The position numbers were made by a program, and so were the translations under genes. Shown piece by piece: positions 1 to 64,000 of a stretch of 64,000 bases of DNA. The notes beneath the pieces are model-generated. The model made no database searches, was not told the DNA's origin, and saw only the letters and a program-made list of their open reading frames with translations. Origin of the DNA: Amaurobius ferox (Eukaryota; Arthropoda; Arachnida; Araneae; Amaurobiidae); the NCBI GenBank assembly GCA_951213105.1, contig OX578152.1, positions 67,992,727 through 68,056,726 on the forward strand, given 5' to 3'. The stretch's first letter is position 1. Each line of letters starts with the position of its first letter.

Positions 1-117
1 ATTTTAGAATTCACTACCTATAATTTTTACCAATAAATCTTGCACCAAATCGATTTCATTTCAAATTCTCAACTATTCATAAAAAAAAAAAGAATTTATC
101 CTCGTGAATCATGTCTT

Positions 118-576
118 TCAAGTAAGAGCTCGTCGTCTGGGACGGCTTAAAATCAAGGGAGGCGATGATGCTTCGTCAGCAGCGGCATGCATCACCCTTC
201 CACAACCTTCACCTTCTTCGGGACTCCTTCCTGGAGATCTCGCAGAATGTCCAGTGGAATCTTCGACTCGATCGTCTGTTTGGGTAGAAGCAACTCGGCT
301 GCGCGGGACGTAGACGATCTCTTCCTCGGCATTTCCGGAAAAATCAAACGGGGTGTTCTTATTCACGGATTTCATCACGTTGATTTCGAAGTAGCCATCC
401 GGTATTTCTGGTGTCCATACTCTAAAGAAGTTCACTACTTTGTGCTTCGAAGGGGATGTAGGATTTGCATCTATTTTCTCATCGGACTGATTACCAGCAA
501 ACATGTTCCAGAAACCGTTCCATATCCTTCTGAGGGTTTCGAGTGCGACGGCAGGCCACTCTGTTATGTTCATCAT
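118..576 (-). CDS. unrecognised open reading frame or exon, 152 codons
   Basis: The frame opens with two ATG codons at 576-571 and ends at a TGA at 118-120. It stays open upstream of those ATGs to a TGA near 670, so it could be an exon. The stretch is clearly more GC-rich than its surroundings. The product has a W/F-rich N-terminus (TEWPAVALETLRRIWNGFW), an acidic middle (NAEEEIVYVPRSR), a Ser/Pro/Gly/Glu-rich disordered part (SPGRSPEEGEG) and a basic C-terminus (RPRRRAL). No signal peptide or membrane span is obvious. The overlapping plus frame 187-630 is Cys/His/Phe-rich and looks like its shadow. I do not recognise a family. It could be the last exon of a host gene entering from higher coordinates, or a stand-alone small ORF. 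I see no AATAAA signal on this strand between the stop and the window edge. Confidence 0.4.
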   Translation of the reverse strand: MMNITEWPAVALETLRRIWNGFWNMFAGNQSDEKIDANPTSPSKHKVVNFFRVWTPEIPDGYFEINVMKSVNKNTPFDFSGNAEEEIVYVPRSRVASTQTDDRVEDSTGHSARSPGRSPEEGEGCGRVMHAAADEASSPPLILSRPRRRALT

Positions 577-954
577 GAGGGGCCTTTGAAGATCGAAAGT
601 AGTTATGCTTGTTGTATTATTACTTTTTAAAAAAATCGTTCGATTAGCACATCTATTACCACATCAAACTTTGACTGCAGCATTGCTGTCAACCTGGAAA
701 GATAAAGAAGCACGCATCACGACCTGCCGTGCAAACAAACTTTTAACGATGACTAGCGGTACACCCGCTCTTCACATGGAATATATAATATTAAATTAAC
801 TGAGGTGTGGCTCAACTTGACTTTCTTAACCAGATTTTATTTTTAGTAGCTTTGTTTTATTTTTATTTATTTATTTTTATATTTAGCTTTTTTTTTTTTT
901 TTTCCAAATTTTAATTGAGAAACATTTTGAAAAATCGGTATTGTGGGTTCAAGT
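577..954. other. AT-rich spacer, nothing recognised
   Basis: Mostly AT-rich with T-runs near 880-905. The proximal part may belong to the exon or 5' region of the minus-strand frame at 118-576. I see no RNA gene and no repeat shared with the rest of the window. Confidence 0.5.
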
Positions 955-1130
955 GATTACAACTATCCTTCACTTTAAAGGGCTTGAAAAAATATTTTGA
1001 TTGATGCCATACATTACAATGTACTCCGCAGGAGGGAAACTCCTCCCCCCCACCACCACCACCACAAATGGGTTAATGACGTTATGAACAAGAAACATTA
1101 TATTGCGGCTGTTTTTCGCAACAATCCAAA
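955..1130 (+). repeat. interspersed repeat E, copy 1
   Basis: Matches 43560-43729: both have a run around CACTTTAAAGGGC or CATTTTAAAGGGC, then AAAATATTT[TC]GATTGAT, a C-rich tract, a TAATG[AT][CT] word and a GCATTGCG/ATATTGCGGC-like end. Non-coding. Its class is unknown. Confidence 0.55.
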
Positions 1131-1721
1131 ATCAATGGAATCTATATAAATATCTATATATATAAAGAACAAAAGCATGTATGTATGTATGTATGTATGT
1201 ATGTATGATTCAACATCACGGGAGAACGGTTTAACCGAATTTGATGAAATTTGGTGGGTAGTCTTAAAATAGCTTCACTTTAAATTTAGTTCATGTTTCG
1301 AGTTTCTAGGACTATTGGTTCTCGAGATATTAGTGAAAAACGACACTTTCGTTTGTCTCATCATCACGGGAGAACGGCTGAATCGAATATAATAAAATTT
1401 GGTGGGTAGCTTTAAAATAGCTCTCCATAAATTTAGTCCAAGTTTCGAGCTTCTAAAACTAGGGGTTGTCGAGATATTAATGGAAAACGAAACTTTTTCC
1501 AAGGAGTTCTAATCTCTAACTCCATGATTCCCAACGGAAAAAATTCAAAATCGTTGGTTTTAAAGTGAAAGTCAATTAAATCTCTGCGTTTTGTGGGAGT
1601 TTATTGAACGTATTAGTCACTTTTGAAAATCGCAGGTTTGAAATATGAATTTAAATGGAAACTCTATCACCATGGTTAATTTCTCACAGGCTTACTCAAC
1701 AACTAAAAGTATTAGGAAATC
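1131..1721 (+). repeat. Helitron-like repeat D, copy 1, with (TATG)n and a duplicated core
   Basis: It starts with TATATAAA-type sequence and a (TATG)n microsatellite (about 1175-1206). The core then occurs twice in tandem (about 1213-1360 and 1363-1500), each with ATCACGGGAGAACGG, AAATTTGGTGGGTAG, a TTTCGAG word and CGAGATATTA. Related copies lie at 24001-24330 and, as a 5' piece, at 59740-59811. The order 'microsatellite, GA-rich word, AAATTTGGT' is typical of Helitron/Helentron-derived repeats in arthropods. That class is an inference because no terminal CTRR or autonomous partner is visible. Confidence 0.5.
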
Positions 1722-1724
1722 ACA

Positions 1725-2947
1725 AGTAAGATCAATGATGCATAAAGCATTGATTATGAAACACTTTCCAACTTTAATTTTATTTAAACATCTCTAAAAT
1801 GCGATACATTCAGCGGTAATATATCACAATACTGCAATAATTAATTATATTTGAAAATTTAAAACTTCATCGAAAAATAAGAACTTGATTCAAATGATGT
1901 CATCGAAATATAAATCGCCTGGCTCTCTGTGTATAAGCAGTAAATATTTCATTTATACATTTTTATTTCATTCATCACAGTACTACAATAATTTATTCTA
2001 CTTCAAAACTTAAAACCATGGAGGCCAAAGTAATTAACTCTATGCATGAAACTTCATCGAAGAAGTCTGCCATTAAATCGTCTGCTTCTCTATGTAAAAT
2101 CAATGAATGTTTCATTCATATCATCTATATTGCAGATTCCTGAGCAAAATAATTTTGCGTTAAAGAAATTCAACAATTCTTATACAACTCATCTTACAGC
2201 CCAATCAGTTTGCATTCTCCATAAGTAGAAATTATGTTTCGTTGCAGAAATAATCAAAGTTTGATGATCATTTAAACTCAAATATATTGTAATTGTGCTG
2301 TTTCAGAATACAGATGTACAAAAATTAAGCAAAAATAAAGCTGTTTTAGGAAAGATGCGAGACTAAATATAAATTAAAAATAATTTTAAAAATCACGATT
2401 TCGACACAAGATGGATGCCAGGGCGCGGTAGTCCAGTGGTTAGCGCGGGAATTGCACTCGGTAGGCCCGGGTTCGATTCCCGCCACTGCCAGAACTGCCG
2501 CCCTGTTCACGCGGAGTACGATCACGTTAAATATGTGGGTCTGTAAGTTCTTCCGAGAGGTTGGTGGTAGGGGAAGGAGGATACGGTAGCTGTGGATGCC
2601 TCCCCCACTGCGTTCCGGTCTAAATTGGTGTGGCACTTCCCGGCCGTCCAAACTGTTACCTTACACCTTTCTGGTAGGTCGGATGGTCTGGGTCTTAACA
2701 ACAAGATGGATGCCATATTTTATTTTGAAGTGGTTCACGTGATCTCTTCATATAATGGTCACGTAATCTCTTCATATAATGGTCACGTGATCTCTTCATA
2801 TAAAGGGTTTAATTATAATTTTAATTGTTATTTTAAAAAACTACTGAATATATTTTGCTGAACATTTTTTTATATATTTTATGAGATAATTTGAATATTT
2901 CCTAAAACTTTCGAAGCAATTTGTGAATTTTAAATTCGCTTAAAAAT
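1725..2947 (-). repeat. interspersed repeat C, copy 1 (carries a nested SINE)
   Basis: It begins with the C 3' hairpin (a GCATAAAGC core with TGATT/AATCA arms) and GAAACACTTTCC. It runs through the same blocks as the copies at 17493-18768, 25097-26380, 48977-50998 and 56194-57186, and is cut off at about 2947 before the microsatellite end. A SINE (2421-2700) interrupts it with a 15-bp target-site duplication. No ORF is conserved. Confidence 0.8.
2421..2700 (+). repeat. tRNA-derived SINE, full-length reference copy
   Basis: A tRNA-like head (about 2421-2490) carries an A-box-like TAGTCCAGTGGTTAG and a perfect box B, GGTTCGATTCC. The body follows (GGTTGGTGGTAGGGGAAGGA, then CTTCCCGGCCGTCC) and the element ends in TCTTAACA. 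The perfect 15-bp repeat ACAAGATGGATGCCA flanks it (2406-2420 and 2701-2715), which marks LINE-mediated insertion into repeat C. It should be a Pol III transcript with no protein product. Relatives lie at 10503-11016 (minus) and 49999-50639. Confidence 0.9.
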
Positions 2948-2969
2948 GTCGTGCATCAATATCGCTTCA

Positions 2970-3120
2970 AAAGTTGGCATAATTGTGCATAAAGAGGTTA
3001 TTTATAGCCCAATAATCACAAAACAGCAGTTTCAATGTTGTGAAAAATAGCCTCGATACAATTTTTTAATCGTGACGTCTTTAGACCCCCTTCGTGGGGG
3101 GGGGGGGGGGGATACACTAT
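2970..3120 (+). repeat. G-tract-ended interspersed repeat, copy 1
   Basis: Similar to 33530-33690: both have GGTTATTTAT, an ATCACRAAA word, 'caaaaatag' or 'gaaaaatag', ACAATTTTT, GTGACGTC and then a C/G-tract. Class unknown. Confidence 0.5.
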
Positions 3121-3719
3121 CAAGTATTGTCATTGTGGGTCATAAGCGTCCATGACAATTTCGATGAGGTGGAGCGCTAAAATCACAAAAGGTATATGCT
3201 ATAGCTGATAATTTTTTTATACAATACTCTTTCTTTTATTGAAAATTATTGAAAAGTCTAATTGATGAAATTAAAAATCTTTTCAATAATTAATACCAAA
3301 TTGATCAATTTTGCTGCAACCATAACTAAAAATTATTTTTGGCGCATTTTAACAATCCCAGAGAAACTAACAGATATGTACGGCACAAAACGAATAGCAG
3401 AGCGAGCGGTAGCCAGTGTTTCTTTCAGGCATACATCCGTGGTGGGGTAATTCGCCCCCCTCCCCCCACGGTGACATTTTATATTAGCTTATTTGCATGA
3501 CAGCATTTAGTTATATTTATATAGGACAAATAGAAAACTGCCCCCCCCCCCCTAAACTTTCAATAACTTTCATTAGTCCCCCACGGCCAAAAAGTTCTGA
3601 AAAACCGCCTGACGGTAGTCCTATACAGGAAGTTATACAGTTTTCACAATTTTCATTAGCTGAGTTTTTGATTAGGGAACCAAGACATGATAGACATTCA
3701 AAAAATCGATTTTTCTTTT
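3121..3719. other. AT-rich spacer with C-tracts
   Basis: Holds C-runs at about 3455-3470 and 3541-3552. No convincing coding exon or repeat family is visible. Confidence 0.4.
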
Positions 3720-3875
3720 AGTAGTACATAAAATACATTGTTGTACATAAAATAATTAACAATACATAAAATAATTAAATAATTATGTACATGAAATAAT
3801 TAAATAAATAATAATAATTGTACATAAAATAATTAAATTATTATGTACATAAAATAATTTGTCGTACATAAAATA
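3720..3875. repeat. short tandem/inverted repeat of GTACATAAAATAATTAA
   Basis: The word TACATAAAATAATTAA recurs about eight times with small changes and some inverted half-copies (ATTATGTAC). It is a low-complexity minisatellite. Confidence 0.7.
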
Positions 3876-4619
3876 AATTCTGTTGATTACAAAAATGTAT
3901 AATTTAGGTACCTTTCATCTTATGAAAATTAAAATTTTAATGGTTAAGATGTAAACAACATCCTTTCTAAAGGGCGTTTTCTCGATTTTTTTTTATTTCT
4001 CTTCTTTGGTAGAAATTATGTAAATTTTATAGCATCTACATCCACGAAACTTTACAAGAGCATAAAATTTATGATTGTGCATCTAGTGAACCTAAACTTT
4101 TCTACTTAAATTGCTTGGTTTTCTTAAAGGCGCATACAAATTTGGAAAAATATGTCAATTATTGAATTTCAAAACACTTTTTTAAATACAGTCATGTTGC
4201 TTTTTATAAATATAGTCTATGTTATCAGTAATTACCGATTGTCAGTTAATCTGAAAGTATTTTTAGTATTCTTATAGCATTACTGTAATTTCAAATAACA
4301 CCGCCATTAACAAAAAAAAGGTACTTAATATTTGTTGTAAATACTTGTGCACGAATTTTAAATGCCACATAATCTTACCATTTATCATTACTTCGAAGTC
4401 TTTGTGCTGTCTTTTAACGGTAGATCGGATTTGAGAGATGAGTTTTTCCAATTTGAACTGCTTATAACTATTAACTTTATATTTCGGTGTATATTGGAAA
4501 ATCACGAAATGCTATGGAAGTTTTCTTGGTATATACGCCAGGCACAAGTTTAGATGTATTATATGTGGTAAGTCAGCAGTCTCTGGATTAAAATCTCATA
4601 TTAGAACCATGGAGTTAGA
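3876..4619. other. AT-rich spacer, nothing recognised
   Basis: Open frames here (near 4272-4553) overlap on both strands and have AT-driven composition. I see no exon signals. Confidence 0.4.
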
Positions 4620-5058
4620 AAGACGGAGGTAAAATTCCTATACACGAAAATCTTGAAAATGCCATAATCATGGGATTAGAGAAAAAGAGATAAAACTCCT
4701 ATGCGTGAAACCATGGAGGTAAAAGTAAGGCGTTAAAACTTCATATTAAGAAAACGCAATATCGTTTAAGACAATCATACAGGTGGCGCTGGGATGAGTT
4801 AAGTAGCCCTGCATTGTATGCTTTTCTATGGCTAAAGACTAAAATATTTATTTAAACTGTTCGTTTTGTAAAAATAAATTATTAACGCGATGCAAAGTAG
4901 AGCTGAAACAATAAAGAATATTTCTAAGTATTCAAAATAATTTTACCTTTCAATTTATTTTAATCACCATATTTTCTGTACTCTATCCTACAACTATGAA
5001 AAAAAAACTGGTTAATTATACTCATAATAAAGGAACCTGTAATTAAAAAAAAAAAAAG
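4620..5058 (-). repeat. host repeat F, copy 1, left part
   Basis: Reverse-oriented F: it contains the complement of the CTTATC...CCCAGCGCCACCT block, the AATATGAAGTTTTA block and CTAATTATGAGTATAATT. Element A1 (5059-6015) interrupts it at an oligo-T site, and F sequence resumes at 6016. Confidence 0.65.
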
Positions 5059-6015
5059 AATCTGATGTGGGCAACACATGACTTTCCTTATATAATGCAA
5101 TGAATTTACTACTTTTACAGTAAAAAAAGTAGGTTTTTCTTATAGTAGATATTTATATACTTTAAAAGAAATTGAATTTTCAACAATTAGTCGTTATTTT
5201 CATTGATTTAGCGCCATTTTTATCCATTTGGCGAGATTTTCGTCAATTTGGCAACATCTCAAAAAGTCACCAAGTTGGCGACATTCCGCTAAATTCGTCG
5301 CCAAAATCTCACCAAGCGTTATGGACGGAGAAATAAGTTATTCTTATAGAAGATAAACGACTATTAGCGTCCAAATACAAAAGTATTACTCAAAGTATCT
5401 TTTCTCATGAATAGAACGAGCTTGATCCACGAGAATAATTTCACCAAATGTATCGCATGCTATTACATATGAAAAGTGAACATGTTTCTCAAAAGTTAAT
5501 ATTTTTTTTTTTTTTATGGGATTTTTTGATAAATTTATTTGAAAAATGTGCAATATCTCTTGAACGGTTCATGCTAGCGGTCTAAAATTTAAGCCAATCG
5601 TTTTTTAAGGTAAAATTACATAGGAAATGTCTATTTGCGTACCTTTATTAAAGGTTTTGATTTTTTGATCATTTTTCAAAATTCCACTCGAAAATTTAGA
5701 GGGGTTCTGAACATTCGATTACGTTTAAATACAATAGTTTCCAGTATTCACGGATTGTGATTTTTGTACCAAATTTCATTCAAATCGCTCCATTCAATCG
5801 TGAGATATCGTCTCCACAGACTCACTGACACACACACACACATACACACACATACTTTTACACACACACACACACACACACACAGACATCACTTCAAAAA
5901 TGTTTGATTCGTGATCAGGGATGCTTGAAATGTGCTCTCCCGGCGAAAACTCGAATTCGAATTTTCGACCCCGTCACAATACTTTCCTTATACATTATGC
6001 ATATATAAGGAAAGT
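5059..6015 (-). mobile_element. family A element A1 (Helentron/HINE-like), full length
   Basis: Read on the minus strand it starts ACTTTCCTTATA with a hairpin partner. It continues with the ACGGGGTCGAAAATTCG block, a CA/TG microsatellite (about 5827-5884) and the AATTTGGTACAAAAATC block, then a GGCGA-rich part. It ends with the subterminal repeat TATATAAGGAAAGT and CATGTGTTGCCCACATCAGA before T-runs. It has no coding capacity. It lies in repeat F at the site that is empty in the F copy at 24340-24870. Confidence 0.85.
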
Positions 6016-6365
6016 AAAAATCAAAAATACAAATACTAAATACTACCCCTTTCTAAATACTTCCCCAACTAGCAATAACAGCTACTTTACTAACACTAGC
6101 GACAACTAGATATAATTCTCAAAGTATTATGGCATTTTCAAACGTTTTATGCATAGGAGTTTAATTTCCTTCTTTCTAACACGCCATGGATAAAACGCTT
6201 GAAAATGCCACAACGCTTTGAAATTATATCTAGGTCTAGCTGCTGTTAGTAAAGCGCCCTTTTTTTCCCCATTTGACACTATAGAAAAGCATAGTATTGA
6301 GTATATGTATTTTTGATTATTTTTAAATTAAGATTCCCAAATTATCAGTATAATTATTCTATATT
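6016..6365. repeat. two repeat F fragments, head to head
   Basis: 6016-6175 reads as minus F. 6176-6365 reads as plus F, starting near CCATGGATAAAACGC. The pair forms an imperfect inverted repeat centred near 6175, sharing CGCTTGAAAATGCC-like and ATTATATCTAG blocks. B1 follows directly. Confidence 0.6.
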
Positions 6366-7240
6366 ACTTTCCCTGCAATACATGGCAATATATAGGGAAA
6401 GTATTGGAATCATGTCGAAAATCGCAACTCGAGTTTTCGACGGATCTACACGTTTCGAGACCTCTAGAATACGTAAAAACTATTTTTTGCGTGACATCTC
6501 TGTGTGTGTGTCTGTCTGTCTGTCTGTCTGTGTGTGTGTCTGTCTGTGTGTCTGTCTGTGTGTCTGTCTGTGTGTCTGTCTGTCTATCTGTGTGTCAGTG
6601 CAATGTATGTATCCCCTATAACTCAAAAACTAATGGGCCGAATTTCATAAAATTTGGTAGGTAAGACCCTTGGTTGTGACTCTGGTGCTGATCAGTTTTT
6701 GGTACAATTTGGAAAAGAAGAACCCGCCTTTTTTTGCGAAAGGGCTCTCAAAAATCTCATGTATTCACTCTAACTGAAATACAAATTGATCAAATTTCAC
6801 AAAATTTGGTAGATAAATCATATGTGGTATATTCTGGTGCTGATTAGATTTTGGTGCGATTCGGAAAAGAACAACCTGCGTTTTTTTTACGAAATGGCCC
6901 GCAAACATCGTCAATATCTAAAAAAAGACTAGATATGTTCAAATGTATCAATTAAATGCTTGTTTTATACGTAATTTTTGACGAGGAAAAGAATAAAAAC
7001 AACTCTATTACTCTAGGACTAACCGTTCTCGAGATATTTGAGATTTTTCGCATTTTTTTTATGCCAGCTTTGAAAAAATGTCCAATTACCAAATAAAAGC
7101 AGAAATTGAATTAAAAATGCAAATTTAGTAACAATTTGTGCTATTAAACTCTATTTAATGAGGTCTTAAAGAAATAAAGAAAAAATGAATTTGAGTCTGC
7201 AGGGAAAGTCATGTGCTGCTCACATCAATTTTTTTTTTTT
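6366..7240 (+). mobile_element. family B element B1 (Helentron/HINE-like), full length
   Basis: It starts ACTTTCCCTGCA with hairpin partner ATAGGGAAAGT, followed by AGTATTGGAATC and CTCGAGTTTTCGACGG. A (TCTG)n microsatellite spans 6500-6595, then CCGAATTTCATAAAATTTGG. It ends GCAGGGAAAGTCATGTGCTG plus CACATCA and a T-run. The ORFs over it are only the microsatellite read in frame. It is inserted in repeat F, which continues at 7241. Confidence 0.85.
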
Positions 7241-7442
7241 CACTGTTGTGGGACAGAGTTCAGAATATAGGGAGATAAAAGTAAATTGAAAGGTAAAATA
7301 TTTTCGAATACGTACATGGAATATTGCTTATTGTTTCAGTTCTAATTTGCTAGGTGTCGCTAGTGTTAGTAAAGTAGCTGCTATTGTTTGTTGACACAAC
7401 AGAAAGGCGTAGTATATAGAATATGTATTTTTGATAATTTTT
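7241..7442 (+). repeat. repeat F segment between B1 and A2
   Basis: Contains GACAGAGTTCAGAATATAGG and AGTAAAGTAGCTGCTATTG, as in F at 24340-24870. It is bounded by two insertions. Confidence 0.6.
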
Positions 7443-8382
7443 ACTTTCCTTATACAATAATGTAAAAGGAAAGTATTGTGACGGGGTCGAAAATTCGAAT
7501 TCGAGTTTTCGACGGAAAAGCATATTTTAAGCATCCCTGATCACGAATCGAACATTTTTTAGGTGATGTCTGTGTGTTTGTGAAAGTATGTGTGTGTGTG
7601 TATGTGTCAGTGAGTCTGTGGAGACGATATCTCACGAACGAATAAAGCGATTTGAATGAAATTTGGTATAAAAATCCCAATCAGTGCATACTGGAAGCCT
7701 ATTGTTTCTAAACACAATCGAATGTTCAAAATCCCCTAAATTTTCGAGTGAAATTTTGAAAAAAATCATCAAAAAATCAAAATCTTTAATAAAGTTACGC
7801 AAATAGACATTTCTTATGTAATTTTTCCTTAGAAAACGATTGACACAAACTGTAGAACGCTAGCATGAACCGTTCTCGAAATATTGCACATTTCTCAAAT
7901 AAATTTATCAAAAAATCAAGTAAAATAAAAAAAATATTAACTCTTAAGAAACATGTTCACTTTTCATATGTAATAGCATACGATAAATTGGGTGACATCA
8001 TTCTCGTGGATTTAACTCGTTCCATTCACGAGAAAAGATACTTTGAGTAATACTTTTGTATTTGAACGCCAATAGTAATTTATCTGCTGTAAGAATAACT
8101 TATTTCTCCGTCCATAACGCTTGGAGAGATTTTGGCGACAAATTTGACGGAATGTTGCCAACTTGGCGACTTTTTTAAACTTTGCCAAATTAAAGAAAAT
8201 CTCGCCAAATGGATAAAAATGACGCTAAATCAATGAAAATAACGACTATTTAACAAAAATTCAATATCTTGGGAAAAATATAAGTATCTACTATAAGAAT
8301 AACATATTTTGTTTTTACTGTAAAAGTAGTAAATACATTGCATTATATAAGGAAATTCATGTACTGCCCACATCAGATTTTT
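7443..8382 (+). mobile_element. family A element A2, full length
   Basis: Starts ACTTTCCTTATAC with AAAAGGAAAGT as hairpin partner. It has GACGGGGTCGAAAATTCG, a TG microsatellite (about 7570-7605), the AAATTTGGTATAAAAATC block and a GGCGA-rich 3' part (8120-8230). It ends TATATAAGGAAATTCATG and CCCACATCAGA plus Ts. The flanks are F sequence ending ...ATAATTTTT on the left and AAATTAAGAG on the right, so the insertion is into a T-run. Confidence 0.88.
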
Positions 8383-8872
8383 AAATTAAGAGTTTCCTAA
8401 TTATGAGTATAATTAACCAGTATTTTTTCGTAGTTGTAGGATAAAGTACAGAATATAGGGAGATAAAAATAAATTGAAAGTTAAAATAATTTTGAATACG
8501 TAAGAATATTCTTTATTGTCTTTGTTCTACTTTGCACTGCGCTAATAGTTTATTTTTAAAAAAGTGACTGTTTAAATAAATGTTTTAGGCCTTTCGCCTT
8601 AGAAATGAATACAATGCAAGACTACTTATCTTATCCCAGCGCCACCTAAATTATTGTCCCAAACGATATTGCCGTTTTCTTAATATGAAGTTTTAACTTC
8701 TTAATATTACCTCCATGACCATAATGCTCCGAGAATTCTATCTAGGTGTTGCTACTGTTAATAAAGTCTTATCTGATCTCATTTGATACAACAGGAAGGC
8801 GTAGTGACTAATTTATGTATTTTTAATTATTTTAAAATTAAATTTCTCTAATTATAAGTAATAAGTATTTAT
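8383..8872 (+). repeat. repeat F segment between A2 and A3
   Basis: Long, well-matched F copy: CTAATTATGAGTATAATTAA, CAGAATATAGGGAGATAAAA, CTTTCGCC, CCCAGCGCCACCT. A new F start follows at about 8730 (GAATTCTATCTAGGTGTTGC). Confidence 0.65.
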
Positions 8873-9875
8873 ATTTTCCTTATATACATAATTATAAGGA
8901 AAGTAATGTGACGGGGTCGAAAATTCGAATTCGAGTTCTCGACGGGAGAGCACATTTCAAGCATACCTGATCACGAATCAAACATTTTTGAAGTGATGTC
9001 TGTGTGTGTGTGTGTGTGTCAGTGAGTCTGTGGAGACGATAACTGACGAACAAATGGACCGATTCAAACAAAATTTGATACAAAAATCACAATCCGTAAA
9101 TATGTTATGTAAGACGATATCTCACGAACGAATAAAGCGATTTGAATGAAATTTGGTATAAAAATCACAATCAGTGCATACTAGAAGCCTATTGTTTCTA
9201 AACACAATCGAATGTTCAAAATCCCCTAAATTTTCGAGTGAAATTTTGAAAAAAATCATCAAAAAATCAAAACCTTTAATAAAGTTACGTAAATAGGCAT
9301 TTCCAATTTTTTCTTAGAAAACGATTGATATAAACTTTAGAACGCTAGCATGAACCGTTCTCGAAATATTACACATATTTTAATAAATTATCAAAAAATC
9401 CCATAAATTAAAAAAAATATATTAACTGTTGAGAAACATGTTCACTTTTCATATGTAATATCATGCGATAAATTGGGTGCCATCATTCTCGTGGATCTAG
9501 TTCGTTCCATTCATGAGAAAAGATACTTTGAGTAATACTTTTGTAATTGAGTAATACTTTTGATTTATCTGCTATAAGAATAACTTATTTCTCCTTCCAT
9601 AACGCTTGCTGAAATTTTGGCGACGAATTTGGCCGAATGTCGCCAACTTGGCGACTTTTTTAAATGTTGCCAAATTAACGGAAATCTCGCCAAATCGGTA
9701 AAAATGGCACTAAATCAGTGAAAATGACGATTAATTGACGAAAATTCAATATCTTGGAAGGAATATAAGTATCTACTATAAGAATAATCTATTTTTTTTT
9801 TTTTGTACTGTAAAAGTAGTAAATTCATTGCATTATATAAGGAAAGTCACGTGCTGCCCACATCAGATTTTTTTT
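8873..9875 (+). mobile_element. family A element A3, full length with an internal duplication
   Basis: Starts with a mutated ATTTTCCTTATATA. It has the usual A blocks and a TG tract at 9000-9020, and ends CACGTGCTGCCCACATCAGA plus Ts. The block 'gacgata...cgaa...aaaaatcacaatc' occurs twice (about 9035-9100 and 9112-9172). The second copy resembles the A2 version, which suggests recombination between A subtypes. Confidence 0.85.
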
Positions 9876-10160
9876 CTAGTTGTAGAACAAAAAACTATAT
9901 AAGGAGACCAGAAATAAATTGAAAGGTAAAATAAATTTAAATACGTAGGAATGTTCTTTATTATTTGAATTCTAATTCGAATTAGACTGATAATTTATTT
10001 CTGCAAAATTCACAGTTTAAATAAATATTTTAAATTCAATACGAGCCTTTCGCCATACAAATATAGGGTATTATCTTAAATATAAGGTTTTTATCTTAAA
10101 TATAGGGTGTCTTATCTTACCCCAGAGCCACTTGGATTATTGTCTCAAACGATTTTCCAA
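9876..10160 (+). repeat. repeat F segment after A3
   Basis: Begins CTAGTTGTAGAAC, the right flank of the T-rich site, and runs through CTTTCGCCATAC to CCCAGAGCCACTTGG. A short TATCTTAAATATA(A/G)GG word is repeated near 10072-10110. Confidence 0.6.
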
Positions 10161-10502
10161 CGACTCAAACAAATACTAACGGTTTCCAACGAGTTCAAAC
10201 AATTCCCAAGATGGAGACTTAGCACCATGAATGCTCTATGATTAGAACATTCATGCAATGTAGTGCGTAACCAAATATTGAACATCAGATATCGATTCTC
10301 CCCATTCACGGATGAAGTTTACGGGGGTGACACGAGCGATAGTTCGTTATAGTTTCAGGATTCGCAAAAGATGGCTCGAAAGTGGAGTATCATGTGTCTT
10401 TCATATGAAGCCCTTTGTTCGTATCATTGAAATTCCTGGGAATCACCTTTTGGAGCGCGTCTATCGAATCACTCAAGTTTCGTCAGCCAACGATAACGAT
10501 AG
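10161..10502. other. unassigned moderate-GC segment
   Basis: A 67-codon plus frame (10312-10515) crosses a less AT-biased stretch. Its end runs into SINE tail sequence and I see no domain. It could be an old exon or an old repeat. Confidence 0.3.
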
Positions 10503-10690
10503 TCTTTCTTTCTAACGAAAACCGTTCGACCTACCCATAGCTGTACGGTATCTGTTTGGACGCCAGAAAAGTGCTACTACCCAATTTAGACCAGAACCCA
10601 TTGGAGGCGGCATCCCCAATGTAACCGTACCATCCTTACCCTGCCATCAACATCTCGGATGGACGTTCGGTCCCACTGATTTAACTTGCT
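10503..10690 (-). repeat. tRNA-derived SINE, 5'-truncated copy
   Basis: On the minus strand the 3' half of the SINE body is readable (complement of CCCAATTTAGACCAGAACCC and of GTAACCGTACC). The tail complement, CTTTCTTTCT, lies near 10503. The tRNA head is missing. Confidence 0.65.
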
Positions 10691-10724
10691 TGTGCCTTCA
10701 TAAACACGGGGATAACCATAAACG

Positions 10725-11016
10725 TTCTTTCTTTCTTTCGACCCAGATAATCCAACCTACCCATAGATGTATGGCATATTTGGACGGACGAGACAGTGCC
10801 ACTCAATTTAGACCGCAACCTAGTGGGACCGACATCCATAGGGACCGTACCCTCCTTTCCCTACCACCAATCTCACGGAAAGATTTTCAGACCCACATAT
10901 TTACCGTACCCGTACTCCTCGTGAAAATGGGAATAGTTTGAGCAGAGCAGGGAATCGAACTCACGTCCTCCGAGGGCAATCCCGTGCTTTAATCACTGCG
11001 CTGTCCCACACCGGGA
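10725..11016 (-). repeat. tRNA-derived SINE, near full-length copy with (GAAA)n tail
   Basis: On the minus strand the head (11016 downward) contains CAGCGCAGTGATTAAAGC and box B GAGTTCGATTCCC. The body follows, with the complements of CTACCACCAATCTC and AATTTAGACCGCAACC, and the tail is a GAAA run (CTTT on plus, 10726-10739). Imperfect flanking repeats GATAACCATAAACG (10711) and GATAACCTAAACG (11021) look like a decayed target-site duplication. It keeps box B, unlike the copies at 50 kb. Confidence 0.75.
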
Positions 11017-11261
11017 TAAAGATAACCTAAACGATAGCTTCGAAAGTTCCCAGAATATTTCTCATAAAGCTAGCTTGAGAACAACAAGGAATATGAGCAG
11101 AAAAAAACTGAAAAGAACTCTAGGAAATAGACACTGAATTCTCCACATATAATAGAACGAAGTGGCAGACGCATAGTATAAGGATGGAATGTTTTTTTTT
11201 AACCTCAGATTAATTTCTTTATTTTTCTAGCTTCGATTACGATGATGTTTACCAACAACTC

Positions 11262-11810
11262 GTCTGCCTGTCTGTCTGTGTGTCCGTCTGCGCAATGTAT
11301 GCATCCACTCTGAGTCAAAAACTATTCAACGTAATTTCACAAAATTTGGTAGTGAAGTCTCTTGTTGGTCACCCTGATGCTAATTAAATTTTGGTATAAT
11401 TCGGAAAAAAATAACCTGTTTTTTTTTTTTACGAAATAGCCCTCAAAAATCGTCAAAATCTGAAATAAAAGCGTACATATGCTCAAATGTATCAATTAAA
11501 TGCTTGTTTTATACGTATTTTTTTGATAGCGAAAACAAATAAAACCAATCTCATTAGTCTAGGACTAACCGTTCTCGAGATATTTAAGTTTTTTAGCATT
11601 TTCGCAACACCCCCTTTGAAATACTTGCAGTCGCCAAATGAAAACAGAAAAATTAAGTAAAACCCACAAATTCAGTGTAGTTTTAAGTAATCGCCTGTGT
11701 CTTATTTTGTTCAATTAAATTCAATTCAATGAATTGTGAAAGTAAGAAAGAGAAAAATGAATTTGAATCTGTAGGGAAAATCATGTGCTGCCCATATCAG
11801 ATTTTTTTTT
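11262..11810 (+). mobile_element. family B element B2, 5'-degraded
   Basis: Recognisable from the CTGCCTGTCTGTCTG microsatellite through CAAAATTTGGTAGTGAAG and ACTAACCGTTCTCGAGATAT. It ends GTAGGGAAAATCATGTGCTG, CCCATATCAGA and a T-run. The 5' hairpin is not identifiable. Confidence 0.7.
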
Positions 11811-11936
11811 GTCTCTCCGAAACCGGTTGATGCTTTTAATTAACTGCATAAACTGTTTCTTACAAAGTATTTTTATTTCCCAATCATTACGAAGTCTAAT
11901 TAATTTAAGAGCCTTTCCTTTATAATGGAGTATTTA

Positions 11937-12860
11937 ATATTAATAAGAAAGAAAAATCTGATATGGGCTTTCTCTAAATAATCCAATAACTACTCTTTCT
12001 CATTGCAAATGATGATGTACAAGGAAAACAGCACAAACTTTTTCGCATTGGATTGAAGCCACGTCAATTGAAATTAGGCGCTTTTGGCAACTTATCATTC
12101 CGAACAGAGCAGCTATTCATACTCACGTGCAAAATCGTCATCAAAATGCAATTGAAATGTAATTAATATCTCTCGAAATAAATGGATGTTGGCAAATCGT
12201 TTGGCGTCGAAATGCAGGACTATTTTATCTTCTCTCATGAATAGAATAAACTTAAGAATAATGCTAACAAATTTGCTGCATAATATTGCATATGGAAATG
12301 CAAATCTATTTGATAATATTAACCACTACTTTTTTTAATTTTATGAATTTTTTTTTTTTTTTAATTTTTGATAAATTTGTGTGAAAAACGAGCAATATCT
12401 CAAAGAAGGTTCATGCAAGCGTTTTAAAGTTTAAGTCATTCATTTCATAATGAAAAATAACGTATTAAATGATTATTTGTTTAACAGTATTATTTTCTAG
12501 TATTCTATTCAAGATCCTAATTTTAGAATGATTTTCTCAAGAATTTATTTGTAAATCGTGCAATATTTTGAGCACAGTTCATTGTAGTGTTTAAAATTTG
12601 AATCATGCGTTTTCTAATGAAAAATTAATAACTGAAACGACTATTTATTTATCTCCAGTGAAGATCGCGATTTTTCATGATTTTTTTCAAAAATTCATTC
12701 GAAAATTGACGGGGGAGGGGGGGGCGAACTTTCATTGCTTTTAAAATCAATAGGGATGCCTGTATTGACTGACTGTAATAATCGAACCAAACCCTTTTAA
12801 ATTCATTCGCAATTCATTTGGAAGATATCAATTTTCAAAATTTCCAGTTTTTTTCAAAAT
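11937..12860 (-). mobile_element. old, degenerate family A-type element
   Basis: Minus-strand order is that of A: an AAAATCTGATATGGGC end at 11947, then complements of the TTCATGA(A)TAGAA block, the CAATATCTCAAAGAAGGTTC block and the AATTTGAATCATGCG block. The matches are patchy. It is probably an older subfamily, shared with 21730-22160 and 42459-43400. Confidence 0.5.
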
Positions 12861-13008
12861 TTCCATCCTAAAAGATACGGTATTCCGGGAATAAACCGGG
12901 TTTTTTCCGATCTTTGCAACTCTCTGTACAGTCAAGATGCGGGAGTATCAGTCCCAAGTGCCATACCAGAAGAAGAATGCCTCTTCTCTAGTGGACTATA
13001 ATGACCTT

Positions 13009-13545
13009 GAAATGTTACACAAACAAATCTAAGTGATGTATATAAATTGAAGTATATAGTTTGCGCAGAATATATTGTTTTCTTGAAATTTTTGGAATTT
13101 GGTGATAACGAAATTTAGAACTATTTAGTTCCACTTCTCGTCGTTAGATGGCGACACCAAACTTTTTTCAAGTACTTGTAACATTTGGAGTGGAGCTTTG
13201 CTTTGGTAATAATGCTGACTATCAAGGCTCTCAAAAAAGATAAAGACTCTCTTGATCTAGATTACTACTCTATTTCAGGAATGTCAAAAATACTACTAAC
13301 AAATTAGAGTATTTTTATAAAGATCTGTTTACTAAAAACGGTTTGATTCTTCTTTAATTTGTGCTTAATAATTGGTGTACTAGAGAAATTTTTGGTGTTG
13401 CCATCTATCGAACAGAATGTAAACTAAATAGTCCTGGAATTATTAATATCACGAAATTCAAAAATGTTTGAAAAACATATTCTGTGTATACTATGTATAG
13501 TTCGCTTTATATACATCACTTTTGGATTGATGTCTGTAACATTTC
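13009..13545. mobile_element. fold-back (long inverted repeat) element
   Basis: GAAATGTTACA...AAGTGATGTATATAAA on the left is mirrored by TTTATATACATCACTTTTGG...TGTAACATTTC on the right. The arms continue through an AGAATATATTGTTTTC-like block to TAGATGGCGACACC versus GGTGTTGCCATCTATCG. The imperfect arms are about 190 bp around a unique centre. No transposase is present. The class is unknown. Confidence 0.65.
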
Positions 13546-14289
13546 GATGTTGCTTGAGTTATCTTTAACTACGTTAGTTACAAATATAATAGTGCTGCCA
13601 TCTATGTATACGGAATGAAACAAGAAAACGAAAATTAAGTTTTAGTGCTGACATCTATTAAGTTTATTGAAAATTACAAACATGAAGCATTTTAAAAGTG
13701 TCATTAATCTATAAATGATTTGAATAAAATCAAAAAGTTTAAAAAAGAAATATGATTTCCCTTTAAACTTTTAATACAATCCAGAAAGTAATTTTACAAC
13801 AGCTTTCTATATTCAGGATGAAATATCTTAGATAATTATGCAATTAATTTGACATGAAGTCACTTCCCTAAAAATAACACAATATTATGTTTTAATAGAA
13901 ATTTTTAGAAGTAACAATATACTTCACATAATAAATATTCCAGATTACAATAATATTATATTATTCATTCAAAATTAGAAAAATTGCAAATAAATGAGAC
14001 CTTGCACGATTACAAAATTATTATAAAATATTTTGTGTTATAGGTATATATTACTGTATCTGCATAATTCATACAGGTGTTTGATTTTAAATGAAAAATT
14101 ATCAAGCAATTATGCAACAAGCGCATCGCTAAAAGAAAATAAATAAAATATATCAACGTTCAATTCAAATTTTCTGATCTTGAAATGATCTTTAAATTTC
14201 TGATCTTTAAATTTCACTGATCTAACAACATCAAATAAGCTGATATTTTGAATTGGCTATATAAAAAGCTGGAAAGCATATGAATGTTA
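13546..14289. other. AT-rich spacer
   Basis: Two more loose copies of the TGCTG(C/A)CATCTAT word lie at 13600-13660. Otherwise this is featureless AT-rich sequence. Confidence 0.4.
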
Positions 14290-14375
14290 AAAGTGCCTCA
14301 TTAATTTCCTGTATTTCAAAATATGAATAATATTAAGATATGTTAATAATAATTTCTCGGGAACAAAAAAGTTTC

Positions 14376-14447
14376 CTCCCCGGCGGGGAATCGAACCCCG
14401 GTCTCCCGCGTGACAGGCGGGGATACTGACCACTATACTACCGAGGA
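14376..14447 (-). tRNA. tRNA-Asp (GUC), copy 1
   Basis: A 72-nt cloverleaf on the minus strand: acceptor TCCTCGG, D-arm with TAGTATAGTGGTCAG (box A), anticodon stem-loop CCGCCTGTCACGCGG with anticodon GTC, and T-arm CGGGGTTCGATTCCCCG (box B). A T6 run follows just after the gene (AAAAAA at 14365-14370 on plus), a proper Pol III terminator. It decodes GAC/GAU. Looks functional. Confidence 0.95.
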
Positions 14448-14526
14448 CACAGAAGTTACTAACACATATAGATATTTCAGAATATGAATAATATTAAGAT
14501 ATATCAATATAAAAAAATTGTATATC

Positions 14527-14598
14527 CTCCCCGGAGGGGAATCGAACCCCGGTCTCCCGCGTGACAGGCGGGGATACTGACCACTATACTACCGAGGA
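14527..14598 (-). tRNA. tRNA-Asp (GUC), copy 2, T-stem variant
   Basis: Same 72-nt gene, anticodon GTC. One change (ccccgg-A-gggg on plus) replaces the closing G of the T-stem by T, giving a C49/T65 mismatch. A T-run follows (AAAAAAA at about 14511-14517 on plus). Possibly a less efficient gene. Confidence 0.92.
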
Positions 14599-14690
14599 CA
14601 CAGAAGTTCTTAACACATATACATATTTCAGAACATGAATAATATTAAAATATGATAATAATTTCTCAGGAATTGAAAAAGTTAAACTTT

Positions 14691-14762
14691 CTCCCCGGCG
14701 GGGAATCGAACCCCGGTCTCCCGCGTGACAGGCGGGGATACTGACCACTATACTACCGAGGA
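14691..14762 (-). tRNA. tRNA-Asp (GUC), copy 3
   Basis: Identical in sequence to copy 1 across the 72 nt as read. Anticodon GTC. A T5 terminator lies downstream (AAAAA near 14676-14680 on plus). Minus strand. Confidence 0.95.
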
Positions 14763-14800
14763 CACAGAAGCTGTTAACACATTTATATATTTAAATAAAT

Positions 14801-15093
14801 ATTTCAATTATATTTAGTAAGTTTTTTAAATATAATATTTTTGAAAGCATTAAACAAGAAACATGTCAAATTTAAGCTTTCCTTTCTCTTGAAATTCCTT
14901 TTTTTTTCCTTCAATGCAGGATTGAAACTTCTTTCATTTCCATTTATTTTCTATCATAACCGAATTTTGAAAAAGAAAATAGTTTTATTTAATAGCCAAT
15001 ATACATAAACCGATATATAATGGTCAAAACAAATAAACTGATGCTGCCTGGATCCGCAAAAATTGTTAAAACGATATTTGGTAAAATAGTTTT
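14801..15093. other. AT-rich spacer
   Basis: No repeat or gene recognised. Confidence 0.4.
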
Positions 15094-15101
15094 ATTGTAA
15101 C

Positions 15102-15675
15102 CAGTGGTGTAGTCGTAAAAAAAAAGGTGGAGGGACGGACGCTCTTTTTTTGAAGAATTTTAGCCAATACTGTATAATTTCTGTGATTGACATAGGGCTG
15201 GGAAGTATCGCTATACAAGTATCACCCATATAAAATGCCTTATATAACGACCCTAGTCTCTAAATGTATCGTGGATTTTGTATTGAGATACTTTTTCAAT
15301 TGTATCCAGTTTTTTTTTGTTTTTGTTTTTCTTTTTTTACTTTCCAACTCGAGCTCTTAATATGTTGATAAAATCAAAATAATAATAATTATTCTAATTT
15401 TATTTAGTTATTTATTAAAAACCGAAAATTGTGCTCCAAAGCATATGATTCTCAGCTCAAGAAAGAAAAATCAAGAAAGAAAATTCTTGCATTTTGAAAT
15501 GAAATTATCTCAAAGAGCCTTTCAACTATTACAAGTTGCAAAGGGGTTTTATATGTATATATAAATTTAAAAAAAGAGCGTCCCCTTACAAAGTAAAAAG
15601 TGGGGGTACGCTTGACATCAGGAGGAAAGGTGGAGGGTCTGCGTCCGCCCGCGTCCCCCCTCGACTACACCCCTG
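15102..15675. mobile_element. hAT-like MITE
   Basis: Terminal inverted repeats CAGTGGTGTAGTCG (left) and CGACTACACCCCTG (right), extended by GGTGGAGGG near both ends. The flanks are ATTGTAAC and ACTGTAAC, an 8-bp target-site duplication with one change. CAG...CTG ends plus an 8-bp duplication are hAT superfamily hallmarks. The interior is non-coding. Confidence 0.75.
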
Positions 15676-16217
15676 ACTGTAACATTCAGTGGAGTCGTTA
15701 AAATGGGGCGGATCCACTTTGTTTGAACCCATTGGAAGAACAATGAACTTCCGTAGAACTTTTTCCAGGAGAGAACAAATTCACGAATAAGACGTTCAAC
15801 ATATCGTTGCTTAATGTCTACCTTTGCAACTTTGGACATCCAAACAGGGTTGTTAGAGCCCTGACATCCAAGGAGTCCCTTCACCCCAACCCTATGGGCG
15901 CCTCTGATTGGAACTTATTAAAGTTTGGAAGACTGACTTTTTGAGGAAATGAGAAACAAAGTATTTGGTTACCAACTCTCCCCCTCCCCTCTCCTTCCCA
16001 AAACACCAAAAAAGGGGGGGGGGGCTAAAACATTAAAATCTAAGTATTTTAACAAAAAGAAAATTAGTTCGGTTAGCCGATTAATTGATTGACAATTGAA
16101 TCTATCCATGATCATTTCAGGATCTCATGAAGAAGGAAAGGGGGAAAATTCTGTTCTTAGAGAGTGAGCTAAGCTGAAATATTGGAATACTCTCCAGAAT
16201 TAGATTGCAACTAAAAA
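15676..16217. other. unassigned spacer
   Basis: Holds a CTATGGGCGCC word near 15892, like the ends of 35036-35262, and a G-run at about 16014-16024. No supported exon. Confidence 0.35.
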
Positions 16218-16283
16218 GACACCCCCCCCCCACACACACACACACACACACACACCACCACCACACACACACACACACATACA
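16218..16283. repeat. C-tract and (CA)n microsatellite
   Basis: C9 followed by interrupted CA repeats. The minus-strand ORF over it (VCVCVWWWCVCVC) is an artefact of the repeat. Confidence 0.9.
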
Positions 16284-16865
16284 CCTCCCCTCTTTGTAAA
16301 AGTGTTACAATTATTTGGAATAATATATTTTGCAATGCCATTGATTTATTTTTAAGAACATAAATATTTTCAATTAATTTAGTAAATTTATATTAGTTTC
16401 AACGCTTATAAAATAAGAATTTTCTGTAATCGTGAGAAAAAGAGTTGAATAATTTGAAGTTTTCATTCTCTTTTGCTCAAACAATGTATAACTTCCCCTT
16501 CAAATCAATCACATATTCTTGTCAAGTTATTATTCCAATGCAACTCTAACATGATAACTCCCAGAAATCATGGAACAAATTGTCATCTTACTTCTTTCTC
16601 TACAGTCAATTGTCATCTACTTCTCTTCTTGGACTTGTTCTATTCCATGTATTGTAAAGTTAACAATGCCTTGTTTCTCAACCTATGCCTTTCATCAAAG
16701 TAGCAATCTGCATTGTTTATTGTTTTCCCTGAGATTCCATATTGTATTACAAAACAAACTTTAGGATTTTAAAATAACAATAAAATAAATTTCTAACATA
16801 AAACCTCAATAAGAAAAACATATGAGGAAAAAATGGTACATGTATTCCCGATATCATAAAAGAAA
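16284..16865. other. AT-rich spacer
   Basis: Overlapping plus ORFs at 16473-16764 are T-rich with no domain. Nothing is supported. Confidence 0.4.
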
Positions 16866-17083
16866 AATATCTGATGTGGACAACACATGACTATCTTTGC
16901 AGACTCAAATTAATTTTTTACTTTCCCTACATACATAGTATAATGTATGGGGAAAGTATTGCAAAGGGAGCCGAAAATTCAAATTTGAGTTTTCGACGGC
17001 AGAGCACGTTTCAAGCATCTTTGAACTCGAATCGAACGTTTTTGAAGTGATGTCTGCGTGTGCGTATGTGAGGGAAAATGCTA
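16866..17083 (+). mobile_element. family A/B end fragments
   Basis: 16866-16916 is an inverted B-type 3' end (ATCTGATGTGGACAACACAT, then GCAGACTCAAATT). 16918-17083 is the 5' end of an A-type element: ACTTTCCCTACATAC hairpin, CCGAAAATTCAAATTTGAG, GTTTTCGACGG, TTTTTGAAGTGATGTCTG. It breaks off after the short TG tract. Two ends of different elements therefore abut. Confidence 0.7.
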
Positions 17084-17492
17084 ACCACTTGAAGTTTTAT
17101 TATGAATGAAAGTTAGTAGCCCATAGTTAAACGGTAGGGACGTATGTATGCCTGGGCGTATTTAGAGGAGATCCCCCCCCCCTAAATGCATACTTACATA
17201 TGTATATACATACATATACGTATACTATATGTACTATACATACATACACTAAAATTGCTAATTTAATTTGGAGTCATTCCTTACAAACCATTTTAAAATC
17301 ATTATACATGAACTTTAATAGACAGATTGGGGTTTGAACATAATTTCCACAAAATCAATAACTTTTCACAATGTTAAAATAATATCATCTAAAAAAAAAA
17401 TCTGATCCGAATATCATGCAATATGAGAGAGGGAAAAAAGTGGCTGCACACACTCCCAAGCATGTAACAAAAAAATCTCGGTTTCCCTTTTA
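17084..17492. other. spacer with short palindromic TATGTA/TACATA runs
   Basis: A C-tract at 17173-17181 and alternating ATACATATGTATA-like sequence at 17195-17245. No gene. Confidence 0.4.
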
Positions 17493-18768
17493 TTAACACT
17501 TTACAGCATGGTTGAAAAGTGTTTATCACTTCGTTCATGCTGTCTGTCTGTCCGTTCTCATGATAACTGCCGTAAAAATGACTTTATCAAAATGGAATTT
17601 TAGTATGTTGTTTAGACGGTCTGTACGACATATGGGAATATAAATGAATAATATCACCCAATTAGTTTTGGATTGAACCCGGGTTGAAAAAAATGAAATA
17701 CATTAAACCGTATGGAACCTAATATTTTTCAAACATTTTTTAAGCAAAGTTAAAATTCACAAATTGCTTCGAAAGTTTTAGGAAATATTCAAATTATCCC
17801 ATAAAATATTTAAAAAGAAATTCAGCAAAATATTTATATAAGTTTTTTAAATAAAAATTAAAATAGTAATTACACCCATATTATATAAAGAGATCAAGTG
17901 ACCCACTTCAAATAAAATATGGTATCCATCTTGTGTCAAAATCGTGATTTTTAAAGTTATATTTAGTGTTGTATTCGACCGCAAACCGCTATATTTTTGC
18001 TTAATTTCTGTGCATCTATATTTGAAACAACGCAATTACAATATATTTGAGTTTAAATGATCAATGGTATTCATTTTGTGTAAAAATCGTAATTTTTATA
18101 GTTATTTTTAATTTATATTTAGTGTTGTATTCGTCTTAAAACTGCTTTATTTTAGCTTAATTTCTGTGCATCTATAGTCTGAAGCAACGCAATTACAATA
18201 TATTTGAGTTTAAATGATCATCAAACTTTGATTATTTCTACAACAAAGCCTAATTTTAATGTATGAAGAATGTAAACACATCAAGCTGTAAGATGAATTG
18301 TATAAAAATTATTTAGCTCTGAAGTTTGGAATAAAGCTGATATGAAGGAAATATTCATTGATTTTACATAGAGAGGCAGACGATTTTAAGCATTGACTTT
18401 TTCGATGACGTTTTAAACATAGAGTTAAAATATTTTTACCATTATGGTTTTAAGTTTTAAAGTAAAATAAATCATTGTAGTATTGTGATGAATGAAAGGA
18501 ATGGAATAAAAGTGTATGAGTGAAATATTTACTGCTTTTACATAGAGAGCCAGGCGATTTATATTTCGATGACGTCATTTGAATAAAGTTCATTTTTTTT
18601 TCCGATGAAGTTTTAAGTTTTCAAATATAATAAATTATTGTAGTATTATAATAATTTAAAAAATATTACCGCAGAATATATCGCATTTTAGGGTTGTTTA
18701 AAAAAATTTCATTGCAGTTGGAAAGTGTTTCATAATCAATGCTTTATGCATAATTGACCTTTCTTGTT
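17493..18768 (+). mobile_element. family C element C2, near full length
   Basis: The 5' end is a hairpin (AACACTTTACAGC... with GTTGAAAAGTGTT) followed by CTGTCTGTCTGTCC. Next come ACTGCCGTAAAAATGACTTT, GAACCCGGGTTGAAAAAAAT, two or more CAACGCAATTACAATATATT blocks, and a 3' end GTTGGAAAGTGTTTCATAAT with the CATAATCAATGCTTTATGC hairpin. The middle (about 17930-18060 and 18063-18200) is a tandem duplication of one block. Non-coding. Confidence 0.82.
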
Positions 18769-18871
18769 TATTCTTCAATCTCTTGTTTTAAATTTATTTT
18801 TTAATCATTTGTTTTACTTCTAATTGTTAATCTATTTAGTAATCAAATTACTATAACTTAATCTTCTTTTT

Positions 18872-19787
18872 ACTTTCCTTATATACATAATGTATAAGGA
18901 AAGTATTGTGACGGGGTCGAAAATTCGAATTCGAGTTTTCGACGGAAGAGCACGTTTCAAGCATCCCTGATCACGAACCAAACATTTTTGAAGTGATGTC
19001 TGTGTGTGTGTGTGCGTGTGTGTGTGTGTGTGTGAAAGTATGGGTGTGTGTGTGTCAGTGAGTCTGTGGAAACGATAACTGAAGAACAAATGGACCGATT
19101 CGAACGAAATTTGGTACAAAAATCACAATCTGTAAAAACTGGAAGCCTATTGTTTTTATACGCAATCGAATGTTCAGAACCCCCCTAAATTTTCGCGTGA
19201 AACTTTGAAAAAATCGTCAAAAAATTAAAACCGCTAATAAAGTTACGCAAATAGACATTTCTTATGTAATTTTTCATTAGAAAACGATTGACATAAATTT
19301 TAGAACGCTAATATGAACCGTTCTCGAGGTATTGCACATTTTTCAAAAAAATTATCAAAAAGTTACATAAAATAAAAAAATATATATATTTCCTATTGAG
19401 AAACATGTTCACTTTTCATATGTAATACCATGCGATAAATTTGGTGACATCATTCTCGTGGATCTAGCTCGTTCCATTCATGAAAAAAGATACTTTGGGT
19501 AATACTTTTGTATTTTCACGCCAATAGTCATTTATCTGCTGTAAGAATAACTTATTTCTCCGTCCATAACGCTTGACGAGATTTTGGCGACGAATTTGGC
19601 GGAATGTCGCCAACTTGGCGACATTTTTAACTGTTTCCAAATTAACAAAAATCTCGCCAAATTGATAAAAATGACGCTAAATCAATGAAAATGATGTCTA
19701 ATTGAAGAAAATTCAATATCTTGGAAAGAAAGTAAATTCGTTGCATTATATAAGGAAAGTCATGTGCTGCCCACATCAGATTTTTTT
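18872..19787 (+). mobile_element. family A element A4, full length
   Basis: Starts ACTTTCCTTATATACATAAT with partner TATAAGGAAAGT. It has the ACGGGGTCG block, a TG microsatellite (19000-19055), GGCGA-rich 3' part (19575-19640) and ends TATATAAGGAAAGTCATGTG with CCCACATCAGA and T7. It lacks the GTACTGTAAAAGTAGTAAA block seen in most copies (short deletion near 19725). Confidence 0.9.
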
Positions 19788-20373
19788 AAATTATTTTCAA
19801 AGAAAGATGAAATATTGTGTAAGTGCACCCTTAACCTCGTTGCCAGCCTTGTCTATCTTTTTTATTCGGTAAAAAGCTCGTTTTGCTTCCGAGATTACAA
19901 GAAATGAATCAGTTGATATCCTTGCACTTTTGCTGACGAAAGTCAAAGTCAATATTTAACCACAGTTTTAACAAATAATTAATTATAACAAATGGCTTGT
20001 GATTGTTCATAGAAGATTCCTAGTAATATTTACCATAAGCAAATTAGGCAAATGCTAAAGCCATGCGATTTTTAGGCTGCCCATTTCTCTGACACCACCA
20101 ATATTTCGGATACCTTTTGAAATAGTTTCTTTCCACTCGTCCAATAAAATCTTTATTTCTGCGAAAGGCGTTTTGCGTCTCTTTGTACAGAGAAGCATTA
20201 AACAAGTGTCATTATGAATGACTTTCGAATATTTTGGGTACTCGAAAGATAAGAGTAGTATTCTATTGTTGGATTCTATTAATCCCCCCCTCCTTTTATA
20301 GAGGAAAAATCAATAAACATACAGATAGGGGGTTAAATAGAACATTTGGGGAGAAAGAATGCTAGTGGAATTT
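19788..20373. other. unassigned sequence
   Basis: Slightly less AT-rich (19830-20260) but no frame longer than about 60 codons and no splice-flanked exon that I can defend. Confidence 0.35.
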
Positions 20374-20517
20374 TATGAGAAGGTGCAAGAATTTGAATAT
20401 AAATAGGTAACTATACAACCAGGTTATAATTAATTTATTAATTATTAGTTTATTACTTATTATTTATTCTCTCTCTCTCTTTCTCTCTTTCTCTCTCTCT
20501 CTTTCTCTCTCTCTCTC

Positions 20518-20568
<51 letters not shown>

Positions 20569-20720
20569 CTCGAATTCATTTACGAGAAGGTGCAATAATT
20601 TGAATATAAATAATTGATTAACTATATAATTGACTATACAACCAGGTTATAATTAATTTATTAACTATTATTTTATTACTGATTATTTATTAACTCTCTC
20701 TCTCTCTCTCTCTTTCTCTC
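20374..20720. repeat. local duplication with two (CT)n tracts
   Basis: GAGAAGGTGCAA(G/T)AATTTGAATATAAATA...ACCAGGTTATAATTAATTTA occurs at 20374 and 20584. Each copy leads into CT-rich tracts (20466-20572 and 20694-20720). Confidence 0.8.
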
Positions 20721-21729
20721 TGTAATTAAACTGAACTCTATTCTGTAATTAAACTGAAGTGTCCGTGATATTTTTTTGGTGTTCGGGTTGGGTTGTTAAG
20801 GTTTGGGTTGATCTCCAAATAAATTTTCCGATATTTTTTTCTGTCCATTAGCATTTGAAACAAAGAAAAAACGATTTTTTTTTCCTTCTCCTGCCATTCT
20901 TCTCCAATAACAGAGAAAAAAAATTGTTCACTCTATTCAATATTTTGCATTATTTCTTTTATTTTTTAAAACCTCATATTCTCTCACTCCCTTCTATTTC
21001 TAATCGACTTGAAGAGCGCCTATTATTTTTAAGTTGATATTCTTAAAAGAGGTTTCAGAATTTTTCGTTCATTATTCCCGCAGTTCAGTTAAAAAAAAAA
21101 AAAAATTCTTTCCTTTTCCTTCATGTTTTCGTATTCTCTTTTCTTTGATATCCTACTATATTTCTTCATATGTGTTTTATTTTTTGGCCGATTTTACTCC
21201 CCCCCCCCCCCCCCCGAATTTAAATATTTCAATTTTTTTTTTTTTTTCAGTTTGCTGTTATTGGGCCTCTAAATCTGCATTTGCATGCCAATTTTCAAGG
21301 TTGTAAAATGGACAGGTCAGATTTAAAATATGACTAATACGGGCATCTGTAAATATGATTCCTGGTTTTTAATGTCGAAGTTCTAAAAATGAAAAGTTAA
21401 TAGTAATCTCGAAATTTTGAGTACATTCGATTTTAGCACCTCTCTGGAAAATATCCTGCATACGCCCCTGTATATACATACATTAAAAAAATTACATTGC
21501 TACGATTTGAAATTAAAAATTAATATAATTAAGATAATTATCATATTCGAACTTCATTCTTCGTGTAATTGCATTTTACCTATATCTTCTAGGCTAATAA
21601 TAGGGTCCCCCCCCCTTTGGTTAATCATTGAAAATAATGTACATGTAATTTTTATTGTATAAAATAAAACATACTTTAATCAGCGCCTCATTCTACGTAT
21701 TGCTCCACAAGCCGCCATTTCAAAACACC
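20721..21729. other. T-rich low-complexity spacer
   Basis: Long T- and C-runs (21200-21217, 21233-21248, 21606-21615). The plus ORFs at 20855-21306 read these runs as Phe/Pro and are not credible genes. Confidence 0.5.
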
Positions 21730-22290
21730 CCCAAATTTTCGAATGAATTAAAAAAATCCATTAAAAAATCCATTAATGAAATCCATTAAGGAAAAAATCC
21801 ATTAAAGAAACCCATTAAGAAAAAAATCCATTAAAGAAAAAAAAATTCAATACTGTTAAATATATAACCATTTTATACGTAATTTACCATCAGAAAACGA
21901 ATTGCACTAACCTTAAAAAGCTAGCACGATCCGTTGTCGAGACATAGCGCGTTTTATGAATATATTTATCAAAAATGTTGCATAAAAATGAAAGCGGTTG
22001 CAAGTATCTTTAGCATTTTCCACCTGCAGTATTATGCTATAAATTTTACTAACATCATTCTCCTGGATTTAGCTCGTTCCTTTCACGAGAGAGGACACAC
22101 CTTTGTAATAGTTTTGTATTTTATAATTCGCCAGGTATCATTTATTTCAAAGGATATTAATTAAATAACAATTTGTATTTTGATGTGGATTTTTCACGTG
22201 AACATGACTAAGTCAGTTTGTTAATTTTTGTTTCACGTGAATATCACTAGTCATTTTGTCAATTTAGATTTGCACGAAATATAAGTTAAT
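21730..22290 (+). mobile_element. old family A-type element, degenerate
   Basis: Recognisable blocks: CCCCCAAATTTTCGAATGAA, an AATCCATTAA tandem array (21753-21845), CATTTTATACGTAATTTACC, CTAGCACGATCCGTTGTCGA and CATTCTCCTGGATTTAGCTC. It matches 42459-43400 including the GGATATTAATTAA 3' block. Confidence 0.55.
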
Positions 22291-22721
22291 TTCGCATTTC
22301 TATTTCAGTTCCCCATGTTGTTACCGAGAAAAACGCCAAATTACGCATTACGTAAAAGGAAAACAGAAAATTGCATAATGGAAACTTATACAAGACACCC
22401 ATAATTTTCATTATCTTGGAGAACAAAGGGAAAACTCTATTTTTCTCAAATTTCCTTCTTAGTAAAACAACCTTGAATGTTTGATATGAGAATCTTACTT
22501 AATGAAAACACTTGGTACACAGATAATATAGCCATCATGATTAAATGGAAAAATGTTCTGGACAAAAATTTCCTCATGTCATTTTGTTGTAATAACACTA
22601 ATTAATAAGCGGATAAAATTATTAATTTCATAACACGCATCTGATTCACGCAAGCAGAGGGTAGAAGTTAAAACTCCATCTATCTATCTATACAATATAA
22701 GACTTTCAGGTACGTAACGCT
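22291..22721. other. AT-rich spacer
   Basis: Nothing recognised. Confidence 0.35.
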
Positions 22722-23640
22722 AAAAAAAATTCTGATGCGGGCAACACATGACTTTCCTTACATAATGTAATGAATTTACTACTTTTACAGTTAAAAAATA
22801 GGTTTTTCTTATAGTAGATACTAATATTCTTTCCAAGATATTGAATTTTCGACAATTAGTCGTCATTTTCATTGATTTAGAGTCATTTTTATCCATTTGG
22901 CGAGATTTTCGTTAATTTGGCAACATTTCAAAAAGTGACTAAGTTGGCGACATTCCGCCAAATTCGTCGCCAAAATCTCGCCAAACGTTATGCACTAAGA
23001 AATAAGTTATTCTTACAACAGATAAATGACTATTGGCGTTCAAATACAAAAGTATTTTTCAAAGTATATTTTTTCATGAATGGAACGAGCTAGATCCACG
23101 AGAATGATGTCACCCAATTTATCGCATGGTATTACATATGAAAAGTGAACATGTTTCTCAATAGGAAGTATTTTTTTTATTTTATATGACTTTTTGATAA
23201 TTTTTTTTTAAAATGTACAATATCTCGAGAACGGTTCATGTTAGCGTTCTAAAATTTATGTCAATCGTTGTCTAATGAAAAATTACATAAGAATTGTCTA
23301 TTTGCGTAACTTTAATAGTGGTTTTGATTTTTTGACGATATTTTCAAAATTTCATTCGAAAATTTAGGAGGGTTCTGAACATCCGATTGCGTATAAAAAC
23401 AATTGGCTTCCAGTGTTTACGGATTGTGATTTTTGTACCAAATTTGGTTTGAATCGGTCCATTCGTTCGTCAGTTATCGTCTCCGCAGGCTCATTGACAC
23501 ACACACACACAAACATCACTTCAAAAATGTTTGATTCATGATCAGGGATGCTTGAAACGTGCTCTCCCGTCGAAAACTCGATTTCGAATTTTCGACCCCG
23601 TCACAATACTTTCCTTATACGTTATGTATATAAGGAAAGT
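22722..23640 (-). mobile_element. family A element A5, full length
   Basis: Minus orientation: AATTCTGATGCGGGCAACAC at the left, the ACTACTTTTACAGT block, GGCGA words (22895-22985), a short CA tract (23497-23512) and the terminal hairpin CTTTCCTTATAC...TATAAGGAAAGT at 23610-23640. Confidence 0.9.
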
Positions 23641-24000
23641 AAAAAGGGCTCAATTATTATTTACTGAATGGTAACGAAATTAGCCTGAATTACATTGTTC
23701 AAAACATGGAGATAAAAGTAAGGAGTTAAAACTTCATATGAAGAAAACACCAATATCGTTTGAGACAATAATACAGGTGGCGCTGGGGTAAGATAAGTAG
23801 TCCTGGATCTGAAATGAATTTAATTTTTATATAAGTATAGGGTTTATGTTTCATTAGAGCTTTCCCGTGTTTTACCAGCATGTTTCATTTCAATTGAGTC
23901 ACAGGGTTCCGCGAAGGTTTGCAAAAGCTTGCAAACAAAAGTATAACTTGCCTTCTTTTTGTAATTGAGAAAAAAATTAGAATAATTAAGATTTTAAAGT
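23641..24000 (-). repeat. repeat F fragment and spacer
   Basis: 23700-23820 is minus F (complement of ACCTCCATG-like, AATATGAAGTTTTA, CCCAGCGCCACCTG). The rest is unassigned. Confidence 0.5.
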
Positions 24001-24330
24001 AACCTATATAAATAAAATTGAAAATCTGTCTGTGTGTGTGTCGTCACGAGAGAACAGCTGCACCGTATTTCATGAAATATTGTAGGTAGCTGTAAAGTAG
24101 CCCCACTTAAAATTTAGTCCATGTTTCGAATTTCTAGGACCAGGGGTTGTTGAGATAATAATGAAAAACAAACCTCCCATAGTAGTTTGATCTCCTCTCT
24201 AACTCCATGTTTCCTCCAAAGTAAATAGATTGGAAATCGCTAGTTTAAAACATGAAGGTAAGTGAAAACGCTATCTCCATGGTTTATTTTTCACAACCCT
24301 CCTCTCTTTTTCTAACTGCATGATTCCTTC
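24001..24330 (+). repeat. Helitron-like repeat D, copy 2
   Basis: Starts TATATAAATAAAATTGAAAA and CTGTCTGTGTGTGTG, then CGTCACGAGAGAACAGCTGC, ATTTCATGAAATATTG, TAGTCCATGTTTCG and TTGTTGAGATAATAATG. Same layout as 1131-1721 but only one core. Confidence 0.55.
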
Positions 24331-24339
24331 AAACCATGG

Positions 24340-24870
24340 AGATGTAGAAAGAAGGAGATGTATGAAACGCTATGTATGAAACGCTATGTATGAAACGCTT
24401 GAAAATACCATAATGCTTTGAGAATTATATCTCAGTGGTGCTAGTATTAGCAAAGTAGCTGCTATTGTTTGTTGACATAGCCGAAAGGCATAGAATTCAT
24501 TATATGTATTTTTGATTATTTTTAAATTAAAGGTTCGCTAATTATGAGTACAATTAACCAGTATCTATTTATTCATAATTGCACGTTAGAGTACAGAATA
24601 CAGGGAGATAAAAATAAATTGAAAGGTAAAATAATTTTGAATGCGTAGGAATATTATTTATTGTTTTAGTTCTACTTTGCATTGCTCTAATAATTTATTT
24701 TTACAAAATGGACAGTTTAAATAAATATTTTAGGGCTTTCGCCATAGAAATACATACAATGAAGGGCTACTTATTTTATCCCAGCGCCACCTGAATGATT
24801 GTCTCAAACGATATTGGCATTTCCTTAATATGAAGTTTTATCTCCTTACTTTTTTTTACCTTCATGCTTC
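24340..24870 (+). repeat. repeat F, uninterrupted reference copy
   Basis: Contains both sites that are filled elsewhere and empty here: TTTTTGATTATTTTTAAATT (filled in A1 and A2) and AACCAGTATCTATTTATTC (filled in B1 and A3). The 3' part has CTTTCGCCATAG and CCCAGCGCCACCTG. Class unknown. Confidence 0.7.
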
Positions 24871-25096
24871 AAACAAAAAAGGTTGGAAATCCCTGGTTAA
24901 AACATGAAAAAAATAGAAACTCTATCACAACGATAATTTTCCTCTTACTCAACAATGAAAAATATGACGACATCAAAATGACTAGTTATTTAATTATGAG
25001 CATTTTATGGGGAAGATTATTTTTTATATCAATTGTGTGTATAACGCAGACGATTTTTATTAATATTTTATTCCAATTTAAAAAATAAACACGAAA
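24871..25096. other. AT-rich sequence related to the D 3' part
   Basis: TTGGAAATCCCTGGTTAAAA and AAACTCTATCAC recall 1550-1680. The plus frame at 24864-25088 is AT-driven. Confidence 0.35.
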
Positions 25097-26380
25097 TATC
25101 AATCATGCATAAAGCATTGATTATGAAACACTTTCCAACTTCAATGCAATTTTATTTAAACATCTCTATAATGCGATACATTCCTCGGTAATATTTTTAA
25201 AATTATCACAATACTACATTAATTTATTATATTTAAAAACTTAAAACTTCATCGAAAAAAATGAACTTCATTCAAATGACGGCATTGAAATATAAATTGC
25301 CTGGTTTAAATATCTCTAAAATGCGATACATTCCTCGGTAATATTTTTTTTAAATCATCATAATATCTACAATATCTACAATAATTTATTATATTTGGAA
25401 ACTTCATCAGAAACAAATGAAATTTATTCAAATGACGTCATCGAAATATAAATCACCTGGCTCTCTCTATAAAAGCAACATTTCATTCATAAACATTTTT
25501 CCATTCCTTTCATTCATCACAATACTATAATAATTTATTTTATTTAAAAACTTAAAACCATGGAGGTACAAGCAATTTAACTCTATGCTTAAAACCTCAT
25601 CAAAAAAATCGTCTTCTTCTCTGTGTAAAATCAATGAATGTTTCATTCATATCAGCGATATTGCAGACTCCATGAGCTAAATAATTTTGCGTTAAAGAAA
25701 TGCAGCAATTCTTATACAACTCATTCTACATCTTTTGGTGTTTACATTCTCCATAAGTGCAAATTAGGCTTCGTTGTAGAAATAATCAAAGTTTGATGAT
25801 CATTTAAACTTAAATATATTGTAATTGCGTTGTTTCAGTATGTTGATGCACAGAATTTAAGCAAAAATAAAGCGATTTTAGGACGGATACAACACTAAAT
25901 ATGAATTAAAAAGAACTTTAAAAATCAGGATTTTGACACATGATAGATGCTATATTTTATTTTGAAGTGGGTCACGTGATCTCTTCATATAAAGGGTGTA
26001 ATTATTATTTTAATTTTTATTTTAAAAACTACTGAATATATTTTGCTGAAATTTTTTTATATATTTTATGGGATAATTTGAATATTTCCTAAAACTTTCG
26101 AAGCAATTTGTGAATTTTAAATTCGCTTAAAAAAATGTTTGAAAAATTAGGTCTCATAGGATTCAATGTATTTCATTTTTTCAACCCGGGTTCAATCCAA
26201 GACTAATTGGGTGATATTATTCATTTATATTCCCGTAGGTCCCACAGACCGTCTGAACAACATACTAAAATTTCATTTTGATAATGTCATTTTTACGGCA
26301 GTTATCGTTCTAACGGACAGACAGACAGACAGAATGAACAAAGTCATAAACACATTTCAACTACGTTGTAAAGTGTTAAA
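25097..26380 (-). mobile_element. family C element C3, full length
   Basis: 3' hairpin at the left (AATCATGC loop GCATTGATT), then GAAACACTTTCCAAC, a tandem duplication of the GCGATACATTCCTCGGTAAT block (25160 and 25320), CAACCCGGGTTCAATCC, (GACA)n at 26310-26325, and the 5' hairpin with CAACTACGTTGTAAAGTGTT at 26358-26377. Confidence 0.85.
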
Positions 26381-26696
26381 AATGAATATAAAATATATCT
26401 CATAAATGAACAGTATTGTACGTTTGACTGAATTACATTAATTACGGACATTATGTTTAAAGATAATGGGAATTGTTGATATTTTTAATTTTTTACATGC
26501 TCATCTGGTTTATTTTTGCAAAGAACTTTCAAACTGAGATATTGCGTTTAACCAATTGGCTTATATATTGTGTTTAGCCAATAAACTCATATATTGTTCT
26601 TAGGCAATTGTTGAAACAGAAAAAGAGTAGTACGGGTATATCTTCTAATACCATTTGAGCGTTTTCTCTTTGGTATACAAATGGGAACGGATTCTT
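26381..26696. other. AT-rich spacer
   Basis: Nothing recognised apart from a short repeated AGATCTRCGAATT word near 26698-26720. Confidence 0.35.
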
Positions 26697-27190
26697 CAGA
26701 TCTGCGAATTCAGATCTACGAATTTTGCAGGATATCGCCAACTTGGCAACTTTTTCTTCAATATTGCCAAATTGACGAAAATGTCGTCAAATTGATAAAA
26801 ATGTCGCCAAATTGATAAAAGTGACGCTAAATCGATAAGATTAATTGTGTTTTAATAGGAGATAGTACTGTAATGATGTTTCGGTAGTTCAACCATTCCA
26901 CTTGGCGACAAATTTGGCGATTTTTATAATGTCGCCTAATTAATAAAAATGTCGCCAAATTGATAAAAATGTTGCCAAATTAATAAAATTCCGCTAAATC
27001 AATGGAATTAATTGTGTTTTGTTAGGGGATAGTAATTATAATTGTTCTCCGATATGGTCTGTCTGTCTGTCCAACCGTGCCACTTGGCGACCAATTTGGT
27101 GACTTTTTAAAATGTCGCCAAATTGATCAAAATATCTCAAATTAACGAAAATATCACCTGAAAATAACGCCTAGTTGATAAAAATTCGAT
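26697..27190. repeat. tandem array rich in TTGGCGA/TCGCCAA words
   Basis: Three units of about 160-180 bp start at CAACTTGGCAAC (26735), CCACTTGGCGAC (26897) and CCACTTGGCGAC (27080). Each has several GTCGCCAAATTGATAAAAAT words and a CGCTAAATC end. It is an amplified version of the GGCGA-rich 3' section of family A. Confidence 0.75.
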
Positions 27191-27297
27191 ATATTGCAAA
27201 ATGAATTTCAAATTCCTTGATCCCTCTGTCGTTTTGTAGGAATTAAAAAATATATTTGTAAATTTGTTTTCAAACGGGACCAGGATATTTTATTCTT

Positions 27298-27435
27298 TAG
27301 ATCTGCCTGTGAAGATAATTTTGTATAGAGAGAACAGAGATCCATATAATTCTTTTTTGAAGAAATTTTAATAGAATATTTTGAATAACAATGTCATGTA
27401 GAATACTTTAAGAATTTGCACATATTTTAAGTGTT
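27298..27435 (+). repeat. repeat K, left part (interrupted)
   Basis: Matches 59812-59960: GAAGATAATTTTGTATAGAG, AGAACAGAG, AATAACAATGTCAT, TAGAATACT. It stops in TATATATA where the Penelope block starts and resumes at about 32090 (ATTCCGTAGAAGAACG). Confidence 0.7.
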
Positions 27436-28252
27436 TTATATATATATATATATAAATTGAAAGATTTTAATCGAAAATTACGCATAAAATACTGTATGCA
27501 CAAAAAAACCCATCACTAGCATATCTGTTACTAATGAGTAACTATAGACCAAGACTAAGGATAAAGATAGAAGGCAACATATCACTACAGTGGTAAAGGG
27601 GGATGAGAAGAATATTAGGATACAAAATTCATAAGTAAAAGTATATAAATATAAATATAAATAAAAATAAAAATAAAACACGGCAAAAATGAGAAAAGGC
27701 AATAATAATTAGCTCAAGATAAAAGATTAAAACATAGAGAACAATCAATTGAAACTACACAAAAATGGCGGTTTGTTCGAAATTGCATTCTCATCAGGAC
27801 AGCCATACAATTCGAATTAAAACCGATAGAATAGCCAGTTTCTGACAATGGCGATAGTATTTAACTATAGACACCATTGGAACTGTCTACTGTCTAGTGG
27901 AAGGAGAAAAATAAATCAATTGAATTACAAATCAAAAAAATAATACTTCCTATAACAGAAATATGAACTCACAAGCATTGCTACCGCGTATAAGTTGAAT
28001 AAGCGACTGAGCATTTCACCTCACTTCGTCAATGCGAGTGGGCACCGGAATGAATATTTGAACGATACATAATATGTATGGAGACTTTCAAAAATAGTAA
28101 TCAGTATAGGACTCAGGAAAAGTGGAAAACAATCATTCGAAAAAAGTAAACAGTATTAGACTCAGGCCAAGTGGTAAGTTAGGTGATAAGAATGGGTGAA
28201 TTCTCAAAATTGAGTTATCCAATCAAAGATAAATAATGCATGTGTAAAATGA
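27436..28252 (-). mobile_element. Penelope-like element, inverted copy: 3' UTR
   Basis: Minus-strand complement of 31217-31995: shared blocks include TTACACATGCATTATTTATC, ATTCATTCCGGTGCCCACTC and CGATTAAAATC at the end. It is diverged from the plus copy (substitutions and small indels), so it is a separate family member and not a simple inversion. Confidence 0.85.
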
Positions 28253-28825
28253 TTACATGGTATATTTGAAATTATTAATAATATTATTTACAAATACTTC
28301 CGGATGTTGGAAATTTTGACAAATGCGTTTAAGATTATTGATGTGGAGAAAGTGAAACCGAGGATCAGAAAGTCGATGTATTCGAAATAGCTGGTTTAAA
28401 ATGATGTTTCTAAACAATTGAATAGAATTACAAGATTGATATGATAGCAGCTTTATGATAGTGAAGTTGTAAGAATCTTTTTTGTCATATAGATTGGTGA
28501 TTACATGATTATTGAGGGTATCTAAATTTAAGTCTAAAAAATTTACAGTTTGACTAACGCTAGGCTCATTAGGAATTAATTCTAGGTTAGATGGGTAAAA
28601 ATCCATATTAATTGGATAGGAATCATCAATGATAATACAAATTAAGTCGTCAACATATCTATATATAATATATGAATTAGAGTTAAAATGGCATTCATAA
28701 TAATAAAGATATAAGTTAGCGAGTATACTACAACTACAGCCACCTTGTGGTACACCAGATGTTTGTATATAAATGTTATCACCTAGGATAATATAATTGT
28801 TGTATAACACAAAGTGTAAGAGCAT
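28253..28825 (-). pseudogene. Penelope-like reverse transcriptase, 5'-truncated inverted copy
   Basis: A 190-codon frame equals the C-terminal quarter of the RT at 28931-31216. It keeps the GVPQGG motif, a YVDD active-site box (YRYVDDLICIII), the VNFLDL motif and the C-terminal HINNLKRICQN region. It lacks GIY-YIG, motif A and everything N-terminal, since homology stops near 28855 at an (AT)n tract. It differs from the plus copy at several residues (YVDD against YADD, EPSVS against EPCVS). 5'-truncated inverted partners are common in Penelope-like insertions. It cannot encode a working enzyme alone. Confidence 0.88.
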
Positions 28826-28858
28826 AAGAAAGTTTTTGACATTAAATGCAACATTATT

Positions 28859-28882
28859 ATATATATATATATATATATATAT
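28859..28882. repeat. (AT)n microsatellite between the two Penelope copies
   Basis: About 12 AT units separate the truncated inverted copy from the plus copy. The reading frame of the plus copy runs open into it. Confidence 0.9.
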
Positions 28883-28930
28883 TGTAACTTATCTTATATT
28901 GGCCAAACCAGCAACCCTTTACATCTTAGA

Positions 28931-31216
28931 ATGAATGTACACAGGGATCATATTAAAAAATTTGACCATAAAGTCTTTAATGATCTCCCTACTAAAAATC
29001 AATTTGAATATCAGCACTTTGCTACACACGGATTTAAAAATGTATCCCTTCATATTTTAGATATTAAAATTTCACTCACGGATAGATTAGTATTTGAAAA
29101 TTATTACATTAAAAAATATAAAACTCTCTTCCCCTTTGGCTTAAATCAAATTTATAATAATAATAATGTTGTTAACAATAGTTTTGAATACAATTCTCAT
29201 AAATCTTCAGTATATAAACATCTTTTTCATTATTCAAAGTCATCAACTCCTAGTAAAAAGCGATATAAGCGTGGCAAAGGAAAAAGTAACTTAAGTAAAA
29301 CTATTGATTACAAAGCAGACATTTTGAAATTACAATATAATTATTCTCAAACTTTCAATTTTCTACCTGTTAGAACATGGTTATATAAAGTCAGAAAAAA
29401 CAAATTAAGTATTGTTTATACTAATTTTTTAAAATTAAAATTAACTCATGAGCATTTTAAACATTTATTTTTTGATTTGCTTCTTTCTCGTACAAATTTC
29501 TTAAATTACCACCTACTCCATACACCAAATCCACATACTAAAATAGCTTACTGTGTTATTTCTTTTAAACACCCTATTCTTAATTCTCTTAACTTCAATA
29601 ATTTATTTGCAAAACATCAGCACTTGTTACCAGTAAATGATATCAAAATACAAAAATCATTTAAATATAATTTACCAATTGGTAGAACTATTTATAATTA
29701 CAATGAAGTTTCCAGGACATTAAACTCCGATGATCTTACATCATGTGTATGCAGCAATCAAAATCTTGCCCCTTTTGTCAACTCCACTCATGGTCACATT
29801 ATTACTGGGGATCTCAGTATAGTTCAGGATGATATACTTAGGGATATTATGAATAAAGGGTCTAAATTTCGCATTCCATTCTGCCATCACCCTAAACAAC
29901 TTCTTCAGTCTCTATCATTTGATTTTGATAAATTCATATATCAACTTGCTTGTTCACATTCTATTCCTATTGAAGCATTCAATCTATGGAAGTATACTAC
30001 CTTATATCTACTTAAAAATTTTATTATAAACATTAAATTAACGAAGCCTAGGTATCATTATAAACAACTCCTTTCTGCTATCAAAGAACTACAACAACAT
30101 TTTGTCATAACTTATGTAGATAAAGCTTCTAATAATTATGCCATCATTTGTAAAAAATATTATGTTTCTCTGTTACAGAATTACTTAAAAAATAATCAAA
30201 TTTTTAAACCCATTAATAATCAGTCTATCCAAATCAAAACTAAAATGCTAAAATTATATACACAATTAAATATTAATTGTAAGTATTTTAAATTTCCTTA
30301 TGTTACTTTGGTTCCTAAATTCCACAAATCACCTCTCAGTTTTAGAATAGTCACTTGTGGACATAATACCTTTACCACTACAGCTAGTAAGTACTTGCTT
30401 AACTGTTTAAATCGAATTAATGAATCTCTTAAATTCAGGAATTCAGGATATTTCATTTTGAACAATAGTTTTGATTTAGTTAATCACCTTAGCAAGTTTC
30501 CACAAATTCTTGGTTTCCAAACCTTTGATTTTAAAGACCTATTTAATAATATTGTCATTAAAGATTTACATAAAGTTACTATCTCTCTTTATCATGACTA
30601 TATATCATCCAATCATGTTGCTTTTAATGTCAAAAATTTTCCTATGCTCTTGCACTTTGTGTTATACAACAATTATATTATCCAAGGTAATAACATTTAT
30701 TTACAAACATCTGGTGTACCACAAGGTGGCTGTAGTAGTAGTATACTCGCTAACTTATATCTTTATTATCATGAATGTCATTTTAACTCTAATTCATATA
30801 TTATATATAGATATGCTGACGACTTAATTTGTATTATCATTGATAATTCCTATCCCATTAATATTGATTTTTACCCGTCTAACCTAGAATTAATTCCTAA
30901 TGAGCCTTGCGTTAGTCAAACTGTTAATTTTTTAGACCTAAAATTAGATACCCTCAATAATCATGTTATCACCAATCTATATGATAAAAAAGATTCTTAC
31001 AACTTCTCTATCATAAAGCTGCTATCATATCAATCTTGTAATTCTATTCAATTGTTTAGAAACATCATTTTAAACCAGCTATTTCGAATACATCGTCTTA
31101 CTGATCCTCAGTTTCACTTTCTACACATCAATAAACTTAAACGCATTTGTCAAAATTACCAATATCCGGAAGTATTTGTAAATAATATTATTAATAATTT
31201 CAAATATACCACGTAA
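28931..31216 (+). CDS. Penelope-like element polyprotein: GIY-YIG remnant plus reverse transcriptase (Naiad-type)
   Basis: A 761-codon uninterrupted frame. The 16 codons just upstream (28883-28930) are also open and read CNLSYIGQTSNPLHLR, the second half of a GIY-YIG nuclease motif. Inside the ORF come the HRDH region (4-7), the likely catalytic Glu (FENYYI, E56) and the closing GLN (70-72). A basic stretch KKRYKRGKGK (109-118) may be a nuclear signal. A CVC motif (272-274) and HGHIITGDL (287-295) precede the RT. RT landmarks: YVDKASNNY (395-403), LVPKFHKSPLSFRIV (460-474), motif A TFDFKDLF with D533, GVPQGG (595-600), YADD (628-631) and FLD (667-669). An N-terminal endonuclease before the RT is the permuted order of Naiad/Chlamys Penelope-like elements. 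Assignment to Naiad is inference. The GIY half is lost in the (AT)n tract, so the element is 5'-truncated. The intact RT suggests recent insertion. Confidence 0.9.
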   Translation: MNVHRDHIKKFDHKVFNDLPTKNQFEYQHFATHGFKNVSLHILDIKISLTDRLVFENYYIKKYKTLFPFGLNQIYNNNNVVNNSFEYNSHKSSVYKHLFHYSKSSTPSKKRYKRGKGKSNLSKTIDYKADILKLQYNYSQTFNFLPVRTWLYKVRKNKLSIVYTNFLKLKLTHEHFKHLFFDLLLSRTNFLNYHLLHTPNPHTKIAYCVISFKHPILNSLNFNNLFAKHQHLLPVNDIKIQKSFKYNLPIGRTIYNYNEVSRTLNSDDLTSCVCSNQNLAPFVNSTHGHIITGDLSIVQDDILRDIMNKGSKFRIPFCHHPKQLLQSLSFDFDKFIYQLACSHSIPIEAFNLWKYTTLYLLKNFIINIKLTKPRYHYKQLLSAIKELQQHFVITYVDKASNNYAIICKKYYVSLLQNYLKNNQIFKPINNQSIQIKTKMLKLYTQLNINCKYFKFPYVTLVPKFHKSPLSFRIVTCGHNTFTTTASKYLLNCLNRINESLKFRNSGYFILNNSFDLVNHLSKFPQILGFQTFDFKDLFNNIVIKDLHKVTISLYHDYISSNHVAFNVKNFPMLLHFVLYNNYIIQGNNIYLQTSGVPQGGCSSSILANLYLYYHECHFNSNSYIIYRYADDLICIIIDNSYPINIDFYPSNLELIPNEPCVSQTVNFLDLKLDTLNNHVITNLYDKKDSYNFSIIKLLSYQSCNSIQLFRNIILNQLFRIHRLTDPQFHFLHINKLKRICQNYQYPEVFVNNIINNFKYTT

Positions 31217-31995
31217 TAATTTTACACATGCATTATTTATCTTTGATTGGTTAACTCTTTTTTGAAAATTCACCCTTTCTTATCACCTCACTTACCACTT
31301 GGCCTGAGTCTAATACTGTTTACTATTTTCGAATGACTATTTTCCTCTTGTCCTGAGTCCTATACTGATTACTATTTTTGAAAGTCTCCATACATATTAT
31401 GAATCGTTCAATTGTATTCATTCCGGTGCCCACTCGCATTGACGAAGTGAGGTGAAATGCTCAGTCACTAGTTTATCTTACACGTGGTGGTGCTATGCTT
31501 GTTTTTTCCCATTTCTGTACAAGGAGGTATTGTTTTTCAGAATTGTATAATTCAATTGATTTATTTTCTCCTTCCACTAGCCAGTAGACAGTTCCAATGG
31601 TGTTTATAGTTAAATACTATCGCCATTGTCAGAAACTGGCTATTATATCGGTTTTAATTCGAATTGTATGGCTGTCCTGATGAGAATGCAATTTCGAACT
31701 AACCGCCATTTTTTGTGTAGTTTCAATTGCTTGTTCTCTATTCTTAATCTCTTATCCTGAGCTGTTTATTATTGCCTATTCTCATATTGCCGAGTTTTAT
31801 TTTTATTTACTTTTATATACTTTAATTGTGATTTTTGAATCCTATTATTCTTCTCATCCCCCTTTCCAGTATAGTGATATGTTACCTTCTATCCTTATCC
31901 TTAGTCTTGGCCTATAGTTACTCATTTGTAACAGATATGCTAGAGATGGGGTTTTTTGTACATACAGTAGTTTATGCATAATTTTCGATTAAAAT
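31217..31995 (+). mobile_element. Penelope-like element, plus copy: 3' UTR
   Basis: Non-coding tail, colinear with the inverted copy at 27436-28252. It ends CGATTAAAATCCTTCAATTT and passes into a long (TA)n. Contains TTTATTTTTATTT-type AT-rich blocks and no second ORF. Confidence 0.85.
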
Positions 31996-32001
31996 CCTTC
32001 A

Positions 32002-32089
<88 letters not shown>
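31996..32089. repeat. (TA)n microsatellite at the Penelope 3' junction
   Basis: About 45 TA units directly after the element end and before repeat K resumes. The other outer border (27436-27452) is also (TA)n. Confidence 0.95.
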
Positions 32090-32091
<2 letters not shown>

Positions 32092-32484
32092 CGTAGAAGA
32101 ACGAGTATACTGCTAGCCTATTTATAAAATAATGAAAGATATTGAATATTTCACCCATTGGATATTTATGCAATAGTTATAGTTCAAGCGGCAAGATTTT
32201 CACTTTGGAAAATCTTATTGAAGCAGGGATTTTTTGTAGCGACAATGAATTCAGTTTAGCAGCAATGAACATTGTTGATATTCTCACGATCTACTCAGAA
32301 AATTGCTAGATAAAAATTAAAAGTAATTAAAAATAATAATAAAAAAGTGAAAAAAAAAAAAATGCCATACCAGTGAATGCCAAACAATGATAGAAAAATG
32401 CCAAACCAATTAAAATGTATTTTCATTAATCACATTCAATGTGAAGCTCCAGATCCTGGTTACCACTGTTATCCCCACTAAAAG
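32090..32484. other. repeat K resumption and AT-rich spacer
   Basis: 32090-32110 (ATTCCGTAGAAGAACG) continues K, compare 59978-59995. The rest is unassigned. Confidence 0.45.
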
Positions 32485-33081
32485 AGTGGCACCTATATCG
32501 TAAACATTGTCTGGTGTGAAGCCTTCAGATGAATGGCCCCTACATCGTAAACATTATATGGTGTGAAACCTTGGAATGAGTGGCACCTACATCGTAAACA
32601 TTGGTGTGAAGCCTTGGGATGAGTGGCCCCTACATCGTAAACATTATATGATGTGAAACCTTGGAATGAGTGGCACCTACATCGTAAACATTGGTGTGAA
32701 GCCTTGGGATGAGTGGCACCTACATCGTAAACATTGTCTGTTGTGAAACCTTGGGACAAATGGCACCTACATCGTAACCATTATATGGTGTGAAGCCTTG
32801 GAATAAGTGACACCTACAACGTAAACATTATCTGGTGTGAAACTTTGGAATAAATGGCACCTACATCATAACTATTATATGGTGTGAAGCCTTGGAATGA
32901 GCGGCACCTACAACGTAAACATTGTCTGGTGTGAAGCCTTGGGATGAGTGGGACCTACATCGTAAACATTGTCTGGTGTGAAGCCTTGGGATAAATGGCA
33001 CCTACATCGTAACTATTATATGGTGTGAAGCCTTGGAATGAGTGACACCTACATCGTAAACATTGTCTGGTATGAAACCTT
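32485..33081. repeat. 47-bp minisatellite, about 13 units
   Basis: The unit runs GTCTGGTGTGAAGCCTTGGG, ATGAGTGGCACC, TACATCGTAAACATT. Some units lack the GTCTG start (42 bp) and others have TATATGGTGTG. The minus-strand ORF (QCLRCRCHSFQGF repeats) is a by-product of unit lengths and not a credible gene. Confidence 0.92.
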
Positions 33082-33119
33082 TTATCGATTTGAATTATTA
33101 TAAATAATCAAGAACTTAA

Positions 33120-33313
33120 TTGTATAAACCAGACATATGTCAGTTAGGTGATTCCAATTGCTTCAGGGGCGTTAAAAGCCCCTTCTTCGGGCCAAAACAG
33201 AAGAGCTAGAACCAGTATGCACCTTTAACCAAAGCTGAGAACGAATTGCAGTTCGCTCTGAAACGGCCTTTAAACAATTTTAGTCACCTAACTGACATGT
33301 TTCTTTTATACAA
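33120..33313. mobile_element. short MITE with about 50-bp imperfect inverted repeats
   Basis: Left TTGTATAAACCAGACATATG, TCAGTTAGGTGA and right TCACCTAACTGACATG, TTTCTTTTATACAA are inverted copies. The homology extends inward to a GGGCGTT/AACGGCC-like block. The interior contains AGCCCCTTCTTCGGGCC. No clear target duplication. Confidence 0.7.
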
Positions 33314-33529
33314 GGAAATAGTACAATTTGTTTTTATTGTTATAAATAATCAGGCAAATATTTTGGATGTTCGGATTTCAGTTTCAGCCAGAACTTTACA
33401 GGGGGGATTTATGTGTTATTATGTAATATTTTTACAGAAAAGAACCCCATAATATTTTCTGGCAATAACGCCATAAAATGGTCAGAAAATGGGGGAAATA
33501 TTTTCATTTAAAAAAAAAAAGGTGTGGGG

Positions 33530-33690
33530 TTATAAAAGGGGTTATTTATGTCTCAATGATCACGAAACTTAAATGTTTCAATCATTATAGTCAAAAATAG
33601 TTACTTATACAATTTTTATGTTCGTATTTTTTATAATACAATTTTTGTGTTAGTGACGTCATTAGCCCCCATCAGAAGGGGGGGGGGCAC
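33530..33690 (+). repeat. G-tract-ended interspersed repeat, copy 2
   Basis: Pairs with 2970-3120: GGGGTTATTTATGTC, ATCACGAAAC, GTCAAAAATAG, GTGACGTCATTAG, then a G10 run. Confidence 0.5.
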
Positions 33691-34717
33691 GTTAACTATT
33701 CAACAGTTTGTTTGAAACTGTGCTTTTATAATTCAAACAATTTCTACTAGCATAGTAAGGAAAATTCTAAATAAAGACAAATACTGATATAAATATACTT
33801 TTTATTTGATGTTTCTTCATAATAGGCGCTCATAAATAAATGCAACAAAATTTGAAATGTTACAGTATAAAGTAACGTGAAGTACATAAAATATAACGGT
33901 TAAAATATATTTTACACATACACATAAACACATTACAAGATATAAGTATATATAAAAGTAGAAACAATGCAAGTTTTGAGGTAATACAGAAAAATAGATG
34001 AAATTACCCAAAGGATGTAATCAGATCAACAAGAGTGTTTAATACAATAACTATTTTAATTATATAACAAAAGCAGGCTTGATACTTTGTATTTATTACG
34101 TGCATAATTATTTGAAATTAAAGTACTTTTTAGTAAAGGTATAAATAGTTGATTAAAAGTATCAGTAAGAGTATCTTTATTAATTTAAATAGTTTAATCA
34201 AATGTTATTTGAACTCAGTTGAAATTGCTGATGTAGTTTTCTAAAACCAATTATTTTCCTTTATTTTTGTTACTTTCTTAATTTTTCTAAACTTCTAGAA
34301 ACAGGTAATTTTTACAGTAAATGGATCGAATGTGTTTTAAATTTTTTAGATGGAGTTTGCTTATTTAGCTCCAGAAATAGCTCATTTTCTTCATTTTATT
34401 ATATACTGCATAATTTCATAAAATTTTATCATTAAGTTTTTTTGCAATACTTTTTGAGCATATTTTTGAAGTTAGTTGGCATTGCTCATATAGCTTTCAA
34501 AACTTGTTTTTACTTGTTCCTATTTATTTTATCAAAGGGCAGATAAATTGGCAGTTCTAAACACTAATGTGTTTTGAATTCTTTCTATTGTTCTTTGCCC
34601 TGTCATTTTTCCTATTTTTCGTTTTGTAGCAATTTCCGACATGGTGTAACTATTTATTGAAATACGCTTTCTTGCGTTTGCTGGTTGCTGTGTCCTGTTT
34701 ATCTTGAAGAAGAGGCT
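33691..34717. other. AT-rich spacer
   Basis: No family seen elsewhere in the window. The ORFs here are AT-driven. Confidence 0.4.
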
Positions 34718-34813
34718 ACTGTTTATACTGAAATCTTGAAAAAGGGGCAACTGTTCATACTGAAATCCTGAAAAAGGGGCTACTGTTTATACTGAAATCC
34801 TGAAAAATGGGCT
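34718..34813. repeat. 32-bp tandem repeat, three units
   Basis: Unit ACTGTTTATACTGAAATCCT, GAAAAAGGGGCT, three near-identical copies. Confidence 0.85.
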
Positions 34814-35035
34814 ATTTTTTGCCTCCGAAACCGACTAACACTTTTATTTAACTGTTTATGCTGTTACTAAAGATATATTTAAATTTCATATTGTTTTCGA
34901 TGACACTTTGAGCAAATTTTTACATTCATAGTTATTATTCAGAATTCTAACACGATTTATGAAATATAAGTATTATTAAAAAATATTTTCATTTTATTTT
35001 AGTTAAAAAGCGATAACAAGTTTTCACTTCTATTT
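34814..35035. other. AT-rich spacer
   Basis: Nothing recognised. Confidence 0.35.
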
Positions 35036-35262
35036 ATGGGCGCCCATAAGGGCAAAGGAGGCTCAATTGCCCTTCTCTACTGGTCAAGATCACAAGGGGG
35101 GGGGGGGGCTACTGGCACTTCCCTGTGGGAAAGGGCTTCCTCTGGACGCTCAAAATCACAAAGGTGAACATCAAATTAAATATGTTCAAAATAAAAATAA
35201 TCATAGAAATATCCTTAAGTTCGCCCCCTCCTGAAAACAGTTCTATGGGCGCCCGTGAGTTA
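35036..35262. mobile_element. possible small inverted-repeat element
   Basis: GGGCGCCCATA at the left end (35040) and its inverted counterpart TATGGGCGCCC at the right (35246) bound a segment with a G-tract. The ends are themselves nearly palindromic, so the inverted-repeat reading is weak. Confidence 0.35.
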
Positions 35263-35384
35263 ACGATAAAGAAAGCTAAAGCTAAAAACGTTGTTTCACA
35301 CTTTTTTAGTATAACTTAAATGTCTGAAAATCCAATATTCAGCTTCACTATTATTATCACATGTTAAAATTGTCTTTTTTATCT
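35263..35384. other. AT-rich spacer
   Basis: Nothing recognised. Confidence 0.3.
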
Positions 35385-35520
35385 TCTTACATAATAAAGG
35401 AAATTGTCTTTCTGTGTGTGATGACTGTAGAGCAAAATCTAAGCGTCGTACAATAATCAAACTTGGTACACATGTATTTCTCAAAGCACACAAACGCACT
35501 TCGGCGATTTTTTTTTCTTC
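35385..35520 (+). repeat. Helitron-like D-type 5' fragment
   Basis: CTTACATAATAAAGGAAATT, CTTTCTGTGTGTGATGACTG and AAACTTGGTACACATGTA have the layout of repeat D and family A starts. Confidence 0.4.
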
Positions 35521-36599
35521 TTTCTTGTTTTGCTTCTTAATTTCAAATTAGTTTAGTTATTGTATATTTTTGCCCAATTTAGGTCGATATTTGCACACAT
35601 CGATACCTTAGCAACCCAAAATATTATTTGTATCTTGGCACCATCGGAAAGAACGAAAAATTATTTTTAAAAAAAAAACTTTGAACGGAGACCATACGAT
35701 GAATAGACCAATTCTAATGATTTTATTTTTTATTTTTTTTAATATATACTTTTTATGCGTTTTAAACTTATCCGACTTTTATATTACAATATACAAAATT
35801 TGACATGCACTCTAACGTTCATATTTTAACAGGAGCTCCTAAATATATCACAGACTACTCCAAAAATATAATTTTATAAACTCGTCCGTTGATTAATTAT
35901 AAATTTTTCAACTAGCCATGTCATACATTTTTTGAATGAACCGAAAGCATCTCAGACCCTACTGCCGGAGCAGTTGTAGCAATTGAAGCCATTCCCCACG
36001 TGCGGGGGAATTTTTTTTTCCGGCTGTTCTACCACTTTCTCCACGGAGCTATGCCCAGCATAAGCGGGATAGTGAGAGTCATTTACTTCCTTTCGCGTTT
36101 TCATGAGCAGGTGATGCAGTCAATTGTGATTTTGAAATGTTTTTGCTTTTGTGGAAAGCGCGTGTGATTTAAAACGTGCAATTTTGGGATAGAAGTCATT
36201 TTAAATCGTGTTCAAACGTATTATTTAAATAGCGGGCGCTTATTTAATTATTTAAACGTCGTGGTCGCTTATTTAGAACCCTGGCAACGTCGGGTAATTC
36301 GTTCCTAGTATAGTATAAAAGCGAAGCTAAGTATTGGACTCTTTTTTTTCACTATCTTACAATGGCTATTCATATCACTATTGTTGTCAACTAAAAGACA
36401 TTGCTAGGACAACTGAAAGGCTAAAATACTAGGACAGACTGACCCTATAAGGTTGAAAATCTAAAGAATTGAAATGCACCACAAAACACCGACATGCCAA
36501 ATTCTATGTCACTACGATTAGTGAAAGCTGGTTAGTTAGGACTTCGAAGATTTGAAATGTGACAAATAAATCTTGATACTCCGTGTGAAGTTAAACAAG
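35521..36599. other. unassigned, with one short hairpin
   Basis: A TTCCCC-ACGTG-CGGGGGAA hairpin lies at about 35993-36012. The surrounding moderate-GC stretch (35940-36300) might be an old exon or repeat. I could not establish either. Confidence 0.35.
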
Positions 36600-36995
36600 A
36601 AAGATCAATCATGCATAAGCATTGATTATGAAACACTTTCCAACTGAAATGCAATTTCATTTTAAAATTTCTAAAATATGATACATTCAGTGGTGATATC
36701 TCTTTTACATTATCACAGTACTACAGTAATTTATTATACTTGAATATTTAAAACTGTATCGAAATATAAACCATCTGATTCTCTATGCAAAATCAATGAA
36801 TATTTCATTCATATAACTTGTATTCCAGACTCCAGAGCTAAAAAATTTTGTGTGAAAAAAATTCAGCAATTCTTATATAACTCACCTACAATCGCTTGAT
36901 ATATTTGCATTCTGCATAAGTTAAAATTAGATTTCGTTGAAGAAATAATAAAAGTTTAGGGATCATTTAAAATCACAACTATTGTAATTGCGTAG
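36600..36995 (-). mobile_element. family C element C4, 3' part
   Basis: Starts with the C 3' hairpin and GAAACACTTTCCAACTG, and runs to the ATTGTAATTGCGT block, where it is broken by B3. The 5' part of the same type resumes at 38335. Confidence 0.7.
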
Positions 36996-37049
36996 GCACG
37001 GAATTTAGATACACAGATACACAGATAATATATGTGTGTGTGTATGTAT

Positions 37050-37924
37050 TCAAAGTATTGGAATCGTACCGAAGATCGGAACTCGAATTTTCGAAGTATC
37101 TACACATTTTGGGACTTCTAGAACACGAAAAAACTATTTTTAGGAAGACGTCTGTGTGTGTAAGGGTGTATCTGTGTGCGTTTCTGTGTGTCTGTGAGGA
37201 TATTGCATCCACTCTAACTTAAAAACTAATGGACCGAATTTCATAAAATTTGGTAGGTTAGTTTTTTGTGGGAAACACTGATGTTCATTAGATAGTACGA
37301 TACGTAATAAAGTAATCTGCCTTCTTTGCGAAATGACCAGCAGAAATTGCCTTTATCCACTCTAGCTAAAAACTAATGGACCAAATTTAACAAAATTTAG
37401 TGTATAATATTTCAATAACCTACAAGTGATTCATATATCAAATTTAACAAAATTTGGTATATAAATATGATTTATATATCAAATTTAACAAAATTTGGTA
37501 TATAAATCACTTGTAGGTTATTCTAGTACGATTCGGGAAAAAGGAACCGGCTGTTTTTGCGAAATGTCCCGCAAAAATCATTAAATATAAAAATAAAAGA
37601 CTACGTGTGCACAATTATATCAATTAAATTCCTATTTTATACGTGATTTTTGACAACAAAAAGAATAAGACTAACCCCATTACTCTAGGACTAGCCGTTC
37701 TTGAGATATTCTAGTTTTTTCGCGTTTTCGCTTTGCCACCTTTGACAATAAGTCCAGCTATCAAATGAGAACCAAATGTAAGTTTAACGTGCAAATTCAA
37801 TGTCATTTAAAATACTTATGGCTGTTATTTTGTACAGATAAACTCAAATTATTATTGAAGAAATAAAGAGAACGTGAATATGAGTCTGCAGGGAAAGACA
37901 TGTGCTGCCCACATCAGAATTTTT
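37050..37924 (+). mobile_element. family B element B3, with an internal palindrome
   Basis: CAAAGTATTGGAATCGTACC, a TGTGTG tract (37150-37190), ATGGACCGAATTTCATAAAA, and an end GCAGGGAAAGACATGTGCTG, CCCACATCAGA. A segment near 37413-37522 is inverted: ATAACCTACAAGTGATT against AATCACTTGTAGGTTAT around two copies of ATCAAATTTAACAAAATTTG. Confidence 0.8.
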
Positions 37925-38334
37925 AACAATATTACAACAATGATTTATAGAAGTGAACGGGGATTATTTGCAGCCCATTTCGAAAAAAATGTAGGATCTA
38001 TATTTAAAGATCCACCAAATTATTGTAGAATAAAATGTTCTACAAATTTAAGCTGTGTACCAAATTTTAACTCTCTAGGACGTAGGAAAGTGCATTAAAA
38101 ATGCCATCAAATAAGTATATCATGAAGAGTAATATAAAATTTAAAAAAAATTTGAAATATTGTTATCTACCAAATTTATTTTAAAATGTGAAACCTCTCT
38201 CATATACGAAATAGTTAGACTCTTAGAAAGATATTTATTATATAATATATATCTTTTTTCTTTCTGGAGGATATCGCAAAAGTCAGAATTTAATTGAATT
38301 TGTTCTTCTCCCTATATTAAATAATTTTTAATTA
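37925..38334. other. unassigned insertion between C4 halves
   Basis: A 74-codon plus frame overlaps 37874-38098 but starts inside B3, so it is not a gene. Function unknown. Confidence 0.35.
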
Positions 38335-38703
38335 AAAAACCACTTAACATATTTTACTGAAATTTTTTTTATACATTGTTGTCTGGGATAATGAGAATAT
38401 TTCCTAAAAATTTCGAAGCAATTTGTGAATTTTAACTTTGCTTAAAAAATGTTTAAAAAATTAGGTCCCATAGGGTTCAATGTATTTCATTTTTTCAACC
38501 CGGGTTCAATCAAAAATTAATTGGGCGATATTATTTATTTATATTCCCATAGGTCCCACAGACCGTCTGAAAAACATACTAAAATTTCATTTTGATAAAG
38601 TCATTTTTACGGCAGTTATCGTGCTAACGGACAGACAGACAGACAGACAGACAGAATGAACAAAGTCATAAACACTTTTCAACTATGTTGTAAAGTGTTA
38701 ATA
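38335..38703 (-). mobile_element. family C element, 5' part
   Basis: CAACCCGGGTTCAATC, GTCCCACAGACCGTCTGAA, (GACA)n at 38631-38655 and the terminal hairpin CAACTATGTTGTAAAGTGTT at 38682-38701. Confidence 0.75.
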
Positions 38704-39653
38704 AAATGTTGCAAAAAGGATACTACTGCAGTTAATCTATTTCCATAGTTAAGGAAAAAAGATGATCTACTAATTAGGATGCATGGCACATTTCCAATCA
38801 TACAGAACAACACGCGCAGTCTAAAATTACGTCATTTCTGCACGTCATCGCTTGCCTGTGACAAATATGCATGACAGAGCCATTTTCACTACAATGCAAA
38901 CATTCTGATTTTTTTTTTTTTAATTCATTTATTATTTTTTTCTTTTATGTGAATAACATCTATTCTTGATGTATCTGTGGCTGAAATCTGAAGCTTTACG
39001 AAAAATGTAAACATTTTGGACGTCTATACCTCAGAACCTTAATAGATAAAAATATAAATAATGTTTCTTATTTTGGCGAAAACATAGAAAAATGCAAAAA
39101 ATATATAAAAATGATTATAATATTTTAGTATTTTGAACTTTTTTTTTTCGAAAAATCTTTAAGAGTATCTGTTTGAGTGAGTATTTTTTTTTTCTCCCCT
39201 TTTTTCACTTTCGAATCACACACGAAATTTTTCCCAAAAAGCAGAAGTATGGCAAAATGTTCGTTACTAACAATATTTGATTTGAATTAGGTTGATAGAA
39301 ATTAAATAAAAGATTATTTAAAAAAATAAATTATCAGAAAACCCAAAAGCTTTTCGAAATTTAAACTCTTCGAAAGTACATAAAATCTCTTTTTTAGAAT
39401 TTAAATAATTTAAAATAAAGCAAAATATTTTTAAACTATTAATTTTGTGTATTTTCATCTATTAACAGCATGTTGGGTTTCGTTATTGTTTGCTATGTGC
39501 AACGTTACGTTTCCCTAACAACCATGTACTTTCCGATCAGAAAAAAAAATGGTAGCAATTTTAAAAGTGCACCAACGGAGGCCTATAAATTGGTTACAAA
39601 AGTGCTCCAAAAAGTCTCTGGGAGTTTCGACATTTAGACCCACAACGATAATA
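38704..39653. other. AT-rich spacer
   Basis: No shared repeat or coding signal recognised. Confidence 0.4.
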
Positions 39654-39898
39654 AAATTTAAGAACTATATATAAAATAAAATTTAAGAACTCTGAATAAA
39701 ATAAAATTTAAGAACAATGAATAAAATAAAATTAAAAAACTATGAATAAAATAAAATTTAAGAACTATGAACAAAATAACATTTTTGAACTGTGAATAAA
39801 ATAAAATTAAAAATCTGTGAGTAAAATACAATTTAAGAACTATGAAAAAGTAAAATTTAAGAACTCTAAATAAAATAAAATTTAAGAGTTTTATCAAG
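39654..39898. repeat. about 24-bp tandem repeat
   Basis: Unit AAATTTAAGAACTATGAATA plus AAAT, about ten copies. The Phe/Leu/Tyr-rich minus ORF is this repeat read in frame. Confidence 0.85.
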
Positions 39899-40014
39899 CA
39901 AAGTTTTCTGGAGTGATATGCGTATTACTATATTCATTTCGGTGGACCTCCCCATCATAAAAACTGGAGAAAGTGGACGGACAGAACTTCAGACATCAGT
40001 CTGGGTGGTGAACA

Positions 40015-40183
40015 TTATAATCCTTTGATCTTAATGCTGTTATTGTTGTTACAACTATTAAGCTGTTCGCCGAGTAGTTTCTTTTTGAACTTCAGGCTGG
40101 GATGGCTTTCAGAGAAAGCCCCCATTGAAGTCGAAATGTTCATCTGGCCCAGGAATTCCCTCACGACATTAGGTGCGAAGAGT
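40015..40183 (-). CDS. probable terminal coding exon of an unrecognised host gene
   Basis: On the minus strand a strong acceptor (TTTTCTTCTTGTTTCAG, 40200-40184) precedes a GC-richer open stretch. After one leftover base it reads LFAPNVVREFLGQMN, ISTSMGAFSESHPSLKFKKK, LLGEQLNSCNN and ends at a TAA (40015-40017), 55 codons. Composition is that of a normal soluble protein and unlike the neighbouring AT-rich frames. The plus-strand 135-codon ORF over it is then a shadow. Earlier exons would lie at higher coordinates, but I could not find them in the repeats that follow, which includes a 265-bp tandem duplication inside the putative intron. I do not recognise the family. A fragment of a pseudogene is the alternative. 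Confidence 0.5.
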
Positions 40184-40261
40184 CTGAAACAAGAAGAAAA
40201 GAAAATCGTTAATCTTACTTTTAAGATAATTGGAATAAAATATCGAGTTTCTACTCGATTT

Positions 40262-40790
40262 TCTCATACATTTTATATTCCTCTGCTTTGTTCTACTCGT
40301 GTTACAATCATCAGAATGAAAGGAGAAAAAAAATGTGCATTTTTTTTTCCCATTTCGTACCCAAGTTATTCGTTTAAAATATTTCGCAAAAATTCGTTAA
40401 AGGTTTCTTTTGTCAAGTTGGCAACAACTTAGTGACGCTGTTGCATGCATGTACCTTATCTGCGTTAATATACATTGTTTTAATACCATTAACATCCATG
40501 ACGTAGCTCAAAGAAAGATCAATTTCCCCATACATTTCATATTCATGTGCTTTGTTCTACTTGTGTCACAATCATCAAAATGAAAGGGGGAAAAATATGT
40601 ATTATTCTTTTTTTCGGTTTCGTATCCAAGTTGTTCATTTAAAAATTTTCGCAAAAATTCGAGGTTTCTTTTGTCAAGTTGACAACAGCTTAGTGACGCT
40701 GATGCATGTATGTAGTTTATCTATGTTAATATATATTGATTTATTACCATTAACATCCATGGCGCAGCTCAAAGAAGGATCAATTTCCAC
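40262..40790. repeat. tandem duplication, about 265-bp unit, two copies
   Basis: CATACATTT(T/C)ATATTC, TGCTTTGTTCTACT, TTGTCAAGTTG, CTTAGTGACGCTG, TTACCATTAACATCCATG and GATCAATTTCC recur in the same order at 40264 and 40530. Confidence 0.88.
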
Positions 40791-42458
40791 ATATACCATT
40801 TCCTTATGAAATATTATTTTCCATAGGAATTAATGCTGTGAAATTTTTAAAATTCGAATAATTTGACTTTTAATCATGATGATTACTAAAAATTCTATCT
40901 AGTTCTTGTTTTGTACATAATGTATCCACACATAAAATTTGATGTCGTAAGGTGCATTAATAAGTTCATGGCCATAAAAATTATTCTCAAAACGACAATG
41001 GTAGTATCTATATTTTATATCATACAGCTGAATGACTAAGGGATGAATTATTAAAAAACCCAAAACTGCGGAAAGAAGAAATTTTAAACTTTACAAGCAC
41101 ATGGAACTTGACCTATAAATAATGAGAAAATTCTGAAATCTTGGAATTTGTTCCAGAAATTTATAATTCTTGGAGTTTTTGGTTCGAACATTGCTCCAGT
41201 TATAACTCGAATGGCTAGACACACAAAATTCGTTCATATACCATCCTGTTCAGAAAAACATATTTTACATTTTCTTAATTTATTCTATCTGTGTACAACC
41301 AACCATTCTTGAAATATTTTATTTTATATTTATAGCAGACGATTTTTTATATTTTATAATTCAATTTTTTATACAGTTCATGATTTCATTTTGTAACCGT
41401 TAGTAACAGCGTTGCGCTTCATGTACCGAAATAGTCTGCTGGTTATTCTTCTGTTTCAAATTATTAAAAATGTTTTTTTTTTGTTTTATTAATGATCGAT
41501 TTTTAGATTAAAATGTTTAAGACGTTGAAAATAAGGCAACATACAGTGATCCGGGATGAAATATTGTACATGTCGCAATTTTCATGTTAAAAAAACTATA
41601 AAATGCGCGCCATTTTTATGCATTAATTTCAAACCGATATTTAGGACATTTATTAGGCGCTTTAAGTGTTCCATTGAGTGATTACTAGACATTTTTGCCG
41701 AAAATAGCTAGTATATTATTATTTGGAAAAATTGCTAGTATATTATACGAGTTGGGGAGAAATTGATAATTTAATAGCAGCACCTCCCATAGATATTGTG
41801 AGACCCCTACAAACATTTATCACCGGTCCTCCTCCATATTTGATTTTCTAATTTTTTGTAAATTTTCCATGTTCTCAAGCCCCGAAAAGAAAATATTGCC
41901 GGCCATCTCTGGAGCCCGGACCACTCTAGTGGTGTCTATACCCCCTTATGCGCAGCTCTGTTTAAATACACTATGGATAGTTTTAAAATAGTTCATATTA
42001 ACACGGATATGTCAAGAACATCCAATTCATCGGAGCCACTCATATGTTGCCAACTTAAAAAAAAAAAAAGCTTTTAGAATTGCGATAAAAGAACATAGTA
42101 TGAAAAAGATTCATCTTTTTTTTCGTTCTGGTGAAATTTTTGATACAGATGTGGATCAGGATTGTTTGAATACAGTGTGTTTCTTAGCATAAATGCATGA
42201 GAAAATCAAAGCAAGACCCACAGAATATGTATATTATAGAATTTTACAATACAGAATATCTAGTTTATAGAATTTTAAATGCACTTAAAAGTATTGAATG
42301 ATAATCTGATAATCAAGTCTGATAATTAAACTAATAATCAACGTAAATCCAAATATGTGTTTCATTTGTTGTAGAAAATTCTTATTGTAATCACTGTGTA
42401 AGTACTACTTTTTTTAAACCAGATAGTCTTATCCCCCCCCCCGACCCCTCCAATTTTA
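40791..42458. other. AT-rich spacer
   Basis: No gene or repeat family recognised. A C/G-richer piece at 41810-41960 has no open frame of note. Confidence 0.35.
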
Positions 42459-43400
42459 AATTTTCTTACATACATAATACTTTCCTTACATTCAATATAG
42501 GGAAAGTATAGTGACGAGGTCGAAAATTTAAATTCGAATTTTCGACGGATGAGCACGTTTTAAGCATCCCTAAACTCGAATCGAATATTTTTGAAGCAAT
42601 GCCTGTGTGAATATATAGTCTTAGTGTGCATGTATCTTATTATATATGCATGTTAATATGTGTGTGTGTGTGTTCGTGAGACAGTGCACGCGATATCTCA
42701 CAAAACAATGAAGGGTTTCGAAAATAATTTGGTTCGAATATTACAATCAGTGAATACTGAAATTCCATTCATTCTAAATTAAATCGAATGTTCATCTCCC
42801 CCCCCCTCCCCCTCTCCCCAATAATTGAAGGAATTTTTGAAAAATCATTAAAAAACAAATCAGGCCCTTCAATACTGATTTGTAAATAATTATTTCATAC
42901 GTAATTGTTCATTAGAAAATGATATAAACTTTAGAGTGCTAGCATGAACCGTTCCTGAAAATATTGAACGTTTTTCGAATGAATTTTTGAAAAAAAATAT
43001 TAAAAGGCCATTAATTTTAATACTGTTAAATAAATAATCATTTCATACATCATCTTTCATTCCAAAACAAATGACACAAGATTTAGAACGCTAGCATGAA
43101 CCGCGTTCTCCAGATATTACACGCATTTCAAATACATTTATCAAATCTGACATAAAAGCAAAAAAGTAGTGAGTACCATCAAATGTATTCACTTTTCAAA
43201 TGTAATATTACGCAACAAATCTGTTAACACCATTTTCGTAGATACAGTTCGTTCCATTCACGTAAAACGATACTTTTTGTAATACTTTTGTATTTTGACG
43301 CCAAAGAATACGCCCATAATATTTATTTGACAGGATATTAATTAACCCTCAATTACATTTTGAGGAGGATTTTGCGGATGAGTTTGAATAAGTCATTCCG
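42459..43400 (+). mobile_element. family A-type element, older subfamily
   Basis: ACTTTCCTTACATTCAATAT with partner ATAGGGAAAGT, then GACGAGGTCGAAAATTTAAA, TTTTCGACGGATGAGCACG, a TG tract (42660-42672), GCTAGCATGAACCG twice (about 42940 and 43092) and GTTCGTTCCATTCACG. The middle block is duplicated. It lacks the GGCGA words and the CCCACATCAGA end. Confidence 0.65.
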
Positions 43401-43559
43401 GTTGGTTTAATAAGTTGTCAGATGCACCCAATTCCAATTTACGTGATGTTTATTCAATACTAAAATTAACCGGAGTGTCATTCAATTCAACTTTCTTACA
43501 CTAGAATCCATTTTTAAGCAGCTTGTAATTATTTTTCTTTCTTTATACTGTGTTTTATA

Positions 43560-43729
43560 GTTTTAAATGATCACAATGTAGTATGTTACACTTCATTTTA
43601 AAGGGCATAAAAAAATATTTCGATTGATACCAAATATGATAATGTAACCCGGCCCCCTTTTCCACCTCGAGGAAAACTAATAATGTCACGATTACAAAAA
43701 CTGCATTGCGACTATTTTTTTTTTTTTTT
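43560..43729 (+). repeat. interspersed repeat E, copy 2
   Basis: Pairs with 955-1130 (see that entry). It ends in a T-run that leads into the fold-back element. Confidence 0.5.
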
Positions 43730-45042
43730 CATTTTCAAAAAGTTACACTTTTTAAATTTTTACAAGATCCCCTTAGACAAATTGGGTCAATCAGAAAATT
43801 TTTATTTTTAATGAAACATCATTAAAACAACCGCATATCTGTACCTTTAAAATTGAGCGAGTTACATTTAATGGAAAATTGAACCTTGTGAATGGGGACC
43901 CTATATCAAATTAGAAATGTAAATTCGTGACATATCACGGAAAAAAAAAACTGTATAATAATACATAGGATATCCAACCGTGTAGTGAGTACCACTGCTT
44001 TATATGATTTCTGTCTGTGTAATGCTTTATTTAGATGCATTTATGATAAAAATTTTGACACACATTAACGTATTTTTGATCTAAACAATATTCATCGTCC
44101 ATTTGTTTATGATCCCTATTTTCACTGATGAAACAAAAAGTGGCATAAGTCAGATTTTTTCCTTTATCACAATTCAGTTGATTTTAAAGATATAGATATG
44201 CGGGTTTTTTTAATGATCTTGTTGCATTAAAAAAAATGTGATGTGGGCAACACATGACTTTACTTATATAATGCAATGAATTTACTACTTTTACAGTTTA
44301 AAAAGGTGTTACTCTTATAGTAGATACTTATATTCTTTTCAAGATATTGAGTTTTCTTCAATTAGTCGCCATTTTCATTGATTTAGCGTCATTTTTATCA
44401 ATTTGGCGAGATTTTGTTAATTTGGCAACAATTAAAAATGTCGCCAAGTTGGCGACATCCCGCCAAATTTGTCGCCAAAATCTCGCCAAGCGTTATGGAT
44501 GGAGAAATAAGTTATTCTTACAGCAAATAAATGACTATTGGCGTTCAAATACAAAAGTATTACTCAACGTATCTTTTTTCATGAATGGAACGAGCTAGAT
44601 TCACGAGAATGATGTCACCCAATTTATCGCATGGTATTACATATGAAAAGTGAACATGTTTCTCAATAGGAAAATTTTTTTTTCTATTTTATATGACTTT
44701 TTGATAATTTTTTTGAAAAATGTGCAATATCTCGAGAACGGTTCGTGTTAGCGTTCTAAAATTTATTTCAATCGTTTTCTAATAAAAAATTACATAAGAA
44801 ATGCCCATTTGCGTAACTTTATTAGCGGTTTTAATTTTTTGACGATTTTTTCAAAATTTCACTCGAAAATTTAGGGGGGTTCTGAAAATTCGATCGCATA
44901 TAAAAACAATAGGCTTCCAGTGTTTACGGATTGTGATTTTTGTACCAAATTTCGTTCGAATCGGTCCATTCGTTCGTAAGTTATCGTCTCCACAGTTTCA
45001 CTGACACACACACATACATACTTTAACGCACACACACACATA

Positions 45043-45111
<69 letters not shown>

Positions 45112-45315
45112 TTCACTTCAAAAATGTTTAATTCGTGATCAGGGATGCTTGAAACGTGCTCTCCCGTCGAAAACTCGAATTCGAAATTTCGACCCCGTCA
45201 GAATACTTTCCTTATACATTATGTATATAAGGAAAGTAATAAAACTTTTCTAATTGACCCAATTTTGTCTAAGGAGTTTGTATAAAAATGTAAAAAGTGT
45301 AACTTTTTGAAAATG
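43730..45315. mobile_element. fold-back element with nested A6
   Basis: CATTTTCAAAAAGTTACACT...CCTTAGACAAATTGGGTCAA at the left and its inverted copy TTGACCCAATTTTGTCTAAGG...AGTGTAACTTTTTGAAAATG at the right give arms of about 85 bp. Without A6 the element is about 575 bp. Non-coding. Superfamily not determined. Confidence 0.7.
44229..45237 (-). mobile_element. family A element A6, full length, long CA microsatellite
   Basis: Left end GTGATGTGGGCAACACATGA, GGCGA words (44405-44490) and an exceptionally long CA tract (45004-45110). The right end is the hairpin CTTTCCTTATACATTATG...TATAAGGAAAGT. The minus ORF 44871-45116 is the CA tract. Confidence 0.9.
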
Positions 45316-45478
45316 AATGGGGGGACTATTTCATTAACGTAGTCTTATTTCCTACCTTACTTTCAACATTTTTGCACTTTACATTGCCCACTTATCTCCA
45401 ACAGGTAAAGAATTAAAGCGTGTTTCAATATTTTTGGGACACCCTGATACTTCAATAATATAAGTATTGCACCATGGG

Positions 45479-45588
45479 TCTTTCCTTACGTAATGCAATA
45501 ATTGAACAAATTGAAAACAATTTGAAAAAATTAAAGTTATTGCATTATGTAAGGAAAGTTATGCACTGCCCACATCAGATTTTTTCTT
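45479..45588 (+). mobile_element. minimal A-like element, about 110 bp
   Basis: TTTCCTTACGTAATGCAATAA at one end and TTATTGCATTATGTAAGGAAA near the other form a near-perfect inverted repeat. It is followed by the usual A 3' end GTTATGCACTGCCCACATCA, GATTTTTT. The whole A body is absent. Confidence 0.7.
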
Positions 45589-46170
45589 TAATAAAGGAGG
45601 AAGGTATTATAGTAATAACATAAAGCCAAGGGAATAATAGCAAATGACGTCAGTGGAAATACCTATGCACTTGGGCGTGCCCCCTCTCTGCTGGACTTCT
45701 TTTAACAGCCAAATTGTGACTGTCCTTCATAATGTTCTCGAAGAACGTTAGGATCAGACAGTACACCTTGCTGAATAATATTTATGTTAGCTGAAGGATA
45801 AATTTTTTATTTTCTCATACGTGAAAAATATTGTTCTCTCAAATTTTCGAATTCGAGATTTTGATGGATAAACGCGTTCCAAGGCCTCTCGAATCTGTTT
45901 TGAATACTTTTACGAAAATGTCCAGCTGTGTGTCTGTTAAAAGTGAACACGATGTCTAGGACAAATGTACCTACCGCGAGTAGTGTCGTCAGATTTTATT
46001 TTATTTTATTTTATTTTGGGAGGAGGGCGAGGGGGAGTAACTAAATATATTATTTCCCATTTCTCCAAATATTATTTCTACGAACTTCAATGGGTTCTGC
46101 TCCCTTGGTGACACCAATGGTCTCTAAAATACCAGTATACCGCTATATTAAAGATACATTTTGGAAAAAA
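45589..46170. other. spacer with a decayed B-type fragment
   Basis: 45835-45960 resembles B (TTCGAATTCGAGATTTTGA, CAAGGCCTCTCGAATC). A TTTTA pentamer run lies at 45998-46018. The rest is unassigned. Confidence 0.4.
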
Positions 46171-47098
46171 AAAATCTGATGTGGGCAACACATGACTTTC
46201 CTTATATAATGCAATGAATTTACTACTTTTACAGTAAAAAAAATCTGATGTGAACAACACATGACTTTCCTTATATAATGCAATGAATTTACTACTTTTA
46301 CAGTTAAAAAAATGTTATTCTTATAGTAGATACTTATATTCTTTCCAAGATATTGAATTTTCTTCAATTAGTCGTCATTTTCATTGATTTATCGTCATTT
46401 TTATCAATTTGGCCAGAATTTTTGTTAATTTGGCAACAATTAAAAATGTCGCCAAGTTGGCGACATTCCGACAAATTCGTCGCCAAAATCTCGGCAAGCG
46501 TTATGGACGGAGAAATAAGTTATTCTTATAGCAGATAAATGACTATTGGCGTTCAAATATAAAAGTATTACTCAAAGTATCTTTTTTCATGAATGGAACG
46601 TTGCGTAACTTTGCGAAATATTTCTTTTATTTCATAACTTTTTGATATTTTTTTTTAAAAATGTGCAATATCTCGAGAACGGTTCATGTTAGCGTTCTAA
46701 AATTTATGTCAATAGTTTTCTAATGAAAAATTACATAAGAAATGTCTATTTGCGTAACTTTATTAGCGGTTTTGATTTTTTGACGATTTTTTCAAAATTT
46801 CAATCGAAAATTTAGCGGGGATCTGATCATCCGATTGCGTATAAAAACAATAGGCTTCCAGTGTTTACGGATTGTGATTTTTGTACCAAATTTCGTTCGA
46901 ATCGGTCCATTCGTTCGTTAGTTATCGTCTCCACATACTCACTGACACACACACACACACACACACACAGACATCCCTTCAAAAATGTTTGATTCGTGAT
47001 CAGGGATGCTTGAAACGTGCTCTCCCGTCGAAAACTCGAATTCGAGTTTTCGACCCCGTCACAATACTTTCCTTATATATTATGCATATAAGGAAAGT
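46171..47098 (-). mobile_element. family A element A7, with terminal duplication and internal deletion
   Basis: The first about 70 bp of the left end (AATCTGATGTG...ACTTTTACAGT) is present twice in tandem (46172 and 46240). The block between GAATGGAACG and the TTTCTTTTATT region is deleted near 46598. The right end is the usual hairpin (47069-47098). Confidence 0.88.
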
Positions 47099-47593
47099 AA
47101 AAATATTTCCTAATGAGAAACATGTTCACTTTTCATATGTAATACCATGCGATAAATTGGGTAACATCATTCTCGTTGATCTAGCTCGTTCCATTCATGA
47201 AGAAAGATACTTTGAGTAATACTTTTGTATTTGAGCACCAATAGTCATTTATCTGCTGTAAGAATAACTTATTTCTTCGTCCATAACGCTTGGTGAGATT
47301 TTGGCGACGAATCTGGTGTAATGTCGCCAACTTGGCGACTTTTTAAAATGTTGCTAAATTAACGAAAAACTCGCCAAATGGATAAAAATGACGCTAAATC
47401 AATGACGACTCATTAATGATGACAACATGGAAAATGACGACATGGAAAATGACGACTCATTGACGCAAATTCTATATCTTGGAAAGAAAATATAAATAAT
47501 TACTATAAAAATAATGTATTTTTTTTACTGTAAAAATAGTAAATTCATTGCATTATATAAGGAAAGTCATGTGCTGCCCACATTAGATTTTTT
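47099..47593 (+). mobile_element. family A element A8, 5'-truncated, inverted against A7
   Basis: Starts at ATATTTCCTAATGAGAAACA, i.e. in the A middle, and runs through GGCGA words (47297-47345) to CATGTGCTGCCCACATTAGA plus Ts. The block it begins with is the one missing from A7. Confidence 0.85.
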
Positions 47594-47747
47594 AGTTTAG
47601 TTTTCACTTTCGAAAGTTTTAGTTTAAAAGTTAGATTTTCGTATTTTACCATTCATCTCATGCTCCGCTAATTTCTGTCATTGAAGTTCATGGCTCGGAA
47701 CTAATAAATTGCTTTTGAAACAGAAAGTGAAAATAAAATTTCATATT

Positions 47748-48225
47748 GTTACAAACGTGTGGAAGTGTGACTGCACCAGACGGTGAAACACACGTACAGG
47801 CAACCTTTCCTATGACGTGAATCTAGGGCTGCCAGATGCTGAAATTCCGAAAAGGGTTGCCAGACTTAGCGATTTATCGCCAATTTGGCGATATTTTGCC
47901 ACTTCTCGAAGGTTACAGAAACACCTCGAAATAACAAATATAAAACGAGATATGAGAGATTTCCAGAAGTGTCTATGAAAGGAGTCATCACTCAGTCGGA
48001 GAGCAGTTGACGTGATACGAGCTACATTGAATTGTGATATTCATCAATGTTTTGAGAATAGTAGCTGCTGTTTTGTGAAATTAGCGGAGCATTTAAGTGC
48101 TGTTTTATTGTATGACGTTCTTGTTCACGCTGTGCTTGTAAATAAACGTGTTAGTTATCCAGAAATTTGGGTTTATTCTTGTATCTTGCGCATACGTCCA
48201 CGATTCCAGAGAATACGTCCTAACA
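47748..48225 (+). mobile_element. solo LTR, probably gypsy/Ty3-type
   Basis: A 478-bp unit with perfect TGTTA...TAACA ends, flanked by the 4-bp duplication ATAT (47744-47747 and 48226-48229). It holds a TATAAAA-like box (ATATAAAACG near 47938) and a poly(A) signal AATAAA (48141-48146), in the order expected for U3-R-U5. No internal retroviral-type genes follow, so it is a solo LTR. The plus ORF 48012-48296 crosses the LTR end and is not a gene. The orientation comes from the TATA and poly(A) order. Confidence 0.75.
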
Positions 48226-48299
48226 ATATGCTTTTTTCAAACGCTTGCGTCCAATTTAAGTCAAAATTTAAGAGCACACTTCCAATATTAAAATAATTC

Positions 48300-48552
48300 T
48301 ATATTCCAAAAATTTGCAAAAATTATTTTTAAAATCTACAAAATTTGAAAATCGCAAATTTTATAGCACTCAAAGTCTAGACCGAAAGCCCGAGATATCG
48401 TTCGCAGAAGACCGACGAAAGAAATTTTTCGCATACGAGCAGAACCGACTGCTCGATAAATTGAATTCAAAAATGTCGAAAATTCGGCCGAATCCTCGTT
48501 AATCCGAAATCTTGCTCTATGCGGAATCATTATACGCGGGTTTTTACAGTAT
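48300..48552 (-). mobile_element. possible Tigger/pogo-like fragment
   Basis: On the minus strand from 48550: CTGTAAAAACCCGCGTATAA, TGATTCCGCATAGAG, GGATTAACGAGGATTCGG resembles Tc1/mariner-pogo terminal sequence next to a TA. The other terminus is not found. Confidence 0.35.
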
Positions 48553-48976
48553 TTACTATAGGTGTGATGGGGAAAAGGTTGCGAAGCATCGCGATTTGGA
48601 GAATACCGCATGGGCACGAGAGTAAATAAATGACCTGCGTAGTAGAATGCGCAGAAGCGTAAGTGCATACGTAAGTTTTACCATAGCGGGTAATGGTAAA
48701 CTGACGATGATAACAAATAAATATGACCCATCAAACATCGACATTGATCTTTGTGCTGAAAATAAGTTATTTAGAAAACTTGAGTAACAATATATGTTTC
48801 AATTTTCATCTACTGAAATGTACTATAAGTGATTTTAAGTGAATGTACATACACTACAACTCATTTTTCCAGCAGTCACTAGCAAGCGTTCTGTAGATGT
48901 GTATACAGCAAATTCTACAGTATATGCGAGCGAGAACGGAAGGTGCATAATGATTGAAAAAGAAAAAAAAAACAAG
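48553..48976. other. unassigned spacer
   Basis: No gene or repeat recognised. Confidence 0.35.
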
Positions 48977-49863
48977 AAAGATAAATCATGCATAAAGCAT
49001 TGATTATGGAACACTTTCCAACTTCAGTGCAATTTTATTTAAACATCTCTAAAATGCGATACATTCATCGGTAATATTTTAAAAATTATCACAATACTAC
49101 ATTAATTTATTATATTTGAAAACTTAAAGCTTCATCGAAAAAAATAAACTTCATTCAAATGGCGGCATTCAAATGTAAATTGCCTGGATTAAACATCTCT
49201 AAAATGCGATACATACCTCGGTAATATTTTTAAAATTATCATAATACTGCAATAATTTATCATATTTGAAAACTTCATCGAAAACAAATGAAATTTATTC
49301 AAATGACGTTATCGAAATATAGCACGCCTGTCACTCTCTATAAAAGAAGCATTTCATTCATAAACATTTTTCCATTCATTTCATTCAACACAATACTATA
49401 ATAATTTATTTTATTTAAAAACTTGAGACCATATAGAGGTACAAGTAATTAAACTCTATGCTTAACTTCATCGTAAACATCCTGCTTCTCTCTGTAAAAT
49501 CAATGAATATTTCATTCATATCAGCTGTACTGCAGACTCCATGAGTTAAATAATTTTGCGTTAAAGAAATGTAGCAATTCTTATACAATTCATTCTATAT
49601 ATTTTGCTGTTTACATTTTTCATAAATGAAAAGTAGATTTCGTTGTAGAAATAATCAAAGTTGGATGATCATTTAAACTCAAATATATTGTAATTGCGTT
49701 GTTTCAGCATGTAGATGCACATAATTTAAGCAAAAATAAAGCGGTTTCAGGACGGATACAACACTCAATATTATACCATGGTGCAATATATCACGATTTT
49801 GAGACAAGATGGATGTCATATTTTATTTTGAAGTGGATCACGTGATCTCTTCATATAATGGTC

Positions 49864-49878
49864 ACATGATCGCTTCAT
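49864..49878. repeat. 15-bp target-site duplication, left
   Basis: ACATGATCGCTTCAT, identical to 50640-50654. Removing 49879-50654 restores the family C sequence CTTCATATGAAAAGTGTAAT. Confidence 0.93.
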
Positions 49879-49879
49879 G

Positions 49880-49998
49880 GCCAACGGCCCTACCGTGCTG
49901 AAAACACCGGTTCTCGTTAGATCACCGAAGTCAAGCAGCATCGGACGCGGTTAATACTTGGGTGGGTGACCACCTGGGACACCGCGTGCTGTTGGCAA
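49880..49998 (+). rRNA. 5S rRNA sequence 1 (head of a retroposed composite)
   Basis: About 119 nt with the animal 5S layout: GCCAACGGCCCTACC 5' end, GTTCTCGTTAGATCACCGAA, GTCAAGCAGCATCGG (A-box region), GGGTGGGTGACCACCTGGG (box C region) and GTGCTGTTGGC 3' end that pairs with the 5' end. It starts one base after the left target duplication. It is followed directly by a SINE body and not by a T-run, so it is a 5S-derived SINE head, not an ordinary 5S gene. A covariance search would still call it 5S. AATACTTGG and GGGACACC differ from the second copy. Confidence 0.88.
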
Positions 49999-50201
49999 CT
50001 TTCGGACGCGGTAGCCCGGTGGTTTGCGCTCTGGATTTGCACGCTGCCACAACTGCCGCCGTGTGGATCCGTAAGTCCTTCTGAGAGGTTGGTGGTAGGG
50101 GAAGGAGGGTACGGTCCCTGTGGATGCCTCCCCCACTGGGTTCCGGTCTAAATTGGGTGGCACTTCCCGGCCGTCTAAACAGTTACCTTACACCTTTCTG
50201 G
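49999..50201 (+). repeat. SINE body 1, box B deleted, 3'-truncated
   Basis: Aligns to the SINE at 2421-2700 from GCGGTAGCCCGGTGG onward but lacks the about 25 bases holding box B (GGTTCGATTCC). It also lacks about 30 bases after GCCGCCGTG. It ends at CACCTTTCTG where the second 5S begins, missing the last part of the body. Confidence 0.88.
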
Positions 50202-50320
50202 GCCAACGGCCGTACCGTGCTGAAAATACCGGTTCTCGTTAGATCACCGAAGTCAAGCAGCATCGGGCGCGGTTAGTACTTGGTGGGTGACCACCTCGGA
50301 ACACCGCGTGCTGTTGGCCA
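50202..50320 (+). rRNA. 5S rRNA sequence 2 (internal head of the composite)
   Basis: Same layout as the first copy with GCCGTACC, GAAAATACC, CATCGGGCGCGGTTAGTAC, one G fewer in TTGGTGGGTGACC, and CACCTCGGAACACC. It is embedded between two SINE bodies. Internal control-region sequence is largely kept, so Pol III factor binding is possible, but transcription would read into the SINE. Confidence 0.88.
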
Positions 50321-50639
50321 TCTCGGGTGCGGTATCCCCGTGGTTTGCGCGCTAGATTTGCACGCTACCACAAATGCCGCCGTGTTCATGCGGAGTACGA
50401 TCACGTTAAACATGTGGGTCCGTAAGTCCTTCCGAGAGGTTGGTGGTAGGGGAAGGAGGGTACGGTCCCTGTGGATGCCTCCCCCACTGGGTTCCGGTCT
50501 AAATTGGGTGGCACTTCCCGGCCGTCCATACAGTTACCTTACACCTTTCTGGTAGGTCGGACGGTCTGGGTCTCAACAACAACAACAACAACAACCTTAC
50601 ACCTTTCTGGCAGGTCGGACGGTCTGGGTCTCAACAACA
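50321..50639 (+). repeat. SINE body 2, box B deleted, duplicated 3' end with CAA tail
   Basis: Shares the box B deletion with body 1 but keeps the TTCATGCGGAGTACGATCAC segment and the full 3' part. The last about 45 bases (CCTTACACCTTTCTGG...GGTCTGGGTCTC) occur twice, separated and followed by (CAA)n. It ends at the right target duplication. Confidence 0.9.
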
Positions 50640-50654
50640 ACATGATCGCTTCAT
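50640..50654. repeat. 15-bp target-site duplication, right
   Basis: ACATGATCGCTTCAT, identical to 49864-49878. Confidence 0.93.
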
Positions 50655-50998
50655 ATGAAAAGTGTAATTATTATTTTAATTTTTATTTAAAAAACTACTG
50701 AATATATTTTGCTGAAATTTTTTTTATATATTTTATGAGATAATTTGAATATTTCCTAAAATTTTCGAAGCAAATTGTGAATTTTAAATTCGCTTAAAAA
50801 ATGTTTGAAAAATTAGGTCCCATAGGATTCAATGTATTTGATTTTTTCAACCTGGGTTTAATCCAAAACTAACTGGGTGATATTATTCATTTATATTCCC
50901 GTAGGTCCCACAGACCGTCTGAAAAACATACTAAAATTTCATTTTGATAAAGTCATTTTTACGGCAGTTATCGGGCTAACTATGTTGTAAAGTGTTAA

Positions 50999-51392
50999 AA
51001 AAAATCTCGTGTATATATTTTATTGAAAGTGAATATTTTTTTTTTTCCGGTAAATTAAAAATATTTATAAAAGAAGATAATTCAGATATATCATATTAAA
51101 ATTAGGGGATTATAGATTTCTAAAAAAAACCCATTTCAATACAGAAATAACGAAAATTTCCCTGCTGCTAAACATACCGAGTATTTTGCTTTGGAAACTT
51201 AAAGGCAAAATTATCCCTGTGATGTCACGTATCAATGCTCTATACTAAGGCTCTTATTTATACAAGAGCCTTACTCTATATAATCTAAGCGCTATTAAGA
51301 ACTTTAAAGAACAAGAATACACTTTCAGCTGTCTTTCCCAAGACGTTTTCATGTTACAGAATGAAGAATTTTATGAGATAAAATATTTTGCA
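50999..51392. other. AT-rich spacer
   Basis: Nothing recognised. The segment from 51370 resembles 57739-57770. Confidence 0.35.
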
Positions 51393-52175
51393 TTAAGGGT
51401 GAGCGTCAGTAAATTTTCTGCCCTATCCGCGCTTTGTTAACTTTCGTGGCACACATATTTCGCCGAAATTCTTCTCAAACAGTTGCGAAATATTTTCTTA
51501 TAGATAAAATGCTATGCTTAGATTATATTAAAACTAAATTTAATACCCAATAAAACATAGAATATATGTTTTATTTTAATTTAAAATATTTTTGGTGCTG
51601 CCATCTGTTGTCGTAATTTAATACATACCGACTATTTTTATTTTTTAATGAACATTTTTTAATGTCTATTCCTTCTAATACGCTATTAAATACAACAATA
51701 GATCATATATAATGCTATAATCACGGAAACGTAATTGAACTTGGACTTGAACACAAAGGAACTTGAAGATAAAACTGCAGTCCTCAGTGATGTACATTCA
51801 GATCCTTTATCAAATTTATAGAATGATAAATTACCTTTCCGTGATTGTGGCATTATTATATATAATCTGTTGTTGTATTTAACACTGTATTAGAAGGAAT
51901 AGATATTTTAAAATGTTCACTAAAAATAAAAAATAATTGGTATGAATTAAATTACGACAACAGATGGCAGCACCAAAAATATTTTGGATTAAAATAAAAA
52001 ATACATTCTTTGTTTTGGGGGGCATCAAATTTAGTTTTAATATAATCTAAGCATTACATTTTATCTTTCAAAAAATATTTCGCAACTGTTTGAGCAGAAT
52101 TTCGGCGAAATATGTGTGCCGCGAAAGTTAACAAAGCGCAGATAGGGCAGAAGATTTACTGACGCTCACCCTTAA
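51393..52175. mobile_element. fold-back element flanked by TTAA
   Basis: Long inverted arms of about 330 bp: GGGTGAGCGTCAGTAAATTT...GGTGCTGCCATCTGTTGTCG and the mirror CGACAACAGATGGCAGCACC...ACTGACGCTCACCC. TTAA stands at both borders (51393-51396 and 52172-52175), as in piggyBac-type targets. About 100 bp of non-repeated centre, no transposase. Confidence 0.82.
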
Positions 52176-53191
52176 AGCAAAATAATAGCTTATTGTCTCA
52201 CAGTTCCTACCCTGCTATCTCATCTGCGTATGCATGTGAACGAACGCCATCTGGCCGTGACCTATGGAACCTCAGATAATACACATATATTTTTAAACTG
52301 CATAATTTTGATGATAAGGAGAGGAAATTTAATGTAAACAACAGGTAACTTTCATTACAAAGTCATTTTTGCATTATATCTTCAACAACACATTAATCTA
52401 AGTTTTATGACATAAAATAACAATATGATGGAATTAAGAATTTTATGAATTTAGATGAATTTATATGAATTCATATGAATTAAGATTTAAGAACTTATCA
52501 TATACTTATTTACCATTAGATACTTATACTTATTTACCATTATAGATACACCAATAGATACTTATTTACGATTATAATGGAACAGATACTTATTTGAAAT
52601 TGAATAAATTTTTAATTTTAAAATCAATTTTATTTTCATTTTCCGACGCATTGCATTTTAAATGAGCACCATGTTGCCCCCCCCCCCCCCGCCCGAAAAA
52701 AAAAATAGTGAGTAACACTGCTACTTGCTATAGATTGAATGATGTGAATTCCATTTTTCGCATATTTCGAATGGGAAAACATTGATGTGGAATTTGTATG
52801 GAATGATGGTACAAGGTCAGTGGCACACCGAAGAAAGGTACCAGAGTGTCTTAGCACCATCCGCCCTCATAAAGAAGGGGGGGGGGGGGGGTGCTACAAA
52901 TATTTTCCAAATATTAAGTATTTCTCAAAATTAAAATCAACAACAAAATTTTATTATTTGCTTAATTAAAATTATGTTTTCATTTATATTATGAGATGTC
53001 TATTTCTATACTAGTTACAAATATCTATACTTGTTAAAAGATAGCATAAAATGATCCTATAGAACTCTGAAACGCAATAGTACCAGTAAAATACACCCAG
53101 CTCTCTAGTCTGCTAATTCGAGGTGAGGCAAATGGTGCACCAAGCACAAATCGCCTATATTCTCTAGTATGAGGAGAGTACTTTTTTTTTT
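52176..53191. other. AT-rich spacer with small repeats and homopolymers
   Basis: TACTTATTTACCATTA words repeat at 52502-52580. C- and G-runs lie at 52677-52690 and 52877-52892. No exon supported. Confidence 0.4.
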
Positions 53192-54135
53192 ACTTTCCTT
53201 ATATACATAATGTATGAGGAAAGTATTGTGACGGGGTCGAAAACTCGAAATCGAGTTTTCGACGGGAAAGCACGTTTCAAGCATCCCTGATCACGAATCA
53301 AGCATTTTTGAAGTGATGTCTGTGTGTGTGTCTGTGTGTGTGTGTGCGTCTGTGTGTGTGTCAGTGAGTCTGTGGAGACGATAACTGACGAACGAATGGA
53401 CCGATTCGAACCAAATTTGGTACAAAAATCACAATCCATAAACACTGGAAGCCTATTTTTTTTATACGTAATCGAATGTTCAGAACCCCCCTAAATTTTC
53501 GAATAAAATTTTGAAAAAATCGTCAAAAAATCAAAACCACTAATAAAGTTACGCAAATAGACATTTTTTATGTAATTTTTCATTAGAAAACGATTGACAT
53601 AAATTTTAGAACGCTAACATGAACCGTTCTCGAGATATTGCACATTTTTCAAAAAAATTATTAAAAAGTCATTTAAAATGAAAAAAAAATATTTCCTATT
53701 GAGAAACATGTTCACTTTTCATATGTAGTACCATGCGATAAATTGGGTGACATCATTCTCGTGGATCTAGCTCGTTCCATTCATGAAGAAAGATACTTTC
53801 AGTAATGCTTTTGTATTTGAACGCCAATATTCATTTATCTGCTGTAAGAATAACTTATTTCTTCGTCCGTAATGCTTGGCGAGATTTTGGCGACGAACTT
53901 GGCGGAATGTCGCCAACTTGGCGACTTTTTTTAATGTTGCCAAATTAAGGAAAATCTCGCCAAATGGATGAAAATTACGCTAAATCAATGAAAATGACGA
54001 CTAATTGCCGAAAATTCAATATCTTGGAAAGAATATTAGTATCTACTATAAGAAAAACCTATTTTCTTACTGTAAAAGTAGTAAATTCATTATATTATAT
54101 AAGGAAAGTCATGTGTTGCCCACATCAGATTTTTT
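53192..54135 (+). mobile_element. family A element A9, full length
   Basis: ACTTTCCTTATATACATAAT with TATGAGGAAAGT, the ACGGGGTCGAAAACTCG block, TG tract (53320-53365), GGCGA words (53880-53930), TATATAAGGAAAGTCATGTG and CCCACATCAGA plus T5. Confidence 0.9.
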
Positions 54136-54984
54136 ACATATATGTGTGCCTAGTTAGTGCAGTAAATTGAATACCAAGTTAGATTTAAATGCAAATAAAA
54201 CTCATATACTCAGAAAGTAAAATCACACGATGTGTTATTCCCCTATCGTCATTCACCTGTCTTCTTGGTAGACAAAGGAATGACATTAGAACAGGTGAAT
54301 TACATTTAAACTAGGTTTCCTTTTTAGAAGATAAAACAAATAAAAAGTTAGTTCCAAATAAAAGATTGCAATTAAAGCAAAATAAAATTTTTCTTTTTCT
54401 AATAATATAAAAATTTGCATTTTCTATTTAATTTACTCAAAATAATCGCTGTTATTTTTTTTTTCCTGTTTAAACCAACCATGTTAAAATATAATGCAGA
54501 AAACAGGCTGAAAAATAGAACAAAAGATATTATAACAAGAAAGATGAAAAAGCCCGTTTAGAGAAAATGACCCAGATGAATACCAACAAATGAGTTTGAA
54601 AGTTATAAAAATTAAATCATTAAACAAAATTTACAAGAATCGAACACATTTGATGGATGGAAAAGAGGATAAAAAAATCCCAAGAGAAAAATACAAGAAT
54701 TTACAAGAATTACCGGAAAATTAACAAATGAAAAAAAACAAGTAATTTTAGGACCTGCTATGTTTGCTCCAAAAGCATCAATTGGATTTGAGCCAGATAT
54801 AAGGACATCCATAGCTTTTTGTAGAAAATCTTATGGATGTCGGAAATTTGAAAATAGTTTTCAAGTTTTTTTAAAAATAATTAATGAGCTCAAGAAAAGA
54901 GTTTGGGGTCTAAGGGTATTGAACAACAGCCATTGGTTCATTATGAGATGGATCCACGTGCTCCTCAGAGATGTGCAGTTTTAA
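54136..54984. other. AT-rich spacer
   Basis: No shared repeat recognised. The 54760-54984 plus frame has no domain. Confidence 0.35.
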
Positions 54985-54991
54985 TGATTTT

Positions 54992-55810
54992 GGGGAGGGA
55001 GGGGAACTTCTCCTCATCTAGTTGTGGGAGTGGAGCTGTTGAATTTGAGGTTTTAGGTCGATTTCCCTCCTGAAAATGTTTACGATGCCAGAGGTTTGAG
55101 AAGCAATGGCAAACATTAACAGGGTTATCCCCATTGCAATTCTCAAACTTGGCCGGAGAATATCTGCATATGTAACAATCACTAGTGAGATGACCATCAT
55201 CACGTAGGCACTTTGGGGGGCAATTTGCAACATTCAGAGCTGTGGATGAAAAATCGACAGTTACAACACATTTTAAATCCTCTTAACCTGAAGGCCTGAA
55301 CCTTCACTGTCCTGAAGAGGCGTGCAAGTTTAATGCTGTACAATTCAGTGAATAAAACATAAATATTATTCCAATTTCCAGCCCGCTCAAGGCAGACCAG
55401 GGAAATTGGGGCGATTTTCTTATTTCTTCTACTCCTTAGTTGAGAAATTCTTATTGGCCTGAATCCTTCCAAAGCAATGACCTTTTTAAGTTGTTCAAGG
55501 TGGGGTGGGTGTTTGTGGGAAATCTTTTAATAGTTAACTCTTTTAGCCTATCCTTTTTTAGGTGTAGGGAAATGAAAGGGATTTTAGATTTGGGTAAGTG
55601 ATCTTGAATTCTTCTGTAATTATCAACAGACCCAGGAGAAATCTTGATCACTCTACTCATAAGCCGGCCCTCTATTTTTGAGTTAAGGATTTGATTTAGT
55701 TTCGTTAATGAGATTGAGGATTGATTTAGTTTCGTTAATGAGATTGAGGATTGAGGACTCGATATGCAACGCTGCATCCAACAATGAGCAGAAAGTTTAA
55801 TGGTGTCCAA
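54992..55810 (-). pseudogene. LINE ORF1 (jockey-type, PRE_C2HC plus zinc knuckles), frameshifted
   Basis: Three minus-strand frames join into one decayed ORF1-like protein. 55451-55810 carries VIKISPGSVDNYRRIQDHL, KIPFISLHLKKDRLKEL and TIKRFPTNTHPTL, the layout of the PRE_C2HC domain in jockey-type nucleic-acid-binding proteins. 55200-55472 carries RPIRISQLRSRRNKKIAPIS, LVCLERAGNWNNIYVL and a broken first zinc knuckle. In a third frame 55210-54992 reads PKCLRDDGHLTSDC, YSPAKFENCNGDNPVNVC and FPSLPKII before TGA. At least two frameshifts are needed and several Cys are lost. A 30-bp in-frame tandem duplication lies at about 55690-55752. The ORF2 reverse transcriptase is not seen downstream. Family knowledge: ORF1 packages LINE RNA. 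This copy is dead. Confidence 0.75.
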
Positions 55811-55922
55811 TCTTACATATCAGCTATATTTATATATCCACAAGCTTTATATGCTTGCTCATTATACATAACACAGTTTATATCTGGCAATTAGAAATGC
55901 TGTATCTGTGGCTGGAATAGAA

Positions 55923-56193
55923 ATATGTGATCAGCACATGACTTTCCCTGCACAATGCAAGTACTTTATTTCTTTCAATGCGAAATCATGATGGACAAAA
56001 TCCAAGGCACAATATTTTGAACGTTGAGAAGTGCACTGCACTGACATTTGGAACTTTTCTGCATGACAACATGTAACATTGTTTTGAAGTACCAAATTAG
56101 CTTATATTTCGCACAAATATAACTTGACAAATGGAAATACTGCTAACATCTAATAAGCAATATATACTCCATTACATTAAAATATATTAATTA
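55923..56193. repeat. A/B-type end fragment
   Basis: AGCACATGACTTTCCCTGCA, TTTCTTTCAATGCGAAATCA and ATGATGGACAAA resemble the inverted 3' end of old A/B elements (compare 11947-12030). Confidence 0.45.
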
Positions 56194-57186
56194 TTAACAC
56201 TTTACAACAAAGTTGAAAAGTGTTTATGACTTTGTTCATTCTGTCTGTCTGTTTGTCTGTCTGTCCGTTAGCACGATAACTGCCGTAAAAATGACTTAAT
56301 CAAAATGAAATTTTAGTATGTTGTTCAGACGGTCTGTAGGATCTATGGGAATATAAATGAATAATATCACCCAATTAGTTTTGAATTGAACCCGGGTTGA
56401 AAAAATGAAATACATTGAGCCCTATGGGACCTAATTTTTCAAACATTTTTTATGCGGATTTAAAATTCACAAATTGCTTCGAAAATTTTAGGTAATAGTC
56501 AAATTGTTCCATAAAATATATAAAAAAAAATTCAGCGAAATATATTCAGTAGTTTTTTAAATAAAAATTAAAATAATAATTACACATCGTATATGAAACG
56601 ATCACGTGACCATGATATAAAACGATCACATGACCCACTTCAAAATGATATATGGCATCCATCTTGTTTCAAAATCGTGATTTTTTAAAGTTCTTTTTAA
56701 TTCATATTGAGTGTTGTATCCGTCCTAAAACTACTTTATTTTTGCTTAAATTCTGTGCATCTACATACTGAAACAACGCAATTACAATATATTTGAATTT
56801 AAATGATCATCCAAATTTGATTATTTCTACAACGAAGCCTATTTTTCACCTATATAAAATGTAAACAGCAAAATATGTAGAATGAGTTGTATTAGAATTA
56901 CTGTATTTCTTTAACACAAAATAATTCAGTCCATGGAGTCTGCATGGCTGATATGAATGAAATATTAATTGATTTTATAAACAGAAGGACGATTTTTTCG
57001 ATGAAGTTTTAAGCATAGAGTTTATGAATTGTAGCTCCATGGTCTTAAGTTTTTAAATAAAATAAATTATTTTAGTACTGTGATAAATGAAATGAATTGG
57101 AAAATGTTTATGAATGAAATGCTGCTTTTATAGAGAGAGCCAGGCGTGTTATTTTTTCTGACGTCATTTGAATGAATTTCAGTTGT
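56194..57186 (+). mobile_element. family C element C6, 3' part lost
   Basis: 5' hairpin AACACTTTACAACAAAGTTG, AAAAGTGTT, then (CTGT)n at 56240-56267, GAACCCGGGTTGAAAAAATG and CATCCATCTTGTTTCAAAAT. It ends in TGACGTCATTTGAATG, where an old A-type element starts. Confidence 0.85.
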
Positions 57187-57745
57187 TTTCGAAAATTTAG
57201 GAGTCTTCCAAACGCGTTTAAAATCAAAGGGGTTTCGGTATTCACTGCTTGTAATACACATACCAAATTTTGTTCGGGAGAATAGCTGGGGGGTCAGACT
57301 GCAGATGCATCAAGTTTAAGATTGAAACAATTTCCGTTTATATAGCTTCAATTTCTGCGCCAACTCGAACTTTTTGCTGGCTAACCATAATTTACTCCAA
57401 CCCAACTTTTAGACTGACATCAATATCCCATTTACACGCACGATTTGTTTGATACCCAGCGGCCGTATTGTGTTGAGTTGGTAGAATCTGCTGAACGTGT
57501 AAATGTGGCAAGGATTTAATTAATATAATTAAGCATATCTATTCCTCTTTCTTTCAATTCTTGTTGATTTCACACACATTTAGAAAAAAATATCCAACCG
57601 ACAGACAGACGTCAGGCTAAAAAATAGTTAATTTTGTGCTCCAAAGTGCTCGAAACGTGCAATTTTACGGAAAACTCGATTTTTCAACCCCACTCCAGTA
57701 CGCTCCCTACGCATTACTATGTACAATAAAGAAAGCAATAATATT
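57187..57745 (-). mobile_element. old family A-type element, degenerate
   Basis: Complements of the A blocks are visible: GAAAATTTAGGAGTCTTCC, ATTCACTGCTTGTAATAC, ACCAAATTTTGTTCGGGA, then GCTCGAAACGTGCAATTTTA, ACTCGATTTTTCAACCCC and a terminal CATTACTATGTACAATAAAG. Other parts are replaced. Confidence 0.5.
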
Positions 57746-58114
57746 TTGAGATAAAATATTTGCATTCATGTCAAGTAAGATAGCAACCCTTTTGTATCGC
57801 AAGTCATACCCTCCTATTTTTATTATCGTCTGTATGGAAGAGAAACACCAGCGGCCCTGACCTTTGCAATCTCAGATGCGTGTATTTCTCGACTGCATCA
57901 TTCATTCCTATGGTAGGGAAAAAAAATGTTTCTTTCTTGGAAGAGAAGATCAAGTATTGCATTTTATGTTAATTAATGGCATTTTAATGTTAATTTAAGA
58001 AAAGAGAGTTTCACATGAACAAGGCAATGTAACATAAAGTCTTACAGATGATGCGTTTCATTTCAAGGTCGTCACGACTTTGAAATTTAAGGGCGAACTT
58101 GTCTGGTCACTGGA
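57746..58114. other. unassigned, partly like 52195-52300
   Basis: CCAGCGGCCCTGACC...CTCAGATGCGTG resembles CCATCTGGCCGTGACC...CTCAGATAATAC at 52247-52280. Probably an uncharacterised repeat. Confidence 0.35.
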
Positions 58115-58345
58115 TTATGCTCATTAAAATTGTCCTACACTCAAGGACGGATTTAAATAATCGGGAGCCTTAAACAGTACTTTTCTTGGAGGCCCCTGTA
58201 ACGTGCTATCATATCTTGTGGCCCTATAGAGTGTCAAGAATCGGACTTAACTTCCCACTCTATTATGCTTTTTAAAATTGTACATTCCGAGGGGCGGATT
58301 TACATAATCGAAAGCCCTATACAGCACGTTCTTGGGGGGGAGTCA
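58115..58345. repeat. diverged local duplication, about 145-bp spacing
   Basis: ATTATGCTCATTAAAATTGT...ACGGATTTAAATAATCG recurs as ATTATGCTTTTTAAAATTGT...GCGGATTTACATAATCG, each followed by an AGCCT/AGCCC and CAG(T/C)AC word. Confidence 0.6.
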
Positions 58346-59510
58346 TCCCATTGTATGACCTCATAAATCGTAATGTATAATTTTTATTTCATGTCAGGTG
58401 ACGTCAAAGTTTTAATGTTTATGGTACTTTGATTATTTTAATTTGCATAAAACTAACAAATAAAATATTTAATATTATTTTTACGATAAATATCAAATCA
58501 TAGAAATAAAGTCTATGACCCACAATAAAAAGAAACACCCGATGTAGAACAATATCTATCACATAATCCACATATGGAGCCCCAATTCTTCCTTCCATAG
58601 TTCTATGCCACAGATGAGTATTAAGTATAACCCGTACTAGATAGTTCCCAACAGTGCCACCGAAAGTATTTTCGGACTCCTATGCAGCAAACGCGCGTTC
58701 CCCCTTACTAACCCCAATTTACAAACTATTGATGTTTTGTAACAAACTGTTTATGCGGATGTATCCTTTTTCCCCTATTGTTGGCGGCGCTGGTCTCAAT
58801 ATATGTTCCATAAAGAAGCAAAATAAGGCATATTTCATTATCCTCCTAAAGTTACAACTACAGTCTTGCAACGATCTAGCATAAAGTGCATCAACGTCTA
58901 GATATACCATATCCTAACTTCATGGTACAACACCTTTACAATATATATATGTTGTTGCAATTGGATTGCAATTATCGTGCAACTGCAGTGGATAAAAAAA
59001 TCTGCATTACAAAATAATGCAGTTTTTTTTTCTCTGTCGCTATAGATACATAGTGTCGGCTGACATTGATAAACAGTTTTTCCATCTTTTCTAATCTTCT
59101 TTCCTCTTTTGTAAATTCGTGTCACACAGTCTTTGAAATTAAACAATTTCAGGGGTAAGTAGCATAGTAAACAACTCTGTCAAGGCGATGAAATTAAAAC
59201 CGCAACAAAATCGAATAAAACCGCAACTAAACTTGACAGAATGGGGAAAATGTGACAGGCATTAGAAATAATTGTTTAAATTCTTTTACGAAGAAACGGG
59301 TTTTCATTTTGAGAATAAAAGAAATTTTCGCTTTTCTTCCGATACATAATATAGGGGTCAAGGAATATCAAACGCCAGCCGCGGACTGGTACAGGTCGAC
59401 AAAATGTTACAACCGGTCAACTTGTACTCAAAAGGAATTCAAGTCAAAGAAATTCAAACAAAATATGTGAATGCAAGAATTTATACTTATATGGATAAAG
59501 CATAGATCTC
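58346..59510. other. unassigned sequence
   Basis: Slightly GC-richer than average at 58640-58720. The overlapping ORFs on both strands (58654-59146) show no domain and no clear splice sites. Confidence 0.35.
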
Positions 59511-59651
59511 CAGTGACGTACCGTCCAAGGGCGCCAAACAAGAAGGAGAAGCCCAATACGATGAACATAAGGACATGGACTATAAGCATTATGGGAAAGG
59601 GCACCTTGAAATTATTTATTCCAGGGCGCCAAAGGTTTAGTTACGCCACTG
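59511..59651. mobile_element. small hAT-like MITE
   Basis: CAGTGACGTA...AGGGCGCC at the left and GGGCGCC...TTACGCCACTG at the right are inverted. The 8-bp flanks TAGATCTC and TGGATTCC match at five positions. Same TIR style as 15102-15675. Confidence 0.55.
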
Positions 59652-59739
59652 TGGATTCCACGAAAAATTATAAACTTTGTCCGTCTGTGTCTGAGGTTTG
59701 GATACAACGTGAAAAGAAATACATGTATAAAACTACTTC

Positions 59740-59811
59740 TATATAAATAAAATTGAACATCTGCCATGTGTGTTTGTTTCATCGTTTCAGGAGAATGACT
59801 AAGCAGAATTT
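59740..59811 (+). repeat. Helitron-like D 5' fragment
   Basis: TATATAAATAAAATTGAACA, CTGCCATGTGTGTTTG, AGGAGAATGACTAAGC has the D start layout of 24001. Confidence 0.45.
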
Positions 59812-60005
59812 CAGACCTGCATGTGAAGATAACTTTGCATAGCGAGAACAGAGATTTTTATACTTCTTTTTAGGAGAATTAAATTACATAATAGAATGTT
59901 TTCAATAACAATGTCATTTAGAATACTATAGGAATTTGAACACAATTGTAAAATTTAAGTTTCTTTAGATTATATATTCCGTACGAAGAATGGGTAAACT
60001 TCTAA
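59812..60005 (+). repeat. repeat K, uninterrupted copy
   Basis: Matches 27298-27435 and then 32090-32110. It shows the pre-insertion sequence AGATTATATATTCCGTACGA where the Penelope block sits elsewhere. Confidence 0.7.
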
Positions 60006-60571
60006 TTAAAAATTAAAGTTTTTATTCACAATAAAATATATTTAACTTTTGGTTAACTTTCCCAAATGTTCTAACCCAAGTCTCTGCAGACATTTACAAC
60101 AATTTCATTTTTTACGTTCATCAAAGATTGCACTGCCAGACTCAAATCCAAATTGATTTTTTGTGAATACTTAGTTTGAATACAGAGTCAAGGGCAAACA
60201 AACTTATTAAAAAATCACATTTGTATATTGAGTTATTAAGCATTTAAGCTTCGGATGCGATTTTGCAGTCATCCCATGCTGATATCTCTTCTAATGAATT
60301 TAAAAGAGGTAGTAATAAGTGTACATAAAGTGCTTTCAGGTGTTTTTCCGGAATGATTGTTTGTTCTCTCCTATATGCTCCACTCATAGAGCTAGCACCA
60401 TCATAAATTCCTTTCGCTTATTATTATTTTCAACTCATCTGCGCATTCATTGATAATCATTCAACTGCGGAAACGAGTTTATCCTTAACGACTCTTCACG
60501 GGAAAATAGATTTACTAATTTTTGATTTCTTGGCAACTTTGTTCTAAATAATTTAAAATGTAAGTATTTTT
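60006..60571. other. AT-rich spacer ending in a segmental duplicate
   Basis: 60500-60571 (AATAGATTTACTAATTTTTG, CTTGGCAACTTTGTTC) is duplicated at 61683-61760. Confidence 0.5.
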
Positions 60572-61488
60572 ACTTTCCTTATATACATAATGTATAAGGA
60601 AAGCATTGTGACGGGGTCGAAAATTCGAAATCGAGTTTTCGACGGGAGAGCACGTTTCAAGCATCCCTGATCACGAATCAAACATTTTTGAGGTGATGTC
60701 TGTGTGTGTGTGTGTCAGTGAGTCTGTGAAGACGATAACTGACGAACGAATGGACCGATTCAAACCAAATTTGGTACAAAAATCACAATCCGTAAACACT
60801 GGAAGCCTATTGTTTTTATGCGCAATCGAATGTTCAGAACCCCCCTAAATTTTCGAATGAAATTTTGAAAAAATCGTCAAAAAATTGAAACCACTAATAA
60901 AGTTAGGTAAATAGACATTTCTTATGTAATTTTTCATTAGAAAACGATTGACATAAATTTTAGAACGCTAACGTGAACCGTTCTCGAGATATTGTACATT
61001 TTTCAAAAAAATTATCAAAAAGTCATATAAAAAAAAAAATATTTCCTATTGAGAAACGTGTTCTTTTTTAATATGTAATACCATACCGATAAATTGGGTG
61101 ACATCATTCTCGTGGATCTAGCTCGTTCCATTCATGAAAAAAGATACTTTGAGTAATACTTTTGTATTTGAACGCCAATAGTCATTTATCTGCTGTAAGA
61201 ATAACTTGTTTCTTAGTGCATAACGCTTGACGAGATTTTGGTGACGAATTTGGCGGAATGTCGCCAACTTGGCGACTTTTTGAAATGTTGGCAAATTAAC
61301 GAAAATCTCGCCAAATGGATAAAAATGACGCTAAATCAATGAAAATGACGACTAATTGTCGAAAATTCAATATCTTGGAAAGAATATTAGTATCTACTAT
61401 AAGAAAAACGTATTTTTTTTACTGTAAAAGTAGTAAATTCATTACATTATATAACGAAAATCATGTGTTGCCCACATCAGATTTTTTT
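60572..61488 (+). mobile_element. family A element A10, full length, with an empty-site partner
   Basis: ACTTTCCTTATATACATAAT with TATAAGGAAAGC, TG tract (60702-60716), GGCGA words (61233-61275). It ends CATGTGTTGCCCACATCAGA plus T7. Left and right flanks are continuous in the duplicate at 61683-61790, which gives exact ends. Confidence 0.92.
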
Positions 61489-61960
61489 CATGTAACAGCC
61501 GTATAAAAAAAATTTCATGTATAAAAAAGGGGGGATTGACCCCCCCCCCCTTTTGGCTGCGTCACTATGTACACAATAGCATGAAAGTATTCACTTAAAC
61601 TATTCTATAGAGAAAGTATTGTTTACGGAACTTGACTTACGGAAATATATTTACTAATTTTTGTGGCGAGTTTACGAAAATAGATTTACTAATTTACAAA
61701 AATAGATTTACTAATTTTTGATTTCCTGGCAACTTTGTTCCAAATAATTTAAAATGTAAATATTTTTTTTTCATGTGACAATCATGTGTAAAAAAAATGT
61801 TTCATAAATAAAAAAAAATCTCCTGGGTGGTGGGTTTAAACCCCCCCCCCTCCACTGGTTGCGTCATTGTACACAATAATATGGAAGTATTCACTTCAAC
61901 TATTGTATAGAGAAAATATTGTTTCTAGATTTGACTTAGGAAATAAAAGGGCCATTAAGA
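61489..61960. repeat. segmental tandem duplication around A10
   Basis: 61489-61660 (TTCATGTAACAGCCGTATAA, C-tract, GCGTCACTATGTACACAATA) is repeated at 61770-61950 (TTCATGTGACAATCATGTGT, C-tract, GCGTCATTGTACACAATAAT). Confidence 0.8.
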
Positions 61961-62297
61961 CGAATATAAATTTCAAAATAGGTTATCACCCATTGTGAAA
62001 ATCGTGTGTGGGTGACACAATATTTTTACGACTGTATTCATAGACAAACACTTTCCACCATTAGTTCATCCATCATTAGATCCATAAAAAAAATCCAAAA
62101 CAGTGATAATTAACACACTTAAAAAAATAAATAAATTAACCCCAATATTCCAAATAATCTGACGTGAATTCGAAACATGAGTTCTAACAGGAAGAGAAAT
62201 TGAGGGACCACCTTTGAAGAAACGTTCGAGAAAAAGGACCCGAAACGAAAGAGAAAACGGGTCAGCCTGATGGAGAGAAAAGAACTCCCGTCAAGAT
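61961..62297. other. unassigned
   Basis: Purine-rich and moderately GC from 62180. It may belong to the exon candidate that follows. Confidence 0.3.
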
Positions 62298-62510
62298 GTG
62301 ATTGAAGTTTGGCATTCTTGCAAAGTGGGGTTTAAATATAGTACGGAAATATGTTTACAAACAGAGGAACGACTTCCTGGGGAAACGGAAAGAGGTTTAC
62401 GCAGAAATAGAGCAACTAATCTGAGAGACAGATTGGTGTTGAGCAATCAAAAATTGGGACCTGCTCCTGTTGCTCTACTACTCGATATTCTCACACATTC
62501 ATATATCCAG
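62298..62510 (+). CDS. exon candidate with a good splice donor, unrecognised
   Basis: An open frame of non-AT-biased composition (VIEVWHSCKVGFKYSTEICL, then TEERLPGETERGL, NRATNLRDRLVLSNQKLGP) reaches CCAG|GTATGT, a near-ideal donor, at 62510/62511. The track start is a GTG, so a real start or acceptor must lie upstream. I did not find one. The GA-rich upstream region 62180-62290 could be 5' UTR or a coding continuation. No family recognised. A non-coding exon or chance ORF is possible. Confidence 0.3.
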
Positions 62511-62759
62511 GTATGTCAAAATGATTCGAATGATAATTATTAAAATATTTCTTCCTCACGATTTCAAAACGCTCACATACATATCAGTTTGTTTCAAGCA
62601 TGTTATGTTACACTGTAAATCTGTAAATTATACAGACTCTGAGTCTCCGACTTTCCCATACATTCATATTTCATATTGTTCAGATCGATTTCAAAGCACT
62701 GATATAAATGCAAGTTTGTTTCAAACATGTTATGTAACACTTCTTGCAGGGTTCACTTC
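62511..62759. repeat. short diverged duplication
   Basis: GTTTCAAGCATGTTATGTTACAC (62590) and GTTTCAAACATGTTATGTAACAC (62718) with similar leading ATTTCAAA words. Confidence 0.6.
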
Positions 62760-62856
62760 AACGATAACAGCTTGCAATTCGGTCCCAGTAGCTCAACGGT
62801 AGAGAGTCGGCTGGCCAGTTAGGAGATCTAGAATTCGATTTCCGGTTGGGGTTCTT
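62760..62856 (+). repeat. second tRNA-derived SINE family, copy 1 (tRNA-like)
   Basis: ACGATAACAGCTTGCAATTC precedes a tRNA-like unit (62781-62854): AGTAGCTCAACGGTAGAG (box A) and GAATTCGATTTCC (box B-like). The T-stem is mispaired, and the homology with 63625-63722 extends upstream of the tRNA start, so it is not a working tRNA. Confidence 0.6.
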
Positions 62857-62979
62857 TACATGTTAATTCTAGCTTATTTTTATGTATATAAAGATCATTT
62901 TGGACACAAGTACATTTACAGAGTAATCCAAATGATGTTAATTTAAATCAAATTCATTCACACATTATAATACATTTTT

Positions 62980-63555
62980 ACTTTCCCTACAATACATGAG
63001 GAAAGTATTGGAATCATATCGAAAATCCCCACTCGAGTTTTCGACGGGTCTGCACTCTTCGAGCGCACTCTAGAACCCGAAAAAACAAATTTTAGAGTGA
63101 CGTTATATGTGTGTGTGTGTCTGTCTGTATAATGTATGTATCAACTCCCGTTGAAAAACTAATTGACCAAATTTTAGAAAATTTCGTAGATAAGTTACTT
63201 GTGGTTACCCTGATGCTGATTAAATTTTGGTATGATGCGGAAAAAAAGAACCTGCCTTGTTTGCGAAATGGCCAGTAAAAATCGTCAAAATCTAAAATAA
63301 AAGACTACGTATGTTCAAATGAAAAGAACTAACCCCATAACTCTAGAATTAATTGTCCTCCAGTTTGATTTTTCTCTTCGCCACATCGACTTTAATACGC
63401 CCAATCACCAAATGAAAAGAAAATTGAATTAAGACTGCCAATTGAGTGTCATTTCTAATAATTATCCATGTTATTTTGCGAAATTAGACTCAATTTAATG
63501 AATTGTGAAAGAAAGATAAAACTATTTTGTATCTGTAACGAAAGTCATGTGCTGC
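62980..63555 (+). mobile_element. family B element B4, shortened
   Basis: ACTTTCCCTACAATACATGA with GGAAAGTATTGGAATC, CTCGAGTTTTCGACGGG, TG tract (63108-63120), ATTTTAGAAAATTTCG, and an end GTAACGAAAGTCATGTGCTG that stops before CCCACATCAGA. It lies between the two inverted tRNA-like SINEs. Confidence 0.75.
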
Positions 63556-63619
63556 AAAAAATGATACTTTAACTTTGCGAGGTTAAAATAAATTTTTGTA
63601 TCACATATTTGTAAAGGTT

Positions 63620-63722
63620 ATTATCGTGGACTTCCGAGAATCGAACCCTGGATCTTCACACTGAGCAGCCGATACTCTACCGAGGAGCTACTGGAAAGAA
63701 ATTGCAAGCTCTTATCGTCAAA
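63620..63722 (-). repeat. second tRNA-derived SINE family, copy 2 (tRNA-like)
   Basis: On the minus strand: ACGATAAGAGCTTGCAATTT, then CCAGTAGCTCCTCGGTAGAG (box A) and CAGGGTTCGATTCTCGG (box B). In inverted orientation to 62760-62856, with the same 22-base leader. Confidence 0.65.
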
Positions 63723-63831
63723 TTGGACTCTGCATTCTCCACCTTCTAATGTCAAATTGGCGTGCAACTGACAATTTGACTGACCACCTCCTACTATTTT
63801 TACCTCAGGTTAGTCTCCTGCTACTACTATT

Positions 63832-64000
63832 ACTTTCCTTATATACATAATGTATAAGGAAAGTATTGTGACGGGGTCGAAAATTCGAATTCGAGTTTTC
63901 GACGGGAGAGCACGTTTCAAGCATCCCTGATCACGAATCAAACATTTTTGAAGTGATGTCTCTCTTTGTGTGTGTGTGTCTGTGGGAACGATAACTGACG
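63832..64000 (+). mobile_element. family A element A11, cut by the window edge
   Basis: ACTTTCCTTATATACATAAT, TATAAGGAAAGTATTGTG, ACGGGGTCGAAAATTCG, TTTGAAGTGATGTCTC and a TG tract. It continues beyond 64000. Confidence 0.9.

Follow-up and report, generated by a model that had tools for sequence, protein, structure and literature searches.

Background

Two SINEs of Helicoverpa armigera, the 5S-headed HaSE3 and the tRNA-headed HaSE1, are described as having a common body and 3' tail, and HaSE3 has been proposed to originate from template switching from a tRNA-SINE RNA to 5S rRNA (PMC3272025). AmnSINE1 and the DeuSINEs consist of, in this order, a 5S-derived promoter, a tRNA-derived region, a central domain and a 3' tail (PMC3234267, PMC12015672, PMC3747384). 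The lepidopteran 5S-headed SINEs PxSE4 and PxSE5 are reported to be present in thousands of copies, with promoters showing about 63% identity to Bombyx 5S (PMC8010984), and for 5S-headed SINEs in general several separate origins are reported (PMC10886601). For Alu elements, "transposition in transposition", i.e. the presence of a young SINE within an older one, gives the relative age of the elements (PMC3014933).

In the present study, a window of 64,000 nucleotides from the spider Amaurobius ferox (assembly GCA_951213105.1, contig OX578152.1, positions 67,992,727 to 68,056,726 of the forward strand) was analysed, which contains two copies of a 5S-headed SINE (5S-SINE). As in the case of HaSE3 and HaSE1, the body and 3' tail of this 5S-SINE recur behind a tRNA head in the same genome; unlike HaSE3 as described, the 5S-SINE has a tRNA remnant with a deleted B box between the 5S and the body. 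The order of parts is that of AmnSINE1 and the DeuSINEs, to which the family is likened by architecture, but in contrast to AmnSINE1 and the DeuSINEs as described there is an abundant sibling without 5S in the same genome. With PxSE4 and PxSE5 it shares the 5S head and a copy number in the thousands within an arthropod; their promoters of about 63% identity stand against heads that match the whole 5S model with 97.5 and 100 bits, although these are different measures. As with nested Alu elements, a younger SINE lies inside an older one, whereas the nesting surveyed here was sought, and found, in a narrow part of the family's own 3' tail.

A sequence-only reading of the window had called a 5S head on a body otherwise carried by a tRNA head, in the form of a dimer, unusual and not known to it as described. 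For the kind of element this does not hold, since HaSE3 shares its body with the tRNA-headed HaSE1 (PMC3272025), AmnSINE1 has the order 5S, tRNA and body (PMC3234267 and PMC12015672), and several origins of 5S-SINEs are on record; the kind of element is therefore known. As far as searches show, what is new within the literature searched is this 5S-SINE family itself, its promoter remnant and its recurrent insertion into its own tail. Titles and abstract openings, drawn mostly from outside the subscription literature, contained no mention of this family or of any arachnid 5S-SINE.

Structure of the locus

The features of the locus and of the tRNA-headed sibling in the window (T1) are listed in Table 1. 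Our interpretation, with an estimated probability of about 0.96, is that monomers of a single 5S-headed SINE family were inserted here twice, one after the other. The evidence for this interpretation consists of both target-site duplications (TSDs), the continuous tail of the host unit, the difference in divergence between the two units, and like events at other loci.

Table 1. Features of the nested 5S-SINE locus and of the tRNA-headed sibling in the window
Feature	Position	Strand	Remarks
T1, tRNA-headed sibling SINE	2421..2700	+	A- and B-box matches
TSD of T1, 15 bp	2406-2420 and 2701-2715		ACAAGATGGATGCCA
Family C repeat copy carrying both insertions	48963..50980	+	matches to 25080-26314
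Outer TSD, left copy, 15 bp	49864..49878	+	ACATGATCGCTTCAT; belongs to unit A; empty site known
Unit A, older host 5S-SINE	49879..50201	+	5' part, up to the interruption by unit B in the tail
5S rRNA-derived head, unit A	49880..49997	+	Rfam RF00001, 97.5 bits, model 1-120
tRNA-head remnant, unit A	50004..50050	+	47 nt; A-box half retained in altered form, B-box half deleted
Inner TSD, left copy, 17 bp	50185..50201	+	ACCTTACACCTTTCTGG; originally unit A tail
Unit B, younger guest 5S-SINE	50202..50593	+	complete, 392 bp; begins at first base of 5S model
5S rRNA-derived head, unit B	50202..50319	+	Rfam RF00001, 100 bits, model 1-120
tRNA-head remnant, unit B	50325..50371	+	47 nt
Body, unit B	50372..50535	+	common to tRNA-headed SINE
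3' tail, unit B	50536..50593	+	with (CAA)n
Inner TSD, right copy	50594..50610	+	ACCTTACACCTTTCTGG; exact 17-bp repeat
Remainder of unit A tail	50611..50639	+	resumes past the unit B insertion
Outer TSD, right copy	50640..50654	+	ACATGATCGCTTCAT; identical 15 bp

The outer pair of identical 15-bp TSDs is present as the sequence-only reading had reported. Its caveat is that unit A was inserted within a 24-bp tandem unit of family C; both TSD copies have the same two local variants, and the empty family C copy aligns without gaps. When the flanks are joined with a single TSD, they align ungapped with the family C copy at 56681-56487 on the minus strand (172/195), confirming that removal of the insert restores family C sequence.

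The order of parts had been given as TSD, 5S, body, 5S, body, CAA tail and TSD. This order is correct as far as it goes, but it misses a second tail after a 17-bp repeat. Behind the (CAA)n of unit B, ACCTTACACCTTTCTGG is exactly repeated, and from there the tail of unit A continues up to the outer TSD. The exact junctions in the window are TCTGG|GCCAACGG and the second tail. If unit B and one copy of the inner TSD are removed, unit A matches both unit B and T1 through the tail. Unit B and T1 are identical at 191 of 205 positions of body and tail.

Divergence was determined from a family consensus of 104 full copies, part of whose loci had been picked by similarity to the window units, which favours copies resembling unit B. 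Unit B differs from this consensus at 2 of 377 sites and unit A at 17 of 344, and these values did not change when the consensus was restricted to the 61 copies in the short-pattern loci. Since unit B is nearer to the consensus, unit A is taken to be the older host and unit B the younger guest. The proposal that the whole array was mobilised together as a single retroposed dimer is wrong at this locus, because the second TSD of 17 bp, by which unit B is set into the tail of unit A, had been overlooked.

Both 5S heads can be folded as 5S rRNA, with standard pairs at 9 of the 9 positions of the first helix (helix I), and as good a fold was reached by none of 200 shuffled sequences. A 31-base body pattern, itself derived from these copies, has five exact matches in the window and none in 100 shuffles. 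With two 5S matches over the full model and this body pattern set against shuffles, chance is not an issue for the parts. The body of unit A is short by about 30 bp, and the junction of this deletion occurs in none of the 104 full 5S-SINE copies.

Copies of the family in the source genome

A search of the source genome (3.56 Gb) produced 6978 first-look candidates, 40 of which were scored, giving 43 matches; 22 of the 43 from this scored portion are unit-B-like stretches with 99-100% identity. TSDs were analysed in 42 full copies from 40 loci, including unit B of the window, a top-scoring set that is biased towards copies lying beside extra tails. A TSD of at least 11 bp was found for 40 of these 42 sampled copies, compared with 46/1718 in a mismatched-flank control, in which left and right flanks of different loci were paired and treated by the same procedure. 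With zero mismatches allowed, the numbers were 35 of 42 and 28/1718, respectively. Among the 40 copies with a TSD, this repeat begins with AC in 33 and is 13-18 bp long in 36, the commonest length being 14 bp (17/40).

The family thus consists of dispersed copies each with its own TSD, as is characteristic of SINEs, and judged by sequence its head comes from a Pol III gene, as RF00001 is matched over the full model. The 5' end is derived from 5S rRNA as in SINE3 elements, unit B starting at model position 1. The succession of 5S, tRNA-derived region and body that is typical of AmnSINE1 is common to the family, as the 5S-tRNA junction was found within 4 edits in 93 of the 104 copies. Monomers are the form in which the family has usually moved in this sample.

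Most of the TSD-bearing copies (33/40) start 1-3 bases, usually G, ahead of the first base of the 5S; an upstream start or untemplated bases are candidate causes. At one locus (L050, C12:44597913) a single 5S-SINE has an additional piece of tail between its two TSD copies, which suggests that the tail was duplicated in the course of reverse transcription. We counted this locus against our preferred interpretation, as it illustrates that a tail piece can be duplicated within one TSD pair. Another locus (L008, C1:9123225) has two successive 5S-SINEs with the TSD sequence ACATAAACAGCAACT to the left, between and to the right of them, which can be read either as two insertions at one site or as a tandem duplication.

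Exact body, tail and invertebrate-5S patterns gave no matches in viral contigs, nor did body and 5S patterns in the genome contig collection beyond the source genome. Translated frames of the SINE body yielded 51 candidates in a protein collection, none of them at E 0.001. No placement of the family beyond the source genome is therefore made here. A short body pattern did occur in five viral contigs, but was rejected as chance, with alignments around the word of at most 24 bases.

Recurrent nesting in SINE tails

The genome has 227 places at which the start of the 5S-SINE, GCCAACGGCC, follows the tail word CTTACACC within 30 nt, as compared with none for a reversed-pattern control. The first 50 listed of these 227 places were examined, the pattern being aimed at a narrow part of the 3' tail. 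At 37 of the 50 the 5S-SINE abuts another SINE body; the hosts are tRNA-headed in 19 cases, 5S-headed in 13 and unresolved in 5. A TSD of at least 11 bp is present in 31 of the 37 abutting pairs, a tail of at least 10 nt past the TSD in 29, and both in 28. A rough control, whose flanks share tail sequence, gave 10 of 65. Of the other 13 places, three (L096, L108 and L114) combine a TSD resembling the tail with a continuing tail, though no SINE body was recognised there; this combination is absent from the remaining 10.

With 5S-headed hosts, an inner TSD and a resuming tail are present in 10 of the 13 pairs, and likewise in L007, which came from a separate search. The sequence-only reading had suggested a count of single and paired units with their own TSDs in the source genome. 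In the source genome, 40/42 of the sampled copies have a TSD of at least 11 bp, the abutting pairs examined are mostly nested (28 of 37), and 3 of the 37 are seamless. Relative age could be scored for 13 pairs of a 5S-SINE in a 5S-SINE, namely 12 of the 13 with 5S-headed hosts plus L007 (L097 was omitted because of a truncated guest). In 11 of these 13 the guest lies nearer to the consensus than its host does; in L007 and L088 it is slightly farther away.

The usual inner TSD at the nesting places is ACACCTTTCTGGTA, with or without G or GG, and the inner site of the window starts five bases to the left of this site. None of the 50 examined places has an inner TSD equal to ACCTTACACCTTTCTGG, which counts against the interpretation of two successive insertions, and the exact junction string of the window is absent among 100 listed of the 227 places. 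At least one of the two features, TSD or continuing tail, is missing in 9 of the 37 abutting pairs. L078 and L123 have a TSD and no tail past it, in L099 the TSD contains one mismatch and no tail was recognised, L105 has a tail and a repeat of just 9 bp, and L113 and L097 are unresolved.

The three seamless pairs, L086 (C2:56346555), L107 (C3:159268484) and L120 (C7:33479874), have neither an inner TSD nor a resuming tail; the exact outer repeats that enclose them measure 13, 12 and 11 bp, respectively. In the two that were scored the first unit is the more diverged one (94.1 versus 98.4% for L086, 92.1 versus 94.2% for L120). Such pairs could have been mobilised jointly, or could have arisen by nesting with a subsequent deletion of the repeated tail. 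The idea of a dimer moving as a unit may therefore apply to a minority of pairs elsewhere, though not to the locus in the window.

The tRNA remnant and the tRNA-headed sibling

The sequence-only reading had recognised a 5S head on the body of a tRNA-SINE. The body is indeed shared with T1, but the tRNA head was not simply exchanged, as a remnant of it is kept behind each 5S, with an alignment score that none of 2000 shuffles reached for either unit. Neither of the two box patterns, A or B, is matched by the remnants of the two units, whereas T1 matches both. The 5S promoter for Pol III is internal to the 5S. Since the remnants do not match the box patterns that T1 matches, promoter function appears, judging from these patterns, to have shifted from the tRNA to the 5S. 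Within 4 edits each, the junction of the B-box deletion is present in 102 of the 104 5S-SINE copies and the 5S-tRNA junction in the 93 mentioned above, while a B box is matched in none of the 104. As to decay of the tRNA remnant, 7 of its 47 positions are different between units A and B, versus 11 of 281 elsewhere (Fisher p 0.007, for one pair only). A run of four T residues is absent from units A and B and from T1; it occurs in 53-58% of base-shuffled versions, which makes its absence weak evidence.

The tRNA-headed sibling is abundant in the source genome, with 5316 first-look candidates, 40 of which were scored. A TSD of at least 11 bp is present in 24 of 30 copies (the copy in the window included), and 16 of these 24 begin with AC. 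Within the window, the tail matches SINE copies only. The two families have the same 3' tail, a (CAA)n end, and TSDs that are mostly 13-18 bp long and often start with AC, for which reason we infer that a shared putative partner LINE recognises the common tail and mobilises both the 5S-SINE and its tRNA-headed sibling.

Origin of the locus and alternative explanations

We propose that unit A was first retroposed into the family C repeat, which would have produced the outer TSD, and that unit B was later retroposed into the 3' tail of unit A, where its 17-bp TSD would split the tail and give the appearance of a dimer. The 5S-SINE would most probably be transcribed by Pol III from its 5S promoter. 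It may have originated when a 5S was joined ahead of a tRNA-headed SINE, perhaps via template switching, with loss of the B-box half of the tRNA head.

The succession of parts within one outer TSD would also be produced if the array had been inserted as a single unit, from an RNA that was already a dimer of the 5S-SINE or from two RNAs linked through template switching in one reverse transcription, and the seamless pairs, 3 of 37 with only an outer repeat of 11-13 bp, suggest that such a process might occur elsewhere. A unitary dimer has one TSD pair and no inner TSD, however, whereas the locus in the window has an inner TSD of 17 bp and an exact resumption of the unit A tail. If the two breakpoints are taken as independent and uniform, the chance that they overlap by 13-18 bp in the right order is about 1.5%. 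In addition, units A and B are unequally diverged, and an inner TSD is present in 10 of the 13 further 5S-in-5S pairs that were examined. In the two seamless pairs scored the first unit is likewise the more diverged one, which a later deletion between repeated tails would explain as well. Insertion of the window array as a single unit is thus very improbable. The remaining alternative, that the locus is what is left of an array of 5S genes with acquired SINEs, would account for two 5S sequences that are near complete and fold as 5S, but it is at odds with the TSDs, with the 5S-tRNA junction common to the copies, and with the dispersal of TSD-bearing copies over many contigs. We regard it as more improbable still, in agreement with the sequence-only reading, which had already set aside such an origin; the 5S-SINE is a retroposon and bears TSDs.

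Starting from two successive insertions of a monomeric 5S-SINE, a broader model can be sketched, to which we give rather less than even odds. The tail may be both the RNA end used by the LINE and a preferred DNA target, in which case the family would home into its own copies and build arrays, a few of which could become seamless and possibly mobile dimers. In the same model the 5S would have taken over as promoter, a whole foldable 5S replacing a tRNA promoter that was later dismantled, alongside the tRNA-headed sibling.

The correction of an apparent dimer to an ordered nesting has a practical side, as the full set of nested pairs could yield a chronology of the two sibling families. Moreover, the two families form a natural pair in one genome, with the same body and tail and two Pol III-type heads, that is useful for comparing how promoters support retroposition. 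A concrete target motif for the putative partner LINE is provided by the narrow stretch of tail in which nesting occurs.

Other features of the window

On the minus strand at 10500-11020 there are two older SINE relatives with (GAAA)n tails, arranged head to tail and with imperfect TSD-like repeats as read by eye; one has a tRNA-like head and the other is truncated at the 5' end. They are perhaps a second, older case of adjacent or nested insertion.

Reverse transcriptase-like reading frames occur on both strands at 28253-31216. One of them (28820-31216; 798 residues from stop to stop) has a start resembling a GIY-YIG motif, a feature of those Penelope-like elements that carry an endonuclease at the N-terminus. 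A Pfam search gave no domain for this frame, and a sub-threshold RVT_1 match alone for the minus-strand frame.

Three tRNA-Asp (GTC) genes are present at 14374-14792 in a tandem repeat of about 151 bp, and a further tandem array, with 12.9 copies of a 47-bp unit, extends over 32484-33081.
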